47,632 nt of DNA from Sphingomonadaceae bacterium (GTDB taxonomy: Bacteria > Pseudomonadota > Alphaproteobacteria > Sphingomonadales > Sphingomonadaceae). The position numbers and the translations under genes were made by a program. The notes beneath the pieces were generated by a model. The model saw only the letters and a list, made by a program, of their open reading frames with translations. It searched no databases and had not been told where the DNA came from. The stretch spans positions 1 through 47,632 of the forward strand of contig CANJCQ010000025.1 in the NCBI GenBank assembly GCA_947473355.1. Reading direction: 5' to 3'. Below, in pieces: positions 1-47,632 of this stretch; the stretch's first letter is position 1; every line of letters starts with the position of its first letter.

Positions 1-69
1 ATGCGATCGCGGGAAAAATGGCTTGATCCGGCGCATCTGCACCTCGCTCAGCATAAACAGATCGTCCAC
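1..69 (-). CDS. IS5-family transposase, N-terminal fragment
   Basis: Only the first 23 codons are present. They read M-D-D-L-F-M-L-S-E-V-Q-M-R-R-I-K-P-F-F-P followed by R-S-H, the usual opening of IS427-group IS5 transposases (insertion-sequence domain of unknown function 4096 type, followed by a DDE domain). The start is GTG at 69, supported by an AGGAGG Shine-Dalgarno 8 nt upstream. The gene runs off the left edge, so intactness and the DDE residues cannot be seen. It marks the boundary of the accessory cluster to its right. Confidence 0.6.
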   Translation of the reverse strand, partial: MDDLFMLSEVQMRRIKPFFPRSH

Positions 70-146
70 AAGCAGCACCTCCTGGTGCCACCATTGAATC
101 AACCCTCAGCCCATCATGCAAGCAATTTAACAGGTCCTGACCCTAG
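1..146 (-). mobile_element. End of an IS5-family insertion sequence (truncated by window edge)
   Basis: The segment holds the 5' part of a transposase gene read leftwards and, outside it, the likely terminal inverted repeat. Read on the minus strand, the outer end begins near GGGTCAGGACCTG at about 131-143, next to CTAG at 143-146, which fits the CTAG/TNA-type target duplications known for the IS427 group of IS5. The rest of the element lies outside the window, so its other end, length and activity cannot be judged. Confidence 0.6.
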
Positions 147-217
147 GCCACTGGCGTGAACAGCAATTCGCCATTAGGCTTTGGACCAAGTCAAATGACG
201 CGCGAGAGGATCACCCG

Positions 218-1546
218 ATGCCGCAATTCATCGGCAGGCATACGATATTTCATGGCTTCGGCCGCGTAGCCAATGAGACACCTTCGGGACACCAGGCGTT
301 CACCTGGTGGGGCTCGGACCGCTTCCGCCTGCCCGAAGGTACGCGGGAGACCAATGTCCGCCTGCAAGCCGAAGACGGCGCGCACTCCAGCGGCATCCTC
401 TATCGGCGCGGCGGCGAGACCACCGCCGTGGTGTTCAACCACCCGCGCGCCGATTTCTCGAGCCATTACCTCACCCCCTTCCTCGTCGAGGCGGGCTACG
501 GCGTCTATGGCGGGCAGACGCGCTATCTCGGCAATGACGTCAACTGCGAGCACGAATGCTTGCTGGCCGACCTTGCAGCGCAGTTGCGCTATCTGCGCGC
601 CGAGGGCTTCGAAAAGGTGGTGCTGTGCGGCAACAGCGGCGGCGGGCCGCTTTCGACATTCTATATGGCCTCGGCCAATACGCCAGTGGGCCAGCGGCTG
701 AAGCTGACCGCTGCGGGTAATCCCTATGATCTGAACGAGCTCGACCTGCCGCAGGCCGATGGCCTGATCAATCTGGCAGGGGCGCTCAGCGAAGGCGCGC
801 TGGGCATGGCCAATCTTGACCCTTCGGTGACTGACGAGGAGGATCCGCTGTCGTGCGATCCCGCGCTCGATATGTTCAACCCCGCCAACGGTTATCGCAA
901 GCCGCCCGAGGTTTCGAAGTATTCGGAAGAGTTTCTCACCCGCTATCGCGCCGCGCAGGTCGCTCGCTGCGAGCGGATTGATGCCCGGGCGCGGGCCGAG
1001 GTGGAGCGCAAGCGCGCCCATCGCGCCAAGATGGCCGAGCCGGGCTTCGCCGCTTTGCCGCTGGATCAGCAGAACGGGATTCTGCGTCAGGCCGTCGCCA
1101 GCCAGACCCTCGTCGTCTATCGCACCATGGCCGATCCGGCGCTGACCGACCTTTCGATCCATCCCAACAAGCGCGGCATCATCGGCCTGATGCAGCCCGA
1201 TCCGCAGAGCGCCAACTGGTCGATCCCCGGCTTCGTGCAGATGATGACAGCGGAAGGCTGGCTGTCGACCTGGTCGGGGCTGTCAACGCAAGTCGATATG
1301 CACAGGGATGCGAAGAAGGTGACCCAGCCGGTGCTGTCGATCTCGTTCGACGCGGATGTGACGATCCTGCCCTTCGTCGGCACGGGACTTTATGAAAATG
1401 CCGCGAGCAGCGACAAGACATACGTTGAGATCGAAGGCGATCACTTCGCCTTTCGCGAAGAGGAACCGCGCGATGGCGGGATACCCGATGTCGCCAAGGC
1501 GATTGTCGATTGGCTGAAGCCGCGCTTTGCGGCGGCTGGGGAGTAA
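218..1546 (+). CDS. Alpha/beta hydrolase family protein
   Basis: A 442-residue predicted soluble alpha/beta hydrolase. The nucleophile elbow is G-N-S-G-G at 138-142, giving Ser140; a C-terminal Asp in the F-D-A-D segment and His in E-G-D-H-F are plausible triad partners. A charged, helical insertion (about residues 235-285) sits where this fold usually carries its cap. The ATG is preceded by GAGAGGA at a good distance. It lies 4 nt before an SDR gene and is probably co-transcribed with it, which suggests a shared catabolic pathway (ester or ring-cleavage product hydrolysis), but the substrate is unknown. No signal peptide is apparent, so it should be cytoplasmic. The fold is clear; the function is not. 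Confidence 0.75.
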   Translation: MPQFIGRHTIFHGFGRVANETPSGHQAFTWWGSDRFRLPEGTRETNVRLQAEDGAHSSGILYRRGGETTAVVFNHPRADFSSHYLTPFLVEAGYGVYGGQTRYLGNDVNCEHECLLADLAAQLRYLRAEGFEKVVLCGNSGGGPLSTFYMASANTPVGQRLKLTAAGNPYDLNELDLPQADGLINLAGALSEGALGMANLDPSVTDEEDPLSCDPALDMFNPANGYRKPPEVSKYSEEFLTRYRAAQVARCERIDARARAEVERKRAHRAKMAEPGFAALPLDQQNGILRQAVASQTLVVYRTMADPALTDLSIHPNKRGIIGLMQPDPQSANWSIPGFVQMMTAEGWLSTWSGLSTQVDMHRDAKKVTQPVLSISFDADVTILPFVGTGLYENAASSDKTYVEIEGDHFAFREEEPRDGGIPDVAKAIVDWLKPRFAAAGE

Positions 1547-1550
1547 GAAC

Positions 1551-2273
1551 ATGGGATTGCAGGGCGCGAAGATACTGGTGGTTGGCGGCGGGTCGGGAAT
1601 CGGCTTTTCCGTGGCGAAGACCGCTTTGGGCGAGGGGGCCGAAGTCACCATTGCCTCGACCAATGCTGACAAACTGGCCGACGCATCCGCGCGGCTCGGC
1701 GGCGTGGCCACTGCCGTTCTTGACATCACTGACGAGACAGCGGTTGCGGCCTTTTTCGCCGGGTCCGGCATCTACGATCACATCGTCTCGACGGCAGGCG
1801 ACTGGGGCGAGGGTGGGCGCGGGCCTGTCGCTGAACTCGACATGAAAAAGGCCGAAGACCTGTTCCGCGTCCGCCTGTGGGGCTCGGCCATCCTCGCCAA
1901 GCACGGCGCAGCGCGGTTGAATGCGGGCGGCTCGCTCACGTTCACTGGCGGGATGAGCGCGTGGCGCCCCGCCAAGGGCTCGGTGATGGCTACGGCCATG
2001 GCCGGCAGCCTCGCGCATCTGACGCTGGGCCTCGCCAAGGAGCTGGCGCCGCTGCGGGTCAATGCGGTGTTCCCGGGCGGCGTGGCGACCGAGGTTTACG
2101 AGGTGCTGTCGGATTCAACCAAGGCAGCATGGCAGGCGCGCTTCGCCAGCTTCCCCCTGCCGCGCATCGGCGAGCCCGATGAAGTGGCCGAGGCTTTTCT
2201 CTACCTGATGAAGGCGGGCTATACGACCGGCCAGATATTGCAGGTCGATGGCGGGTCGATGCTGGCGGGGTAG
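1551..2273 (+). CDS. SDR-family protein lacking the YxxxK catalytic pair
   Basis: A 240-residue Rossmann-fold protein. The nucleotide-binding G-G-G-S-G-I-G is at residues 12-18, S-T-A-G at 80-83 takes the place of the usual N-N-A-G, and V-D-G-G is near the C-terminus (232-235). Aligning the conserved L-T-x-G-L-A-x-E-L helix (157-165) places Ala147 and Ala151 where the catalytic Tyr and Lys of classical SDRs stand, so both are missing. Known atypical SDR subgroups (for example Lin1944-like) bind nucleotide but lack the active-site residues. The ATG at 1551 follows GGGGAG; an in-frame upstream extension would overlap the hydrolase and is unlikely. It is probably co-transcribed with the hydrolase and ends 4 nt from the convergent TfoX-like gene. 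Confidence 0.8.
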   Translation: MGLQGAKILVVGGGSGIGFSVAKTALGEGAEVTIASTNADKLADASARLGGVATAVLDITDETAVAAFFAGSGIYDHIVSTAGDWGEGGRGPVAELDMKKAEDLFRVRLWGSAILAKHGAARLNAGGSLTFTGGMSAWRPAKGSVMATAMAGSLAHLTLGLAKELAPLRVNAVFPGGVATEVYEVLSDSTKAAWQARFASFPLPRIGEPDEVAEAFLYLMKAGYTTGQILQVDGGSMLAG

Positions 2274-2277
2274 TTCG

Positions 2278-2610
2278 CTAGGGTTTCTTCGACTTTTTCG
2301 GCTTGGGCATCGGCAGCGCATCAGCTGTCGCCCGCACCAACCCGCACAGCCAGTCCGCATCGTCCCACAGCTCGGCGTCGATCAGCATGCTGGGCTTTGC
2401 GCCGCGATAGGGCGGTGCGTCAGGCGCGTCCTTGGCCAGCTCGCGCCCCGCCGCAGTCGGCTTGATGAACAGCTGGTCGTCGCAGACCAGACCGACGGTC
2501 TTGCCGTCCAGCCACACGCCATATTCACCAAACATCTTGCGGATCGAGAGGCCGTCGAGGCGCGAAAGCTGGTCAGCCAGGTAAGCGACAGTCTGATCCT
2601 GAGTTGGCAT
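2278..2610 (-). CDS. TfoX N-terminal domain protein
   Basis: A 110-residue protein consisting of one TfoX/Sxy N-terminal domain, with the typical run S-I-R-K-M-F-G-E-Y-G-V-W near residues 22-33 and L-F-I-K at 47-50. The tail is lysine/proline rich (last ten residues). Full-length TfoX/Sxy proteins are competence regulators, but stand-alone N-domain proteins are common in alphaproteobacteria and have no assigned role. Its ATG shares one base with the upstream oxidoreductase stop (TAATG), a sign of translational coupling. Identification of the domain is firm; the role is not known. Confidence 0.8.
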   Translation of the reverse strand: MPTQDQTVAYLADQLSRLDGLSIRKMFGEYGVWLDGKTVGLVCDDQLFIKPTAAGRELAKDAPDAPPYRGAKPSMLIDAELWDDADWLCGLVRATADALPMPKPKKSKKP

Positions 2611-3692
2611 TACAACTCCACCACATTCCCCCCATCCGCCGCCGAGGCGCGGAAGGCGTCGATGATTTCCATTGCAGCCACCCCATCGGCAAAGGTCGCG
2701 GGCACCACCGGGCTTGGCGATGCCTCGCTGAGGATGGCGGCGCGGAAGGCGCGGCACAGAATGATGTAGGGTGCAAGTTCCATGCCAACGAGCATCTTCC
2801 AGCGCTCTTCCTGATGGCGCGGGTCGCTGCCGCCGACCGGCTGTGGCTTGGGCAGGGCGAGGTCGGCGGGGATTTCGTAGTCGCGGGTGCCGTTCTTGTC
2901 GGCGATCTTGATGCCCGCACCCTCGGTCCAGATCGAGCCGTGGCTGCCAGATACATGGGCGAGGTCCATCATCGGGCCATAGACCCCGGCGCAATACTGG
3001 ATCACGCCTTCCACGCCGCCCGTCATGGCAAAGCGGCCGGTGAAGGTGTCGTCAACCGGGCCGCGCGTCAGCGTGACGGCTGACAGCGAAGCGCTGACCG
3101 AAGTCATTTCGCCAAGCCAGGTGCGCAACTGATCGGCCAGATGCGGCATCGAGGCCCCAAGCCAGCCGCCGCCTTCCGCCGGATCGAACCACCATGCGGG
3201 CATCGAATTCTCCCACTGCGGGATATGTGGCAGCAGTTGCACCATGGAGACCGCGCGCGGCTCCCCGATCAGCCCTTCGGCAATCGCCCGGCCGACGGCG
3301 GCGCGCTGGGGGATGTAGCGGAATTCGTGGCCCAGCATGTGGACCTTGCCTGCTGCCGTGGCCGCCGCCAGCATGGATCGCGCCTCAGCGGCATCGCGCG
3401 CGAAGGGCTTCTCGCACAGCACATGGCAGCCGCGCGACAGCGCCTGCATGGTCAGCGCCGAGTGGCTGTGCGGCGGGGTCGAAATGGCAACGGCTGCCGC
3501 TTGCGTCGTCTGGATCGCCTCGCCAAGATCGGTGAAGGCGCCGAAGACGCCATTTGCCCTGGCCCGCTCTTCCGTGCGCCTCTGGTCGGTACCGACCAGT
3601 CCCGCCACGTCGAATCCCGCCTCGCGCAGTGCCGGGATCTGGATGCGGCAACCAAAGCCTGTGCCGACGACCAGCACTTTCAAATTGGCCAT
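2610..3692 (-). CDS. Gfo/Idh/MocA-family oxidoreductase
   Basis: A 360-residue NAD(P)-dependent oxidoreductase. The Rossmann motif G-T-G-F-G-C-R is near residues 10-16 and the family signature C-E-K-P-F-A is near 94-99; the C-terminal alpha/beta domain follows. Such enzymes act on sugars, inositols, biliverdin or aromatic diols; the substrate here cannot be read from sequence. The ATG at 3692 was chosen because AGGGA lies just upstream and the Rossmann strand begins four residues later; a longer reading frame would add 41 residues with no family likeness. It forms a coupled pair with the TfoX-like gene and is divergent from the SnoaL-like gene across about 100 nt. Confidence 0.85.
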   Translation of the reverse strand: MANLKVLVVGTGFGCRIQIPALREAGFDVAGLVGTDQRRTEERARANGVFGAFTDLGEAIQTTQAAAVAISTPPHSHSALTMQALSRGCHVLCEKPFARDAAEARSMLAAATAAGKVHMLGHEFRYIPQRAAVGRAIAEGLIGEPRAVSMVQLLPHIPQWENSMPAWWFDPAEGGGWLGASMPHLADQLRTWLGEMTSVSASLSAVTLTRGPVDDTFTGRFAMTGGVEGVIQYCAGVYGPMMDLAHVSGSHGSIWTEGAGIKIADKNGTRDYEIPADLALPKPQPVGGSDPRHQEERWKMLVGMELAPYIILCRAFRAAILSEASPSPVVPATFADGVAAMEIIDAFRASAADGGNVVEL

Positions 3693-3795
3693 GTCCCTGC
3701 TCCTCATTTTGTTTTTTGCTGAGGCAACATTATCAGGGCATTCCGCTATGTCACCCACAGAGGTTGGATTGCGGGAAATTGAGGAGGGAGAGCCC

Positions 3796-4326
3796 ATGCA
3801 GGATTTCGTCGCCACCGAATGCGCGATACGTCAGCTCCACGCGCGCTATGCCGATGCGGTGTGGCGCAAGGATGCCAATAGCTTTGGCGTGCTGTTTGCC
3901 GATGACGCCGAATGGCGGGTCGGCGGCCAGACCATGCGCGGGCGCGCGGCAATCGAGGCGTTCATCGCAGGCATTTTCCCGCTCTATCGGCGCATCCTGA
4001 TGACCTTCCGCACGCCAATCGTCGATCTCATGCCCGACGGCACGGTAGTCGCGCGCACTTATGTCACCGAGCATTCGCTGTTCACCGACGGCACGCCCTT
4101 TGCGCCCATCGGCATCTATTTCGACCGCTTCAAGCTGGTCGAGGGGCGCTGGCTGTTTGCATGGCGGATGTTCCAGACCCACTACATTGGCGAGCCGGAC
4201 CTCAAGGGCGAATGGTTTGATATGCCCGAATACGGAGCCCCGCCGGGCATGCCGCCGCTGGACGAGGTTACGTTCGATCGCTCGGGGACGGGGGCCAAGG
4301 CGATGAATGCGGGGAAAGCGAGCTGA
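3796..4326 (+). CDS. SnoaL-like / NTF2-like family protein
   Basis: A 176-residue protein of the NTF2-like cone fold (SnoaL_4 type). Features include an N-terminal helix ending H-A-R-Y-A-D-A-V, then D-D-A-E-W and G-R-A-A-I-E-A-F-I, followed by the beta-rich core (V-A-R-T-Y-V near 87-92; W-L-F-A-W-R-M near 118-124). Members include dehydratases, isomerases and ring-hydroxylating dioxygenase beta-like subunits. The ATG is preceded by a strong GGAGGGAG. Earlier in-frame ATGs lack such a site. With the hydrolase, SDR and Gfo/Idh genes it suggests a small catabolic group for a cyclic or aromatic compound, which is an inference from context only. Confidence 0.75.
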   Translation: MQDFVATECAIRQLHARYADAVWRKDANSFGVLFADDAEWRVGGQTMRGRAAIEAFIAGIFPLYRRILMTFRTPIVDLMPDGTVVARTYVTEHSLFTDGTPFAPIGIYFDRFKLVEGRWLFAWRMFQTHYIGEPDLKGEWFDMPEYGAPPGMPPLDEVTFDRSGTGAKAMNAGKAS

Positions 4327-4330
4327 GCTT

Positions 4331-4509
4331 ATCTTCCCCCTTGATGGGGGAAGGGTACGCAGGCTTGGTGACTTGTCGCCTAGCCGCAGTTGGATGGGGG
4401 TGTGCTCGCGGCTAAGGCTGAGCCGTGCGGCAGAGTCACCCCTATCCAACTTCGCCTAATTCGCTTCGCTCATAAGTCTCCGTATCCTTCCCCCATCGAG
4501 GGGGAAGGG
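4331..4509 (+). repeat. Pair of ~73-bp inverted repeat arms, empty form
   Basis: Left arm 4331-4403 and right arm about 4437-4509 are inverted relative to each other, separated by 33 nt. Each arm begins with a palindrome of the form CTTCCCCC-TYGA-GGGGGAAG and ends with GTTGGATGGGGGTG or a close variant; the middle differs (a G-T-C-G-C-C-T-A-G core on the left, a GAGCGAAGCGA core on the right). The same two arm types, in the same orientation, bracket the DUF559 gene at 34.4-34.9 kb. Here there is no gene between them. In RNA the whole unit could fold into a long hairpin between the SnoaL-like gene and the rpsD terminator. Confidence 0.85.
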
Positions 4510-4527
4510 GGAGTGAACCCCATAACG

Positions 4528-4554
4528 AAAAGGGCGGCCCTTTCGGCCCGCCCC
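4528..4554 (-). terminator. Rho-independent terminator of rpsD
   Basis: On the minus strand a GC-rich stem GGGCGG...CCGCCC with a CGAAAG-type loop is followed directly by TTTTCGTT. It lies 26 nt past the rpsD stop codon. Confidence 0.8.
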
Positions 4555-4580
4555 ATCGTTTTCCAGCAATCGCTGAACAA

Positions 4581-5195
4581 TCAGCGCGAATAGAATTCGA
4601 CGACCAGATTGGGCTCCATCCGCACCGGATAGGGCACTTCGTCGAGCGTCGGAACGCGCACGAAAGTGATCTTGTCGGTGCCATCGGGCGCGACATAGTC
4701 AGGCACTTCGCGCTCGGCGAGGCCCTGTGCTTCGGCGATCAAAGCCATTTCCTTGGCCTTGTTGCCCAGGCTGATGATGTCGCCCGGGAAAACGCGGCGG
4801 CTGGCGATGTTGCACTTCACGCCATTGACGCGGATGTGGCCGTGCGAAACGATCTGGCGGGCCGAGAAGATGGTCGGCGCGAACTTGGCACGATAGACCA
4901 CCATGTCCAGCCGCTGCTCGAGCAGGCCGATCAGGTTCTGGCCGGTATCGCCCTTCATCTGGGCGGCTTCCTGGTAGGTGCGCTTGAACTGCTTTTCGGT
5001 GACTTCGCCGTAATAGCCCTTGAGCTTCTGCTTGGCGCGGAGCTGAATGCCGTAGTCGGAAACCTTGCTCTTGCGGCGCTGGCCGTGCTGTCCGGGGCCA
5101 TAGGCGCGGCGGTTGACCGAGCTCTTGGGACGGCCCCAGATATTCTCGCCCATGCGGCGATCAAGTTTATACTTCGATGCATTGCGCTTCGACAT
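4581..5195 (-). CDS. rpsD: 30S ribosomal protein S4
   Basis: A 204-residue S4 protein, the usual length. It is a primary 16S rRNA-binding protein that nucleates assembly of the small-subunit body. The start [17 protein letters not shown] is typical of alphaproteobacteria, and the S4 RNA-binding domain is seen in R-L-D-M-V-V-Y-R and the following S-R-x-x-V-x-x-G-x-I-x-V-N-G segment (about 91-125). It ends in the canonical V-E-F-Y-S-R. The ATG at 5195 is confirmed by family alignment; the upstream in-frame extension is not S4. It is monocistronic here with its own terminator and is not in a ribosomal protein operon. Confidence 0.97.
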
Positions 5196-5320
5196 GCGCG
5201 AAAACCCTTCAATCAGCGTGCCGGGACAAGGTGTCCTGACTTCAAGTCCGGAACCGCACCACCATGCCTGTTGCATGATGCGACCGCTGCTTCACCGGAG
5301 TGCAGGGTCAATTGCGAAGG

Positions 5321-5343
5321 CGCGCCCTTGGCGGGAGGGCGCG
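5321..5343 (-). terminator. Stem-loop after the GIY-YIG/TrmJ gene
   Basis: Perfect 8-bp arms CGCGCCCT / AGGGCGCG around a 7-nt loop, starting 6 nt after the stop codon of the fusion gene. There is no U-run on the minus strand, so it may be a weak terminator, a 3'-end stabiliser or a leader structure of rpsD. Confidence 0.4.
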
Positions 5344-5349
5344 GCAAAG

Positions 5350-6414
5350 TCAAGCTTCATCGGGTTCAGACTCGTCGGGCTTGCGCCGCAAGGCCGAAAG
5401 CACCCCGCGCAGGGTGCGGATCTCAAGGTGGTTCCAGCCCGGCTTGGTTAGCACAGTGCGCAAGGTCAGCCGGGTGGCACTGGCGCGGGCATTGGGGAAA
5501 TAATAGCCGCGCGGCTCCAGCAGGGCATCGAGCTGCGCGATCATGCCTTCCAGCTCTGCCTGCGGGGCAGGGGGGAGCAGTTCTTCCGCCGTGGGCTGGG
5601 CCAGGCCGACATGCTTCGACCACTCATAGGCGCACAGGATCACGGCCTGCGCGAGGTTGAGCGAGGCGAACTCCGGGTTGATTGGCACGGTGATGATCGC
5701 GCGGGCGAGGGCCACGTCCTCGGATTCGAGGCCAGAGCGCTCCGGCCCGAACACCAGCGCCGAGCGGCCCGGTTCACGGTGAATTGCCAGCGCGGCCTGC
5801 TCGGGCGTCAGCACTGGCTTGGTCACCCCTCGCTTGCGCACGGTGGTGGCATAGACATGCGCGCAATCGGCCACTGCTTCGGCCAGCGTGTCAAACACTT
5901 GCGCATGCTGCAGCACCATATTGGCACCCGCCGCGGCAGGGCCCGCGGAGGGATTGGGCCAGCCATCGCGAGGGGCGACGAGGCGGATCTCGGTGAGCCC
6001 GAAATTGAGCATGGCGCGGGCCGCCTTGCCGATATTCTCGCCCAGCTGGGGCCGCACGAGCACCACGACCGGCTGGCTTTCGCGCGGCACCGGGAGGCCC
6101 GCCACCGCGTCCGTCTTGCCTTCCATCCGCGACACCGGCGCGCTTGTGGCCAATTGCGCCGCCAGCCCCGCGTCGCCAACAATCAGCGCTTCGCGCTTGG
6201 CGCGCGACCAGCCCTTGAGGCGACGCTCGGCGGCAAAAGCGGTGTCGCGGTCAGGGAAGGGCGCGGACCAGGCTAGGTCCACTGGCAGGCGTTTTGCGGT
6301 ATATGCGTCGTGGGTCCCGGCGCGGTGCTGCACCAGATCGCGTTCGAGATCGTCAGTGTGCCCGACGAAGTACGAGTTGTCGGCGCAGCGCAGCATGTAG
6401 GTGAGGAACGGCAA
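5350..6414 (-). CDS. GIY-YIG domain fused to TrmJ-type tRNA 2'-O-methyltransferase
   Basis: A 354-residue two-domain protein. Residues 4-82 resemble the UPF0213-type GIY-YIG domains common in sphingomonads (Y-M-L-R-C, then F-V-G-H-T-D-D-L-E, and later E-R-R-L-K-G-W-S-R-A-K). Residues 112-354 are a SpoU/TrmH-class methyltransferase of the TrmJ group: motif 1 N-I-G-K-A-A-R-A-M-L-N-F-G (127-139), motif 2 F-G-P-E-R-S-G-L-E (222-230) and motif 3 P-I-N-P-E-F-A-S-L-N-L-A-Q-A (244-257). TrmJ methylates the ribose of nucleotide 32 in tRNAs. The second Tyr of the GIY-YIG signature is Phe, and an Arg often found in L-E-R-R is Asp, so nuclease activity is doubtful. The start is TTG, 1 nt after the nrdR stop. 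Met97 is an internal start candidate but lacks a ribosome binding site. Confidence 0.85.
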   Translation of the reverse strand: MPFLTYMLRCADNSYFVGHTDDLERDLVQHRAGTHDAYTAKRLPVDLAWSAPFPDRDTAFAAERRLKGWSRAKREALIVGDAGLAAQLATSAPVSRMEGKTDAVAGLPVPRESQPVVVLVRPQLGENIGKAARAMLNFGLTEIRLVAPRDGWPNPSAGPAAAGANMVLQHAQVFDTLAEAVADCAHVYATTVRKRGVTKPVLTPEQAALAIHREPGRSALVFGPERSGLESEDVALARAIITVPINPEFASLNLAQAVILCAYEWSKHVGLAQPTAEELLPPAPQAELEGMIAQLDALLEPRGYYFPNARASATRLTLRTVLTKPGWNHLEIRTLRGVLSALRRKPDESEPDEA

Positions 6415-6415
6415 C

Positions 6416-6892
6416 CTAGTCTTTCCCCGCGTCCCGCCCGCTCATATCCTGGACAGCGCTGGCAAATTCCTCGAAATCCTTGGCCTCGCCAAAGTCCCGG
6501 TACACCGAAGCAAAGCGGATATAGGCCACCGAATCGAGTTGCCGCAGCCCTTCCATCACCATCTCGCCGATGGCCCGGGTCGAAACCTCGCTTTCGCCCA
6601 AAGTCTCGATCTGGCGCTGGATGCCTGAGACCAACTGGTCGAGCCGTTCCTGCGCGATGCCGCGCTTGCGGCAGGCCAATGCCACCGATTGCTCGATCTT
6701 GGCCCGCTCAAAGGCCTCGCGGCTGTCGTCGGTCTTGACCACGACAATGTCGCGCAGCTGGACGCGCTCAAACGTCGTGAACCGCGCGCCGCAGCTTTCG
6801 CACTCACGGCGGCGGCGGATCGCGGTGTTGTCTTCGGTCGGGCGCGAGTCCTTGACCTGGCTGTCGTCATACGCGCAGAACGGGCAGCGCAA
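6416..6892 (-). CDS. nrdR: Transcriptional repressor NrdR
   Basis: A 158-residue NrdR, which represses ribonucleotide reductase genes in response to bound dATP/ATP. The N-terminal zinc ribbon uses C3-x2-C6 and C31-x2-C34; an ATP-cone domain follows ([12 protein letters not shown] and onward). The start is TTG: the family always opens M-R-C-P-F-C, and this codon encodes that Met only 3 nt after the glyA stop. Third gene of rpiB-glyA-nrdR-trmJ, a common alphaproteobacterial order. Confidence 0.96.
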
Positions 6893-6895
6893 GGA

Positions 6896-8203
6896 TCAGA
6901 GCCCCTGATAGATCGGGAAGCGGGCGCACAGTTCTTCGACCCGCGCCGCCACAGAAGCTTCGACCTGAGCGTCGCCCTCTTCGCCGTTCTTGCGCAAACC
7001 CTCGACAACTTCGGCGATCAGGCCGCCGATCTGCCGAAATTCTTCCGGCCCGAAGCCGCGGGTGGTGCCTGCGGGCGTTCCCAGCCGAAGGCCTGAAGTC
7101 AGCGTGGCCTTTTCGGTGTCGAAGGGGATGTTGTTCTTGTTGCAAGTGATGCTGGCGCGGTCGAGTGCCTTTTCGGCGTGCTTGCCCTTGGCCTGCTTGG
7201 GGCGAAGATCGACCAGCATCAGGTGGTTGTCCGTCCCGCCCGAAACGATGGCGAGGCCCTGTTCCTGAAGCGAGGAAGCGAGCACCTTGGCATTCTCGAC
7301 CACGGCGCGGGCATAGGCCTTGAATTCGGGCTTCATCGCGTCGGCAAAGCAGACAGCTTTGGCGGCAATCACATGCACCAGCGGGCCGCCCTGAAGGCCG
7401 GGGAAGATTGCCGAGTTGAACTTCTTGGCGAGCGCCTCGTCGTTGCTGAGGATCACGCCCGAACGGGGTCCGCGCAGCGACTTGTGGGTAGTCGTCGTGA
7501 CGACATGGGCGTGCTGGATCGGCGAACTATGCGCGCCGCCAGCCACGAGGCCCGAAATGTGCGACATGTCGACCATCAAGTATGCGCCAATCTCATCGGC
7601 AATGGCGCGGAAGCCAGCCCAATCCCATTCGCGGCTATAGGCGGTGCCTCCCGCGATGATCAGCTTCGGCTTGTTCTCACGGGCAATGCGGGCGACTTCG
7701 TCCATGTCGATGCGGTGATCGTCCTCGCGCACCGTATAGGGCACCGGCTTGAACCACTTGCCGCTCATGTTGACCGGCGAGCCATGCGTCAGATGCCCGC
7801 CCGCGTTGAGATCGAGCCCCATGAACATGTCGCCGGGCTGAAGCAGGGCGAGGAACACCGCCTGATTCATCTGGCTGCCGCTGTTGGGCTGAACATTGGC
7901 GAAATTGCACCCGAACAGCGCCTTGGCGCGATCGATGGCGATGAGTTCGATCTCATCGACATATTCGCAGCCGCCATAATAGCGCTTGCCGGGATAGCCT
8001 TCGGCATATTTGTTGGTGAGGATCGAACCCGTCGCTTCCAGCACCGCGCGGCTGGTGATATTTTCGGACGCAATCAGCTCAATCTTGTCGCGCTGGCGGC
8101 CCAGTTCCTTGGCGATCCAGCCTGCGATCTCTGGGTCCGCCTCGGCGAGGCCTGCAGTGAAGAAGCCTTTAGAAGTGACGGCAGAAAGAGTGTCGGTGCT
8201 CAT
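6896..8203 (-). CDS. glyA: Serine hydroxymethyltransferase
   Basis: A 435-residue PLP enzyme interconverting serine and glycine with transfer of a C1 unit to tetrahydrofolate. The PLP lysine is Lys241 in [23 protein letters not shown] (211-221) contributes the cofactor Asp and His. Full length for the family. Its ATG overlaps the rpiB stop (ATGA), so translation is probably coupled. Confidence 0.97.
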
Positions 8204-8652
8204 GCTGTTTCTCTGGCGAAAGGAGGATTGGAAAGTTTTTCGACCCGGCGGACGTGGCGGTCACCGCCGAATGGGGTAGCAAGGAAGGTCGTCAGGCAGG
8301 CTTTTGCCTGTTCGATACCTATCATCCGAGCGCCCATCGCGATGACATTTGCATCGTTGTGATCGCGCGAGAAATAGGCGGAAAGTTGCTCGGAAACGAC
8401 CGCGCAGCGCACTGCCGGATTGCGATTGACCGCCATCGAAATCCCAAGACCTGTCCCGCACAGCGCAACGCCGCGTTCGGCTTTGCCTTCGGCGACGTGT
8501 GCCGCCAGTTTGTAGCCATAGTCGGGATAATCGACCGAGGCCTCGCTATCCGGGCCAAGGTCGGTGACCACGTGGCCCTGAGCCGCCAGCCAGGCGGAAA
8601 GCTCGGCCTTCAGAGCGAAGGCGGCATGATCGGAGGCGATAGCGATCTTCAT
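8200..8652 (-). CDS. rpiB: Ribose-5-phosphate isomerase B
   Basis: A 150-residue RpiB/LacAB-family isomerase that interconverts ribose 5-phosphate and ribulose 5-phosphate. Motifs are I-A-S-D-H-A-A-F near the N-terminus, D-Y-P-D-Y (about 42-46), the catalytic Cys in A-L-C-G-T-G-L-G, and D-H-N-D-A-N-V. The ATG at 8652 is chosen from the M-K-I-A-I-A-S-D-H start; the ribosome binding site is weak. First gene of the four-gene operon, and divergent from the cytochrome module across 245 nt. That gap carries no gene and no promoter I can place with confidence. Confidence 0.95.
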
Positions 8653-8897
8653 GGGACAATGCTCATCGGCGAGGCGGCCTGTGGTCAAAGGGAGACTCGG
8701 GTGCGCACCCCTTAGTCGTGCGGGCGAGGTAATGCCAGCGCAGGCATGGCCGCTTTCCCCGAACTGCCCAAAGGGGCAGGCTGGAACATTCTCCCATGCC
8801 CGGGATTATCCCCGCAACAGCCGGATTTCGCCCGGCCAGCGGCTGCTTTTGATCCCGAACAATGCCCTGACCTCGAAAACAGAGCCAAACGCGCGCT

Positions 8898-9485
8898 ATG
8901 GGCACTGTGAAAAGCAACATTCTGGTCCGGGACGTCATGCCGTTCATGGCAGCGCTCGCCGCGCTTGGCCTGGCGGCGCTGGCGCTTGATGCCCTGCTGC
9001 ATTATTTCGAGCTGGTCTGGGTCGGGCGCTATTTCGGTATTGCCGGCACGTTGCTGATTATCGGCTCGTTTGGCTATTCGGCGCGCAAGCACAAGCTGAT
9101 CCATCGCGGCAATCCTGTTGCCCTGCTGCGCTGGCACGAGCGGCTGGCCTGGGCCGGGTCGCTGCTGATTCTGGTCCACGCCGGGGTGCATTTCAATGCC
9201 GTGCTCGCCTGGCTCGCCATATTGGCGATGCTGGTCGTGGTCACCAGCGGCCTGACCGGCAAATTCCTGCTCAAACGCGCGCGGCTGCGGTTTGACGGCG
9301 AGCGCAAGCAACTGCTGGCAGCGGGCCTGAGCGCCGATGAGGTGGAAGTGCGCACGCATTGGGACAGCCTCACCTATGGTGCAGTCAAGCAATGGCGCGC
9401 GGTGCATGTGCCGATCACGCTGGCGTTTGGCGTCGCGGCGCTGGGGCATATCGTGGCCATTTTCCTGTTCTGGGGCTGGAAATGA
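8898..9485 (+). CDS. Predicted di-haem b-type cytochrome, inner membrane
   Basis: A 195-residue integral membrane protein with about four to five hydrophobic helices (about 14-36, 45-60, 80-98, 101-118 and 168-192). His80 and His94 lie 14 residues apart on one helix, and His170 and His184 14 apart on another. This is the classic spacing for two stacked b haems held by a four-helix bundle (ferric-reductase/NapC-partner/cytochrome b style), so I infer a di-haem quinol- or c-type-cytochrome-linked electron carrier. The family name is not recognised with certainty. Its stop overlaps the start of the octahaem cytochrome gene (ATGA), so the two are almost certainly one unit moving electrons across the inner membrane. 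Confidence 0.65.
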   Translation: MGTVKSNILVRDVMPFMAALAALGLAALALDALLHYFELVWVGRYFGIAGTLLIIGSFGYSARKHKLIHRGNPVALLRWHERLAWAGSLLILVHAGVHFNAVLAWLAILAMLVVVTSGLTGKFLLKRARLRFDGERKQLLAAGLSADEVEVRTHWDSLTYGAVKQWRAVHVPITLAFGVAALGHIVAIFLFWGWK

Positions 9486-10198
9486 CGCGCCGCTGGGGTC
9501 TGATCGGCGTTGCGGCCAGTTTGATGGTCTTGCTGGCCCTGGCCATCATCTTTCCGCACCAAATGATCGCGCCCGGAGCCCTGATTCCGGCGCATGCGGA
9601 GATCACCAACAATTGCTTCGCCTGCCATAAGGCGCTGGCAGGGGCTTCCCCGGCAAAATGCATGGACTGCCACAAGCTTGACCAGATCGGCATTTTTACC
9701 ACCAAGGGCGCGAAGATCGTCAGGCCAAAGCCCAAAGCCGCGTTCCACCAGATGCTCGCCGAACAAAACTGCATGGCCTGCCATTCGGATCATGCGGGCC
9801 CCCTGCTGATCCGCCATGCCGACAAACGTTTCGCTCACGATCTACTGAAACCGGTCGTGCAGGGCCAGTGCCAGACCTGCCACCGTGCCCCCGCCACTTC
9901 GCTCCATCGCGGCGAGGTCAGCGGCTGCGCCCAGTGTCACACAGTCGCCGGCTGGACTCCGGCCAAATTCGATCATGGCCGCTTCTTCAAGCTCGAAGGC
10001 GATCACAAGGTCGCTTGCGTCACTTGCCATGTGAACAATGTCTACACCCGCTACACCTGCTTCGGCTGCCACGAACGCCAGCCCGCCCAGATCCGCGCGC
10101 TCCATGCCGAAGAGGGCATCCGCGACATCGACAATTGCGTCCGCTGCCACCGCAGCAGCGAAGGCGAGGGGGAGGGCGGGGAACGCAAAGGGGGCTGA
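9482..10198 (+). CDS. Membrane-anchored octahaem c-type cytochrome
   Basis: A 238-residue exported protein with eight C-x-x-C-H haem sites: C45, C60, C97, C130, C149, C179, C193 and C219 each begin one. The N-terminus is a signal anchor (residues 6-25, no lipobox), so it should face the periplasm attached to the inner membrane. Extra His residues between motifs are available as sixth ligands. The motif density resembles cytochrome c3/c7 modules rather than NrfA or hydroxylamine oxidoreductase: it is too short for those and lacks their C-x-x-C-K site. The start overlaps the upstream b-type cytochrome stop. The gene ends 6 nt from the left end of the inverted-repeat-bounded segment. Confidence 0.85.
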   Translation: MTRRWGLIGVAASLMVLLALAIIFPHQMIAPGALIPAHAEITNNCFACHKALAGASPAKCMDCHKLDQIGIFTTKGAKIVRPKPKAAFHQMLAEQNCMACHSDHAGPLLIRHADKRFAHDLLKPVVQGQCQTCHRAPATSLHRGEVSGCAQCHTVAGWTPAKFDHGRFFKLEGDHKVACVTCHVNNVYTRYTCFGCHERQPAQIRALHAEEGIRDIDNCVRCHRSSEGEGEGGERKGG

Positions 10199-10204
10199 CC
10201 GTTC

Positions 10205-10233
10205 TAGTGGTCAAAATCTGACATTTGGTGCCC
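10205..10233 (+). repeat. Left 29-bp terminal inverted repeat
   Basis: Pairs with 10879-10907 on the opposite strand with one mismatch (GTGCCC here, GTACCC there). Confidence 0.85.
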
Positions 10234-10421
10234 ATTTGCACGGTCGCTGAACGACCGGAATTGGGTGGAAAGCTGTCGTAATCCGGTGGCCAACCGGTAT
10301 CGCTGCAGCTGTGTTTGCCTGCGCGCAATTGGGCTGGATTTTAGAGCACGTTTCACGCATTATTATTTGGCGCAATTCATTCTCCACGAATCTGCGCGGA
10401 GAATGTGCAGGAGTGCCGACA

Positions 10422-10799
10422 ATGAGCAGCATGCAGGATAATGCAGCAACCGGGGCGAGGTCTGGCCATTGCTCTCTGACAACAACTGCTGTTGTTACAT
10501 TGACAGGTTTTGTCATGGGTCTGACAATTGCGGGCGACGCGCATGCCAAACCACGCACCGGAGCGCATGCGGCAAAGCATGTTCCGGCCAATGCCGCCGT
10601 CATGACAGGCAATCGGGCGCGGACCAATTCCGTGCCAGTGGCCAATGGTTCGACGAGCCCAGGTGGCGGCAGACAAACAGGTTACAAAATTGTCGAAGAA
10701 CATACTGGTATGCAGATTGCCGGGAGCCCTGCGACGACCAGGACCATGCAGGAAGCGGGTCCGGCCGCCCAGAGTTCGACGGTCACGCCTCCCAAATAG
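10422..10799 (+). CDS. Small secreted protein of unknown function
   Basis: A 125-residue protein with a Sec-type signal: a hydrophobic stretch T-A-V-V-T-L-T-G-F-V-M-G-L-T-I-A at about residues 21-36, then A-H-A before K-P-R (cleavage likely near residue 42). The mature part is small, rich in Ala/Thr/Gly/Pro, has no Cys and looks disordered. The ATG is preceded by AGGAG at 9 nt; upstream in-frame codons lack this. I do not recognise a family. It is the only gene in the inverted-repeat-bounded segment and may be its passenger. Confidence 0.55.
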   Translation: MSSMQDNAATGARSGHCSLTTTAVVTLTGFVMGLTIAGDAHAKPRTGAHAAKHVPANAAVMTGNRARTNSVPVANGSTSPGGGRQTGYKIVEEHTGMQIAGSPATTRTMQEAGPAAQSSTVTPPK

Positions 10800-10878
10800 A
10801 AATTGGCCAGATTGGCCGGCTCACGCGGCATGGTCTTGGCGTGTCTGGTTTGTTGTCGTGAGACGGCATCGCCACGCC

Positions 10879-10907
10879 GGGTACCAAATGTCAGATTTTG
10901 ACCACTA
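10879..10907 (-). repeat. Right 29-bp terminal inverted repeat
   Basis: Complement of the left repeat; its outermost three bases form the TAG stop codon of the Lrp-family gene. Confidence 0.85.
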
Positions 10908-11357
10908 CGCCCGTTCGTCCTTGAGCGATTCCATCACGATATAGGATGTGATGCTGGCAACTTCGGGCACTGTCCCCAGCACTTCGGTGTGGAAATACTT
11001 GTAGGCAGCCAGATCCCGCGCCTCGACGCGCAGCAGGTACTCGACCGTGCCGGTGATATTGTGGCATTCGCGCACTTCCGGGGCCTTGGCGATCGCCTCT
11101 TCAAAGGCGCGCTGGTCTTCCTTGCGGTGGCGCGAGAGGCCGACCGTGATATAGGCGACGAAGCCGATGCCCAATGCGGCGGGATTGATCACTGCCCGGT
11201 AGCCGCTGATCACGCCCTTGCGTTCCAGTTCCTGCACCCGGCGCAAACAGGCCGAAGGCGACAGGCCGACCTTGCCCGCCAGATCGATATTGCTGATTCG
11301 GCCATCGGCGGAAAGGCTGCGCAATATGTTGCGGTCAATGGCATCCAGATCGAACAT
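10905..11357 (-). CDS. Lrp/AsnC-family transcriptional regulator
   Basis: A 150-residue Lrp-type regulator. The N-terminal helix-turn-helix spans about residues 3-60 (D-R-N-I-L-R-S-L; G-L-S-P-S-A-C-L-R-R-V) and the ligand-binding RAM domain follows (V-E-Y-L-L-R-V near 108-114). The ATG at 11357 opens M-F-D-L-D-A-I-D-R; a TTG three codons upstream is less likely. It is divergent from a LysE-type exporter across 72 AT-rich nt, the usual layout in which the regulator controls amino-acid export. The stop codon is supplied by the terminal base triplet of the neighbouring inverted repeat, so the original C-terminus may have been altered by a residue or two. Confidence 0.93.
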   Translation of the reverse strand: MFDLDAIDRNILRSLSADGRISNIDLAGKVGLSPSACLRRVQELERKGVISGYRAVINPAALGIGFVAYITVGLSRHRKEDQRAFEEAIAKAPEVRECHNITGTVEYLLRVEARDLAAYKYFHTEVLGTVPEVASITSYIVMESLKDERA

Positions 11358-11429
11358 ATATTGCAATAATAGTCAAATTTGTCTGCAATATGCAACAACA
11401 TTCGGGAAGATTCCGCATATCATTGTGGC
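11358..11429. promoter_or_regulatory. Divergent promoter region with Lrp-like operator
   Basis: This AT-rich gap contains TTGCAATAA at 11361-11369 facing a TGCAATATGCAA run near 11384-11395, an imperfect TTGCA...TGCAA dyad. Lrp-family proteins bind AT-rich dyads of about this size. It probably controls both flanking genes; no clear -35/-10 pair is visible. Confidence 0.4.
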
Positions 11430-12047
11430 ATGATAACGACCAAACTCCTTCTCGGCCTCGCCGGCTTCGCTTTCGTCTCGTCGATCACGCCGGGGCCGAA
11501 CAATCTGATGCTGATGACATCGGGCATCAATTTCGGCTTCCGCCGGACCATTCCGCACATGGCCGGGGTGGGCATTGGCTTCACGCTGATGATCGTGCTG
11601 ATCGGCCTTGGCATTGCCGAACTGCTCAAGGCAGTGCCCGGCGCCTACACAGTCATTCGCGCTGCCAGCGTGGCCTATCTGCTGTTCCTGGCATGGAAAC
11701 TGGCGAACGCTCAGCCCCCGGTGACAAATGGGGCGGCGGATCAGGCTGGGGTGACCGCGCCCAGGCCGATCACATTCCTGCAGGCGGCGCTGTTCCAGTG
11801 GGTCAATCCCAAGGCCTGGGCCATGGCGCTGACAGCGGTCTCGGCCTATACCAGCCGCAGCAATCCGGTCGCCAGCGTGCTCGTGGTTGCGGTGGTTTTC
11901 GGGCTGATCAATCTGCCTTGCGTCAGTTCATGGACGGTGATGGGCGTGAAACTGCGCGCATTGCTGACCGATCCGGCCAAGCTGCGAAAGTTCAACATCG
12001 GTGCTGCGCTGATTCTTGTCGCGACGCTTTACCCGATGCTGTCCTAA
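11430..12047 (+). CDS. LysE/RhtB-family amino acid exporter
   Basis: A 205-residue membrane protein with about six helices. The family signature S-I-T-P-G-P-N-N-L-M-L lies at residues 18-28, followed by F-G-F-R-R-T-I-P-H and the loop P-K-A-W-A-M. Members export amino acids or derivatives such as lysine, homoserine, threonine or cysteine; the substrate is not determined. The ATG at 11430 places helix 1 at the start. It is paired with the divergent Lrp-type regulator, which probably senses the exported compound. Confidence 0.92.
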   Translation: MITTKLLLGLAGFAFVSSITPGPNNLMLMTSGINFGFRRTIPHMAGVGIGFTLMIVLIGLGIAELLKAVPGAYTVIRAASVAYLLFLAWKLANAQPPVTNGAADQAGVTAPRPITFLQAALFQWVNPKAWAMALTAVSAYTSRSNPVASVLVVAVVFGLINLPCVSSWTVMGVKLRALLTDPAKLRKFNIGAALILVATLYPMLS

Positions 12048-12059
12048 CACAGTGAAGGT

Positions 12060-12661
12060 CTAACGCGGCGCTGGAGCGGCCTTGTTGAGCAATTCGGGGT
12101 GCTTGCCGAGGTAGGCAGTCACTTCCTGCCGCACCTGCGCCGAAAACTGCTGGTTCATCTGCTGTGCTTCGGCGACATAGGCGGTGTTGGCCGCAGCGAC
12201 ATCACGGTCTGAAAGCAGGCCGCCCGAGCGCTGGAAATAGCGCTGCCCGGCTGGCGTTCGCCCGAATGCGACGATTTCGGTCAGCTCGGCAGCGGTGAAT
12301 TCACGCGCATAGGCCGTGGCAATCGCTTCGTGCATGCGCGGCAGGTTGTGGCTGATCACTGGCATCAGCCGCGCCGGCATCGAGGCGAAGGCGCGGTCCA
12401 TGATGGCTTTGAGCCCGGGATCGCTGAACATCGGCGGCAATTGCGTGCCGCCCCGAATCTGCGCCATCAGCGCCGAGACCATCTCGCTCATCATCGCATC
12501 GCGCCGCGCGGGCGGATACATGATGGCGATGACCTGACGGCCCAGCGCAAGGCGCGCCGGATCTACTGCCTGGGCGTGGCCGGGCATTGCCGCCAGCAGG
12601 CAGGCAATCGCCGCGCCGCGCAGCAGCACTCGTCCGGCAAGCAGCCTCACCGAGCGAGGCC

Positions 12662-12665
<4 letters not shown>
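12060..12665 (-). CDS. DUF2059 domain protein, exported
   Basis: A 201-residue protein with a signal peptide (residues 1-33, ending G-H-A-Q-A) and a C-terminal DUF2059 region, recognisable by [12 protein letters not shown] then T-P-A-G-Q-R-Y-F. It should be periplasmic; the family has no known function. The GTG start overlaps the rpoD stop (GTGA), so it may be translated from the rpoD message. It is convergent with the LysE-type gene, ending 12 nt away. Confidence 0.8.
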
Positions 12666-14692
<2,027 letters not shown>

Positions 14693-14748
14693 CAATTCCG
14701 CCGTTTTCTTGTGGGGGGGCAGGCAAAGCCGGATTATGCCGCCGTATA

Positions 14749-14777
14749 ATTATACAATCCCGGGGCCTGTGCCCCAA
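14749..14777 (-). promoter_or_regulatory. Candidate sigma-70 promoter of rpoD
   Basis: On the minus strand TTGGGG is followed after exactly 17 nt by TATAAT. The -10 lies in a perfect 12-bp palindrome (GTATAATTATAC, 14744-14755), unusually AT-rich for this genome. Transcription would start about 50 nt before the rpoD ATG. Confidence 0.55.
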
Positions 14778-14857
14778 GCGCGCGCTGATTGCCAGCCCTG
14801 TCTTGCCTCGTATCCTTACCTATTCACACTTGCGCGTACAAACATCCACGTGGATGC

Positions 14858-16696
14858 CTATGCCCGCGCCCGCAACGTCACATCGCGCAATCGCTCTGCA
14901 AGCTCGCGTTTGCGGGCCAGCAGCCGTTGCTGTTCGGCAAGATCGAAGCGCGTCGTTGCATCCTCGATAGCCGCATCAATCGCCGGTTCCTCGACCAGCA
15001 TCGCCACCGCAGCCGCCAGTGCATCCGCCACCAGCGCCTCGTCCGCGTCGTCGCTGACAAACGGATAGGGGACGCGGGCATAGTCGCCGGGGGCAGGAGG
15101 AGCGAGGCCTTGGCTCTCGAATATGGTGGTGAGCGCCGCAGAATCAAGCGGCGATGCGGCATCGGCAGCGTCGAGCAGCAAGTCGAAACGCGGATCGAGG
15201 CCAGCCGAGCGCGCGAGCATGTCCGCGTGGCGCACGATGAGCTGCGGATGACGGATGAATCCGGCAATCACTGCGGCAGACAGCGCCGAGCGCGCACCGC
15301 CGCTTGCCGCATGGCGCAGGCGCTGGGTGTCTTGAGGCGAAGAGCGGCGAGGCGGGGGCGTCCGGTTGTTTCCGCGCCACTCTGTTTTCGCTGGCTGCCC
15401 TTGGGGTGACCACGCCTGCTGTTCGCGCTTGGGAAAGGCATAGGCGGAAAAGCGTTCGAGCAATTCACGGCGATAAAGCGCCTTGATATCCTGATCGCCG
15501 ATGGTTTCGACATGGGCAAGCAGCCGCGCCTTGAGCCCGGCCTTGTCTTCGGGGGTGGCAAGCGGCGCGGCGCCCTGTTCATGGGCCCACAAGGTATCGA
15601 TCAGGCTGCTGGCGTCGCCCAGCATGCGCTCCATCGCTGCGGTGCCTTCGCGCTTGACCAGATCGTCGGGATCCATCCCCGCTGGCAGCCGCACGATCTT
15701 CAGCGAATGGGCCGGCCGCAGCAGGGGCAGGGCGCGTGCTACTGCCCGCATCGCGGCGCGCTGGCCCGCCGCATCGCCATCGAAACACAGCACCGGCACT
15801 TCGACCAGCCGCCACAACAGCTCGATCTGCCTCTCGGTCAGCGCCGTGCCCAATGGCGCGACAGCATCGCCGATCCCGGCGGCGGCGAGCGCGATCACGT
15901 CCATATAGCCTTCGACCACCACCAGCCGTCCCGACTGGCGCGAGACCGGCCCGGCACGGTGCAGGTTGTAGAGCGTGCGGCCCTTGTCGAATAGCGGTGT
16001 GTCAGGTGAATTCAAATACTTGGGGGCATCTGTTTTGCCTGCATCGAGGATGCGCCCGCCAAAAGCAATAACCCGTCCGCGCGCATCCTCGATGGGCAGC
16101 ATCAGGCGGCCACGAAAGCGGTCGTAGGGCTCCTTGTCGTCCACCGCGATGCGCAGCCCCGCCTCGATCAGCTTGGCCTCGGGGAACTGCCCCAGCGCGG
16201 CCTTCATGGCCTGCCGCCCCTCCGGCGCATAGCCGAAGCCGAAGCGCTGAACGGTGTGGGCATCGAACCCGCGCGTCGCCAGATAGCCCCGCGCCCTTTC
16301 GCCTTCGTCCGAGGCCAGCCGCTCCACAAACCAGGCCTGCGCCGCCGCCATGACATCGTGCAGACTGTCGCGCTGCTCCGCCGCCTGTGCCGCGCGCGGA
16401 TCAGGCGCAGGAACTTCCAGGCCCGCCTCGCTGGCCAGCTCCTTCACTGCGTCCATGAACGAGAGGCCCCGCTGGTCGGTCATCCAGCGAATGGCATCGC
16501 CATGCGCGCCGCAGCCGAAGCAGTGGTAGAAGCCCTTGGCATCGTTGACCGTGAAGCTGGGGCTTTTCTCGTTGTGGAACGGGCAGCAGGCCTTGAATTC
16601 ATGCCCTGCCTTGGTCAGCCGCGTGGTGCGCGAGATCACCGCGGAGAGCGTTATCCGCGCGCGCAGTTCGTCCAGCCATTGCGGGGAGAGGCTCAT
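14858..16696 (-). CDS. dnaG: DNA primase
   Basis: A 612-residue primase that lays RNA primers at the replication fork. The N-terminal zinc ribbon is C-C-P-F-H-N-E-K-S-P-S-F with F-Y-H-C-F-G-C-G-A-H-G (about 37-67). The TOPRIM core has V-V-V-E-G-Y-M-D-V (about 261-269) and F-D-G-D-A-A-G (about 308-314) for metal binding. The C-terminal region, which binds DnaB helicase, is alanine/leucine rich. The start is supported by M-S-L-S-P-Q-W-L-D-E-L. It lies 165 nt upstream of rpoD on the same strand. Confidence 0.97.
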   Translation of the reverse strand: MSLSPQWLDELRARITLSAVISRTTRLTKAGHEFKACCPFHNEKSPSFTVNDAKGFYHCFGCGAHGDAIRWMTDQRGLSFMDAVKELASEAGLEVPAPDPRAAQAAEQRDSLHDVMAAAQAWFVERLASDEGERARGYLATRGFDAHTVQRFGFGYAPEGRQAMKAALGQFPEAKLIEAGLRIAVDDKEPYDRFRGRLMLPIEDARGRVIAFGGRILDAGKTDAPKYLNSPDTPLFDKGRTLYNLHRAGPVSRQSGRLVVVEGYMDVIALAAAGIGDAVAPLGTALTERQIELLWRLVEVPVLCFDGDAAGQRAAMRAVARALPLLRPAHSLKIVRLPAGMDPDDLVKREGTAAMERMLGDASSLIDTLWAHEQGAAPLATPEDKAGLKARLLAHVETIGDQDIKALYRRELLERFSAYAFPKREQQAWSPQGQPAKTEWRGNNRTPPPRRSSPQDTQRLRHAASGGARSALSAAVIAGFIRHPQLIVRHADMLARSAGLDPRFDLLLDAADAASPLDSAALTTIFESQGLAPPAPGDYARVPYPFVSDDADEALVADALAAAVAMLVEEPAIDAAIEDATTRFDLAEQQRLLARKRELAERLRDVTLRARA

Positions 16697-16830
16697 AGCG
16701 GGCTTATGCCCCCTAATCGCGACGAATGGTAGGGTGCAGGCAAATTCGCTTTACCCCCGCCGGGCTGCCCGATAGGCCTCGCTCTGGCCTGGCAATATGG
16801 GGCGCGCCGGGGTGCCTAAGGAGAGCGATT

Positions 16831-17298
16831 ATGCCGAAATGGATGCCTTTCGCCGCCGCAGCATGCATCATGCTGGGCGCCTGCCAGAAGAGCGGAACTC
16901 CCGCTGCTGCGGTCACCGAAGCCGAAGTCAGCAAGGAATTCGATGCGACCATTGCTGCCTGGGCTTCGATGGATGCCGCCAGAATCAAGGCGCTATATGG
17001 CCCGAATGTTGCCGGTTTTGATTTCGCAGCAGGTCCGCTGGTCGGCGACCGCGCTGGCTGGGACAAGAACCAGGAAGGCTATGCCGCGATGAAGATCGAC
17101 AAGGTCAATGTCGTTGGCAAGCACATCCAGATCCTCGATTCGGCGACCTTCATTGTCACCTCGGTGACCGAAGACCTGAGCACTGCCAATCCCAAGAGCA
17201 ACGGCCTGGTGCGCTGCACCGACGTCTATCACCGCGATGAGCAAGGCAAATGGCCGATCGTCAACGAACATTGCTCGGCCATGCCCAAGCCGGCTTAA
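16831..17298 (+). CDS. Putative lipoprotein with NTF2/SnoaL-like domain
   Basis: A 155-residue protein with a lipoprotein signal: hydrophobic A-A-A-A-C-I-M then L-G-A-C (Cys18) as lipobox. The mature region has A-A-W-A-S-M-D-A-A-R-I-K-A-L-Y followed by beta strands, a layout like DUF4440/SnoaL-like proteins; I infer that fold. Role unknown; periplasmic, membrane-attached. The ATG at 16831 follows AAGGAG; longer in-frame starts would bury the signal peptide. Convergent with the YqeY-like gene, ending 10 nt from it. Confidence 0.7.
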   Translation: MPKWMPFAAAACIMLGACQKSGTPAAAVTEAEVSKEFDATIAAWASMDAARIKALYGPNVAGFDFAAGPLVGDRAGWDKNQEGYAAMKIDKVNVVGKHIQILDSATFIVTSVTEDLSTANPKSNGLVRCTDVYHRDEQGKWPIVNEHCSAMPKPA

Positions 17299-17308
17299 GA
17301 AGGGGAAT

Positions 17309-17761
17309 TCAGGCCAGCGCCGCCTTAACCAGCCCGCTGGCCTTGCTCATATCCAGCTCACTGCCATGCCGCGCTTTCAGCTCGGCCATGACCTTGCCCA
17401 TATCCTTGACGCTGCTTGCCCCAAGTTCCGCCTTGATCGCTTCGATTGCCGCGACAGTCGTCGCCTCGTCCATCTGGCTCGGCAGGAACTCCTCGATCAC
17501 CGCCAGCTCGGCCTTCTCGGCATCGGCCAGCTCCTGCCGACCGCCAGACTCAAACATGCTGATCGATTCGCGGCGCTGCTTGGCCATCTTCTGGAGCACT
17601 TCTACCACCAGCGTGTCATCCTCGGGCACCTGGCTGGCCGTGCGCAGCTCGATGTCGCGGTCCTTGAGCTTGGCGAGCATCAGGCGAACGGCGCCGAGGC
17701 GTGCCTTGTCGCCGCTTTTCATGGCTGCCACTTGCGCGGCCTTGATCGATTCGCGGATCAT
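17309..17761 (-). CDS. GatB/YqeY domain-containing protein
   Basis: A 150-residue YqeY-family protein, full length. Family features: M-I-R-E-S-I-K-A-A-Q-V-A-A-M-K at the start, A-K-Q-R-R-E-S-I near 59-66, E-E-F-L-P-S-Q-M-D-E near 89-98, and D-M-G-K-V-M near 119-124. The domain resembles the tail of GatB, which contacts tRNA in amidotransferases; stand-alone members are of unknown function. It is divergent from carA, an arrangement frequent in alphaproteobacteria. Confidence 0.92.
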   Translation of the reverse strand: MIRESIKAAQVAAMKSGDKARLGAVRLMLAKLKDRDIELRTASQVPEDDTLVVEVLQKMAKQRRESISMFESGGRQELADAEKAELAVIEEFLPSQMDEATTVAAIEAIKAELGASSVKDMGKVMAELKARHGSELDMSKASGLVKAALA

Positions 17762-17854
17762 GGGTTTTCGATTCCTGTGGATTTTCGGTCAAAGAAATGG
17801 GCTGATCGGGCCATCTAGCCGGGTTGATCGGCGATTCATAGTTGGCGGTTGGGG

Positions 17855-17881
17855 TTGACCGTGAACGGGGAGGGGTATAGC
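17855..17881 (+). promoter_or_regulatory. Weak candidate promoter for carA
   Basis: TTGACC and TATAGC are present upstream of carA, but the spacer is only 15 nt and an 8-purine run lies between them. Followed by a short GGGGT...ACCCC dyad. Tentative. Confidence 0.25.
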
Positions 17882-17933
17882 GGCCACCCCTTAGCACCTA
17901 TCGCTGGAAACCCTGTACCGGAGCGCCTCCAAT

Positions 17934-19103
17934 ATGGCCGACGCCGCCTCTTCGCATGCACGCCAACCGCAGGGCGCAACGGGCGTTCTGGTGCTCGCCG
18001 ATGGCACCTGCCTTTGGGGCCACGGTTTCGGCGCGAGTGGCAGCGCGGTGGGCGAAGTCTGCTTCAATACGGCGATGACCGGCTATCAGGAAGTGATGAC
18101 CGATCCCAGCTACGCCGCACAGATCGTCACTTTCACTTTTCCGCATATCGGCAATGTCGGCGTCAACGACGAGGACAACGAAGGCAAGGTCGATGGCGCA
18201 ATTGGCTGCGTGGTGCGTGAGGAGCTGACCCAGCCTTCCAACTTCCGCGCCCGCGGCACTTTCGGTGACTGGCTGAAGGCGAGGAACAAGATCGGCCTCG
18301 CCGGCATAGACACCCGCGCGCTGACCCGCCGCATCCGCATGGCCGGCGCGCCCAATGCCGTGATCGCCCATGCGCCGGACGGCAAGTTTGATATTCCCGC
18401 GCTGGTCAGGAAGGCCCAGGAATGGCCGGGCCTCGAAGGCATGGACCTCGCCCGCGTGGTCAGCCGCACCCAGCGCGAAGAGTGGGAAGGCGGCGTCTGG
18501 ACGCTGGGCAAGGGCTATGCCCGTTCGCCTCGGGGCGACGCGCGTCCGCATGTCGTCGCCATGGATTTCGGCGCCAAGGACAATATCTTCCGCTCGCTCG
18601 ACAAGGCCGGCGCGCGGGTGACTGTCGTCCCTGCGCAGACGACGCTCGAAGACATTCTCGCGCTGGAACCGGCAGGCGTGTTCCTCTCGAACGGCCCCGG
18701 CGATCCGGCGGCTACCGGCACCTATGCCGTCCCCGTCATCCAGGGCCTGCTCGAGCGCGATATTCCGACCTTCGGCATCTGCCTCGGCCACCAGATGCTC
18801 GGTCTCGCGGCAGGGGCAAAGACCACCAAGATGCACCAGGGCCACCGCGGCGCGAACCATCCGGTCAAGCGGCTGGAAGATGGCGTGGTAGAGATCACCT
18901 CGATGAACCACGGCTTTGCGGTGGACAATGCCTCGCTGCCGGAAGGGCTGGAAGAGACGCATGTTTCGCTGTTCGACGGCTCCAACTGCGGCATCGCGGT
19001 GAAGGGCAAGCGGGCGTTTGGGGTCCAGTATCACCCGGAAGCGAGCCCGGGGCCGCAGGATTCGTTTTACTTGTTTGAGCGGTTTTTGGGGATGTTGGGG
19101 TGA
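17934..19103 (+). CDS. carA: Carbamoyl-phosphate synthase small subunit
   Basis: A 389-residue glutaminase subunit of carbamoyl-phosphate synthase, supplying ammonia for pyrimidine and arginine synthesis. The N-terminal domain has the typical F-N-T-A-M-T-G-Y-Q-E; the class I glutamine amidotransferase triad is Cys283 (G-I-C-L-G-H-Q), His367 and Glu369 (Y-H-P-E-A-S-P-G-P). Complete. Unusually, carB is not next: 1.9 kb of accessory sequence intervenes, and the next gene starts by GTGA overlap with the carA stop. Confidence 0.97.
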   Translation: MADAASSHARQPQGATGVLVLADGTCLWGHGFGASGSAVGEVCFNTAMTGYQEVMTDPSYAAQIVTFTFPHIGNVGVNDEDNEGKVDGAIGCVVREELTQPSNFRARGTFGDWLKARNKIGLAGIDTRALTRRIRMAGAPNAVIAHAPDGKFDIPALVRKAQEWPGLEGMDLARVVSRTQREEWEGGVWTLGKGYARSPRGDARPHVVAMDFGAKDNIFRSLDKAGARVTVVPAQTTLEDILALEPAGVFLSNGPGDPAATGTYAVPVIQGLLERDIPTFGICLGHQMLGLAAGAKTTKMHQGHRGANHPVKRLEDGVVEITSMNHGFAVDNASLPEGLEETHVSLFDGSNCGIAVKGKRAFGVQYHPEASPGPQDSFYLFERFLGMLG

Positions 19104-19732
19104 AATACAGTTTCGCACTTTCCAAGGACATCGTGCTGAGCGCGACGTATGAAACACTCGTCTTCCATTCAGAATATGAGACGTTTGGTGCCGATGAAGT
19201 TCACAAGCGAGTTGAAGGGCACTTCGGCGCAGGATTCGTCCGGAGAATGCTTTCCAGCTTAGCCAAAGATGGACTCATCACCCTGGATCAGTACGATGAA
19301 AGTTCGCCAGCTCATTATACCCTTTCGGATGAAGGGTTCCAGTATGTCGAAGGATTGCCGACCTTGACCGACCTTTTGGGGTCTGAGTCGAATATTGAGG
19401 ACGATAGTTCGGTAATCCCGGCATCTGATCGCTTTGTAACACTTTCTGACAACCAGCAGTCTAAACTTGAAATCACTGCGACTGAGCTAATCGACGAAGT
19501 TGAAAAGGCTAATGGAATTGATGGGGATCCGACGTTTCGACAAATCGTCATAGGGCAACTCAAAGCCGGTCGAGAGCTAATCCGAGCTACGATTTTCGAT
19601 GTGCAGATCATGCATTTGACGCTCATCGAAACTCTTAAATTGCTGGTAAAACGTTATGACCAAGGAGTGATCGGTTCGCTAGCAGGTGCACTGCTAATTG
19701 AGCTAGCCAAGATTCACGGATTTCTACAATAA
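19100..19732 (+). CDS. Unknown protein, winged-helix-like N-terminus and hydrophobic C-terminus
   Basis: A 210-residue protein I cannot assign to a family. Residues 1-75 look like a winged helix (G-A-D-E-V-H-K-R-V, then F-V-R-R-M-L-S-S-L-A-K-D-G-L-I, with Y-T-L-S-D-E-G as a wing). A linker rich in Ser/Asp follows. The C-terminus carries a hydrophobic stretch, G-V-I-G-S-L-A-G-A-L-L-I-E-L-A (about 190-204), that could be amphipathic or membrane-active. Codon use is clearly more AT-rich than in its neighbours, indicating acquisition. The GTG start overlaps the carA stop, so it is expressed from the carA message. A regulatory or defence-type accessory gene is possible, but that is only context. 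Confidence 0.7.
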   Translation: MKYSFALSKDIVLSATYETLVFHSEYETFGADEVHKRVEGHFGAGFVRRMLSSLAKDGLITLDQYDESSPAHYTLSDEGFQYVEGLPTLTDLLGSESNIEDDSSVIPASDRFVTLSDNQQSKLEITATELIDEVEKANGIDGDPTFRQIVIGQLKAGRELIRATIFDVQIMHLTLIETLKLLVKRYDQGVIGSLAGALLIELAKIHGFLQ

Positions 19733-19749
19733 TGCCCAACCCCGACGTC

Positions 19750-19890
19750 ACCCCAATCCACACCCTCTCTTCCCCCCTCCCTTACCGGGCGGCGCTGGGG
19801 GTGAGGTCAGTTGCGCGCGATGGGGCGGGGCACCCCCACCCAACCCTCCCCCTCAGCCGTAGGCGAGCGAAGCTCAACGGGGAGGGCACG
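19750..19890 (+). repeat. GC-rich REP-like repeat between carA and carB
   Basis: Non-coding segment with CCCTCCCC (19844-19851) facing GGGGAGGG (19879-19886) around GTAGGCGAGCGAAGCTC. It opens CACCCCCACCCAAC, close to the CACCCCCATCCAAC end of the arms at 4.4 and 34.9 kb, and shares the GAGCGAAGC core with them. A weaker G-rich counterpart lies to its left. It looks like a distinct but related repeat family. Confidence 0.55.
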
Positions 19891-19915
19891 GGACGCGCGC
19901 TTTGGGGCTTCCGAG

Positions 19916-20329
19916 TCACGCTTCCCAAGGGTTCATCAACTTCAAACCCAAGCCCACGAAATCCCTCGTGTTGCGCGTCGCCAGCGTCATTCCGCGCGAC
20001 AGGGCAATCCCGGCCAGTTGCGCGTCTGCTGTGGTGGGATTGCGGCCATTGCTCTCAAGATAGGCAAGCACAGGGCCATACTGTCGCGCAGATTCAAGGT
20101 CAAATGGCACAATCCTGTGTTCATGCATGGCGATCAGCTTGCCATAGCCATCAAGGAAGTTCTGCTTGCGGTGACCTTCTGGCAGAAGGTGCGCGCCAGA
20201 CAGCAGTTCGCCAATCACGATCGTTGCCAACCAAAGGCGATCTGCATTCGCCTTTTCCCATTGTTGAACCCTGGGTTCAGGATTGGCACGGGTCAGTTCG
20301 CTCCACACGTTGGTGTCAACCAGTATCAT
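19916..20329 (-). CDS. vapC: VapC-type PIN-domain toxin
   Basis: A 137-residue PIN-domain ribonuclease, toxin of a type II toxin-antitoxin pair. The acidic residues expected for Mg2+ binding are present: D5 in L-V-D-T-N-V-W-S-E-L, E41 in I-G-E-L-L-S-G, D101/D103 in T-T-A-D-A-Q-L-A-G, and D123 in R-N-T-R-D-F. The FitB-like G-R-N-P-T-T-A-D-A-Q is typical. It should cut RNA when free. The ATG overlaps the antitoxin stop (ATGA). The module sits between carA and carB on the opposite strand. Confidence 0.92.
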   Translation of the reverse strand: MILVDTNVWSELTRANPEPRVQQWEKANADRLWLATIVIGELLSGAHLLPEGHRKQNFLDGYGKLIAMHEHRIVPFDLESARQYGPVLAYLESNGRNPTTADAQLAGIALSRGMTLATRNTRDFVGLGLKLMNPWEA

Positions 20330-20568
20330 TCGCCAAGGTCCGGAATCCGGGCACGGCTGCGCGGCGGAATCGGCAGATCAATCCCCGGGCGGCTCATTTC
20401 AAACAGCATTTCGCCAATGGACTTGCGGTTCGGCTCTTTATTGGGTCGCACCAGTGCGATCAGCGCACGCCTCGCCTCATCCTCCAGCGATCTGCCATTT
20501 TTTGCGGCGCGTTCCCGCAGGCTTTGCTTGATGTCGTCGGGCAGTTTTCGGATCGTCAGGCTGGCCAT
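20326..20568 (-). CDS. vapB: FitA/VapB-type ribbon-helix-helix antitoxin
   Basis: An 80-residue antitoxin. The N-terminal ribbon-helix-helix M-A-S-L-T-I-R-K-L-P-D-D-I then A-A-K-N-G-R-S-L-E-D-E-A-R-R-A-L is of the FitA type; the C-terminal part (P-G-I-D-L-P-I-P-P-R) should wrap the toxin. The ATG at 20568 has GGAG 7 nt upstream. It probably represses its own promoter via the dyad just upstream. Confidence 0.92.
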   Translation of the reverse strand: MASLTIRKLPDDIKQSLRERAAKNGRSLEDEARRALIALVRPNKEPNRKSIGEMLFEMSRPGIDLPIPPRSRARIPDLGE

Positions 20569-20587
20569 GTCACGACTCCAGTGATTG

Positions 20588-20610
20588 CAATGCATTCACT
20601 GTATGCATTG
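20588..20610. promoter_or_regulatory. Probable VapB operator
   Basis: Perfect inverted repeat CAATGCAT - 7 nt - ATGCATTG, 19 nt upstream of the vapB ATG and 44 nt from the next gene on the other strand. Spacing and position fit a ribbon-helix-helix operator for autoregulation. Confidence 0.6.
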
Positions 20611-20654
20611 ATCGCATCTGTTGCAATGCCCAAAACTACAATAAGGAATCCGCA

Positions 20655-21040
20655 ATGAGCGAACTCACCCCCCTCGAAGCCCACGTCTTCGCCTATTATC
20701 TCGCCAACAGCGCCAAGGACTTCTCGATGGTCGGGCGCTGGTTTTCGCCGAGCTATCTTGCGGAGACCTTTGCCGACAAGATGAGCGTCGATGTGCGCCC
20801 GTTTGGCAAGGCAGCGCAAAATGCTGCCGTTCCTGCCGCGAAGCACTATCTCGCGCACATGATCGCGCAGGGCGGGTTTGAAAACAAGGAACAGAAGTTC
20901 GGCGGCAGCATGCACCAGCTTGATGCAGCGGGCTTCAAGGTGGCGCTTGATGCGCTTAAGGCCGCTGACGCGGTGCTCGCAGCCGGCGAGGCTGGCGGCG
21001 CGGACTTCTGGGCAACCACATTTGCGGAACTGACCAACTG

Positions 21041-21041
<1 letters not shown>
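20655..21041 (+). CDS. Conserved-looking small protein of unknown function
   Basis: A 128-residue soluble protein without signal or membrane segment. It is predicted mostly helical; the N-terminal part reads [13 protein letters not shown], and the C-terminal 40 residues are alanine rich. I recognise no domain. AAGGA lies 7 nt before the ATG. Its stop shares one base with the carB ATG (TGATG), so carB translation is likely coupled to it and the gene has probably been here long enough to be integrated into the carB unit. Confidence 0.75.
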
Positions 21042-24364
<3,323 letters not shown>

Positions 24365-24495
24365 GACGATCGCGTTCCCCCACATCGCGGTAGGCCGAAC
24401 CTGCTTCCCACCGGGGGAGCGGGGCGGGGTTTCAGTCGCTGCTGCGGCAGTGCATTTTTTTAGTCGTTGCGGTAACGCAAGGAGGACGGTTTAGA

Positions 24496-24972
24496 ATGGC
24501 AAGTATCGAGAAGTTGCCGATGTTGGCTGAAGGCTATGAGCGGATCACCGCCGAGCTGAAAGCGCTGCGCGAGGAGCGTCCGCGGATCGTCGAGGCGATC
24601 GAGGAAGCGCGCGCGCACGGCGACCTGTCGGAAAACGCCGAATATCATGCCGCAAAGGAACGCCAGGGCCAGGTCGAAGCCTCGATCGGCGATCTGGAAG
24701 ACCGCGTAAGCCGGGCCCAGATTATCGATCCGGCGACGCTGTCAGGCGACCGCATCGTGTTCGGCGCGACAGTCACCCTGCTCGATGACGACGACAAGCC
24801 CGTACAATACCAGATCGTCGGGCCCTATGAGGCCGACGCCAAGATCGGGCGCATCAGCTACAATTCGCCGCTCGGCAAGGCTCTGATCGGCCGCCGCGCT
24901 GAAGAAGAGATCGAGGTCACCGTGCCATCGGGCGACCGTTCTTACCTGGTGAAGAAGATCGAATTTATTTGA
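24496..24972 (+). CDS. greA: Transcription elongation factor GreA
   Basis: A 158-residue GreA. The N-terminal coiled coil carries the acidic tip (G-D-L-S-E-N-A-E-Y about residues 41-49) that enters the polymerase secondary channel and stimulates cleavage of backtracked RNA. The C-terminal FKBP-like domain holds [21 protein letters not shown] precedes the ATG. Follows carB by 131 nt, as is common in alphaproteobacteria; no gene is seen in that gap. Confidence 0.97.
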
Positions 24973-25195
24973 GTTGGGGCTGAATGATTTCCGGTTCCAG
25001 CAGCCGGTGCAGATGGACGATGACATATTTCATTTCGGCATCGTCCAGTGTGCGCCGCGCGTTTGAGCTCCAGGCTTCTTCGGCGCTGGCATAGTCGGGG
25101 TAAACGCCGACCAGATCCATGGACTCAAGATTGATGAAATCGAGCGTCTGGGGGTCGCTGACGCGGCCACCCATGACGAGGTGTAGCTTCTGCAT
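24965..25195 (-). CDS. DUF4170 family protein
   Basis: A 76-residue protein with the DUF4170 pattern: L-H-L-V-M-G-G-R at the start, [14 protein letters not shown] in the middle and [12 protein letters not shown] near the end. Function unknown; restricted mainly to alphaproteobacteria. It is convergent with greA, and the two coding regions overlap by 8 nt at their 3' ends. Confidence 0.85.
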
Positions 25196-25285
25196 TGTCG
25201 CCTTGACTTTCCGGGGAGGAGAGGAGCGGGGCCTTTAGCAGATTTCGCGCAGAACGCCAAGTATCCGGTAAATTGTGCAGCGCGC

Positions 25286-25675
25286 TCAGCGCCGCAACGC
25301 CCCCAGCAGGCGAATGGCGGCATGTGCCAGGTCCAGCCCTTTGCCGGTGCTGCTTTCGGCAGCCTGCGCGGCGCCGCGGCGCAAGCGGCGCAGGCCTGCT
25401 CCAGCGCTCTTCTCGGCGGCATGGAGCGTCACCACTGCATCGCTGGCCGCAGCCTCCGCCTTGTCGCGCGCGTGCCGGGCCAGCACCATTCCGGCCTCGG
25501 TGCCGACAGTTGCGGCAGCAGCAGCACCCTTTGCCAGACGGCGCGCCGTGCCACGCGGCATCAGCGCCGAGACCAGCACACCCAGCGCGAGGCCACTGGC
25601 GATCGCTATGCCGGGGTGCGCCTTGATCTGGTCGGTCAGGCTCTTGGTGGCGGCGTCGTCGCGAGGTTCAGTCAT
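25286..25675 (-). CDS. Small alanine-rich membrane-associated protein
   Basis: A 129-residue protein, last of a four-gene operon. It has one hydrophobic stretch, I-A-I-A-S-G-L-A-L-G-V-L-V-S-A-L (about residues 24-39), with glycines spaced as in YqjD/ElaB-type anchors, then an alanine/arginine-rich helical tail. It looks like a paralogue in style of the first operon gene. The ATG at 25675 lies within the end of the previous gene (8-nt overlap); a GTG three codons earlier is the alternative. Family not certain. Confidence 0.65.
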   Translation of the reverse strand: MTEPRDDAATKSLTDQIKAHPGIAIASGLALGVLVSALMPRGTARRLAKGAAAAATVGTEAGMVLARHARDKAEAAASDAVVTLHAAEKSAGAGLRRLRRGAAQAAESSTGKGLDLAHAAIRLLGALRR

Positions 25676-25979
25676 CGGTTTCACTTTCTTCTGCCTGATC
25701 GCCCAGCATGTGCTCGGCCCAGGCGATTAGCGGATGGCGCAGGAACCACAGGGCCAGTGCGGCCACGGTCCCGGTAATGATGCCCTTGCTTTCGCCCGCA
25801 ATATCGAGCGCCTGATGCAGCGCGGCCGCAGCGTCTTCCTTCAACCTTTCGGCAACACGCCCACCGATGGTTTGTTCCGCAGGGTCCCCTCGCAATTGCG
25901 CCAGACTGGCGTCGAACTCGCCTTTTGCCTGATCGCGAGTGGCGCGCGCTGCGGCGAGTTGCTTCTCGGCCTTGCTCAT
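25668..25979 (-). CDS. DUF3618-like small membrane protein
   Basis: A 103-residue protein: an N-terminal charged coiled coil (A-E-K-Q-L-A-A-A-R-A-T-R-D-Q-A-K) followed by an amphipathic part and one membrane segment (I-I-T-G-T-V-A-A-L-A-L-W-F-L about 73-86) and an acidic tail. The layout fits DUF3618 proteins that accompany holin-III-type genes; the assignment is by layout only. The start overlaps the upstream gene stop (ATGA). Confidence 0.65.
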   Translation of the reverse strand: MSKAEKQLAAARATRDQAKGEFDASLAQLRGDPAEQTIGGRVAERLKEDAAAALHQALDIAGESKGIITGTVAALALWFLRHPLIAWAEHMLGDQAEESETDD

Positions 25980-26365
25980 GGCTCTGCCTGCCTGTCGGCA
26001 ATCGAGCGCATCATTCGGCGCGTGCGCAGCGCCGCCAGCAGAGCGGCGAGCCCCGCCGCCAGCAACAACCCGCCTGTCACCGTCGCCATGGCGCCCCATG
26101 CTCCCAGCAAGCTCGCCAGGGCCAGAACCAGCCCGAACACCAGCGCCATCAGTGCAAAGAACACGAGGGCGAGCGCGAGCAGGCCGAGCAGGGCGATCAC
26201 GCCGATCTGCTTGCCGGCAAAGGCAGCCCGCGCCTTCTGCCAGGCAAGCTCGGCTTCCGCCAAGGCGCGTGCGTCGCCGATCAGCTGGCGCAGGTCATCC
26301 TCAAGCGTCGGCCGCTCACGCAGCACTTCGGCCTCGACGGCTTCGGCTTCGTCGTCTTCGTCCAT
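25976..26365 (-). CDS. Phage holin III superfamily (YqjE-like) membrane protein
   Basis: A 129-residue protein with an acidic N-terminus, a helical segment A-R-A-L-A-E-A-E-L-A-W-Q-K and two membrane helices (about 52-79 and 84-112). This is the pattern of the putative actinobacterial holin-X / phage holin superfamily III, which in bacteria is usually a chromosomal stress-operon protein such as YqjE and not part of a phage. No prophage genes are nearby. Second gene of the operon, 27 nt after the first. Confidence 0.75.
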   Translation of the reverse strand: MDEDDEAEAVEAEVLRERPTLEDDLRQLIGDARALAEAELAWQKARAAFAGKQIGVIALLGLLALALVFFALMALVFGLVLALASLLGAWGAMATVTGGLLLAAGLAALLAALRTRRMMRSIADRQAEP

Positions 26366-26392
26366 CGGCAGACCGGCGGCGCTTATCGCCGC

Positions 26393-26941
26393 TCAGCTGT
26401 CCGATTTCTTGAACAGGCGCGCGATCACGAAACCGGCAGCAGCAGCGATGGCCACGGCCACACCCGGGCTCTTGCGGACGAATTCCTTGGCGTCCTCGCC
26501 CAGCTCGCCCAGATCCTTGGCGTCGATTTTCTCGGCGGCGCCTTGCATGGTGCGCGCGGCCGTGCGGGCATATTCGCCATATTTCGGGCCGACCTTTTCG
26601 TCGATCGTCGCGGCATTATCCTCCACCAGTTTGCCGAGGCCGAAAATCGCCTCGCTGGCTTTGGCCTTGCCCTCGTTTGCGAGCACATAGGCCTTGTCCT
26701 TGGCCTGTCCGCCGAGGTCCTTGGCTTCATCGATCCATTCGCTGCCCTGGCTGGTAGCCTTCTCGCGATAGGCTTCTGCGCGTTCCTGCGCTTCCTTGCC
26801 CAGCGCCTGGGCCCCGGCCTTGGCTTCATCGAGCGCCTTGGCGAAGCGCTGCTTCGCGGCGGGGGCGCCAGTTGGTTCAGCTGCGGCGGCCTTCCTGGCG
26901 GCGGCGGGCTTTTTCGGCTTGGCAGTGGGTGAATCGGCCAT
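26393..26941 (-). CDS. YqjD/ElaB-like membrane-anchored stress protein
   Basis: A 182-residue protein. The first 45 residues are Lys/Ala/Pro rich and likely disordered; a long helical part with repeated E-K/A-K pairs follows; the C-terminus S-P-G-V-A-V-A-I-A-A-A-A-G-F-V-I-A is a glycine-containing membrane anchor like those of ElaB, YgaM and YqjD (DUF883 type). In E. coli YqjD binds ribosomes and tethers them to the membrane in stationary phase; transfer of that role here is inference. The ATG at 26941 follows AAGGAAGA. First gene of a yqjD-yqjE-like operon. Confidence 0.7.
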   Translation of the reverse strand: MADSPTAKPKKPAAARKAAAAEPTGAPAAKQRFAKALDEAKAGAQALGKEAQERAEAYREKATSQGSEWIDEAKDLGGQAKDKAYVLANEGKAKASEAIFGLGKLVEDNAATIDEKVGPKYGEYARTAARTMQGAAEKIDAKDLGELGEDAKEFVRKSPGVAVAIAAAAGFVIARLFKKSDS

Positions 26942-27101
26942 AGTGTCTTCCTTGGCCCCGGAATGGGGCATTGCGGGTGAAGATGGGGAGCTTACTTTGC
27001 GGCACAAGGCCCTGCGATGCAACAATCCAACTTGCTAGGCTTTGTTCCCCTGCCTAGGAGCGCGGCAACAAACTTGTGTCTGTTTGCACTCAGGAGATTA
27101 A

Positions 27102-29323
<2,222 letters not shown>

Positions 29324-29422
29324 TTGGATCTCCCGGTTATGTGCCGTCTGGCTTAACCGGCAAATTCATATTTTGCTACAGGTAGTCCCGGCTTTCACTG
29401 CCAGCCATGGCAGCCGCAACAG

Positions 29423-29524
29423 GACCGGCAGGCCCGGTACACCCAGTTGATCGGCATCGACGAAGAGCCAGGCGATGCGGTGGCCTATGCCGGCCAGGGC
29501 GCGTTTGGGCGACTGGCGGGATAG
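29423..29524 (+). pseudogene. Duplicated 3' fragment of enolase
   Basis: The last 33 codons plus stop of an enolase gene, with no upstream enolase sequence. It reads D-R-Q-A-R-Y-T-Q-L-I-G-I-D-E-E and ends G-A-F-G-R-L-A-G-stop, against [15 protein letters not shown] and [12 protein letters not shown] in eno. By direct count, 83 of 102 bases (81%) and 24 of 33 residues match. The fragment lies on the same strand as eno and overlaps antisense the last 13 codons of the FMN-dependent gene downstream. It has no start codon or ribosome binding site of its own. Confidence 0.85.
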
Positions 29525-31131
29525 GTCGCGGGTTCAAAGCTCGCCGCTTGTGCGCGGCCCCAGTTTTTCGCATAGAAGGCGTGTTCGCAGCCTGCGCCGA
29601 GCAGCTCGCCCGGTTGCAAATAGTCATGCAGCTCATCAAACTGCCGAAGTTCGGACGCGCTGGTGCGGTGGGCGAGGTGGTGTGGCTTGAGGTCGTCCGG
29701 GTGTGATACGCCGGCTGCGGCCAGCATGTCGGCCAGCGCATTCACTGTGCGATCATGGAACTGGCGGACGCGCTCGGCTTTCTCGGGCACGACCAGCGCG
29801 TTCTGGCGCGAGGGGTCTTGCGTCGCGACCCCGGTGGGGCAGGTGTTGGTGTGGCAATGCATCGACTGGATGCAGCCCAATGCAAACATGTAGCCGCGCG
29901 CGGCATTGGTCCAGTCGGCGCCGATCGCCAGCACCGTCGCAATGTCGAAGGCGCTGATCAGCTTGCCGGCGACGCCGATCTTGATCCGATCACGCAGGCC
30001 TGCGCCGACCAGCACATTGCGCACGAACAGCAGGCCTTCGCGCATCGGTGTGCCGATGTGGTCGCTGAATTCGACGGGCGCGGCACCAGTCCCGCCTTCG
30101 CCGCCATCGACGACGATGAAGTCTGGCACAGTGCCGCTTTCCAGCATGGCCTTGACCAACCCCATGAATTCCCACGGCTGGCCGATGCACAGCTTGAAGC
30201 CGACCGGCTTGCCGCCTGACAGCCTTCTAAGTTCGGCAATGAATGCCACCATTTCGAGCGGGGTGGAGAAGGCCGAATGGCAGGCTGGCGAAACGCAATC
30301 GAGGCCCTCGGGCACGCCGCGCGTTTCGGCGATTTCGGGCGTCACTTTCTTGCCCGGCAGGATGCCGCCGTGCCCCGGCTTGGCGCCCTGGCTGAGCTTG
30401 ATCTCGATCATCTTGACCTGCGGATTGCTGGCCTGGCTCGCGAACCTTTCAGCGTCGAACCTGCCTTCCGCGTCGCGGCAGCCGAAATAGCCGCTGCCAA
30501 GTTCCCAGACGATGTCACCGCCAAATTCGCGGTGATAGGGGCTGATGCTGCCTTCGCCGGTATCGTGATAAAAGCCGCCCATCGCCGCGCCCTTGTTGAG
30601 TGCACGGATGGCATTGGCCGAGAGCGAGCCGAAGCTCATTGCCGAAATGTTGAATATGCTGGCGCTGTAGGGCTGCGTGCACTGATCGTTGCCGATTGTG
30701 ATGCGGAACGACTTGGGGTCGGCCGCCTCGAGCGGGCGCATCGCATGTTTTATGAATTCGTACTTGTCGCCGTAGACATCCATCAGGGTGCCGAATGGAT
30801 GATCCGAGCTCACCCCCTTGGATCGGCGATAGACCAGCGAGCGCTGGGCGCGGGAAAAGGGCGTCGCCTCGTCCTCGCTCTCGAGCAGATACTGCCGGAT
30901 TTCGGGGCGCACCATCTCGACCAGCCAGCGCACGTGACCAATCACCGGGTAGTTGCGCAGCACCGCGTGGCTGGGCTGGAAGCGGTCGCGCAGGCCAAGG
31001 GTCGCCAATGCAGCGGGGAGCAGTGTAAAGGTCCAGCCCCAGAACGTCTCGGGATGCATGGCCACGCCCAGCGCGAACAGCGCAATGCACATGATCCACA
31101 CGGTGTAGCGGCCAAGGCGCAGTTTCAGCAT
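29485..31131 (-). CDS. FMN-binding glutamate synthase family protein
   Basis: A 548-residue protein. Two N-terminal membrane helices (about 10-25 and 32-46) are followed by a GltB-type FMN-binding barrel: S-A-M-S-F-G-S-L-S (about 163-171), K-L-S-Q-G-A-K-P-G-H-G-G, and V-D-G-G-E-G-G-T-G-A-A-P. The cysteine pattern C-x5-C-x4-C (C-I-Q-S-M-H-C-H-T-N-T-C) that holds the 3Fe-4S cluster in glutamate synthase is present. It lacks the glutaminase domain, so it is not a full glutamate synthase; the substrate is unknown. GGGAG precedes the ATG. The C-terminal A-S-R-P-N-A-P-W-P-A is encoded across the duplicated eno tail. Confidence 0.9.
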   Translation of the reverse strand: MLKLRLGRYTVWIMCIALFALGVAMHPETFWGWTFTLLPAALATLGLRDRFQPSHAVLRNYPVIGHVRWLVEMVRPEIRQYLLESEDEATPFSRAQRSLVYRRSKGVSSDHPFGTLMDVYGDKYEFIKHAMRPLEAADPKSFRITIGNDQCTQPYSASIFNISAMSFGSLSANAIRALNKGAAMGGFYHDTGEGSISPYHREFGGDIVWELGSGYFGCRDAEGRFDAERFASQASNPQVKMIEIKLSQGAKPGHGGILPGKKVTPEIAETRGVPEGLDCVSPACHSAFSTPLEMVAFIAELRRLSGGKPVGFKLCIGQPWEFMGLVKAMLESGTVPDFIVVDGGEGGTGAAPVEFSDHIGTPMREGLLFVRNVLVGAGLRDRIKIGVAGKLISAFDIATVLAIGADWTNAARGYMFALGCIQSMHCHTNTCPTGVATQDPSRQNALVVPEKAERVRQFHDRTVNALADMLAAAGVSHPDDLKPHHLAHRTSASELRQFDELHDYLQPGELLGAGCEHAFYAKNWGRAQAASFEPATYPASRPNAPWPA

Positions 31132-31201
31132 CGTCAGCTCCCGGTTATCGGGAAGGGCTTTAAGGATAATGTTTCAATAAGGCGAGGGCAGCCCGCTCAG
31201 T

Positions 31202-31232
31202 AAAAACCCCGCCCGGATCGCTCCAGGCGGGG
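31202..31232 (-). terminator. Rho-independent terminator of hppA
   Basis: On the minus strand CCCCGCC...GGCGGGG followed by TTTTTA, 31 nt after the hppA stop. It should separate hppA from the glutamate-synthase-like gene. Confidence 0.85.
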
Positions 31233-31262
31233 TCTTCATTCACCCAACAGTAAGCGCGGGAT

Positions 31263-33398
31263 TTACACCCCGGCGTGTGCCGCCAGCGCTGCCAGCAGCA
31301 GCAGGGCAACGATGTTGGTGATCTTGATCATCGGGTTGACGGCAGGGCCGGCGGTGTCCTTGTAGGGATCGCCGACCGTGTCGCCGGTCACAGCAGCCTT
31401 GTGGGCCTCAGAGCCCTTGCCGCCGTGGTTGCCGTCTTCGATGAATTTCTTGGCATTGTCCCATGCGCCGCCGCCCGAGGTCATCGAGATGGCGACGAAC
31501 AGACCGCCGACGATCACGCCGAGGAGCAGGGCGCCCAGAGCCGCGAAGCCCTCGGCCTGTCCGGCAACTGCGGTGATCACGAAGTAGACCACGATCGGGG
31601 CCAGCACCGGCAGCAGCGAGGGGATGATCATCTCGCGGATGGCGGCCTTGGTCACCAGATCGACGGTGCGGGCATAGTCCGGCTTGGACTCGTAGGTCAT
31701 GATGCCGGGGTTGTTCTTGAACTGCTCGCGAACATCCTTGACCACTTCGCCCGCCGCGCGGCCCACTGCGGTCATGCCCATTGCGCCAAAGAGGTATGGC
31801 AGCAACGCGCCGAGCAGCAGCCCGACGATGACATAGGGGTTTTCCAGGCTGAAGCTGACGTTGAGCTCAGGGAAGAACTCCTTGAGGTCGGTGGTATAGG
31901 CCGCGAACAGCACCAGCGCAGCGAGGCCCGCCGAACCGATGGCATAGCCCTTGGTGACAGCCTTGGTGGTGTTGCCCACCGCGTCGAGCGCGTCGGTCTT
32001 TTCACGAACCGAATCGTCCATGCCGGCCATTTCGGCAATGCCGCCGGCATTGTCGGTCACCGGACCGTAAGCGTCGAGCGCGACGACCATACCGGCCAAG
32101 GCCAGCATCGCGGTGGCAGCATAGGCAATGCCGAGCAGGCCTGCCAGCTGATAGGCGATGATGATACCGGCGCAGATCACCAGGGTCGGAAGTGCAGTCG
32201 ATTCAAGCGAAATCGCCAGACCCTGGATGACATTGGTGCCGTGGCCGGTTTCCGAAGCCTTGGCGATCGAGCGCACCGGGCGATAGTTGGTGCCGGTGTA
32301 ATACTCGGTGATCCAGATGATCAGGCCGGTGATGACCAGACCCAGCAGGCCGCAATAGAACAGCGTGCGTCCGCCGAATGCCTGTCCGGCAATCGGCGCT
32401 TCCATATCGCCGCCCAGAGCATAGCTGATTGCCCACCAGATGGCGGGAACCGAAAGCACGGCAGTGACCAGGAAGCCCTTGTACATGGCGCCCATGATGT
32501 TCTTTGCCCCAGGACCTTTGGCGCCGAGACGGACGAAATAGGTGCCGATGATCGAGGTGACGATGCAGACGCCGCCGATTAGCAGCGGCAGGCTCATCAG
32601 CGCCATCAGGTTGTCTGCGCCCTTGAGCAGCAGCGCGGTCAGAACCATGGTCGCACCGATGGTGACGACATAGGTCTCGAAAAGGTCGGCAGCCATGCCG
32701 GCGCAGTCGCCGACGTTGTCACCGACGTTATCGGCGATCACGGCAGGGTTGCGGGGATCGTCTTCCGGGATCCCGGCTTCGACCTTGCCAACCAGATCGG
32801 CGCCGACGTCGGCAGCCTTGGTGAAGATGCCGCCGCCGAGACGCGCGAAGATCGAGATCAGCGAGGCGCCGAAGGCGAGAGCAACGAGGCCATCGACAAC
32901 TGTGCGGTCAGTGCCGCCAACGGTGTGTCCGGCGGGGCCGGTCAGATACCAGAAGAAGCCTGCAATCGCGAGGAGGGCGAGGCCCGCCACCAGCATGCCG
33001 GTGATCGCGCCGGCGCGGAATGCCAGGGTCAGACCCTGTTGCAGACCTTGCTGGGCCGCTGCTGCGGTGCGGACATTGGCGCGAACCGAGATGTTCATGC
33101 CGATGAAGCCGGTTGCGCCTGACAGGATCGAGCCGAGCAGGAAGCCTGCCGCCGAGATCGGCGCGCCGCCGCGCGGCATGTCGAGGAAGAAATAGACCAG
33201 TGCCGCCACGACCACGCCAACCATCGCAATTGTGCGATACTGGCGGCCGAGGTAGGCTTGAGCGCCTTCCTGGATAGCTGCAGCGATTTCCTGCATCTTT
33301 TCGTTGCCAGCGGATGCGCTGAGCACCTGACGGCTGGTGAACGCGCCATATGCGACGGCCACCAGGCCAAGGATGATCGAAATGGTAATGAGATTCAC
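31263..33398 (-). CDS. hppA: Membrane-bound proton-translocating pyrophosphatase
   Basis: A 711-residue integral membrane pyrophosphatase with about 15-16 helices, coupling PPi hydrolysis to ion pumping across the inner membrane. The substrate loops [11 protein letters not shown] and [12 protein letters not shown] are intact. The segment [10 protein letters not shown] has Lys where K+-dependent enzymes have Ala (the A/K460 position), so this should be the K+-independent, H+-pumping type known from Rhodospirillum rubrum. The start is GTG preceded by GAGGGGAG. Monocistronic between two terminators. Confidence 0.96.
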
Positions 33399-33435
33399 AG
33401 GCGCAGCTCCCCTCTTTGGTTGCGCATAACAAACA

Positions 33436-33453
33436 GCCCTGCTTTTGCAGGGC
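33436..33453 (-). terminator. Terminator after thiL
   Basis: Perfect 7-bp stem GCCCTGC - 4 nt - GCAGGGC followed on the minus strand by TGTTTGTTATG. It lies 85 nt past the thiL stop and 38 nt before the hppA GTG, so it could also act as an hppA leader hairpin. Confidence 0.6.
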
Positions 33454-33537
33454 CGAAAGACCGCTCGCCGCTAGAGGAGGGTGCGCCCGGTTGCAAGCCC
33501 CAGATGCGCATATTCCCCGAATTCTGGCCGATGCGCC

Positions 33538-34410
33538 TTAGCGGTCGTGCTGGTATCCGATCCCGTCAGCCTCGTCCAAAGGCTGGCCATCGAGCATAAT
33601 CGGCGCTTCGCCACCGGCTTGCGCATGGCCGATGCGGAATGCCGCCACCGGCGGCTGGAACGTGGGGGGCACGGTGAACAGCAACTCGTAGTCCTCGCCC
33701 CAGCGCAAAGCCTCGGCGCGCCGGTCTTCGCTGGTGACAATGGGAACGGCCGTGCTGTCGATGGCGAGCGTTACCTTGCTCGCCCGCGCCATGCGGGAAG
33801 CATCGAGCAGCAGCCCGTCCGATACGTCCATCATCGCACTGACATGCGGCGCCAGTGCCTGGCCCTCGGCCAGCAGCGCTTGCGGGCGGCGATAGGCCGA
33901 GCTGTCGCCAGTCCCGCTGCGCAATGCCTCAAGTCCCAGCATGGCCGCGCCGACTGGCCCGGTGATCCACAGCGAATCGCCGACCTGCACCCCGGCGCGC
34001 GAAGGCACCGGACGGCAAGTCGCGCGGCCGATCGCGGTCAGGCCGAGCACCTGCGGGCCGCTTCCGGCGATGGTGTCGCCGCCCAGCAGGGGGGCATTGT
34101 AGTGGTTCAGTGCTTCCTCCAGCCCGGCAAGAAACCGCGCGTCATCCGCGCCCAGCATATAGCCCAGCATGACGCCCAGCGGCTCTGCGCCCTTGGCGGC
34201 AAGGTCCGACATGTTGGTGGCGACTAGCTTCCAGGCAATGTCTGCGGGGTCTTGGCCGGCGAGGAAGTGCACACCTTCGGCCATGGCGTCGTGAGTGAGG
34301 ATCAGGGTCTCATGGCCAAGTTCCAGCACCGCGCAATCATCGGCAAGGCCGCGCGCGGCGGGATGGCCCGCAATCTTGCGCAGAGCCTCGATGAAGGCGA
34401 GTTCGCTCAT
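33538..34410 (-). CDS. thiL: Thiamine-monophosphate kinase
   Basis: A 290-residue ThiL, an AIR-synthase-fold kinase making thiamine diphosphate from thiamine monophosphate. Signs: D-D-C-A-V-L near 24-29, T-H-D-A-M-A-E-G-V-H-F (39-49), K-L-V-A-T-N-M-S-D-L-A-A-K-G-A-E-P, G-G-D-T, and M-D-V-S-D-G-L. The ATG overlaps the stop of the DUF559 gene (TAATG), and the Shine-Dalgarno-like GGGGGAAGGA before it is part of the left repeat arm, so thiL now takes its ribosome binding site from the inserted element. Confidence 0.95.
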   Translation of the reverse strand: MSELAFIEALRKIAGHPAARGLADDCAVLELGHETLILTHDAMAEGVHFLAGQDPADIAWKLVATNMSDLAAKGAEPLGVMLGYMLGADDARFLAGLEEALNHYNAPLLGGDTIAGSGPQVLGLTAIGRATCRPVPSRAGVQVGDSLWITGPVGAAMLGLEALRSGTGDSSAYRRPQALLAEGQALAPHVSAMMDVSDGLLLDASRMARASKVTLAIDSTAVPIVTSEDRRAEALRWGEDYELLFTVPPTFQPPVAAFRIGHAQAGGEAPIMLDGQPLDEADGIGYQHDR

Positions 34411-34826
34411 TATCCTTCCCCCTCGATGGGGGAAGGATGCGAAGACTTGGCAGCTTGCTGCCTAGTCGTAGCTGGATGGGGGTGATCGCGCCGCAAGAAT
34501 TCGCCAAGCTGGATCATGCACCCCTCGCCATTTCCCAGAACTTCGTTGTTCCAGAAGCGGATGACCTTGTAACCTTCAGCCTCAATATCAGCCGTCCTTC
34601 GTGCATCGACTTGCGCGTCGTGTTGGCCGCCATCTATCTCGATCACCAGTTTCAGGCGATGACTTGCGAAATCGGCGATGTGATGGCGGAGGGGGACCTG
34701 AAACCGGAAACGGGCGTCAGGGAAGAATTCCTTGAGCAATCGTCCCATTCGCAATTCGGCATCGGTCGCATTGCGACGCAGCTCCCGGGCGCGGAGGATG
34801 GAAATCGGAGGTGGATGTTTCTTCAT
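34410..34826 (-). CDS. DUF559 (Vsr-like) endonuclease-domain protein
   Basis: A 138-residue protein of the PD-(D/E)xK-like DUF559 family, related in fold to the Vsr mismatch endonuclease. Family signs: R-A-R-E-L-R-R-N-A-T-D-A-E near the start, H-I-A-D-F-A (Asp52), L-V-I-E-I-D-G-G-Q-H (Glu63, Asp65, His69), D-x-x-R and V-I-R-F-W-N-N-E-V. The candidate metal ligands are all present, so it may be active. Residues from about 115 on (ending H-P-S-P-I-E-G-E-G) are encoded by the repeat arm and are probably not part of the fold. ATG at 34826 gives the family start; an in-frame ATG at 34859 lies inside the other arm. The stop overlaps the thiL start. Confidence 0.85.
   Translation of the reverse strand: MKKHPPPISILRARELRRNATDAELRMGRLLKEFFPDARFRFQVPLRHHIADFASHRLKLVIEIDGGQHDAQVDARRTADIEAEGYKVIRFWNNEVLGNGEGCMIQLGEFLRRDHPHPATTRQQAAKSSHPSPIEGEG
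34411..34484 (+). repeat. Left arm of DUF559 cassette
   Basis: Palindrome CTTCCCCCTCGATGGGGGAAG at one end, a TTGGCAGCTTGCTGCCTAG stem-loop in the middle and GCTGGATGGGGGTG at the inner end. Same type as 4331-4403. It also supplies the thiL ribosome binding site. Confidence 0.85.
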
Positions 34827-34850
34827 CGGCGTCGAGTGTAGCCGAGAGTT

Positions 34851-34923
34851 CACCCCCATCCAACTGCGGCTAACTCGCTTCGCTCATAAGCCTCCGTATC
34901 CTTCCCCCATCAAGGGGGAAGGG
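34851..34923 (-). repeat. Right arm of DUF559 cassette
   Basis: Read on the minus strand: CTTCCCCCTTGATGGGGGAAG, then ATACGGAGGCTTATGAGCGA, then GTTAGCCGCAGTTGGATGGG. Same type as the right arm at 4437-4509. Confidence 0.85.
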
Positions 34924-34924
34924 A

Positions 34925-35371
34925 CTACGAACGCACCACCTTCGCCACAGCATCCAGCACTCCGTTGACGAATTTTGCCTCGCGCTCGTCGAAAAAGGCA
35001 TGCGCCACGTCGAGATATTCGGAGATGACGCTGCCGGTGGGCACATCGGCGCGGGCGAGCAATTCGTAGGCCCCGGCGCGCAAGATCTGCAGCATGGTCT
35101 TGTCGAGCCGCTCGATCTTCCAGCCCTCGGCGAGCTTGCCCGAAAGCAGTGTGTCGATCTCGTCGCGGCGGGCCAGCGTGCCCTTGACGACATCGTCGAA
35201 GAAGGCGGTTTCGGCCTCGGCAAAAGTCTCGTCGTCGATTTCCATGCCAAGCCGATGCTGGTGGAATTCGTCGAGCAGCCGGGCGAGCGGGGTCGCTTCC
35301 ATGTCGGTCTGGTAGAGCGCCTGGACCGCCGCAAGGCGGGCGGCGGCGCGAGCCTGAGTTCTGGCTTTCAT
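34925..35371 (-). CDS. nusB: Transcription antitermination protein NusB
   Basis: A 148-residue all-helical NusB, which with NusE (S10) binds boxA RNA in rRNA antitermination. Signs: A-R-L-A-A-V-Q-A-L-Y-Q (11-21), R-L-D-K-T-M-L-Q-I-L-R-A-G-A-Y-E-L, V-I-S-E-Y-L-D-V-A-H-A-F and F-V-N-G-V-L-D. The ATG overlaps the hisD stop (ATGA). In related genomes nusB commonly precedes thiL directly; here the DUF559 cassette separates them. Confidence 0.96.
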   Translation of the reverse strand: MKARTQARAAARLAAVQALYQTDMEATPLARLLDEFHQHRLGMEIDDETFAEAETAFFDDVVKGTLARRDEIDTLLSGKLAEGWKIERLDKTMLQILRAGAYELLARADVPTGSVISEYLDVAHAFFDEREAKFVNGVLDAVAKVVRS

Positions 35372-36660
35372 ATTCCCAATCGCACTTCGATGGAGCGCGC
35401 ATGCGCGGGCAGGCCTTCGGCATCGGCCAAGGCAATGGCCGCAGGGCCGAGCGCCTTCAGGGCGGCCTCGTCCAGTTCGATAAAGCTGGTGCGTTTCATG
35501 AAATCGAGCACCGACAGCCCCGATGCAAACCGCGCCCTGCGGCCGGTCGGCAGCACATGGTTGGGCCCGGCAATATAGTCGCCGACTGCCTCGGGGGTCA
35601 TCCGGCCGAGGAAGATCGAGCCCGCATGCCGGATCGCCTGCATCAGCACTTCGGGCTCTGCGACAGCTAGCTGGACATGCTCGGCGGCCAATGCATTGGC
35701 CAGCGCCGGGGCCTCGTCCAGCGAAGTGACTTCGATGATTACGCCATATTCGTTCCAGCTCTGCGTCGCGACGCGCGCGGTGGGCAACATGGCGAGATCA
35801 ACCCCGATCCGGTCGGCAACCAGATCAGCGAACAGCGGGTCATCGGTGATCAGGATCGATTGCGCGGTAGGATCGTGCTCGGCCTGGCTGAGCAGGTCGG
35901 CGGCGGTCCATTCGGGATCGTTCTGGCCATCGGCGATGACGAGAATTTCGCTCGGCCCTGCCACCATGTCGATGCCGACCACGCCATAAAGCTGGCGCTT
36001 GGCTTCGGCGACCCAGGCGTTGCCCGGGCCGGTGACGACATCGACCGGCTGGATCTTGTCTGTGCCATATGCCAGCGCTGCGACAGCCTGCGCGCCGCCG
36101 ATGCGCCAGATCACGTCGACCCCGGCAAGATGCGCGGCGGCGAGCACCAGCGGGCTGATTTCGCCATTTGGCGTGGGCGTCACCACGACAAGGCGCTCCA
36201 CACCAGCAACCTTGGCCGGAATGGCATTCATCAGCAGTGAGCTTGGGTAACTTGCCCGCCCGCCCGGAATATAGAGCCCCGCCGCGTCCACCGGCAGCCA
36301 GCGCGCGCCCAGCCGCACCCCGGCCTCGTCGCGGCTGTCGCGGTCCTGCGGGAGCTGCGCCTCGTGATAGGCGCGGATGCGCTGCGCCGCGAGCTCAAGC
36401 GCGGCGCGAAGGTCAGGTTGCAGGGCGTCGAAGGCCTCGCGGCAGGCTTCGGGCGCGACGCGCCAGTCGGCGTCACTGGCAAGCTGGTGGTCGTCCCAGC
36501 GCGCGGTATATTCGATCAGGGCCGCATCGCCCCGGTTGCGGACATCGGCAAGGATCAGCGAAACATCACGCGAAACATCGTCGTCACTTTCCCGGCGATC
36601 ATTGACCAGCCGCTCGAAGGCCGCCGCAAAGCCGGGGTCGCGGGAGTTGAGCCGCAACAT
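35368..36660 (-). CDS. hisD: Histidinol dehydrogenase
   Basis: A 430-residue zinc enzyme that carries out the last two oxidations of histidine synthesis. Signs: Y-I-P-G-G-R-A-S-Y-P-S-S near 129-140, G-P-G-N-A-W-V-A-E-A-K, the catalytic E-H pair in A-A-E-H-V-Q-L, and G-P-N-H-V-L-P-T. Full length. Starts with a one-base overlap of the hisG stop (TGATG). Confidence 0.97.
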   Translation of the reverse strand: MLRLNSRDPGFAAAFERLVNDRRESDDDVSRDVSLILADVRNRGDAALIEYTARWDDHQLASDADWRVAPEACREAFDALQPDLRAALELAAQRIRAYHEAQLPQDRDSRDEAGVRLGARWLPVDAAGLYIPGGRASYPSSLLMNAIPAKVAGVERLVVVTPTPNGEISPLVLAAAHLAGVDVIWRIGGAQAVAALAYGTDKIQPVDVVTGPGNAWVAEAKRQLYGVVGIDMVAGPSEILVIADGQNDPEWTAADLLSQAEHDPTAQSILITDDPLFADLVADRIGVDLAMLPTARVATQSWNEYGVIIEVTSLDEAPALANALAAEHVQLAVAEPEVLMQAIRHAGSIFLGRMTPEAVGDYIAGPNHVLPTGRRARFASGLSVLDFMKRTSFIELDEAALKALGPAAIALADAEGLPAHARSIEVRLGI

Positions 36661-37313
36661 CAGGCTGCCTTTCTTGCAGCAGCAACAGCGCGGAAGGCCT
36701 CGACCAAAGCAGCCACCCGCTCGTCGGTCTTGAGCGCGGCGCGGTTGACGATGAGGCGCGCGGAAATCTGCAGGATCACACTGGTTTCAACCAGGCCATT
36801 GTCCTTCAGCGTCCGGCCGGTCGACACCAGATCGACGATGCGGCTGGCGAGGCCGAGGCCCGGCGCAAGCTCCATCGCGCCATTGAGTTTCACCACTTCG
36901 GCCTGAATGCCCTGGCGCTCATAGTGGCGGCGGGTGAGGCTGGGATATTTGCTGGCGACGCGCAGATGGCTGGCCGAAGTGGTGCCTTTCACGTCCACTG
37001 GCTCGGCGACGGACAAACGGCAGTGGCCAATATCGAGATCGACCGGCGCATAGAGATCGGAAAAGTTGAATTCCTCGACCACGTCCGAGCCGACAATCCC
37101 CACCGAAGCCGCGCCATGCGCCACGAAAGTCGCGACATCGAAAGCGCGCACGCGGATGATCCGCATTTCGTTGTTCTCGCAGGCGAAAGAAAGCGCGCGC
37201 GACTTCTTGTCGTGGAACTCGGCTTCAGGCACCACACCGGCAGCAGCCATCAGCGGCAGCGCCTCGTCGAGAATGCGCCCCTTGGGCACGGCGAAGATCA
37301 GCGGGTTGGACAT
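36660..37313 (-). CDS. hisG: ATP phosphoribosyltransferase, short form
   Basis: A 217-residue HisG catalysing the first step of histidine synthesis. Opens [13 protein letters not shown] and has [22 protein letters not shown], the PRPP loop. It lacks the C-terminal regulatory domain of long HisG, so it should need a HisZ partner, which is not in this window. The ATG at 37313 is chosen by family start; a longer frame would add 31 unrelated residues. First gene of hisG-hisD-nusB-thiL. Confidence 0.96.
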
Positions 37314-37360
37314 GAGCGGCGCATTAGGCGGCAGGCAGGCAAAGGGCAACTCTTGACCTC

Positions 37361-37375
37361 TTGTGCGGCGCACAA
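37361..37375. promoter_or_regulatory. Dyad in the hisG / DUF2332 divergent gap
   Basis: TTGTGC - 3 nt - GCACAA, adjacent to TTGACC on the plus strand. It lies between two divergent starts and could be an operator; no -10 box is convincing. Confidence 0.3.
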
Positions 37376-37421
37376 TTTTGGCGCAGCATATCTCGCAGTT
37401 GCACAATGAGGAGGTGTGGCA

Positions 37422-38498
37422 ATGGCGGATGCTCAGATAGTGTCTGGATTCTTCCCGGCCTCGGTCAAGGAGGCTTATGCCAATCAGGTCGCCTATTGCC
37501 GGGCCAACGATTCGCCCATCACTGCGCGGATTGTCGCCGGGATAGCTGCCCGGTTCGATGACCCGGCTCCCGGCGCTTTCATCGAACAGATCCGCGACTG
37601 GCCCGGCGCCTCACCGCTCGGCGATGCCTTGCCGCTGCGCTCGGCGGGTGGCCTTCACGCGCTGCACCTGTCAGGCGCCGCGCCCGAACTGGCGCCAATC
37701 TATGCCGATCTGCCGGCAGACGATGCGGCGATCATCGGCGCGGTGGCCCGCCGCCACGAGGCCGAACTGCTCCCTTGGCTCGACGGCCCGCCGCAGACCA
37801 ATGAGGCAGGGCGATCGGGCGGCTTTGTTGCCGCCATGCTGTGGCTGGCGGGGCAAGGCCTGCCGCCGCGCTTTGAATGCCTTGAGATTGGCTCCAGCGC
37901 GGGTATTAACCTGATGATCGACCGCTATCACTATGATCTCGGCGGAGTGCAGGTCGGCCCGGACGACGCGGCCATGCGCTTCGCCCCCGAATGGCGCGGA
38001 AGCCCGCCGCCAGGCCAAGCCATCAGTTTCGCATCACTTAAAGGCTGCGATGTCGCGCCGGTCGATCTCACCGATCCCGCGCAGGCCTTGCGGCTGAAGG
38101 CCTATATCTGGCCCGAGCACGAGGTGCGCTTCGCCCGGCTTGAGGCAGCGATTGCCGCCGCGACGGCGAAAGCGCCCGATCTGGTGCAGATGAACGCTGC
38201 CGATTTCGTCGAACGTGAGCTGGCGCGTCCGCAGGCCCCCGGCACGACGCGGGTTCCGATGCATTCGATCGTCTGGCAGTATGTGCCGAAGGACCAACAG
38301 GCGCGGGTGACAGCTGCGATCGAAGCGGCAGGAGCGCGCGCAACGCTAGAGCGTCCGCTCGCCTGGATCGCGCTGGAAGCCAACCGGACCTTGCTCAACC
38401 ACGGCTTGATGGTGCGCCATTGGCCCGGCGGCGGCGAGGAGACGCTGCTGGCCGCGGCCCACGCGCATGGGGCCTGGCTGGAATGGCTGGCGGGTTAA
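37422..38498 (+). CDS. DUF2332 family protein
   Basis: A 358-residue protein of the DUF2332 family, recognisable by [13 protein letters not shown] (about 131-143) and [16 protein letters not shown] (about 155-170). The L-E-I-G-S-S-A-G turn resembles a Rossmann-type SAM site, but the family has no established activity. GAGGAGGT lies 7 nt before the ATG. It ends with a 4-nt overlap of the convergent hydrolase stop. Confidence 0.88.
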
Positions 38499-39382
38499 CC
38501 CCGGCCCAGAAAATCATCCATCGCCGCATTGACCGCATCCGGCGCCTGCCAAGGCACGAAATGCCCGCAATCCGGCACTTTCACCAGCGTCAGATCGCTC
38601 ACTATGCCTTCCAGCCCCACCAGATTGCACGGCGGCAGAGCGACATCGTCCATTGCCCAGATCACCAGCGTCGGAATGGCCAGCGGGGGCAGGGCAGGGG
38701 GCTGCCAGTCCGCCGGCAGTTCGAAAGGCGCATCCATCGGTGGGATCTGGATCGGGCTGGCGCGATACCAGTTGAGCATGCCGAAGGCCGCGTCGCGGTC
38801 CTGCCAGTCGGCCAGCAGCGCATTGCGCTCCGCCGTCTCCATGCCGTTCGAAAGCCGGTCGGCATCGAAGGCCTTCATCAGCATGCCGAGCAGTCCGTGC
38901 TCGCGCACCAGCGCCTCGTTCGCGGTGTCGCGAAAGGTCCGCATATACTGGCTCGCCGCGCGCTGCACCGGATCTAGCCACAGCAGCTTCTGAAAAACGC
39001 CCGGATGCGGCGCATTGGCGATCACCGCGCGGGAAACGCGCGTGCCTTGCCCCAGTATGGCGACAATCCACGCAATCACTCCGCCCCAGTCATGCCCGAC
39101 AACGGTGAACTCGCCCACGCCCAAAGCATCCGCCAGCTCAAACACATCGCCCGCCAGCTTGTCAGGCGTATAGGCGCTCACCTCCTGCGGCTTCGACGAG
39201 CCGCGATAGCCGCGATGGTCGGCGGCTATGCAGCGGAAGCGATCAGAGAAATGGGCGATCTGGTGGCGCCAGGTGCGGTGACTTTCGGGAAAACCGTGGA
39301 GGAAGATCAAGGCAGGCGCATCGCGCGGGCCCTCGTCAAGGTAGTCGAGTTCGATGCCGGAGGCGAGGGTGATGCGTTTCAT
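38495..39382 (-). CDS. Epoxide-hydrolase-like alpha/beta hydrolase
   Basis: A 295-residue alpha/beta hydrolase with an Asp nucleophile: Asp98 in V-G-H-D-W-G-G, as in epoxide hydrolases and haloalkane dehalogenases, preceded by the H-G-F-P-E oxyanion motif (29-33). The catalytic His is in D-C-G-H-F-V. L-N-W-Y-R-A in the lid supplies a Tyr typical of epoxide hydrolases, which makes that the better guess over dehalogenase. The ATG at 39382 gives the family start. Confidence 0.87.
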   Translation of the reverse strand: MKRITLASGIELDYLDEGPRDAPALIFLHGFPESHRTWRHQIAHFSDRFRCIAADHRGYRGSSKPQEVSAYTPDKLAGDVFELADALGVGEFTVVGHDWGGVIAWIVAILGQGTRVSRAVIANAPHPGVFQKLLWLDPVQRAASQYMRTFRDTANEALVREHGLLGMLMKAFDADRLSNGMETAERNALLADWQDRDAAFGMLNWYRASPIQIPPMDAPFELPADWQPPALPPLAIPTLVIWAMDDVALPPCNLVGLEGIVSDLTLVKVPDCGHFVPWQAPDAVNAAMDDFLGRG

Positions 39383-39418
39383 GGGCGGGATGTTAGGCCG
39401 CTGCCAATCTCCCGGCAA

Positions 39419-39865
39419 CTAACTTGGCGGCGCATCCAGATAAGGATGCATCGCCAGAACCTTCGCAATCTCCGCCTCCAGCCGCGCGCGCCATTCCGGA
39501 CCGAGCCGGGCGAACAGTTCGCGCTGTTTCGCATGAACCATGCGCCGGAAATCAGGTCCCTCGACCCGGTGTGCAAATTCAAAGGCCACGCCCGCACTGA
39601 ACGCTGAATCCGACAGAATCCGGAACACCATGCCCTCTGCATCCGCCGTGCTCTGCCGCGAGCTTTCCTGCCCGCGCTCGATCCAGATCAGGTGATAACA
39701 GTCCCCGTCGATCAGTAGCAGCGGCCCTCCATCGCCTTCCAGCGTCCGGTAGGCGTCATGCACCATCGCGCGGCCGTGCATCTGCGAGAGCAGTTCCGAA
39801 AGCCGCGCGGCAAGCATGTCATGGTCCATGGCTGGGCTCTTTACGTCAGCGGTATCAGGCTTCAT
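39419..39865 (-). CDS. Imm63-like immunity family protein
   Basis: A 148-residue protein resembling Imm63: W-I-E-R-G-Q-E then T-A-D-A-E-G-M-V-F-R-I-L, A-F-E-F-A-H-R-V-E-G-P-D-F-R-R and a terminal E-I-A-K-V-L-A-M-H-P-Y-L-D. Imm63 was defined as a predicted immunity protein of polymorphic toxin systems. No toxin, secretion or cognate gene is beside it, so it may be an orphan or have another job. It lies 36 nt upstream of the hydrolase on the same strand. Confidence 0.65.
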   Translation of the reverse strand: MKPDTADVKSPAMDHDMLAARLSELLSQMHGRAMVHDAYRTLEGDGGPLLLIDGDCYHLIWIERGQESSRQSTADAEGMVFRILSDSAFSAGVAFEFAHRVEGPDFRRMVHAKQRELFARLGPEWRARLEAEIAKVLAMHPYLDAPPS

Positions 39866-39931
39866 AGGCCCGGCCGTGTGAGTCGTATCAAATTCCGGCG
39901 AAGGCTGCCCGGAATGCCAAGGAGTCGTGGC

Positions 39932-40483
39932 ATGAGCTCACCTGCAAAGAAGACCAGCAAATCCCAGATCTGGGCCAGTGTCGCCCTGCTGTCGCTGCTG
40001 ATGGCCCCCGCCGTCTTTTTCATCTCGACCGAAAACGGCGACCGTATTGAAGCCCTGCGCAAGGAAGGGCTGGTGACCGAAGCGACTGTGCTGGGCAAGC
40101 GCCGGGTTGAAGAGCCCTACACCGACAGCAAAGGGCGCACCAAGACCACCACCACCAGCTACATCGACATGGAATACGACAGCCAGACCAGCCAGACATA
40201 CCAGGACTGGCTGACGGGCGGCGAAAAGGCCCAGCCCGCAGTGCCCGGTCACGCCATGTCCAGCTATGCATACCGCAGCACCAATGCCGATTATGACGCA
40301 GCCAAACCTGGCGACAAATTGCCTGTGGTCATCCACCGCTACGAACGCACCCGCGCTGAACTCGCCAGCTACGTCAAGACCTACAACAACCGGATGATGA
40401 TGCTGTTCGGTGCCCTGTGCGGCCTGCTCGGCCTCGCCAGCGCCGCCATGGCCTGGCGGACGCGTGCGGGCAAGGCGGAGTAA
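39932..40483 (+). CDS. DUF3592-like membrane protein
   Basis: A 183-residue protein with two membrane helices (about 12-31 and 155-175) enclosing a soluble domain that begins E-A-T-V-L-G-K-R-R-V and contains a G-D-K-L-P-V-V turn followed by a Tyr-containing strand, as in DUF3592 proteins. The soluble part should face the periplasm. AAGGAG precedes the ATG at 39932. Function unknown; divergent from the Imm63-like gene. Confidence 0.7.
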   Translation: MSSPAKKTSKSQIWASVALLSLLMAPAVFFISTENGDRIEALRKEGLVTEATVLGKRRVEEPYTDSKGRTKTTTTSYIDMEYDSQTSQTYQDWLTGGEKAQPAVPGHAMSSYAYRSTNADYDAAKPGDKLPVVIHRYERTRAELASYVKTYNNRMMMLFGALCGLLGLASAAMAWRTRAGKAE

Positions 40484-40485
40484 AG

Positions 40486-40512
40486 GTTCAGACCGTTTCG
40501 GCGGTCTTGAAC
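40486..40512. terminator. Convergent stem-loop
   Basis: GTTCAGACCG and CGGTCTTGAAC pair with one bulge around a 6-nt loop, just after the DUF3592-like stop and covering the end of the facing micro-ORF. No U-run; possible bidirectional terminator. Confidence 0.45.
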
Positions 40513-40637
40513 AGGTGCATTGCTGTCGCCAGTAGGGCAGCGACAAGCAGGGTGTTCGGAAACGCACCATCAGCGTGAACGACAAGTTTCTCGTAGCACC
40601 ACGAAGCGAGACATGCGGCAGCGGCTAGCAAGTACAT
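40488..40637 (-). CDS. Predicted 49-residue membrane micro-protein
   Basis: Begins M-Y-L-L-A-A-A-A-C-L-A-S-W-C-Y and ends L-F-K-T-A-E-T-V. Two hydrophobic segments (about 2-13 and 29-41) suggest a hairpin in the membrane or a signal-like N-terminus. The chosen ATG at 40637 has GGAGAAG 3 nt upstream of the ACC preceding it; an ATG four codons earlier has none. It faces the DUF3592-like gene and lies downstream of the tandem palindromes. No family recognised; could be a chance frame. Confidence 0.4.
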   Translation of the reverse strand: MYLLAAAACLASWCYEKLVVHADGAFPNTLLVAALLATAMHLFKTAETV

Positions 40638-40700
40638 GGTCTTCTCCATCCGGTTGTCAGATGGCAAGTTTCGGCGACCAGAGTTATCGTTGATGCAATG

Positions 40701-40799
40701 AAAAGGGTGAATAGGGATTCACCCTGAGGTCTGGGAAAAGGGTGAGTAGGGATTCACCCTGAGGTTTGGCAAAAGGGTGAATGGGGATTCACCCTGAGC
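40701..40799. repeat. Three tandem 35-bp palindromic repeats
   Basis: Units begin at 40701, 40736 and 40771 (exact 35-nt period, third unit incomplete). Each contains AGGGTGAAT - 4 nt - ATTCACCCT with one or two base changes between copies. On the minus strand each hairpin is followed by a short T-run (CCCTTTT), so the array looks like three intrinsic terminators in a row after the bolA-NUDIX unit. There are no spacers of the CRISPR kind. Confidence 0.85.
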
Positions 40800-40840
40800 T
40801 GCTTCGCCTGCTTTAGCTCAATGTCGCTCAGTCGCGGCGG

Positions 40841-41296
40841 TCAGCTGCCGGGCAGGATGGCCTGCAGGATCAGCTCGGCGATATCGGCGGGGTAAAGCGG
40901 TTCGTGCCAGCCGGAAAGCTCGGCGGGAGCGAACCAGCGGTATTCCTGCATGGCGCGTTGTTCCAACTCGGTGTGGCCGCTGGTGTCGATGCGGGTCTCG
41001 CGGGTGCGGTGGGAGAAGAAGTGCTCGATGCCGCGCACCGGCATGCCTTCGTAGACATAGTCGAACTCGCGGGTCACGGCGAGGCACCGCGGTTGGGCGG
41101 CGATGCCGGTTTCTTCAAACAGTTCGCGGCTGGCAGCGGACGCAAAGTCCTCGTCCGGCTCGCATTCACCGCCGGGCAGGATCCAGAACGCCGGGAGGTT
41201 ATCAGGTACATAGCGGAACAGCAGCAGCCGGCCCTGGCCATCGAGCAGCAGCACCCGCGCGGCGCGGCGGATGTGGCGGGGCGGAAGTTCACTCAT
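40841..41296 (-). CDS. NUDIX hydrolase
   Basis: A 151-residue NUDIX hydrolase. The Nudix box G-G-E-C-E-P-D-E-D-F then R-E-L-F-E-E-T-G-I lies at about residues 42-65 and is complete, so it should cleave a nucleoside diphosphate linked to another group; the substrate is not readable. It follows bolA by 27 nt on the same strand and is followed by the tandem palindromes. Confidence 0.92.
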   Translation of the reverse strand: MSELPPRHIRRAARVLLLDGQGRLLLFRYVPDNLPAFWILPGGECEPDEDFASAASRELFEETGIAAQPRCLAVTREFDYVYEGMPVRGIEHFFSHRTRETRIDTSGHTELEQRAMQEYRWFAPAELSGWHEPLYPADIAELILQAILPGS

Positions 41297-41323
41297 GCTT
41301 GCAAGTCACTAACTGGGCGGCAG

Positions 41324-41596
41324 TCATTCACCAGGCGCACGGGCCTTGATAGCCAGGGCATGGACGCGTTGGCCTGGAATGTCGCCCAGTGCTGCGTTGA
41401 CCATGCGCTGGCGCTGAAGGCGCGACGCTCCGGCGAAGGCAGCGCTTTCGATCTCGACGGTGAAATGCGATTCGCCAGTGCCGTCGTCGCCCATGTGGCC
41501 GCTGTGGTGCCCCGAGTCGTTGATGACTTCGAGGCTGGTGGGCGCGAACTCTGCGGTGAGCAGCTTCGCGATTTCCTGAGCAAGTGGTCCGTTCAT
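41324..41596 (-). CDS. bolA: BolA family protein
   Basis: A 90-residue BolA with S-L-E-V-I-N-D-S-G-H-H-S-G-H, E-S-H-F-T-V-E-I and the reductase-like loop R-L-Q-R-Q-R-M-V-N-A-A-L. BolA proteins pair with monothiol glutaredoxins in iron-sulfur handling and stress response. The ATG at 41596 gives the family start. Divergent from the J-domain gene across 42 nt, a pairing often seen in alphaproteobacteria. Confidence 0.93.
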   Translation of the reverse strand: MNGPLAQEIAKLLTAEFAPTSLEVINDSGHHSGHMGDDGTGESHFTVEIESAAFAGASRLQRQRMVNAALGDIPGQRVHALAIKARAPGE

Positions 41597-41638
41597 GGCT
41601 TCACATCTAGCGCATCCCGCGCCATTTGAAACCTTGTG

Positions 41639-42220
41639 ATGCATGACCGATTCCATGGCCGCCGCGAGGCGAAAGGCCGCCTATGCAACTGGCCGGATTG
41701 CGAAGAGCCGGGTGAATTCCGCGCGCCCGGGGTCCAGCCTTCGGGATTCGACGGGCCCGGCTCCTATCGCTGGTTCTGCCTCGAACATGTCCGCGCGTTC
41801 AATGCGGGCTATGACTATTTCGCGGGGATGACCTCGGACGAGATCCTGCGCGCCCAATCGCCGCTCCACGGCTGGGAACGCGAAACCCGAGCCTTCAGCC
41901 CCACCGCCGGCGTTCATGATACCCCGCGCTGGGCCGATTTCACTGACCCTCTCGAAGCCATTTCAGCGCGAGCGCGCAGCCGGATGAAGGCGGGCGGACT
42001 GCGCCAGGATGGACGGGTCGTTTCCCCCGACGAACGCCGAGCGCTGGATGCGCTGGGACTGCCGATAGACGCTGACCGGCGCGCGCTGCGGACCCGCTAT
42101 TCCGAGCTGGTGCGGCGTTATCACCCCGACCGCAACGGCGGCGACCGCAGCCATGAGGCGCGGTTGCAGGGGGTGGTCGAGGCCTACCAGTTGCTTAGGA
42201 AGGCGGTAGCCTTCGGGTGA
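41639..42220 (+). CDS. J-domain protein with N-terminal Cys/His motif
   Basis: A 193-residue protein with its J domain at the C-terminus: H-P-D in R-R-Y-H-P-D-R-N-G-G-D (about 160-170), so it should stimulate a DnaK-type ATPase. The N-terminus has C-N-W-P-D-C and F-C-L-E-H, a possible zinc site. This reversed layout is typical of the alphaproteobacterial J-protein beside bolA/cobS. A GTG one codon earlier is an alternative start. Convergent with purN, ending 4 nt away. Confidence 0.88.
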   Translation: MHDRFHGRREAKGRLCNWPDCEEPGEFRAPGVQPSGFDGPGSYRWFCLEHVRAFNAGYDYFAGMTSDEILRAQSPLHGWERETRAFSPTAGVHDTPRWADFTDPLEAISARARSRMKAGGLRQDGRVVSPDERRALDALGLPIDADRRALRTRYSELVRRYHPDRNGGDRSHEARLQGVVEAYQLLRKAVAFG

Positions 42221-42224
42221 GTGG

Positions 42225-43178
42225 CTAGAACTCTTCGGCTATATCCTGCAGCCGGGTCAGCTTCTTCGGCGCCACCGCGCGCCAGCTTCTTGCCAGCCAG
42301 TCGCCGATCGCCTCCCAGTCGGTATCGCCAAGATCGAGCCGGATCGCGATCCAGCCGTCGCCGAAATAGGCGGGGCGATAGTAACGCTCGCTGTCCTGAT
42401 CGATCAGCATGGCCTGCTCGTTGGCGCCGCTGATCTTGACCAGCAGCGCGGTCTTGCCGTCACCGTGGTGGTCCATGCTGACATAGGCGAATTTCTTGCC
42501 GCCCACGATGCCGAAGCAGGGCATGCCGTGCGAGGTCACCTCGTCGGCCTCGGGCTGGGCCACGGCCAACGTGCGGACTTGCGTCACCAGCCATTGAGGG
42601 TCGCGCGTCTGGCTGACCAGTGCGGCGACGCAGCGGCTGTAGAGCTGGTGTTCGGCGATAAGCACCCGCGCGGCGAGGGTGTCGGCATTGTCGCCGGGCA
42701 GAACTGCGACTGCGGTCTGGCCAAGCACCGGGCCATCGTCGAGTTTTGCAGTGACCAGATGGACGGTGCAACCGGCCTGCGCGTCGCCCGCTTCCAGCGC
42801 GCGTTCGTGGGTGTGGAGCCCCGGGTATTTCGGCAGCAGCGAGGGGTGGATGTTGAGCATCCGGCCTTCCCAGCGCGCCACAAAGCCCGAGGTGAGGATC
42901 CGCATGTAACCGGCCAGCGCGACATATTCAGCGCCGCTGCTGCGGATGGCCGCGTCCATCGCCATGTCATGATCCTCGCGCGCCATGCCCTTGTGGGGGA
43001 GGACAAAAGTGGGGACATGTTCAGCTTCGGCGAGCTTCAAGCCGCCAGCATCAGCCTTGTTGCTGGCGACAAGGACGATCTCGTAAGGGCAATCTTCGGC
43101 GCGCGAGGCATAGAGCAGGGCCGCCATATTGGTGCCACTGCCCGAAATGAGCACGGCGACAGGAGCGCGGCTAGGCAA
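42225..43178 (-). CDS. purN: GAR transformylase PurN fused to a MmcQ/YjbR domain
   Basis: A 317-residue protein, about 100 longer than usual PurN. Residues 5-190 are glycinamide ribonucleotide formyltransferase: [12 protein letters not shown] (7-18), catalytic Asn109 and His111 in [12 protein letters not shown], and L-D-D-G-P (146-150). Residues about 200-317 resemble the MmcQ/YjbR family: H-G-M-P-C-F-G-I then K-K-F-A-Y-V, L-L-V-K-I, and G-W-I-A-I-R-L. That domain is of unsure function (a DNA-binding-like fold). The start is TTG, 8 nt inside purM, preceded by GGAAGG; no in-frame ATG fits. Confidence 0.93.
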
Positions 43179-44274
43179 AGTGCGTTGCCTTCCAAGCCTC
43201 CCGCGCGCTCCATGCTTCGGCGCTGCCCGACACGGTGCAACCGCGTTCCCCCGGCTCGACCCGGCCGATGGTAAAAACCGTCTCCCCCGCAGCTGCAATA
43301 TCGCGCGCCACGCCGCCTGCATCGTCCGGCGACACCGCCAGCACCATGCCCACGCCGCAATTGAAAGTCCGCGCCATTTCGCCCGGCTCGATATGGCCCT
43401 GCGCCTGCAGGAAAGCCATCAGCCGAGGCTGCTCCCAGCTGTCGGCGTTGATATGCGCGTGGAGCCCCTTGGGCAGCACCCGCGGCACATTTTCCAGGAG
43501 GCCGCCGCCAGTGATGTGGGCGAGGGCATGCACGCGGCCCGAGCGGATCACCGGCAGCAATGACTTCACATAGATCCGCGTCGGCTCGATCAGGTGGTCG
43601 ATCAGCAGGCGATCGGGATCGAAGATCGCCGGGCGATTCATTCGCCAGCCAAGGTCATCGGCCAGCCGCCGCACCAGCGAATAGCCGTTGGAATGAACGC
43701 CCGAGCTGGCCACACCCAGCAACACATCGCCAGCCGCCACCCGGTCGCCGGTCAACTGCTGCCCCCGCTCGACCGCGCCGACGCAGAATCCGGCAAGGTC
43801 ATAGTCGCTGCCGGCATAAATCCCCGGCATTTCCGCCGTCTCGCCGCCGATCAGCGCGCAGCCGGCCAGTTTGCAGCCCTGGGCAATCCCGGCGACGACT
43901 CGCACCGCATCCTCGGGCATCAGCTTGCCGGTGGCGTAATAGTCGAGGAAAAACAGCGGCTCGGCGCCCTGCACGATGAGATCGTTGACGCACATCGCCA
44001 CCAGATCCTCGCCGATGCGGTCGTGCCGGTCGTGATCGATCGCCAATTTGACCTTGGTACCCACGCCATCGTTGGCCGCGACCAGCAAGGGGTCGGCATA
44101 ACCCGCCGCGCGCAGATCAAAGAAGCCGCCAAAGCCGCCCAGTTCCGCGTCTGCGCCGGGCCGGGCGGTCGATTTGGCGAGCGGGCCGATGGCCTTGACC
44201 AGTGCGTTTCCGGCGGCGATCGAGACGCCAGCGGCCTCGTAGCTATAGGCTTTGGGAGGAGGATTGTTCGACAT
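43171..44274 (-). CDS. purM: Phosphoribosylformylglycinamidine cyclo-ligase
   Basis: A 367-residue AIR synthetase, fifth step of purine synthesis. Signs: [22 protein letters not shown] (about 69-78), [19 protein letters not shown], and [10 protein letters not shown]. The ATG at 44274 gives the family start. Overlaps purN by 8 nt and is divergent from the DUF2066-like gene. Confidence 0.97.
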
Positions 44275-44345
44275 TCCCCGCCGCCTATCCTTTTCGTGCT
44301 TGGAATTCCACGGCTGTTTCGGCAAAAGGCCCTCTGTTTTCCCCC

Positions 44346-45641
44346 ATGACAGTTGCAACCATTCCATCATACCTGCGCCAATGGCGCCCCGGCCTCGCCG
44401 CTCAGCTTCTGATCGGGCTTTCGCTGGCGCTCGCTCTGGCACTTGCCATGATTGGCCCCGACCGGCTGATCGCGCAAATCGAAGGCGATCGCGGGATCAT
44501 TCCGGTTGCCACCTCAAGCGACATCCAGATTGGCGGCATCGAGGTCGAGACCACCGGCAAGGATGCCAATGAAGCCCGGCAGAATGGCTGGAAACTGGCC
44601 CAGCGCCTCGGCTGGCAGATGCTCAAGGGGCCGTCGATGAGCGATGGCCAGATCGAAAGCATGGTCGCTGCCATAGTCATCGAACACGAACAGATCGGCC
44701 CGCACCGCTATGTTGCCAAACTCGGCGTGGTGTTCGATCGCGAGAAGGCGGGGCAATTTCTGGTCAGCAATCAGGGCGGCAATGGCGTTACCCATTCGGC
44801 GCCGATGCTGGTGATCCCGGTGCTCTATTCAGGCGGAGTGGCGCAGACTTTCGAAGTGCGCAGTGCCTGGCAAAAGGCATGGGCGGAGGCGCGCGCTGGC
44901 AATACAGCCATCGATTATGTCCGGCCAACGGGCGCGGGCGGCGATTCGCTGATTCTCACTGGGGGCCAGCCCGGTCGGCGCAGCCGCCTGTGGTGGCGCA
45001 CTGTGCTGAGCCAGTTTGGCGCTTCCGATGTGCTTTCGCCAGTCGCCCGGCTGGAACGGCAATGGCCGGGCGGGCCGGTGCGGGGCATGTTCACTGCGCG
45101 CTATGGCCCGGATAACACCTTTCTCGAGAGCTTTTCGCTGACCGCCAACGACGAGAACGGCGTTCCGGCCATGCTCAACCAGGCCATCGAACGGCTCGAC
45201 CGGATTTACAGCCAGGCGCTGGCCCAGGGGCTGCTGCGGCCCGATCCGACGCTCTATTCCGATCAGCAGACGATGGATGCGGCCCTTTCGGCACTGGTCG
45301 CGGCGACCCAGCCCAAGGCAGTCGCCAGCGATGCGGCGACAGATACGGCTAGCGGAACCACTCCCGAAGCCGGGGCCAGCGAAGCGCCGCCACGCGAAGC
45401 CGCAGTCAGCAGCTATACCGTGCAATTCGCTTCGCCCGATGCCCAGGCAGTCGACGCGGCGCTCGGCGCGGTGCGCGGTGCGGCAGGCGTCAAGGGCGCG
45501 GCAACATCGAGCATTGCGATAGGCGGCACGTCAGTGATGCGGGTGAGCTTTGCTGGCGAACTGGGCGAGCTGGCGGCAGCGCTGCGCGCGCGCGGCTTCT
45601 CGGTCACGGTGGGCAGCAATTCGCTGAGCATCAGGCGCTAA
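44346..45641 (+). CDS. DUF2066-like exported or membrane-anchored protein
   Basis: A 431-residue protein with an N-terminal membrane segment (about 18-36). The part after it ([16 protein letters not shown] then L-A-Q-R-L-G-W) resembles DUF2066, a family often found beside purM and hda. The C-terminal part has a disordered Ala/Thr linker (about 335-375) and a small alpha/beta domain that may be a repeat of a heavy-metal-associated-like fold. Function unknown. The ATG at 44346 is preferred since it places the membrane helix at the start; a long upstream frame would overlap purM. Confidence 0.7.
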
Positions 45642-45644
45642 CCT

Positions 45645-46274
45645 GTGAGCCAGATAGCATTGCCTCTTGCCCTCGCCGGGAGCGCGGGCCCGTCGCGAAT
45701 CGTCACAGGCAATGCCAACGCTGCCGTGATCGAGGCCTTCGCCAGTCCCGAGGCGTGGCCCTTCCGCACCGCTGTGCTCAGCGGTCCGCCGCGTTCCGGC
45801 AAATCTCTGCTCGCCCGCTGGTTTGCCGAGAGCGGAAAAGGCGAGACTATCGACGATGCCAATGCGGCCAGCGAAACCGAACTGTTCCACCGCTGGAACC
45901 GCGCACAGGAGAGCGGCACGCCGCTGCTGCTGGTAAACAATTGCGCGGATGGTGCCGGGGAAGGGGCCTGGAAGATTGCGCTGCCCGATCTTGCCTCACG
46001 CATTGGCGCTGCGCTGCACCTTGAAGTGGGCGCTCCCGACGATGCGATGCTGGCCGAGCTGATCGCGCTCCATGCCGAGCTGCGAGGGCTGGTGCTGGAT
46101 GCAACTGCCGCTGCCTATCTTGTCCCGCGCTGCCAGCGTAGCCACCTGGGCGTCGAGCGGCTTGTCGCGGAAATCGACCGGCTTAGTCTGGAACGCAAGG
46201 CGCCGCCGACCATGGCGATCTGGCGCGATGCGCTGGAGTCAATTAACGGAGCTGAGCAACCGCGCTTGCTTTAG
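45645..46274 (+). CDS. hdaA: Hda/DnaA-like ATPase with degenerate Walker B
   Basis: A 209-residue protein with a DnaA-like AAA+ layout: Walker A G-P-P-R-S-G-K-S (47-54), then L-L-L-V-N-N-C-A-D where Walker B should be, and a C-terminal lid with L-V-P-R-C-Q-R-S. HdaA in Caulobacter promotes DnaA-ATP hydrolysis to prevent re-initiation; position after the DUF2066-like gene near purM supports that identity. The missing acidic Walker B residues make its own hydrolysis doubtful. GTG start, 3 nt after the preceding stop. No DNA-binding domain IV. Confidence 0.8.
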   Translation: MSQIALPLALAGSAGPSRIVTGNANAAVIEAFASPEAWPFRTAVLSGPPRSGKSLLARWFAESGKGETIDDANAASETELFHRWNRAQESGTPLLLVNNCADGAGEGAWKIALPDLASRIGAALHLEVGAPDDAMLAELIALHAELRGLVLDATAAAYLVPRCQRSHLGVERLVAEIDRLSLERKAPPTMAIWRDALESINGAEQPRLL

Positions 46275-46301
46275 GACACGATTGGTGGGAAAATCAGCAC
46301 C

Positions 46302-47018
46302 ATGTTTGGGCAACTGACCGCATATCTGGATTCCATCGTCGCGCGCGATCCCGCGCCGCGTTCGCGCTGGGAAGTCCTGCTCTATCCGGGGCTGTGGGCG
46401 GTCGGCTGGCACCGGGTGGCGCACTGGCTGTTCAATGCGCGGCTCTATTTTCTCGCCCGCATGGTCAACCACCTGTCGCGCTTCCTGACCGGCAATGACA
46501 TTCACCCAGGCGCGACGATCGGCAAGCACCTGTTTATCGATCATGGCTGGGTGGTGATCGGCGAGACCGCCGAGATCCATGACAATGTCACGATCTATTC
46601 GTGCGTTACGCTGGGCGGCACCAATCCGACCAATGGCGTTGGCGGCAAACGCCACCCGACCCTGTCAGACAATGTCATCGTCGGCGCAGGCGCGCAGATC
46701 CTGGGGCCTATCGTGGTCGGCAAGCGCGGCCGGGTTGGCGCCAATGCTGTAGTGACTGATGATGTGCCCGAAGGGGCGACGATGGTCGGGGTCAAGGCGC
46801 GCTCGACTCTGGTTCCGGCGGAAACCTACCAGAAGGACTTCATGCCTTATGGCACGCCGTGCTCGGACAAGTTCGATCCGGCGACGCAGAAGCTGGAACT
46901 GCTCCAGTGCGAAATGGACGTGATGCAGAAGCGCCTGGCGCAGCTGCTTGAGGAACGCGATGCGGCAGCGGCCAAAGCTCCAGCAGCCCGCAAGCGCGGA
47001 GGGACCAAGTCGGCTTGA
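46302..47018 (+). CDS. cysE: Serine O-acetyltransferase (EpsC type)
   Basis: A 238-residue serine acetyltransferase, first step of cysteine synthesis. It has the left-handed hexapeptide repeats (G-A-T-I-G-K-H-L-F-I-D-H-G, V-I-G-E-T-A-E-I, Y-S-C-V-T-L-G-G-T) with the catalytic His/Asp in I-D-H-G. The N-terminal helical domain is short, as in the EpsC group. The last 40 residues are a charged coiled coil with a Lys/Ala tail that is not usual for the family. Overlaps the DUF2794 gene by 4 nt. Confidence 0.93.
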   Translation: MFGQLTAYLDSIVARDPAPRSRWEVLLYPGLWAVGWHRVAHWLFNARLYFLARMVNHLSRFLTGNDIHPGATIGKHLFIDHGWVVIGETAEIHDNVTIYSCVTLGGTNPTNGVGGKRHPTLSDNVIVGAGAQILGPIVVGKRGRVGANAVVTDDVPEGATMVGVKARSTLVPAETYQKDFMPYGTPCSDKFDPATQKLELLQCEMDVMQKRLAQLLEERDAAAAKAPAARKRGGTKSA

Positions 47019-47362
47019 GCGCGACGATTACGCCTTTCCCGACTCCCGCTGCGCGGCCCTCGCAGGTCGGCTTTGAACGCCCCGAACTGCAACGCATTCT
47101 CGATCTCTACGGCCGCATGGTCGCTGCTGGAGAATGGCGCGACTATGCCATGGATTTTGATCGCGAAGCCGCCTGTTTCAGCGCCTTCCGCCGCGCAGCC
47201 GAGCGCCCGCAAGCGCGCATCGAAAAACGCCCGGCCCTGCGCGGCAAGCAGGGCATGTGGACCCTGTTCGGCGAAGGCGGACAAGTGCTCAAGCGCGGGC
47301 ATGAGCTGGCGGGGGTGTTGTTTGTGCTGGAGCGGCGATTGTTGAAGGTGGTGGTTGGGTGA
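47015..47362 (+). CDS. DUF2794 family protein
   Basis: A 115-residue protein, essentially all DUF2794: R-P-E-L-Q-R-I-L-D-L-Y-G-R-M-V-A-A-G-E-W (about 22-41), R-D-Y-A-M-D-F, then R-I-E-K-R-P and V-L-K-R-G. Restricted mostly to alphaproteobacteria; function unknown. The start is TTG, overlapping the cysE stop (TTGA); no ATG fits the conserved region. Confidence 0.85.
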   Translation: MSATITPFPTPAARPSQVGFERPELQRILDLYGRMVAAGEWRDYAMDFDREAACFSAFRRAAERPQARIEKRPALRGKQGMWTLFGEGGQVLKRGHELAGVLFVLERRLLKVVVG

Positions 47363-47429
47363 AGCAGCAATCCCAACTCCCCATATCTATTAATTTTTTC
47401 TCGTTCAGTCATGCTAGCGATGTTCGCCA

Positions 47430-47537
47430 ATGAGTGAGGCAGCAACCATTTATTGCGACTGCATGGAAGACGTTAAGAAGCGCCTAGCCCGCCTTATTCA
47501 TCAGGGGGTGCCTGAAGGGTTGGCAGGAGTAGCGTAA
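47430..47537 (+). CDS. Doubtful 35-residue open frame
   Basis: Reads M-S-E-A-A-T-I-Y-C-D-C-M-E-D-V and continues K-K-R-L-A-R-L-I to a TAA stop. It has no ribosome binding site and lies in an AT-richer tail. It could be the start of a longer gene broken by a frameshift; nothing further is recognisable up to the window edge, where another ATG at 47596 opens a frame cut by the edge. Confidence 0.2.
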   Translation: MSEAATIYCDCMEDVKKRLARLIHQGVPEGLAGVA

Positions 47538-47632
47538 GGTTCTGTTCTGAAGTAGGAAATTGGTTGTCGAAGCCATCTCCTGTTCGGGACATAAAATGCC
47601 ACAAGCCACACCTGCCGAGGGCAACGATAGCG

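Follow-up and report, generated by a model that had tools for sequence, protein, structure and literature searches.

A small gene of the DUF559 family and the two inverted arms that enclose it form one unit of ~510 bp, which occupies the nusB-thiL junction of a Sphingomonadaceae genome of 4.05 Mb (34413..34922, unstranded; positions refer to the window, namely the whole stretch of 47,632 nucleotides that was analysed). This unit has probably been moved as a whole, and its product, a predicted nuclease, probably cuts structures folded by the arms and thereby spreads itself as well as arm pairs that lack the gene.

The element at the nusB-thiL junction

The three genes at this junction are read from the minus strand, with nusB (34925..35371) upstream, the DUF559 open reading frame (34410..34859) in the middle and thiL (33538..34410), assigned through ThiL matches in relatives, downstream. 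The DUF559 stop codon TAA overlaps the thiL ATG, and, judging from the sequence, translation of the DUF559 gene probably starts at the ATG at 34826 (MKKHPP, in common with locus L104), the first ATG falling inside an arm. The inverted arms around the gene are real: they match each other over 35 nt at 89% (34414-34448 against 34888-34922) and again over 32 nt at 78% (34463-34494 against 34841-34872). Each arm is ~73 nt long and has a palindrome (CCTTCCCCC-loop-GGGGGAAGG) toward its outer end, followed inward by a spacer able to hold a small variable hairpin and then by a GGATGGGGG block.

Specifically, the thiL-side arm (34413..34486) runs from outer to inner on the plus strand and contains the palindrome CCTTCCCCC-TCGAT-GGGGGAAGG at 34414..34436, the two halves of which would be strands 1 and 2 of a predicted triplex, a small variable hairpin at 34449..34462, within the spacer that separates strand 2 from strand 3, and the third block at 34474..34482, a mirror of GGGGGAAGG with one A changed to T that is the predicted third strand of a purine-motif triplex (all on the plus strand). 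The nusB-side arm (34850..34922) runs from outer to inner on the minus strand, with the outer palindrome at 34900..34922, delimited by sequence, pattern search and folding, and the third block at 34853..34861, which is a full mirror match (locus L005). As originally proposed, the thiL-side arm encodes the final ~24 codons of the DUF559 gene and also holds a ribosome-binding-like site for thiL, GGAAGG. The palindrome pattern matches the window six times, whereas 100 shuffles give 0.02 matches on average. When folded as single-stranded DNA and compared with shuffles, three of four arms (the two of this element and the two of a gene-less element at 4331-4509) fold strongly (z -3.4 to -5.4) and one weakly (-1.9), with z -5.4 for the thiL-side arm and z -3.8 for the nusB-side arm. 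No Rfam family matches positions 34000-35400.

A predicted Vsr-like nuclease

The open reading frame matches PF04480 (DUF559) with an E value of 1.9e-26 and 92.5 bits, the curated cut-off being 20.6. The acidic residues and the histidine that are conserved in the family are present (E35, D63, E74, D76, H80, D85), and the protein deviates at two nearly invariant positions (W39 to G, R53 to F); together with the arm alignments, this bears out the original prediction of two inverted arms enclosing one PD-(D/E)xK-like gene with intact ligands. In a structure search with a model built from an alignment of 49 rows (pLDDT 89.3), the only three matches below E 0.001 are two chains of the homing endonuclease I-Bth0305I (PDB 3r3p, best E 1.3e-5) and the DUF559 structure 3hrl (E 1.3e-4), and Vsr (1cw0) is a weaker match at rank 7 (E 0.014). 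A sequence profile search likewise returns 3hrl (5e-37) and then 3r3p, annotated as 'Mobile intron protein' (7e-5), with 14 others at E above 0.3. The DUF559 protein is thus predicted to adopt a PD-(D/E)XK, Vsr-like nuclease fold. I-Bth0305I belongs to the EDxHD homing endonucleases, a class with a residue pattern of that name. The likeness to I-Bth0305I concerns the fold, by model and profile, and the nature of a mobile-element nuclease; unlike 3r3p, the window gene comes with no intron that we could identify and with inverted structured ends.

Selection on the DUF559 genes is purifying (pN/pS 0.10-0.44 in 13 pairs). The window protein has no match among transposase families in the profile libraries searched, and PADLOC, queried with three proteins, returned no match. 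The E. coli member of the family, YcjD, was assigned by profile work to the PD-(D/E)XK superfamily, together with Vsr (PMC1189080).

Arms accompany DUF559 genes across genomes

Inverted arms flank all seven DUF559 genes of the source genome, each gene having its own arm sequence type, which makes the association a rule instead of one odd insertion. When a hairpin and its mirror block are both required, which is stricter, L006 among these seven has no arm, and L002 and L003 have one arm each. DUF559 matches were found in 29 of 41 relative genomes (74 matches), and 69 of these loci entered an arm test that calls an inverted pair at a score of at least 16, requires 300 or more flanking bases on either side and takes pseudo-gene positions in the same loci as controls; five loci were left out (contig end too near, short flanks or N). 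A pair is present at 40 of the 69 loci vs 1 of 136 control positions. In a separate arm comparison, the two control windows scoring 26.5 owe this to a different inverted repeat (10205-10907). When the test requires a triplex arm, i.e., a hairpin and a mirror block facing inward, at least one arm accompanies 42 of the 46 strong matches (E below 1e-20) of the relatives outside one armless clade, on both sides in 31 and on one side in 11, vs 0 of 88 controls.

The armless clade (0 of 16 tested) is a well-supported group on the protein tree, which indicates at least two lifestyles within DUF559. The expectation that arms go with DUF559 therefore holds for subfamilies and not for the whole family.

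The association extends well beyond the relatives. A scan of named species, using as query an alignment of twelve copies, all but one armed, gave at least 80 loci, 72 of them usable among the matches listed (eight were left out for short flanks or N, and locus L198 was excluded because its score arose from runs of N). Among these matches, a pair flanks the gene at 56 of 72 loci vs 1 of 146 control positions, and the triplex-arm test finds at least one arm in 60 of 74 vs 3 of 139 controls. The loci listed span Alpha-, Beta- and Gammaproteobacteria, Chloroflexota, Cyanobacteriota and further groups; a large share of them comes from metagenome bins for which the taxon assignment may be wrong. Among the same matches, none of the six copies from Anaerolineales/Anaerolineaceae reaches an arm score of 16; these copies and the armless clade imply that DUF559 has other roles too. 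A plasmid collection holds copies in 33 records, with an inverted pair in five of the nine examined. The duplicate loci L131/L010, L174/L009 and L178/L012 were retained in the arm, mirror and correlation tests and removed for the second-loop test described below.

The armless clade favours an alternative in which DUF559 is a Vsr-like nuclease of the host, acting in repair or damage response, and the arms are terminators or mRNA-stabilising hairpins. In its favour, the Caulobacter DUF559 protein VsrA triggers the SOS response in cells without a cytosine methyltransferase (PMC12907096). Vsr and VsrA share the superfamily fold with the window protein, but the window gene adjoins nusB and thiL and no cytosine methyltransferase gene, and has structured arms instead; linkage to such a methyltransferase gene is not always required (PMC12907096). 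Moreover, terminators would need neither an inverted pair matched to the protein, nor a mirrored third block, nor absence from relatives as a unit, and the E. coli PIT elements are reported to lack promoter and terminator activity (Hoyne and Maher 2002, as cited by Holder et al. 2015, PMC4666352), making this alternative very improbable.

The mirror rule and the BoxC/PIT/TM repeats

In most arms, the third block mirrors the purine strand of the outer palindrome. Comparison of the two across 194 arms, from the relatives and the named-species matches listed, shows that the mirror reading fits better in 80 arms, worse in 8 and equally in 57, after 42 arms with no clear purine hairpin were skipped and 7 symmetric ones set apart. 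Counted by distinct stem (54, the matches listed included), 37 speak for the mirror vs 6 against, with 11 equal, so that different stems tend to carry their own mirror. A perfect mirror, with an end C or T trimmed, occurs in 67 of 148 arms vs a mean of 13.0 and a maximum of 21 when the blocks are swapped between arms.

On sequence grounds, the layout of the arms is that of a class II purine-motif intrastrand triplex as defined in PMC4666352, and we infer that the arms may form such a triplex. Specifically, both window arms have a pyrimidine strand, a loop and a complementary purine strand, as in the BoxC/PIT/TM motif; ~37 nt including a hairpin precede their third block, beyond the ITxF loop limit of 1-6 nt, and many B- and C-type arms have loops of 2-4 nt. 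The study of Holder et al. 2015 (PMC4666352) reports the BoxC/PIT/TM motif in >260 genomes, with 23 copies in E. coli K-12, among them five inverted pairs, ties it to genome instability, leaves its origin open and states that mobility activities were never found near it. The form is shared: in both cases a pyrimidine-purine hairpin is followed by a mirrored purine block, in which a T may stand for an A, the copies are dispersed and intergenic, and some are paired in inverted orientation so that their third blocks face each other. The sequence of many B-type arms is that very motif, and the other arm types share its form. The difference is that PMC4666352 describes repeats of unknown origin, whereas here this form supplies both ends of a unit with a nuclease gene. 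The preference for unlike second loops (A/B) reported for the E. coli pairs was not found among our loci (15 A/B of 33 vs 14.7 expected).

In the available text of Holder et al. 2015 (PMC4666352) no mention of ycjD, DUF or nuclease was found, and no link between DUF559 and the BoxC/PIT/TM repeats came up in the literature searched, which was open-licence only. The DUF559 gene of E. coli is ycjD (NC_000913.3, 1351407-1351760), and a TM copy lies 166 bases past its 3' end, with the hairpin toward the gene and the third block away, i.e., the reverse of the arm orientation. No arm pair surrounds ycjD (arm score 9.0), and as a link to DUF559 this proximity is no more than suggestive. The ycjD stretch is at least 80% covered in 3330 of 5375 matching E. 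coli genomes.

Boundaries, empty sites and age

The unit has empty sites at which gene and arms are missing together. At nusB-thiL, six relatives of the same genus have neither the gene nor the arms, and nusB and thiL abut or overlap. In 21 of 29 relatives, at most 230 bp separate the nusB stop from the N-terminal LxDD motif of ThiL, too little for the element to fit; the remaining eight gave no ThiL match downstream of nusB. A second site, trpB-trpA, which holds another copy (L003), is resolved into 18 same-genus loci, with a gap of 0-9 bases in six, the element in two, other sequence in nine and one that could not be judged. The original prediction had asked for empty nusB-thiL junctions, and these exist there and at trpB-trpA alike; the arrangement nusB-DUF559-thiL is accordingly not fixed, though several genomes share the element. 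In the empty junctions of both sites the stop and the start overlap or nearly so, and an insertion into such a compact junction would do little harm because a stop codon and a purine-rich ribosome-binding site come with the inserted arm.

The ends of the unit coincide with the outer ends of the arms. Out of 111 pairs of elements, 16 were chosen with both ends bounded, and ten of them have no flank match on either side; in these ten pairs, which share loci and hence are not independent, 15 of 20 homology ends fall at most 15 bp from the outer ends of the arms. In an eleventh pair (L150/L175), with a chance-like flank match of 20 bp, both homology ends lie within the arms. No target-site duplication is apparent at nusB-thiL, at trpB-trpA or at E. 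coli hrpB-mrcB, all of them diverged sites.

These data bear on the main rival to the mobile unit, namely that the arm pairs spread by other means and a DUF559 homing endonuclease cut them and was copied in, the arms being its target and not the ends of an element. The nearest solved relative with a named activity, I-Bth0305I, is indeed a homing endonuclease. Against this rival, the closest relatives have neither the gene nor the arms at nusB-thiL and trpB-trpA, and lone arms or remnants at nusB are confined to two more distant or diverged cases (G036, G009).

The window copy is old and not recent, since the nusB-thiL element is common to several genomes (G000, G019 and G295); a related element sits at the same junction in G093, G169 and G337, of another genus. 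The insertion of the window recurs in G019, where ThiL is part of an in-frame fusion. The trees of hosts and proteins, both poorly resolved, are compatible with one old insertion followed by losses and with several insertions. Moreover, many of the named-species copies among the matches listed have flanks in common with one another, which fits old residents better than active movers.

Arm type, palindrome numbers and gene-less pairs

The type of arm follows the protein. On a tree of 67 DUF559 domains of the relatives (7 of 74 were too short and omitted; few columns, many open forks), the arm type changes 12 times vs 35.7 when shuffled, none of 200 shuffles being as low; the labels A-D were set by eye, and L036 (score 9.5) and L093 (14.5) retained their labels despite scoring less than 16. 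A label-free comparison of protein identity with arm similarity in the relatives (n=40) gives rho 0.515, the highest of 1000 permutations being 0.173, and rho 0.444 without the pairs of at least 60% identity. The co-occurrence of DUF559 subfamily and arm subtype that had been suggested for testing is therefore found. Among the named-species matches listed (n=57), the correlation is weak (rho 0.19, permuted maximum 0.169) and falls to 0.092 without the pairs of at least 60% identity.

The number of palindromes in a genome goes with the matching nuclease as well. Window-type palindromes are present in all four genomes that have the window nuclease clade (34, 19, 4 and 2 copies; in the last, G012, the nuclease gene is interrupted by a stop codon) and, outside that clade, in 3 of 37 genomes (3, 3 and 2 copies), the other 34 having none. 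For exact C-type palindromes, the counts are 14-65 in the seven genomes that have a nuclease with precisely this stem, 16-25 in four that lack such a nuclease and 0-5 in the remaining 30. The B-type pattern has matches in 8 of 41 genomes.

Most of the window-type palindromes listed belong to arm pairs that lack a gene. Out of 19 listed loci of window-type palindromes, the gene's own excluded, 17 are elements of ~175 bp with two arms, one has a single arm and one is broken by another insertion. The gene-less pairs are dispersed in the source genome and include the stretch at 4331..4509 (unstranded, found by pattern search), a MITE-like element with both arms of the window type; the original prediction was right about its arm types, but what it had regarded as an empty site is a member of this dispersed family. 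Gene-less and gene-bearing copies loosely share a short motif past the third block, on its inside (consensus AGCTCGCCG at the 50% level).

If DUF559 homed into arm pairs that spread by other means, such gene-less pairs, with identical termini and this shared motif, would also be expected, as would the abundance of C-type palindromes in the four genomes without a nuclease of that exact stem. Conversely, the nucleases within one genome bear different arm types, the arm type follows the protein and the top palindrome counts fall in genomes with the matching nuclease, all of which argues against the arms as a mere target and, with the empty sites, leaves homing unlikely.

A further alternative takes DUF559 as a passenger, either cargo of arms moved by an unrelated transposase (e.g., RAYT) or by the host, or a gene spread via recombination between arms. 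Many arms have no gene, and all our arm searches took DUF559 as their starting point and would miss other cargo between arms. In E. coli, the TM pair between hrpB and mrcB is missing in two strains and partly missing in a third, and at alx-sstT one strain examined retains a single arm; alleles lacking the stretch between two arms show that recombination or slippage does occur at arms. That all seven DUF559 genes of the source genome are armed is not what ordinary cargo would lead one to expect, and a passenger role is improbable. RAYT as the mover was ruled out by its distribution, the Y1 transposase (Y1_Tnp) being present in 13 of 41 genomes and in only 3 of the 11 that have at least 14 C-type palindromes.

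Lastly, the nuclease could police the repeats, recognising triplex arms and cutting or resolving them for the host, so that repeats are limited or stabilised and the arms beside the gene serve as a sensor. Purifying selection and the shared-flank copies across named species, which still have intact arms, are compatible with such a role; the palindromes of a given type are commoner, not rarer, where the matching nuclease is present, and this makes policing extremely improbable.

Proposed mechanism and relation to known systems

The reading of DUF559 and its arms as one mobile unit suggests the following course of events. During a single-stranded stage, for example at the replication fork, the purine hairpin and the mirror block would fold, the Vsr-like nuclease would recognise its own folded ends and cut beside or within the fold, and host repair would copy the released unit, or else an arm pair provided in trans, to a new site. 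The original description of a nuclease-bearing repeat element stands, arms being found with DUF559 here and beyond; that the protein mobilises the arms is what we infer from this association, and gene-less pairs may be mobilised in trans in the same way.

A broader reading, which we put forward tentatively as possible and not as probable, is that DUF559 founds a new class of transposable elements, ~0.5 kb long and with intrastrand-triplex ends, which carry a single gene for a PD-(D/E)XK nuclease of the homing type, able to recognise the triplex of its own element; these elements would be the missing source of the BoxC/PIT/TM repeats found in hundreds of bacterial genomes, and E. coli YcjD a stranded relative of the driver. 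Tying the repeats to one small nuclease family would provide a testable agent for their origin, suggest a role for E. coli ycjD, give the repeat-moving nucleases a second enzyme type besides RAYT and mark the triplex ends of DNA as a candidate signal for recognition in bacteria.

The general layout is already known from RAYT with REPINs and from insertion sequences with MITEs; as far as we know, it has not been described before with this class of enzyme or with triplex ends. With insertion sequences and MITEs, the unit shares inverted terminal sequences, a single gene and gene-less derivatives, but its protein matches no transposase family, its ends are folded motifs and no target-site duplication was identified. 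RAYTs are Y1 HUH transposases, and REPs carry a GTAG foot. The likeness to the REPIN/RAYT system (REPtron) lies in a small DNA-processing gene that sits between palindromic repeats of its own, while numerous pairs without the gene occur elsewhere, and the mode proposed here would resemble it, but with an unrelated enzyme, a predicted PD-(D/E)XK-fold nuclease in place of Y1 HUH, and a different end structure; moreover, the Y1 transposase does not track the arms. Directly before the window palindromes there is no GTAG foot, but TTAT and, on the other strand, AGTC. The nusB stop makes a GTAG two bases further out from the palindrome on the AGTC side.

Other sequence at the trpB-trpA junction

The trpB-trpA junction, which carries another DUF559 copy of the source genome, is a tolerant one, since 9 of the 18 same-genus loci compared (L264-L281) have 137-538 bp of other sequence between the two genes. 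Some of these stretches contain small reading frames, and the one in genome G003 has at its end a hairpin resembling a lone arm.

Arms and DUF559 genes at other loci

Directly past nusB, one relative (G036; locus L058) carries a single, gene-less triplex-type arm, and the same-genus genome G009 (L055) carries what looks like a decayed arm of the window type. In G019 (L104), the DUF559 frame continues in frame through the arm into ThiL, forming a fused open frame of 430 residues. Two related, adjoining DUF559 domains at L222 (G276:C1 2474957-2475894) are possibly a tandem copy of the arm-DUF559-arm unit. Within the window, a 29-nt inverted repeat, TAGTGGTCAAAATCTGACATTTGGTGCCC, encloses approximately 700 bp at 10205-10907, and a somewhat similar inverted repeat breaks up a gene-less arm element at L077.

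Triplex repeats (TM) of Escherichia coli

A 38-bp TM-like match (H70, H100) lies at 1627-1664 of the 154,743-bp E. coli record NZ_CP074792.1 and stands despite the report by Holder et al. (2015; PMC4666352) that TM repeats have no plasmid association. At the hrpB-mrcB TM pair (L254), one allele lacks the whole stretch from one arm's hairpin to the other's, leaving a single clean hairpin.
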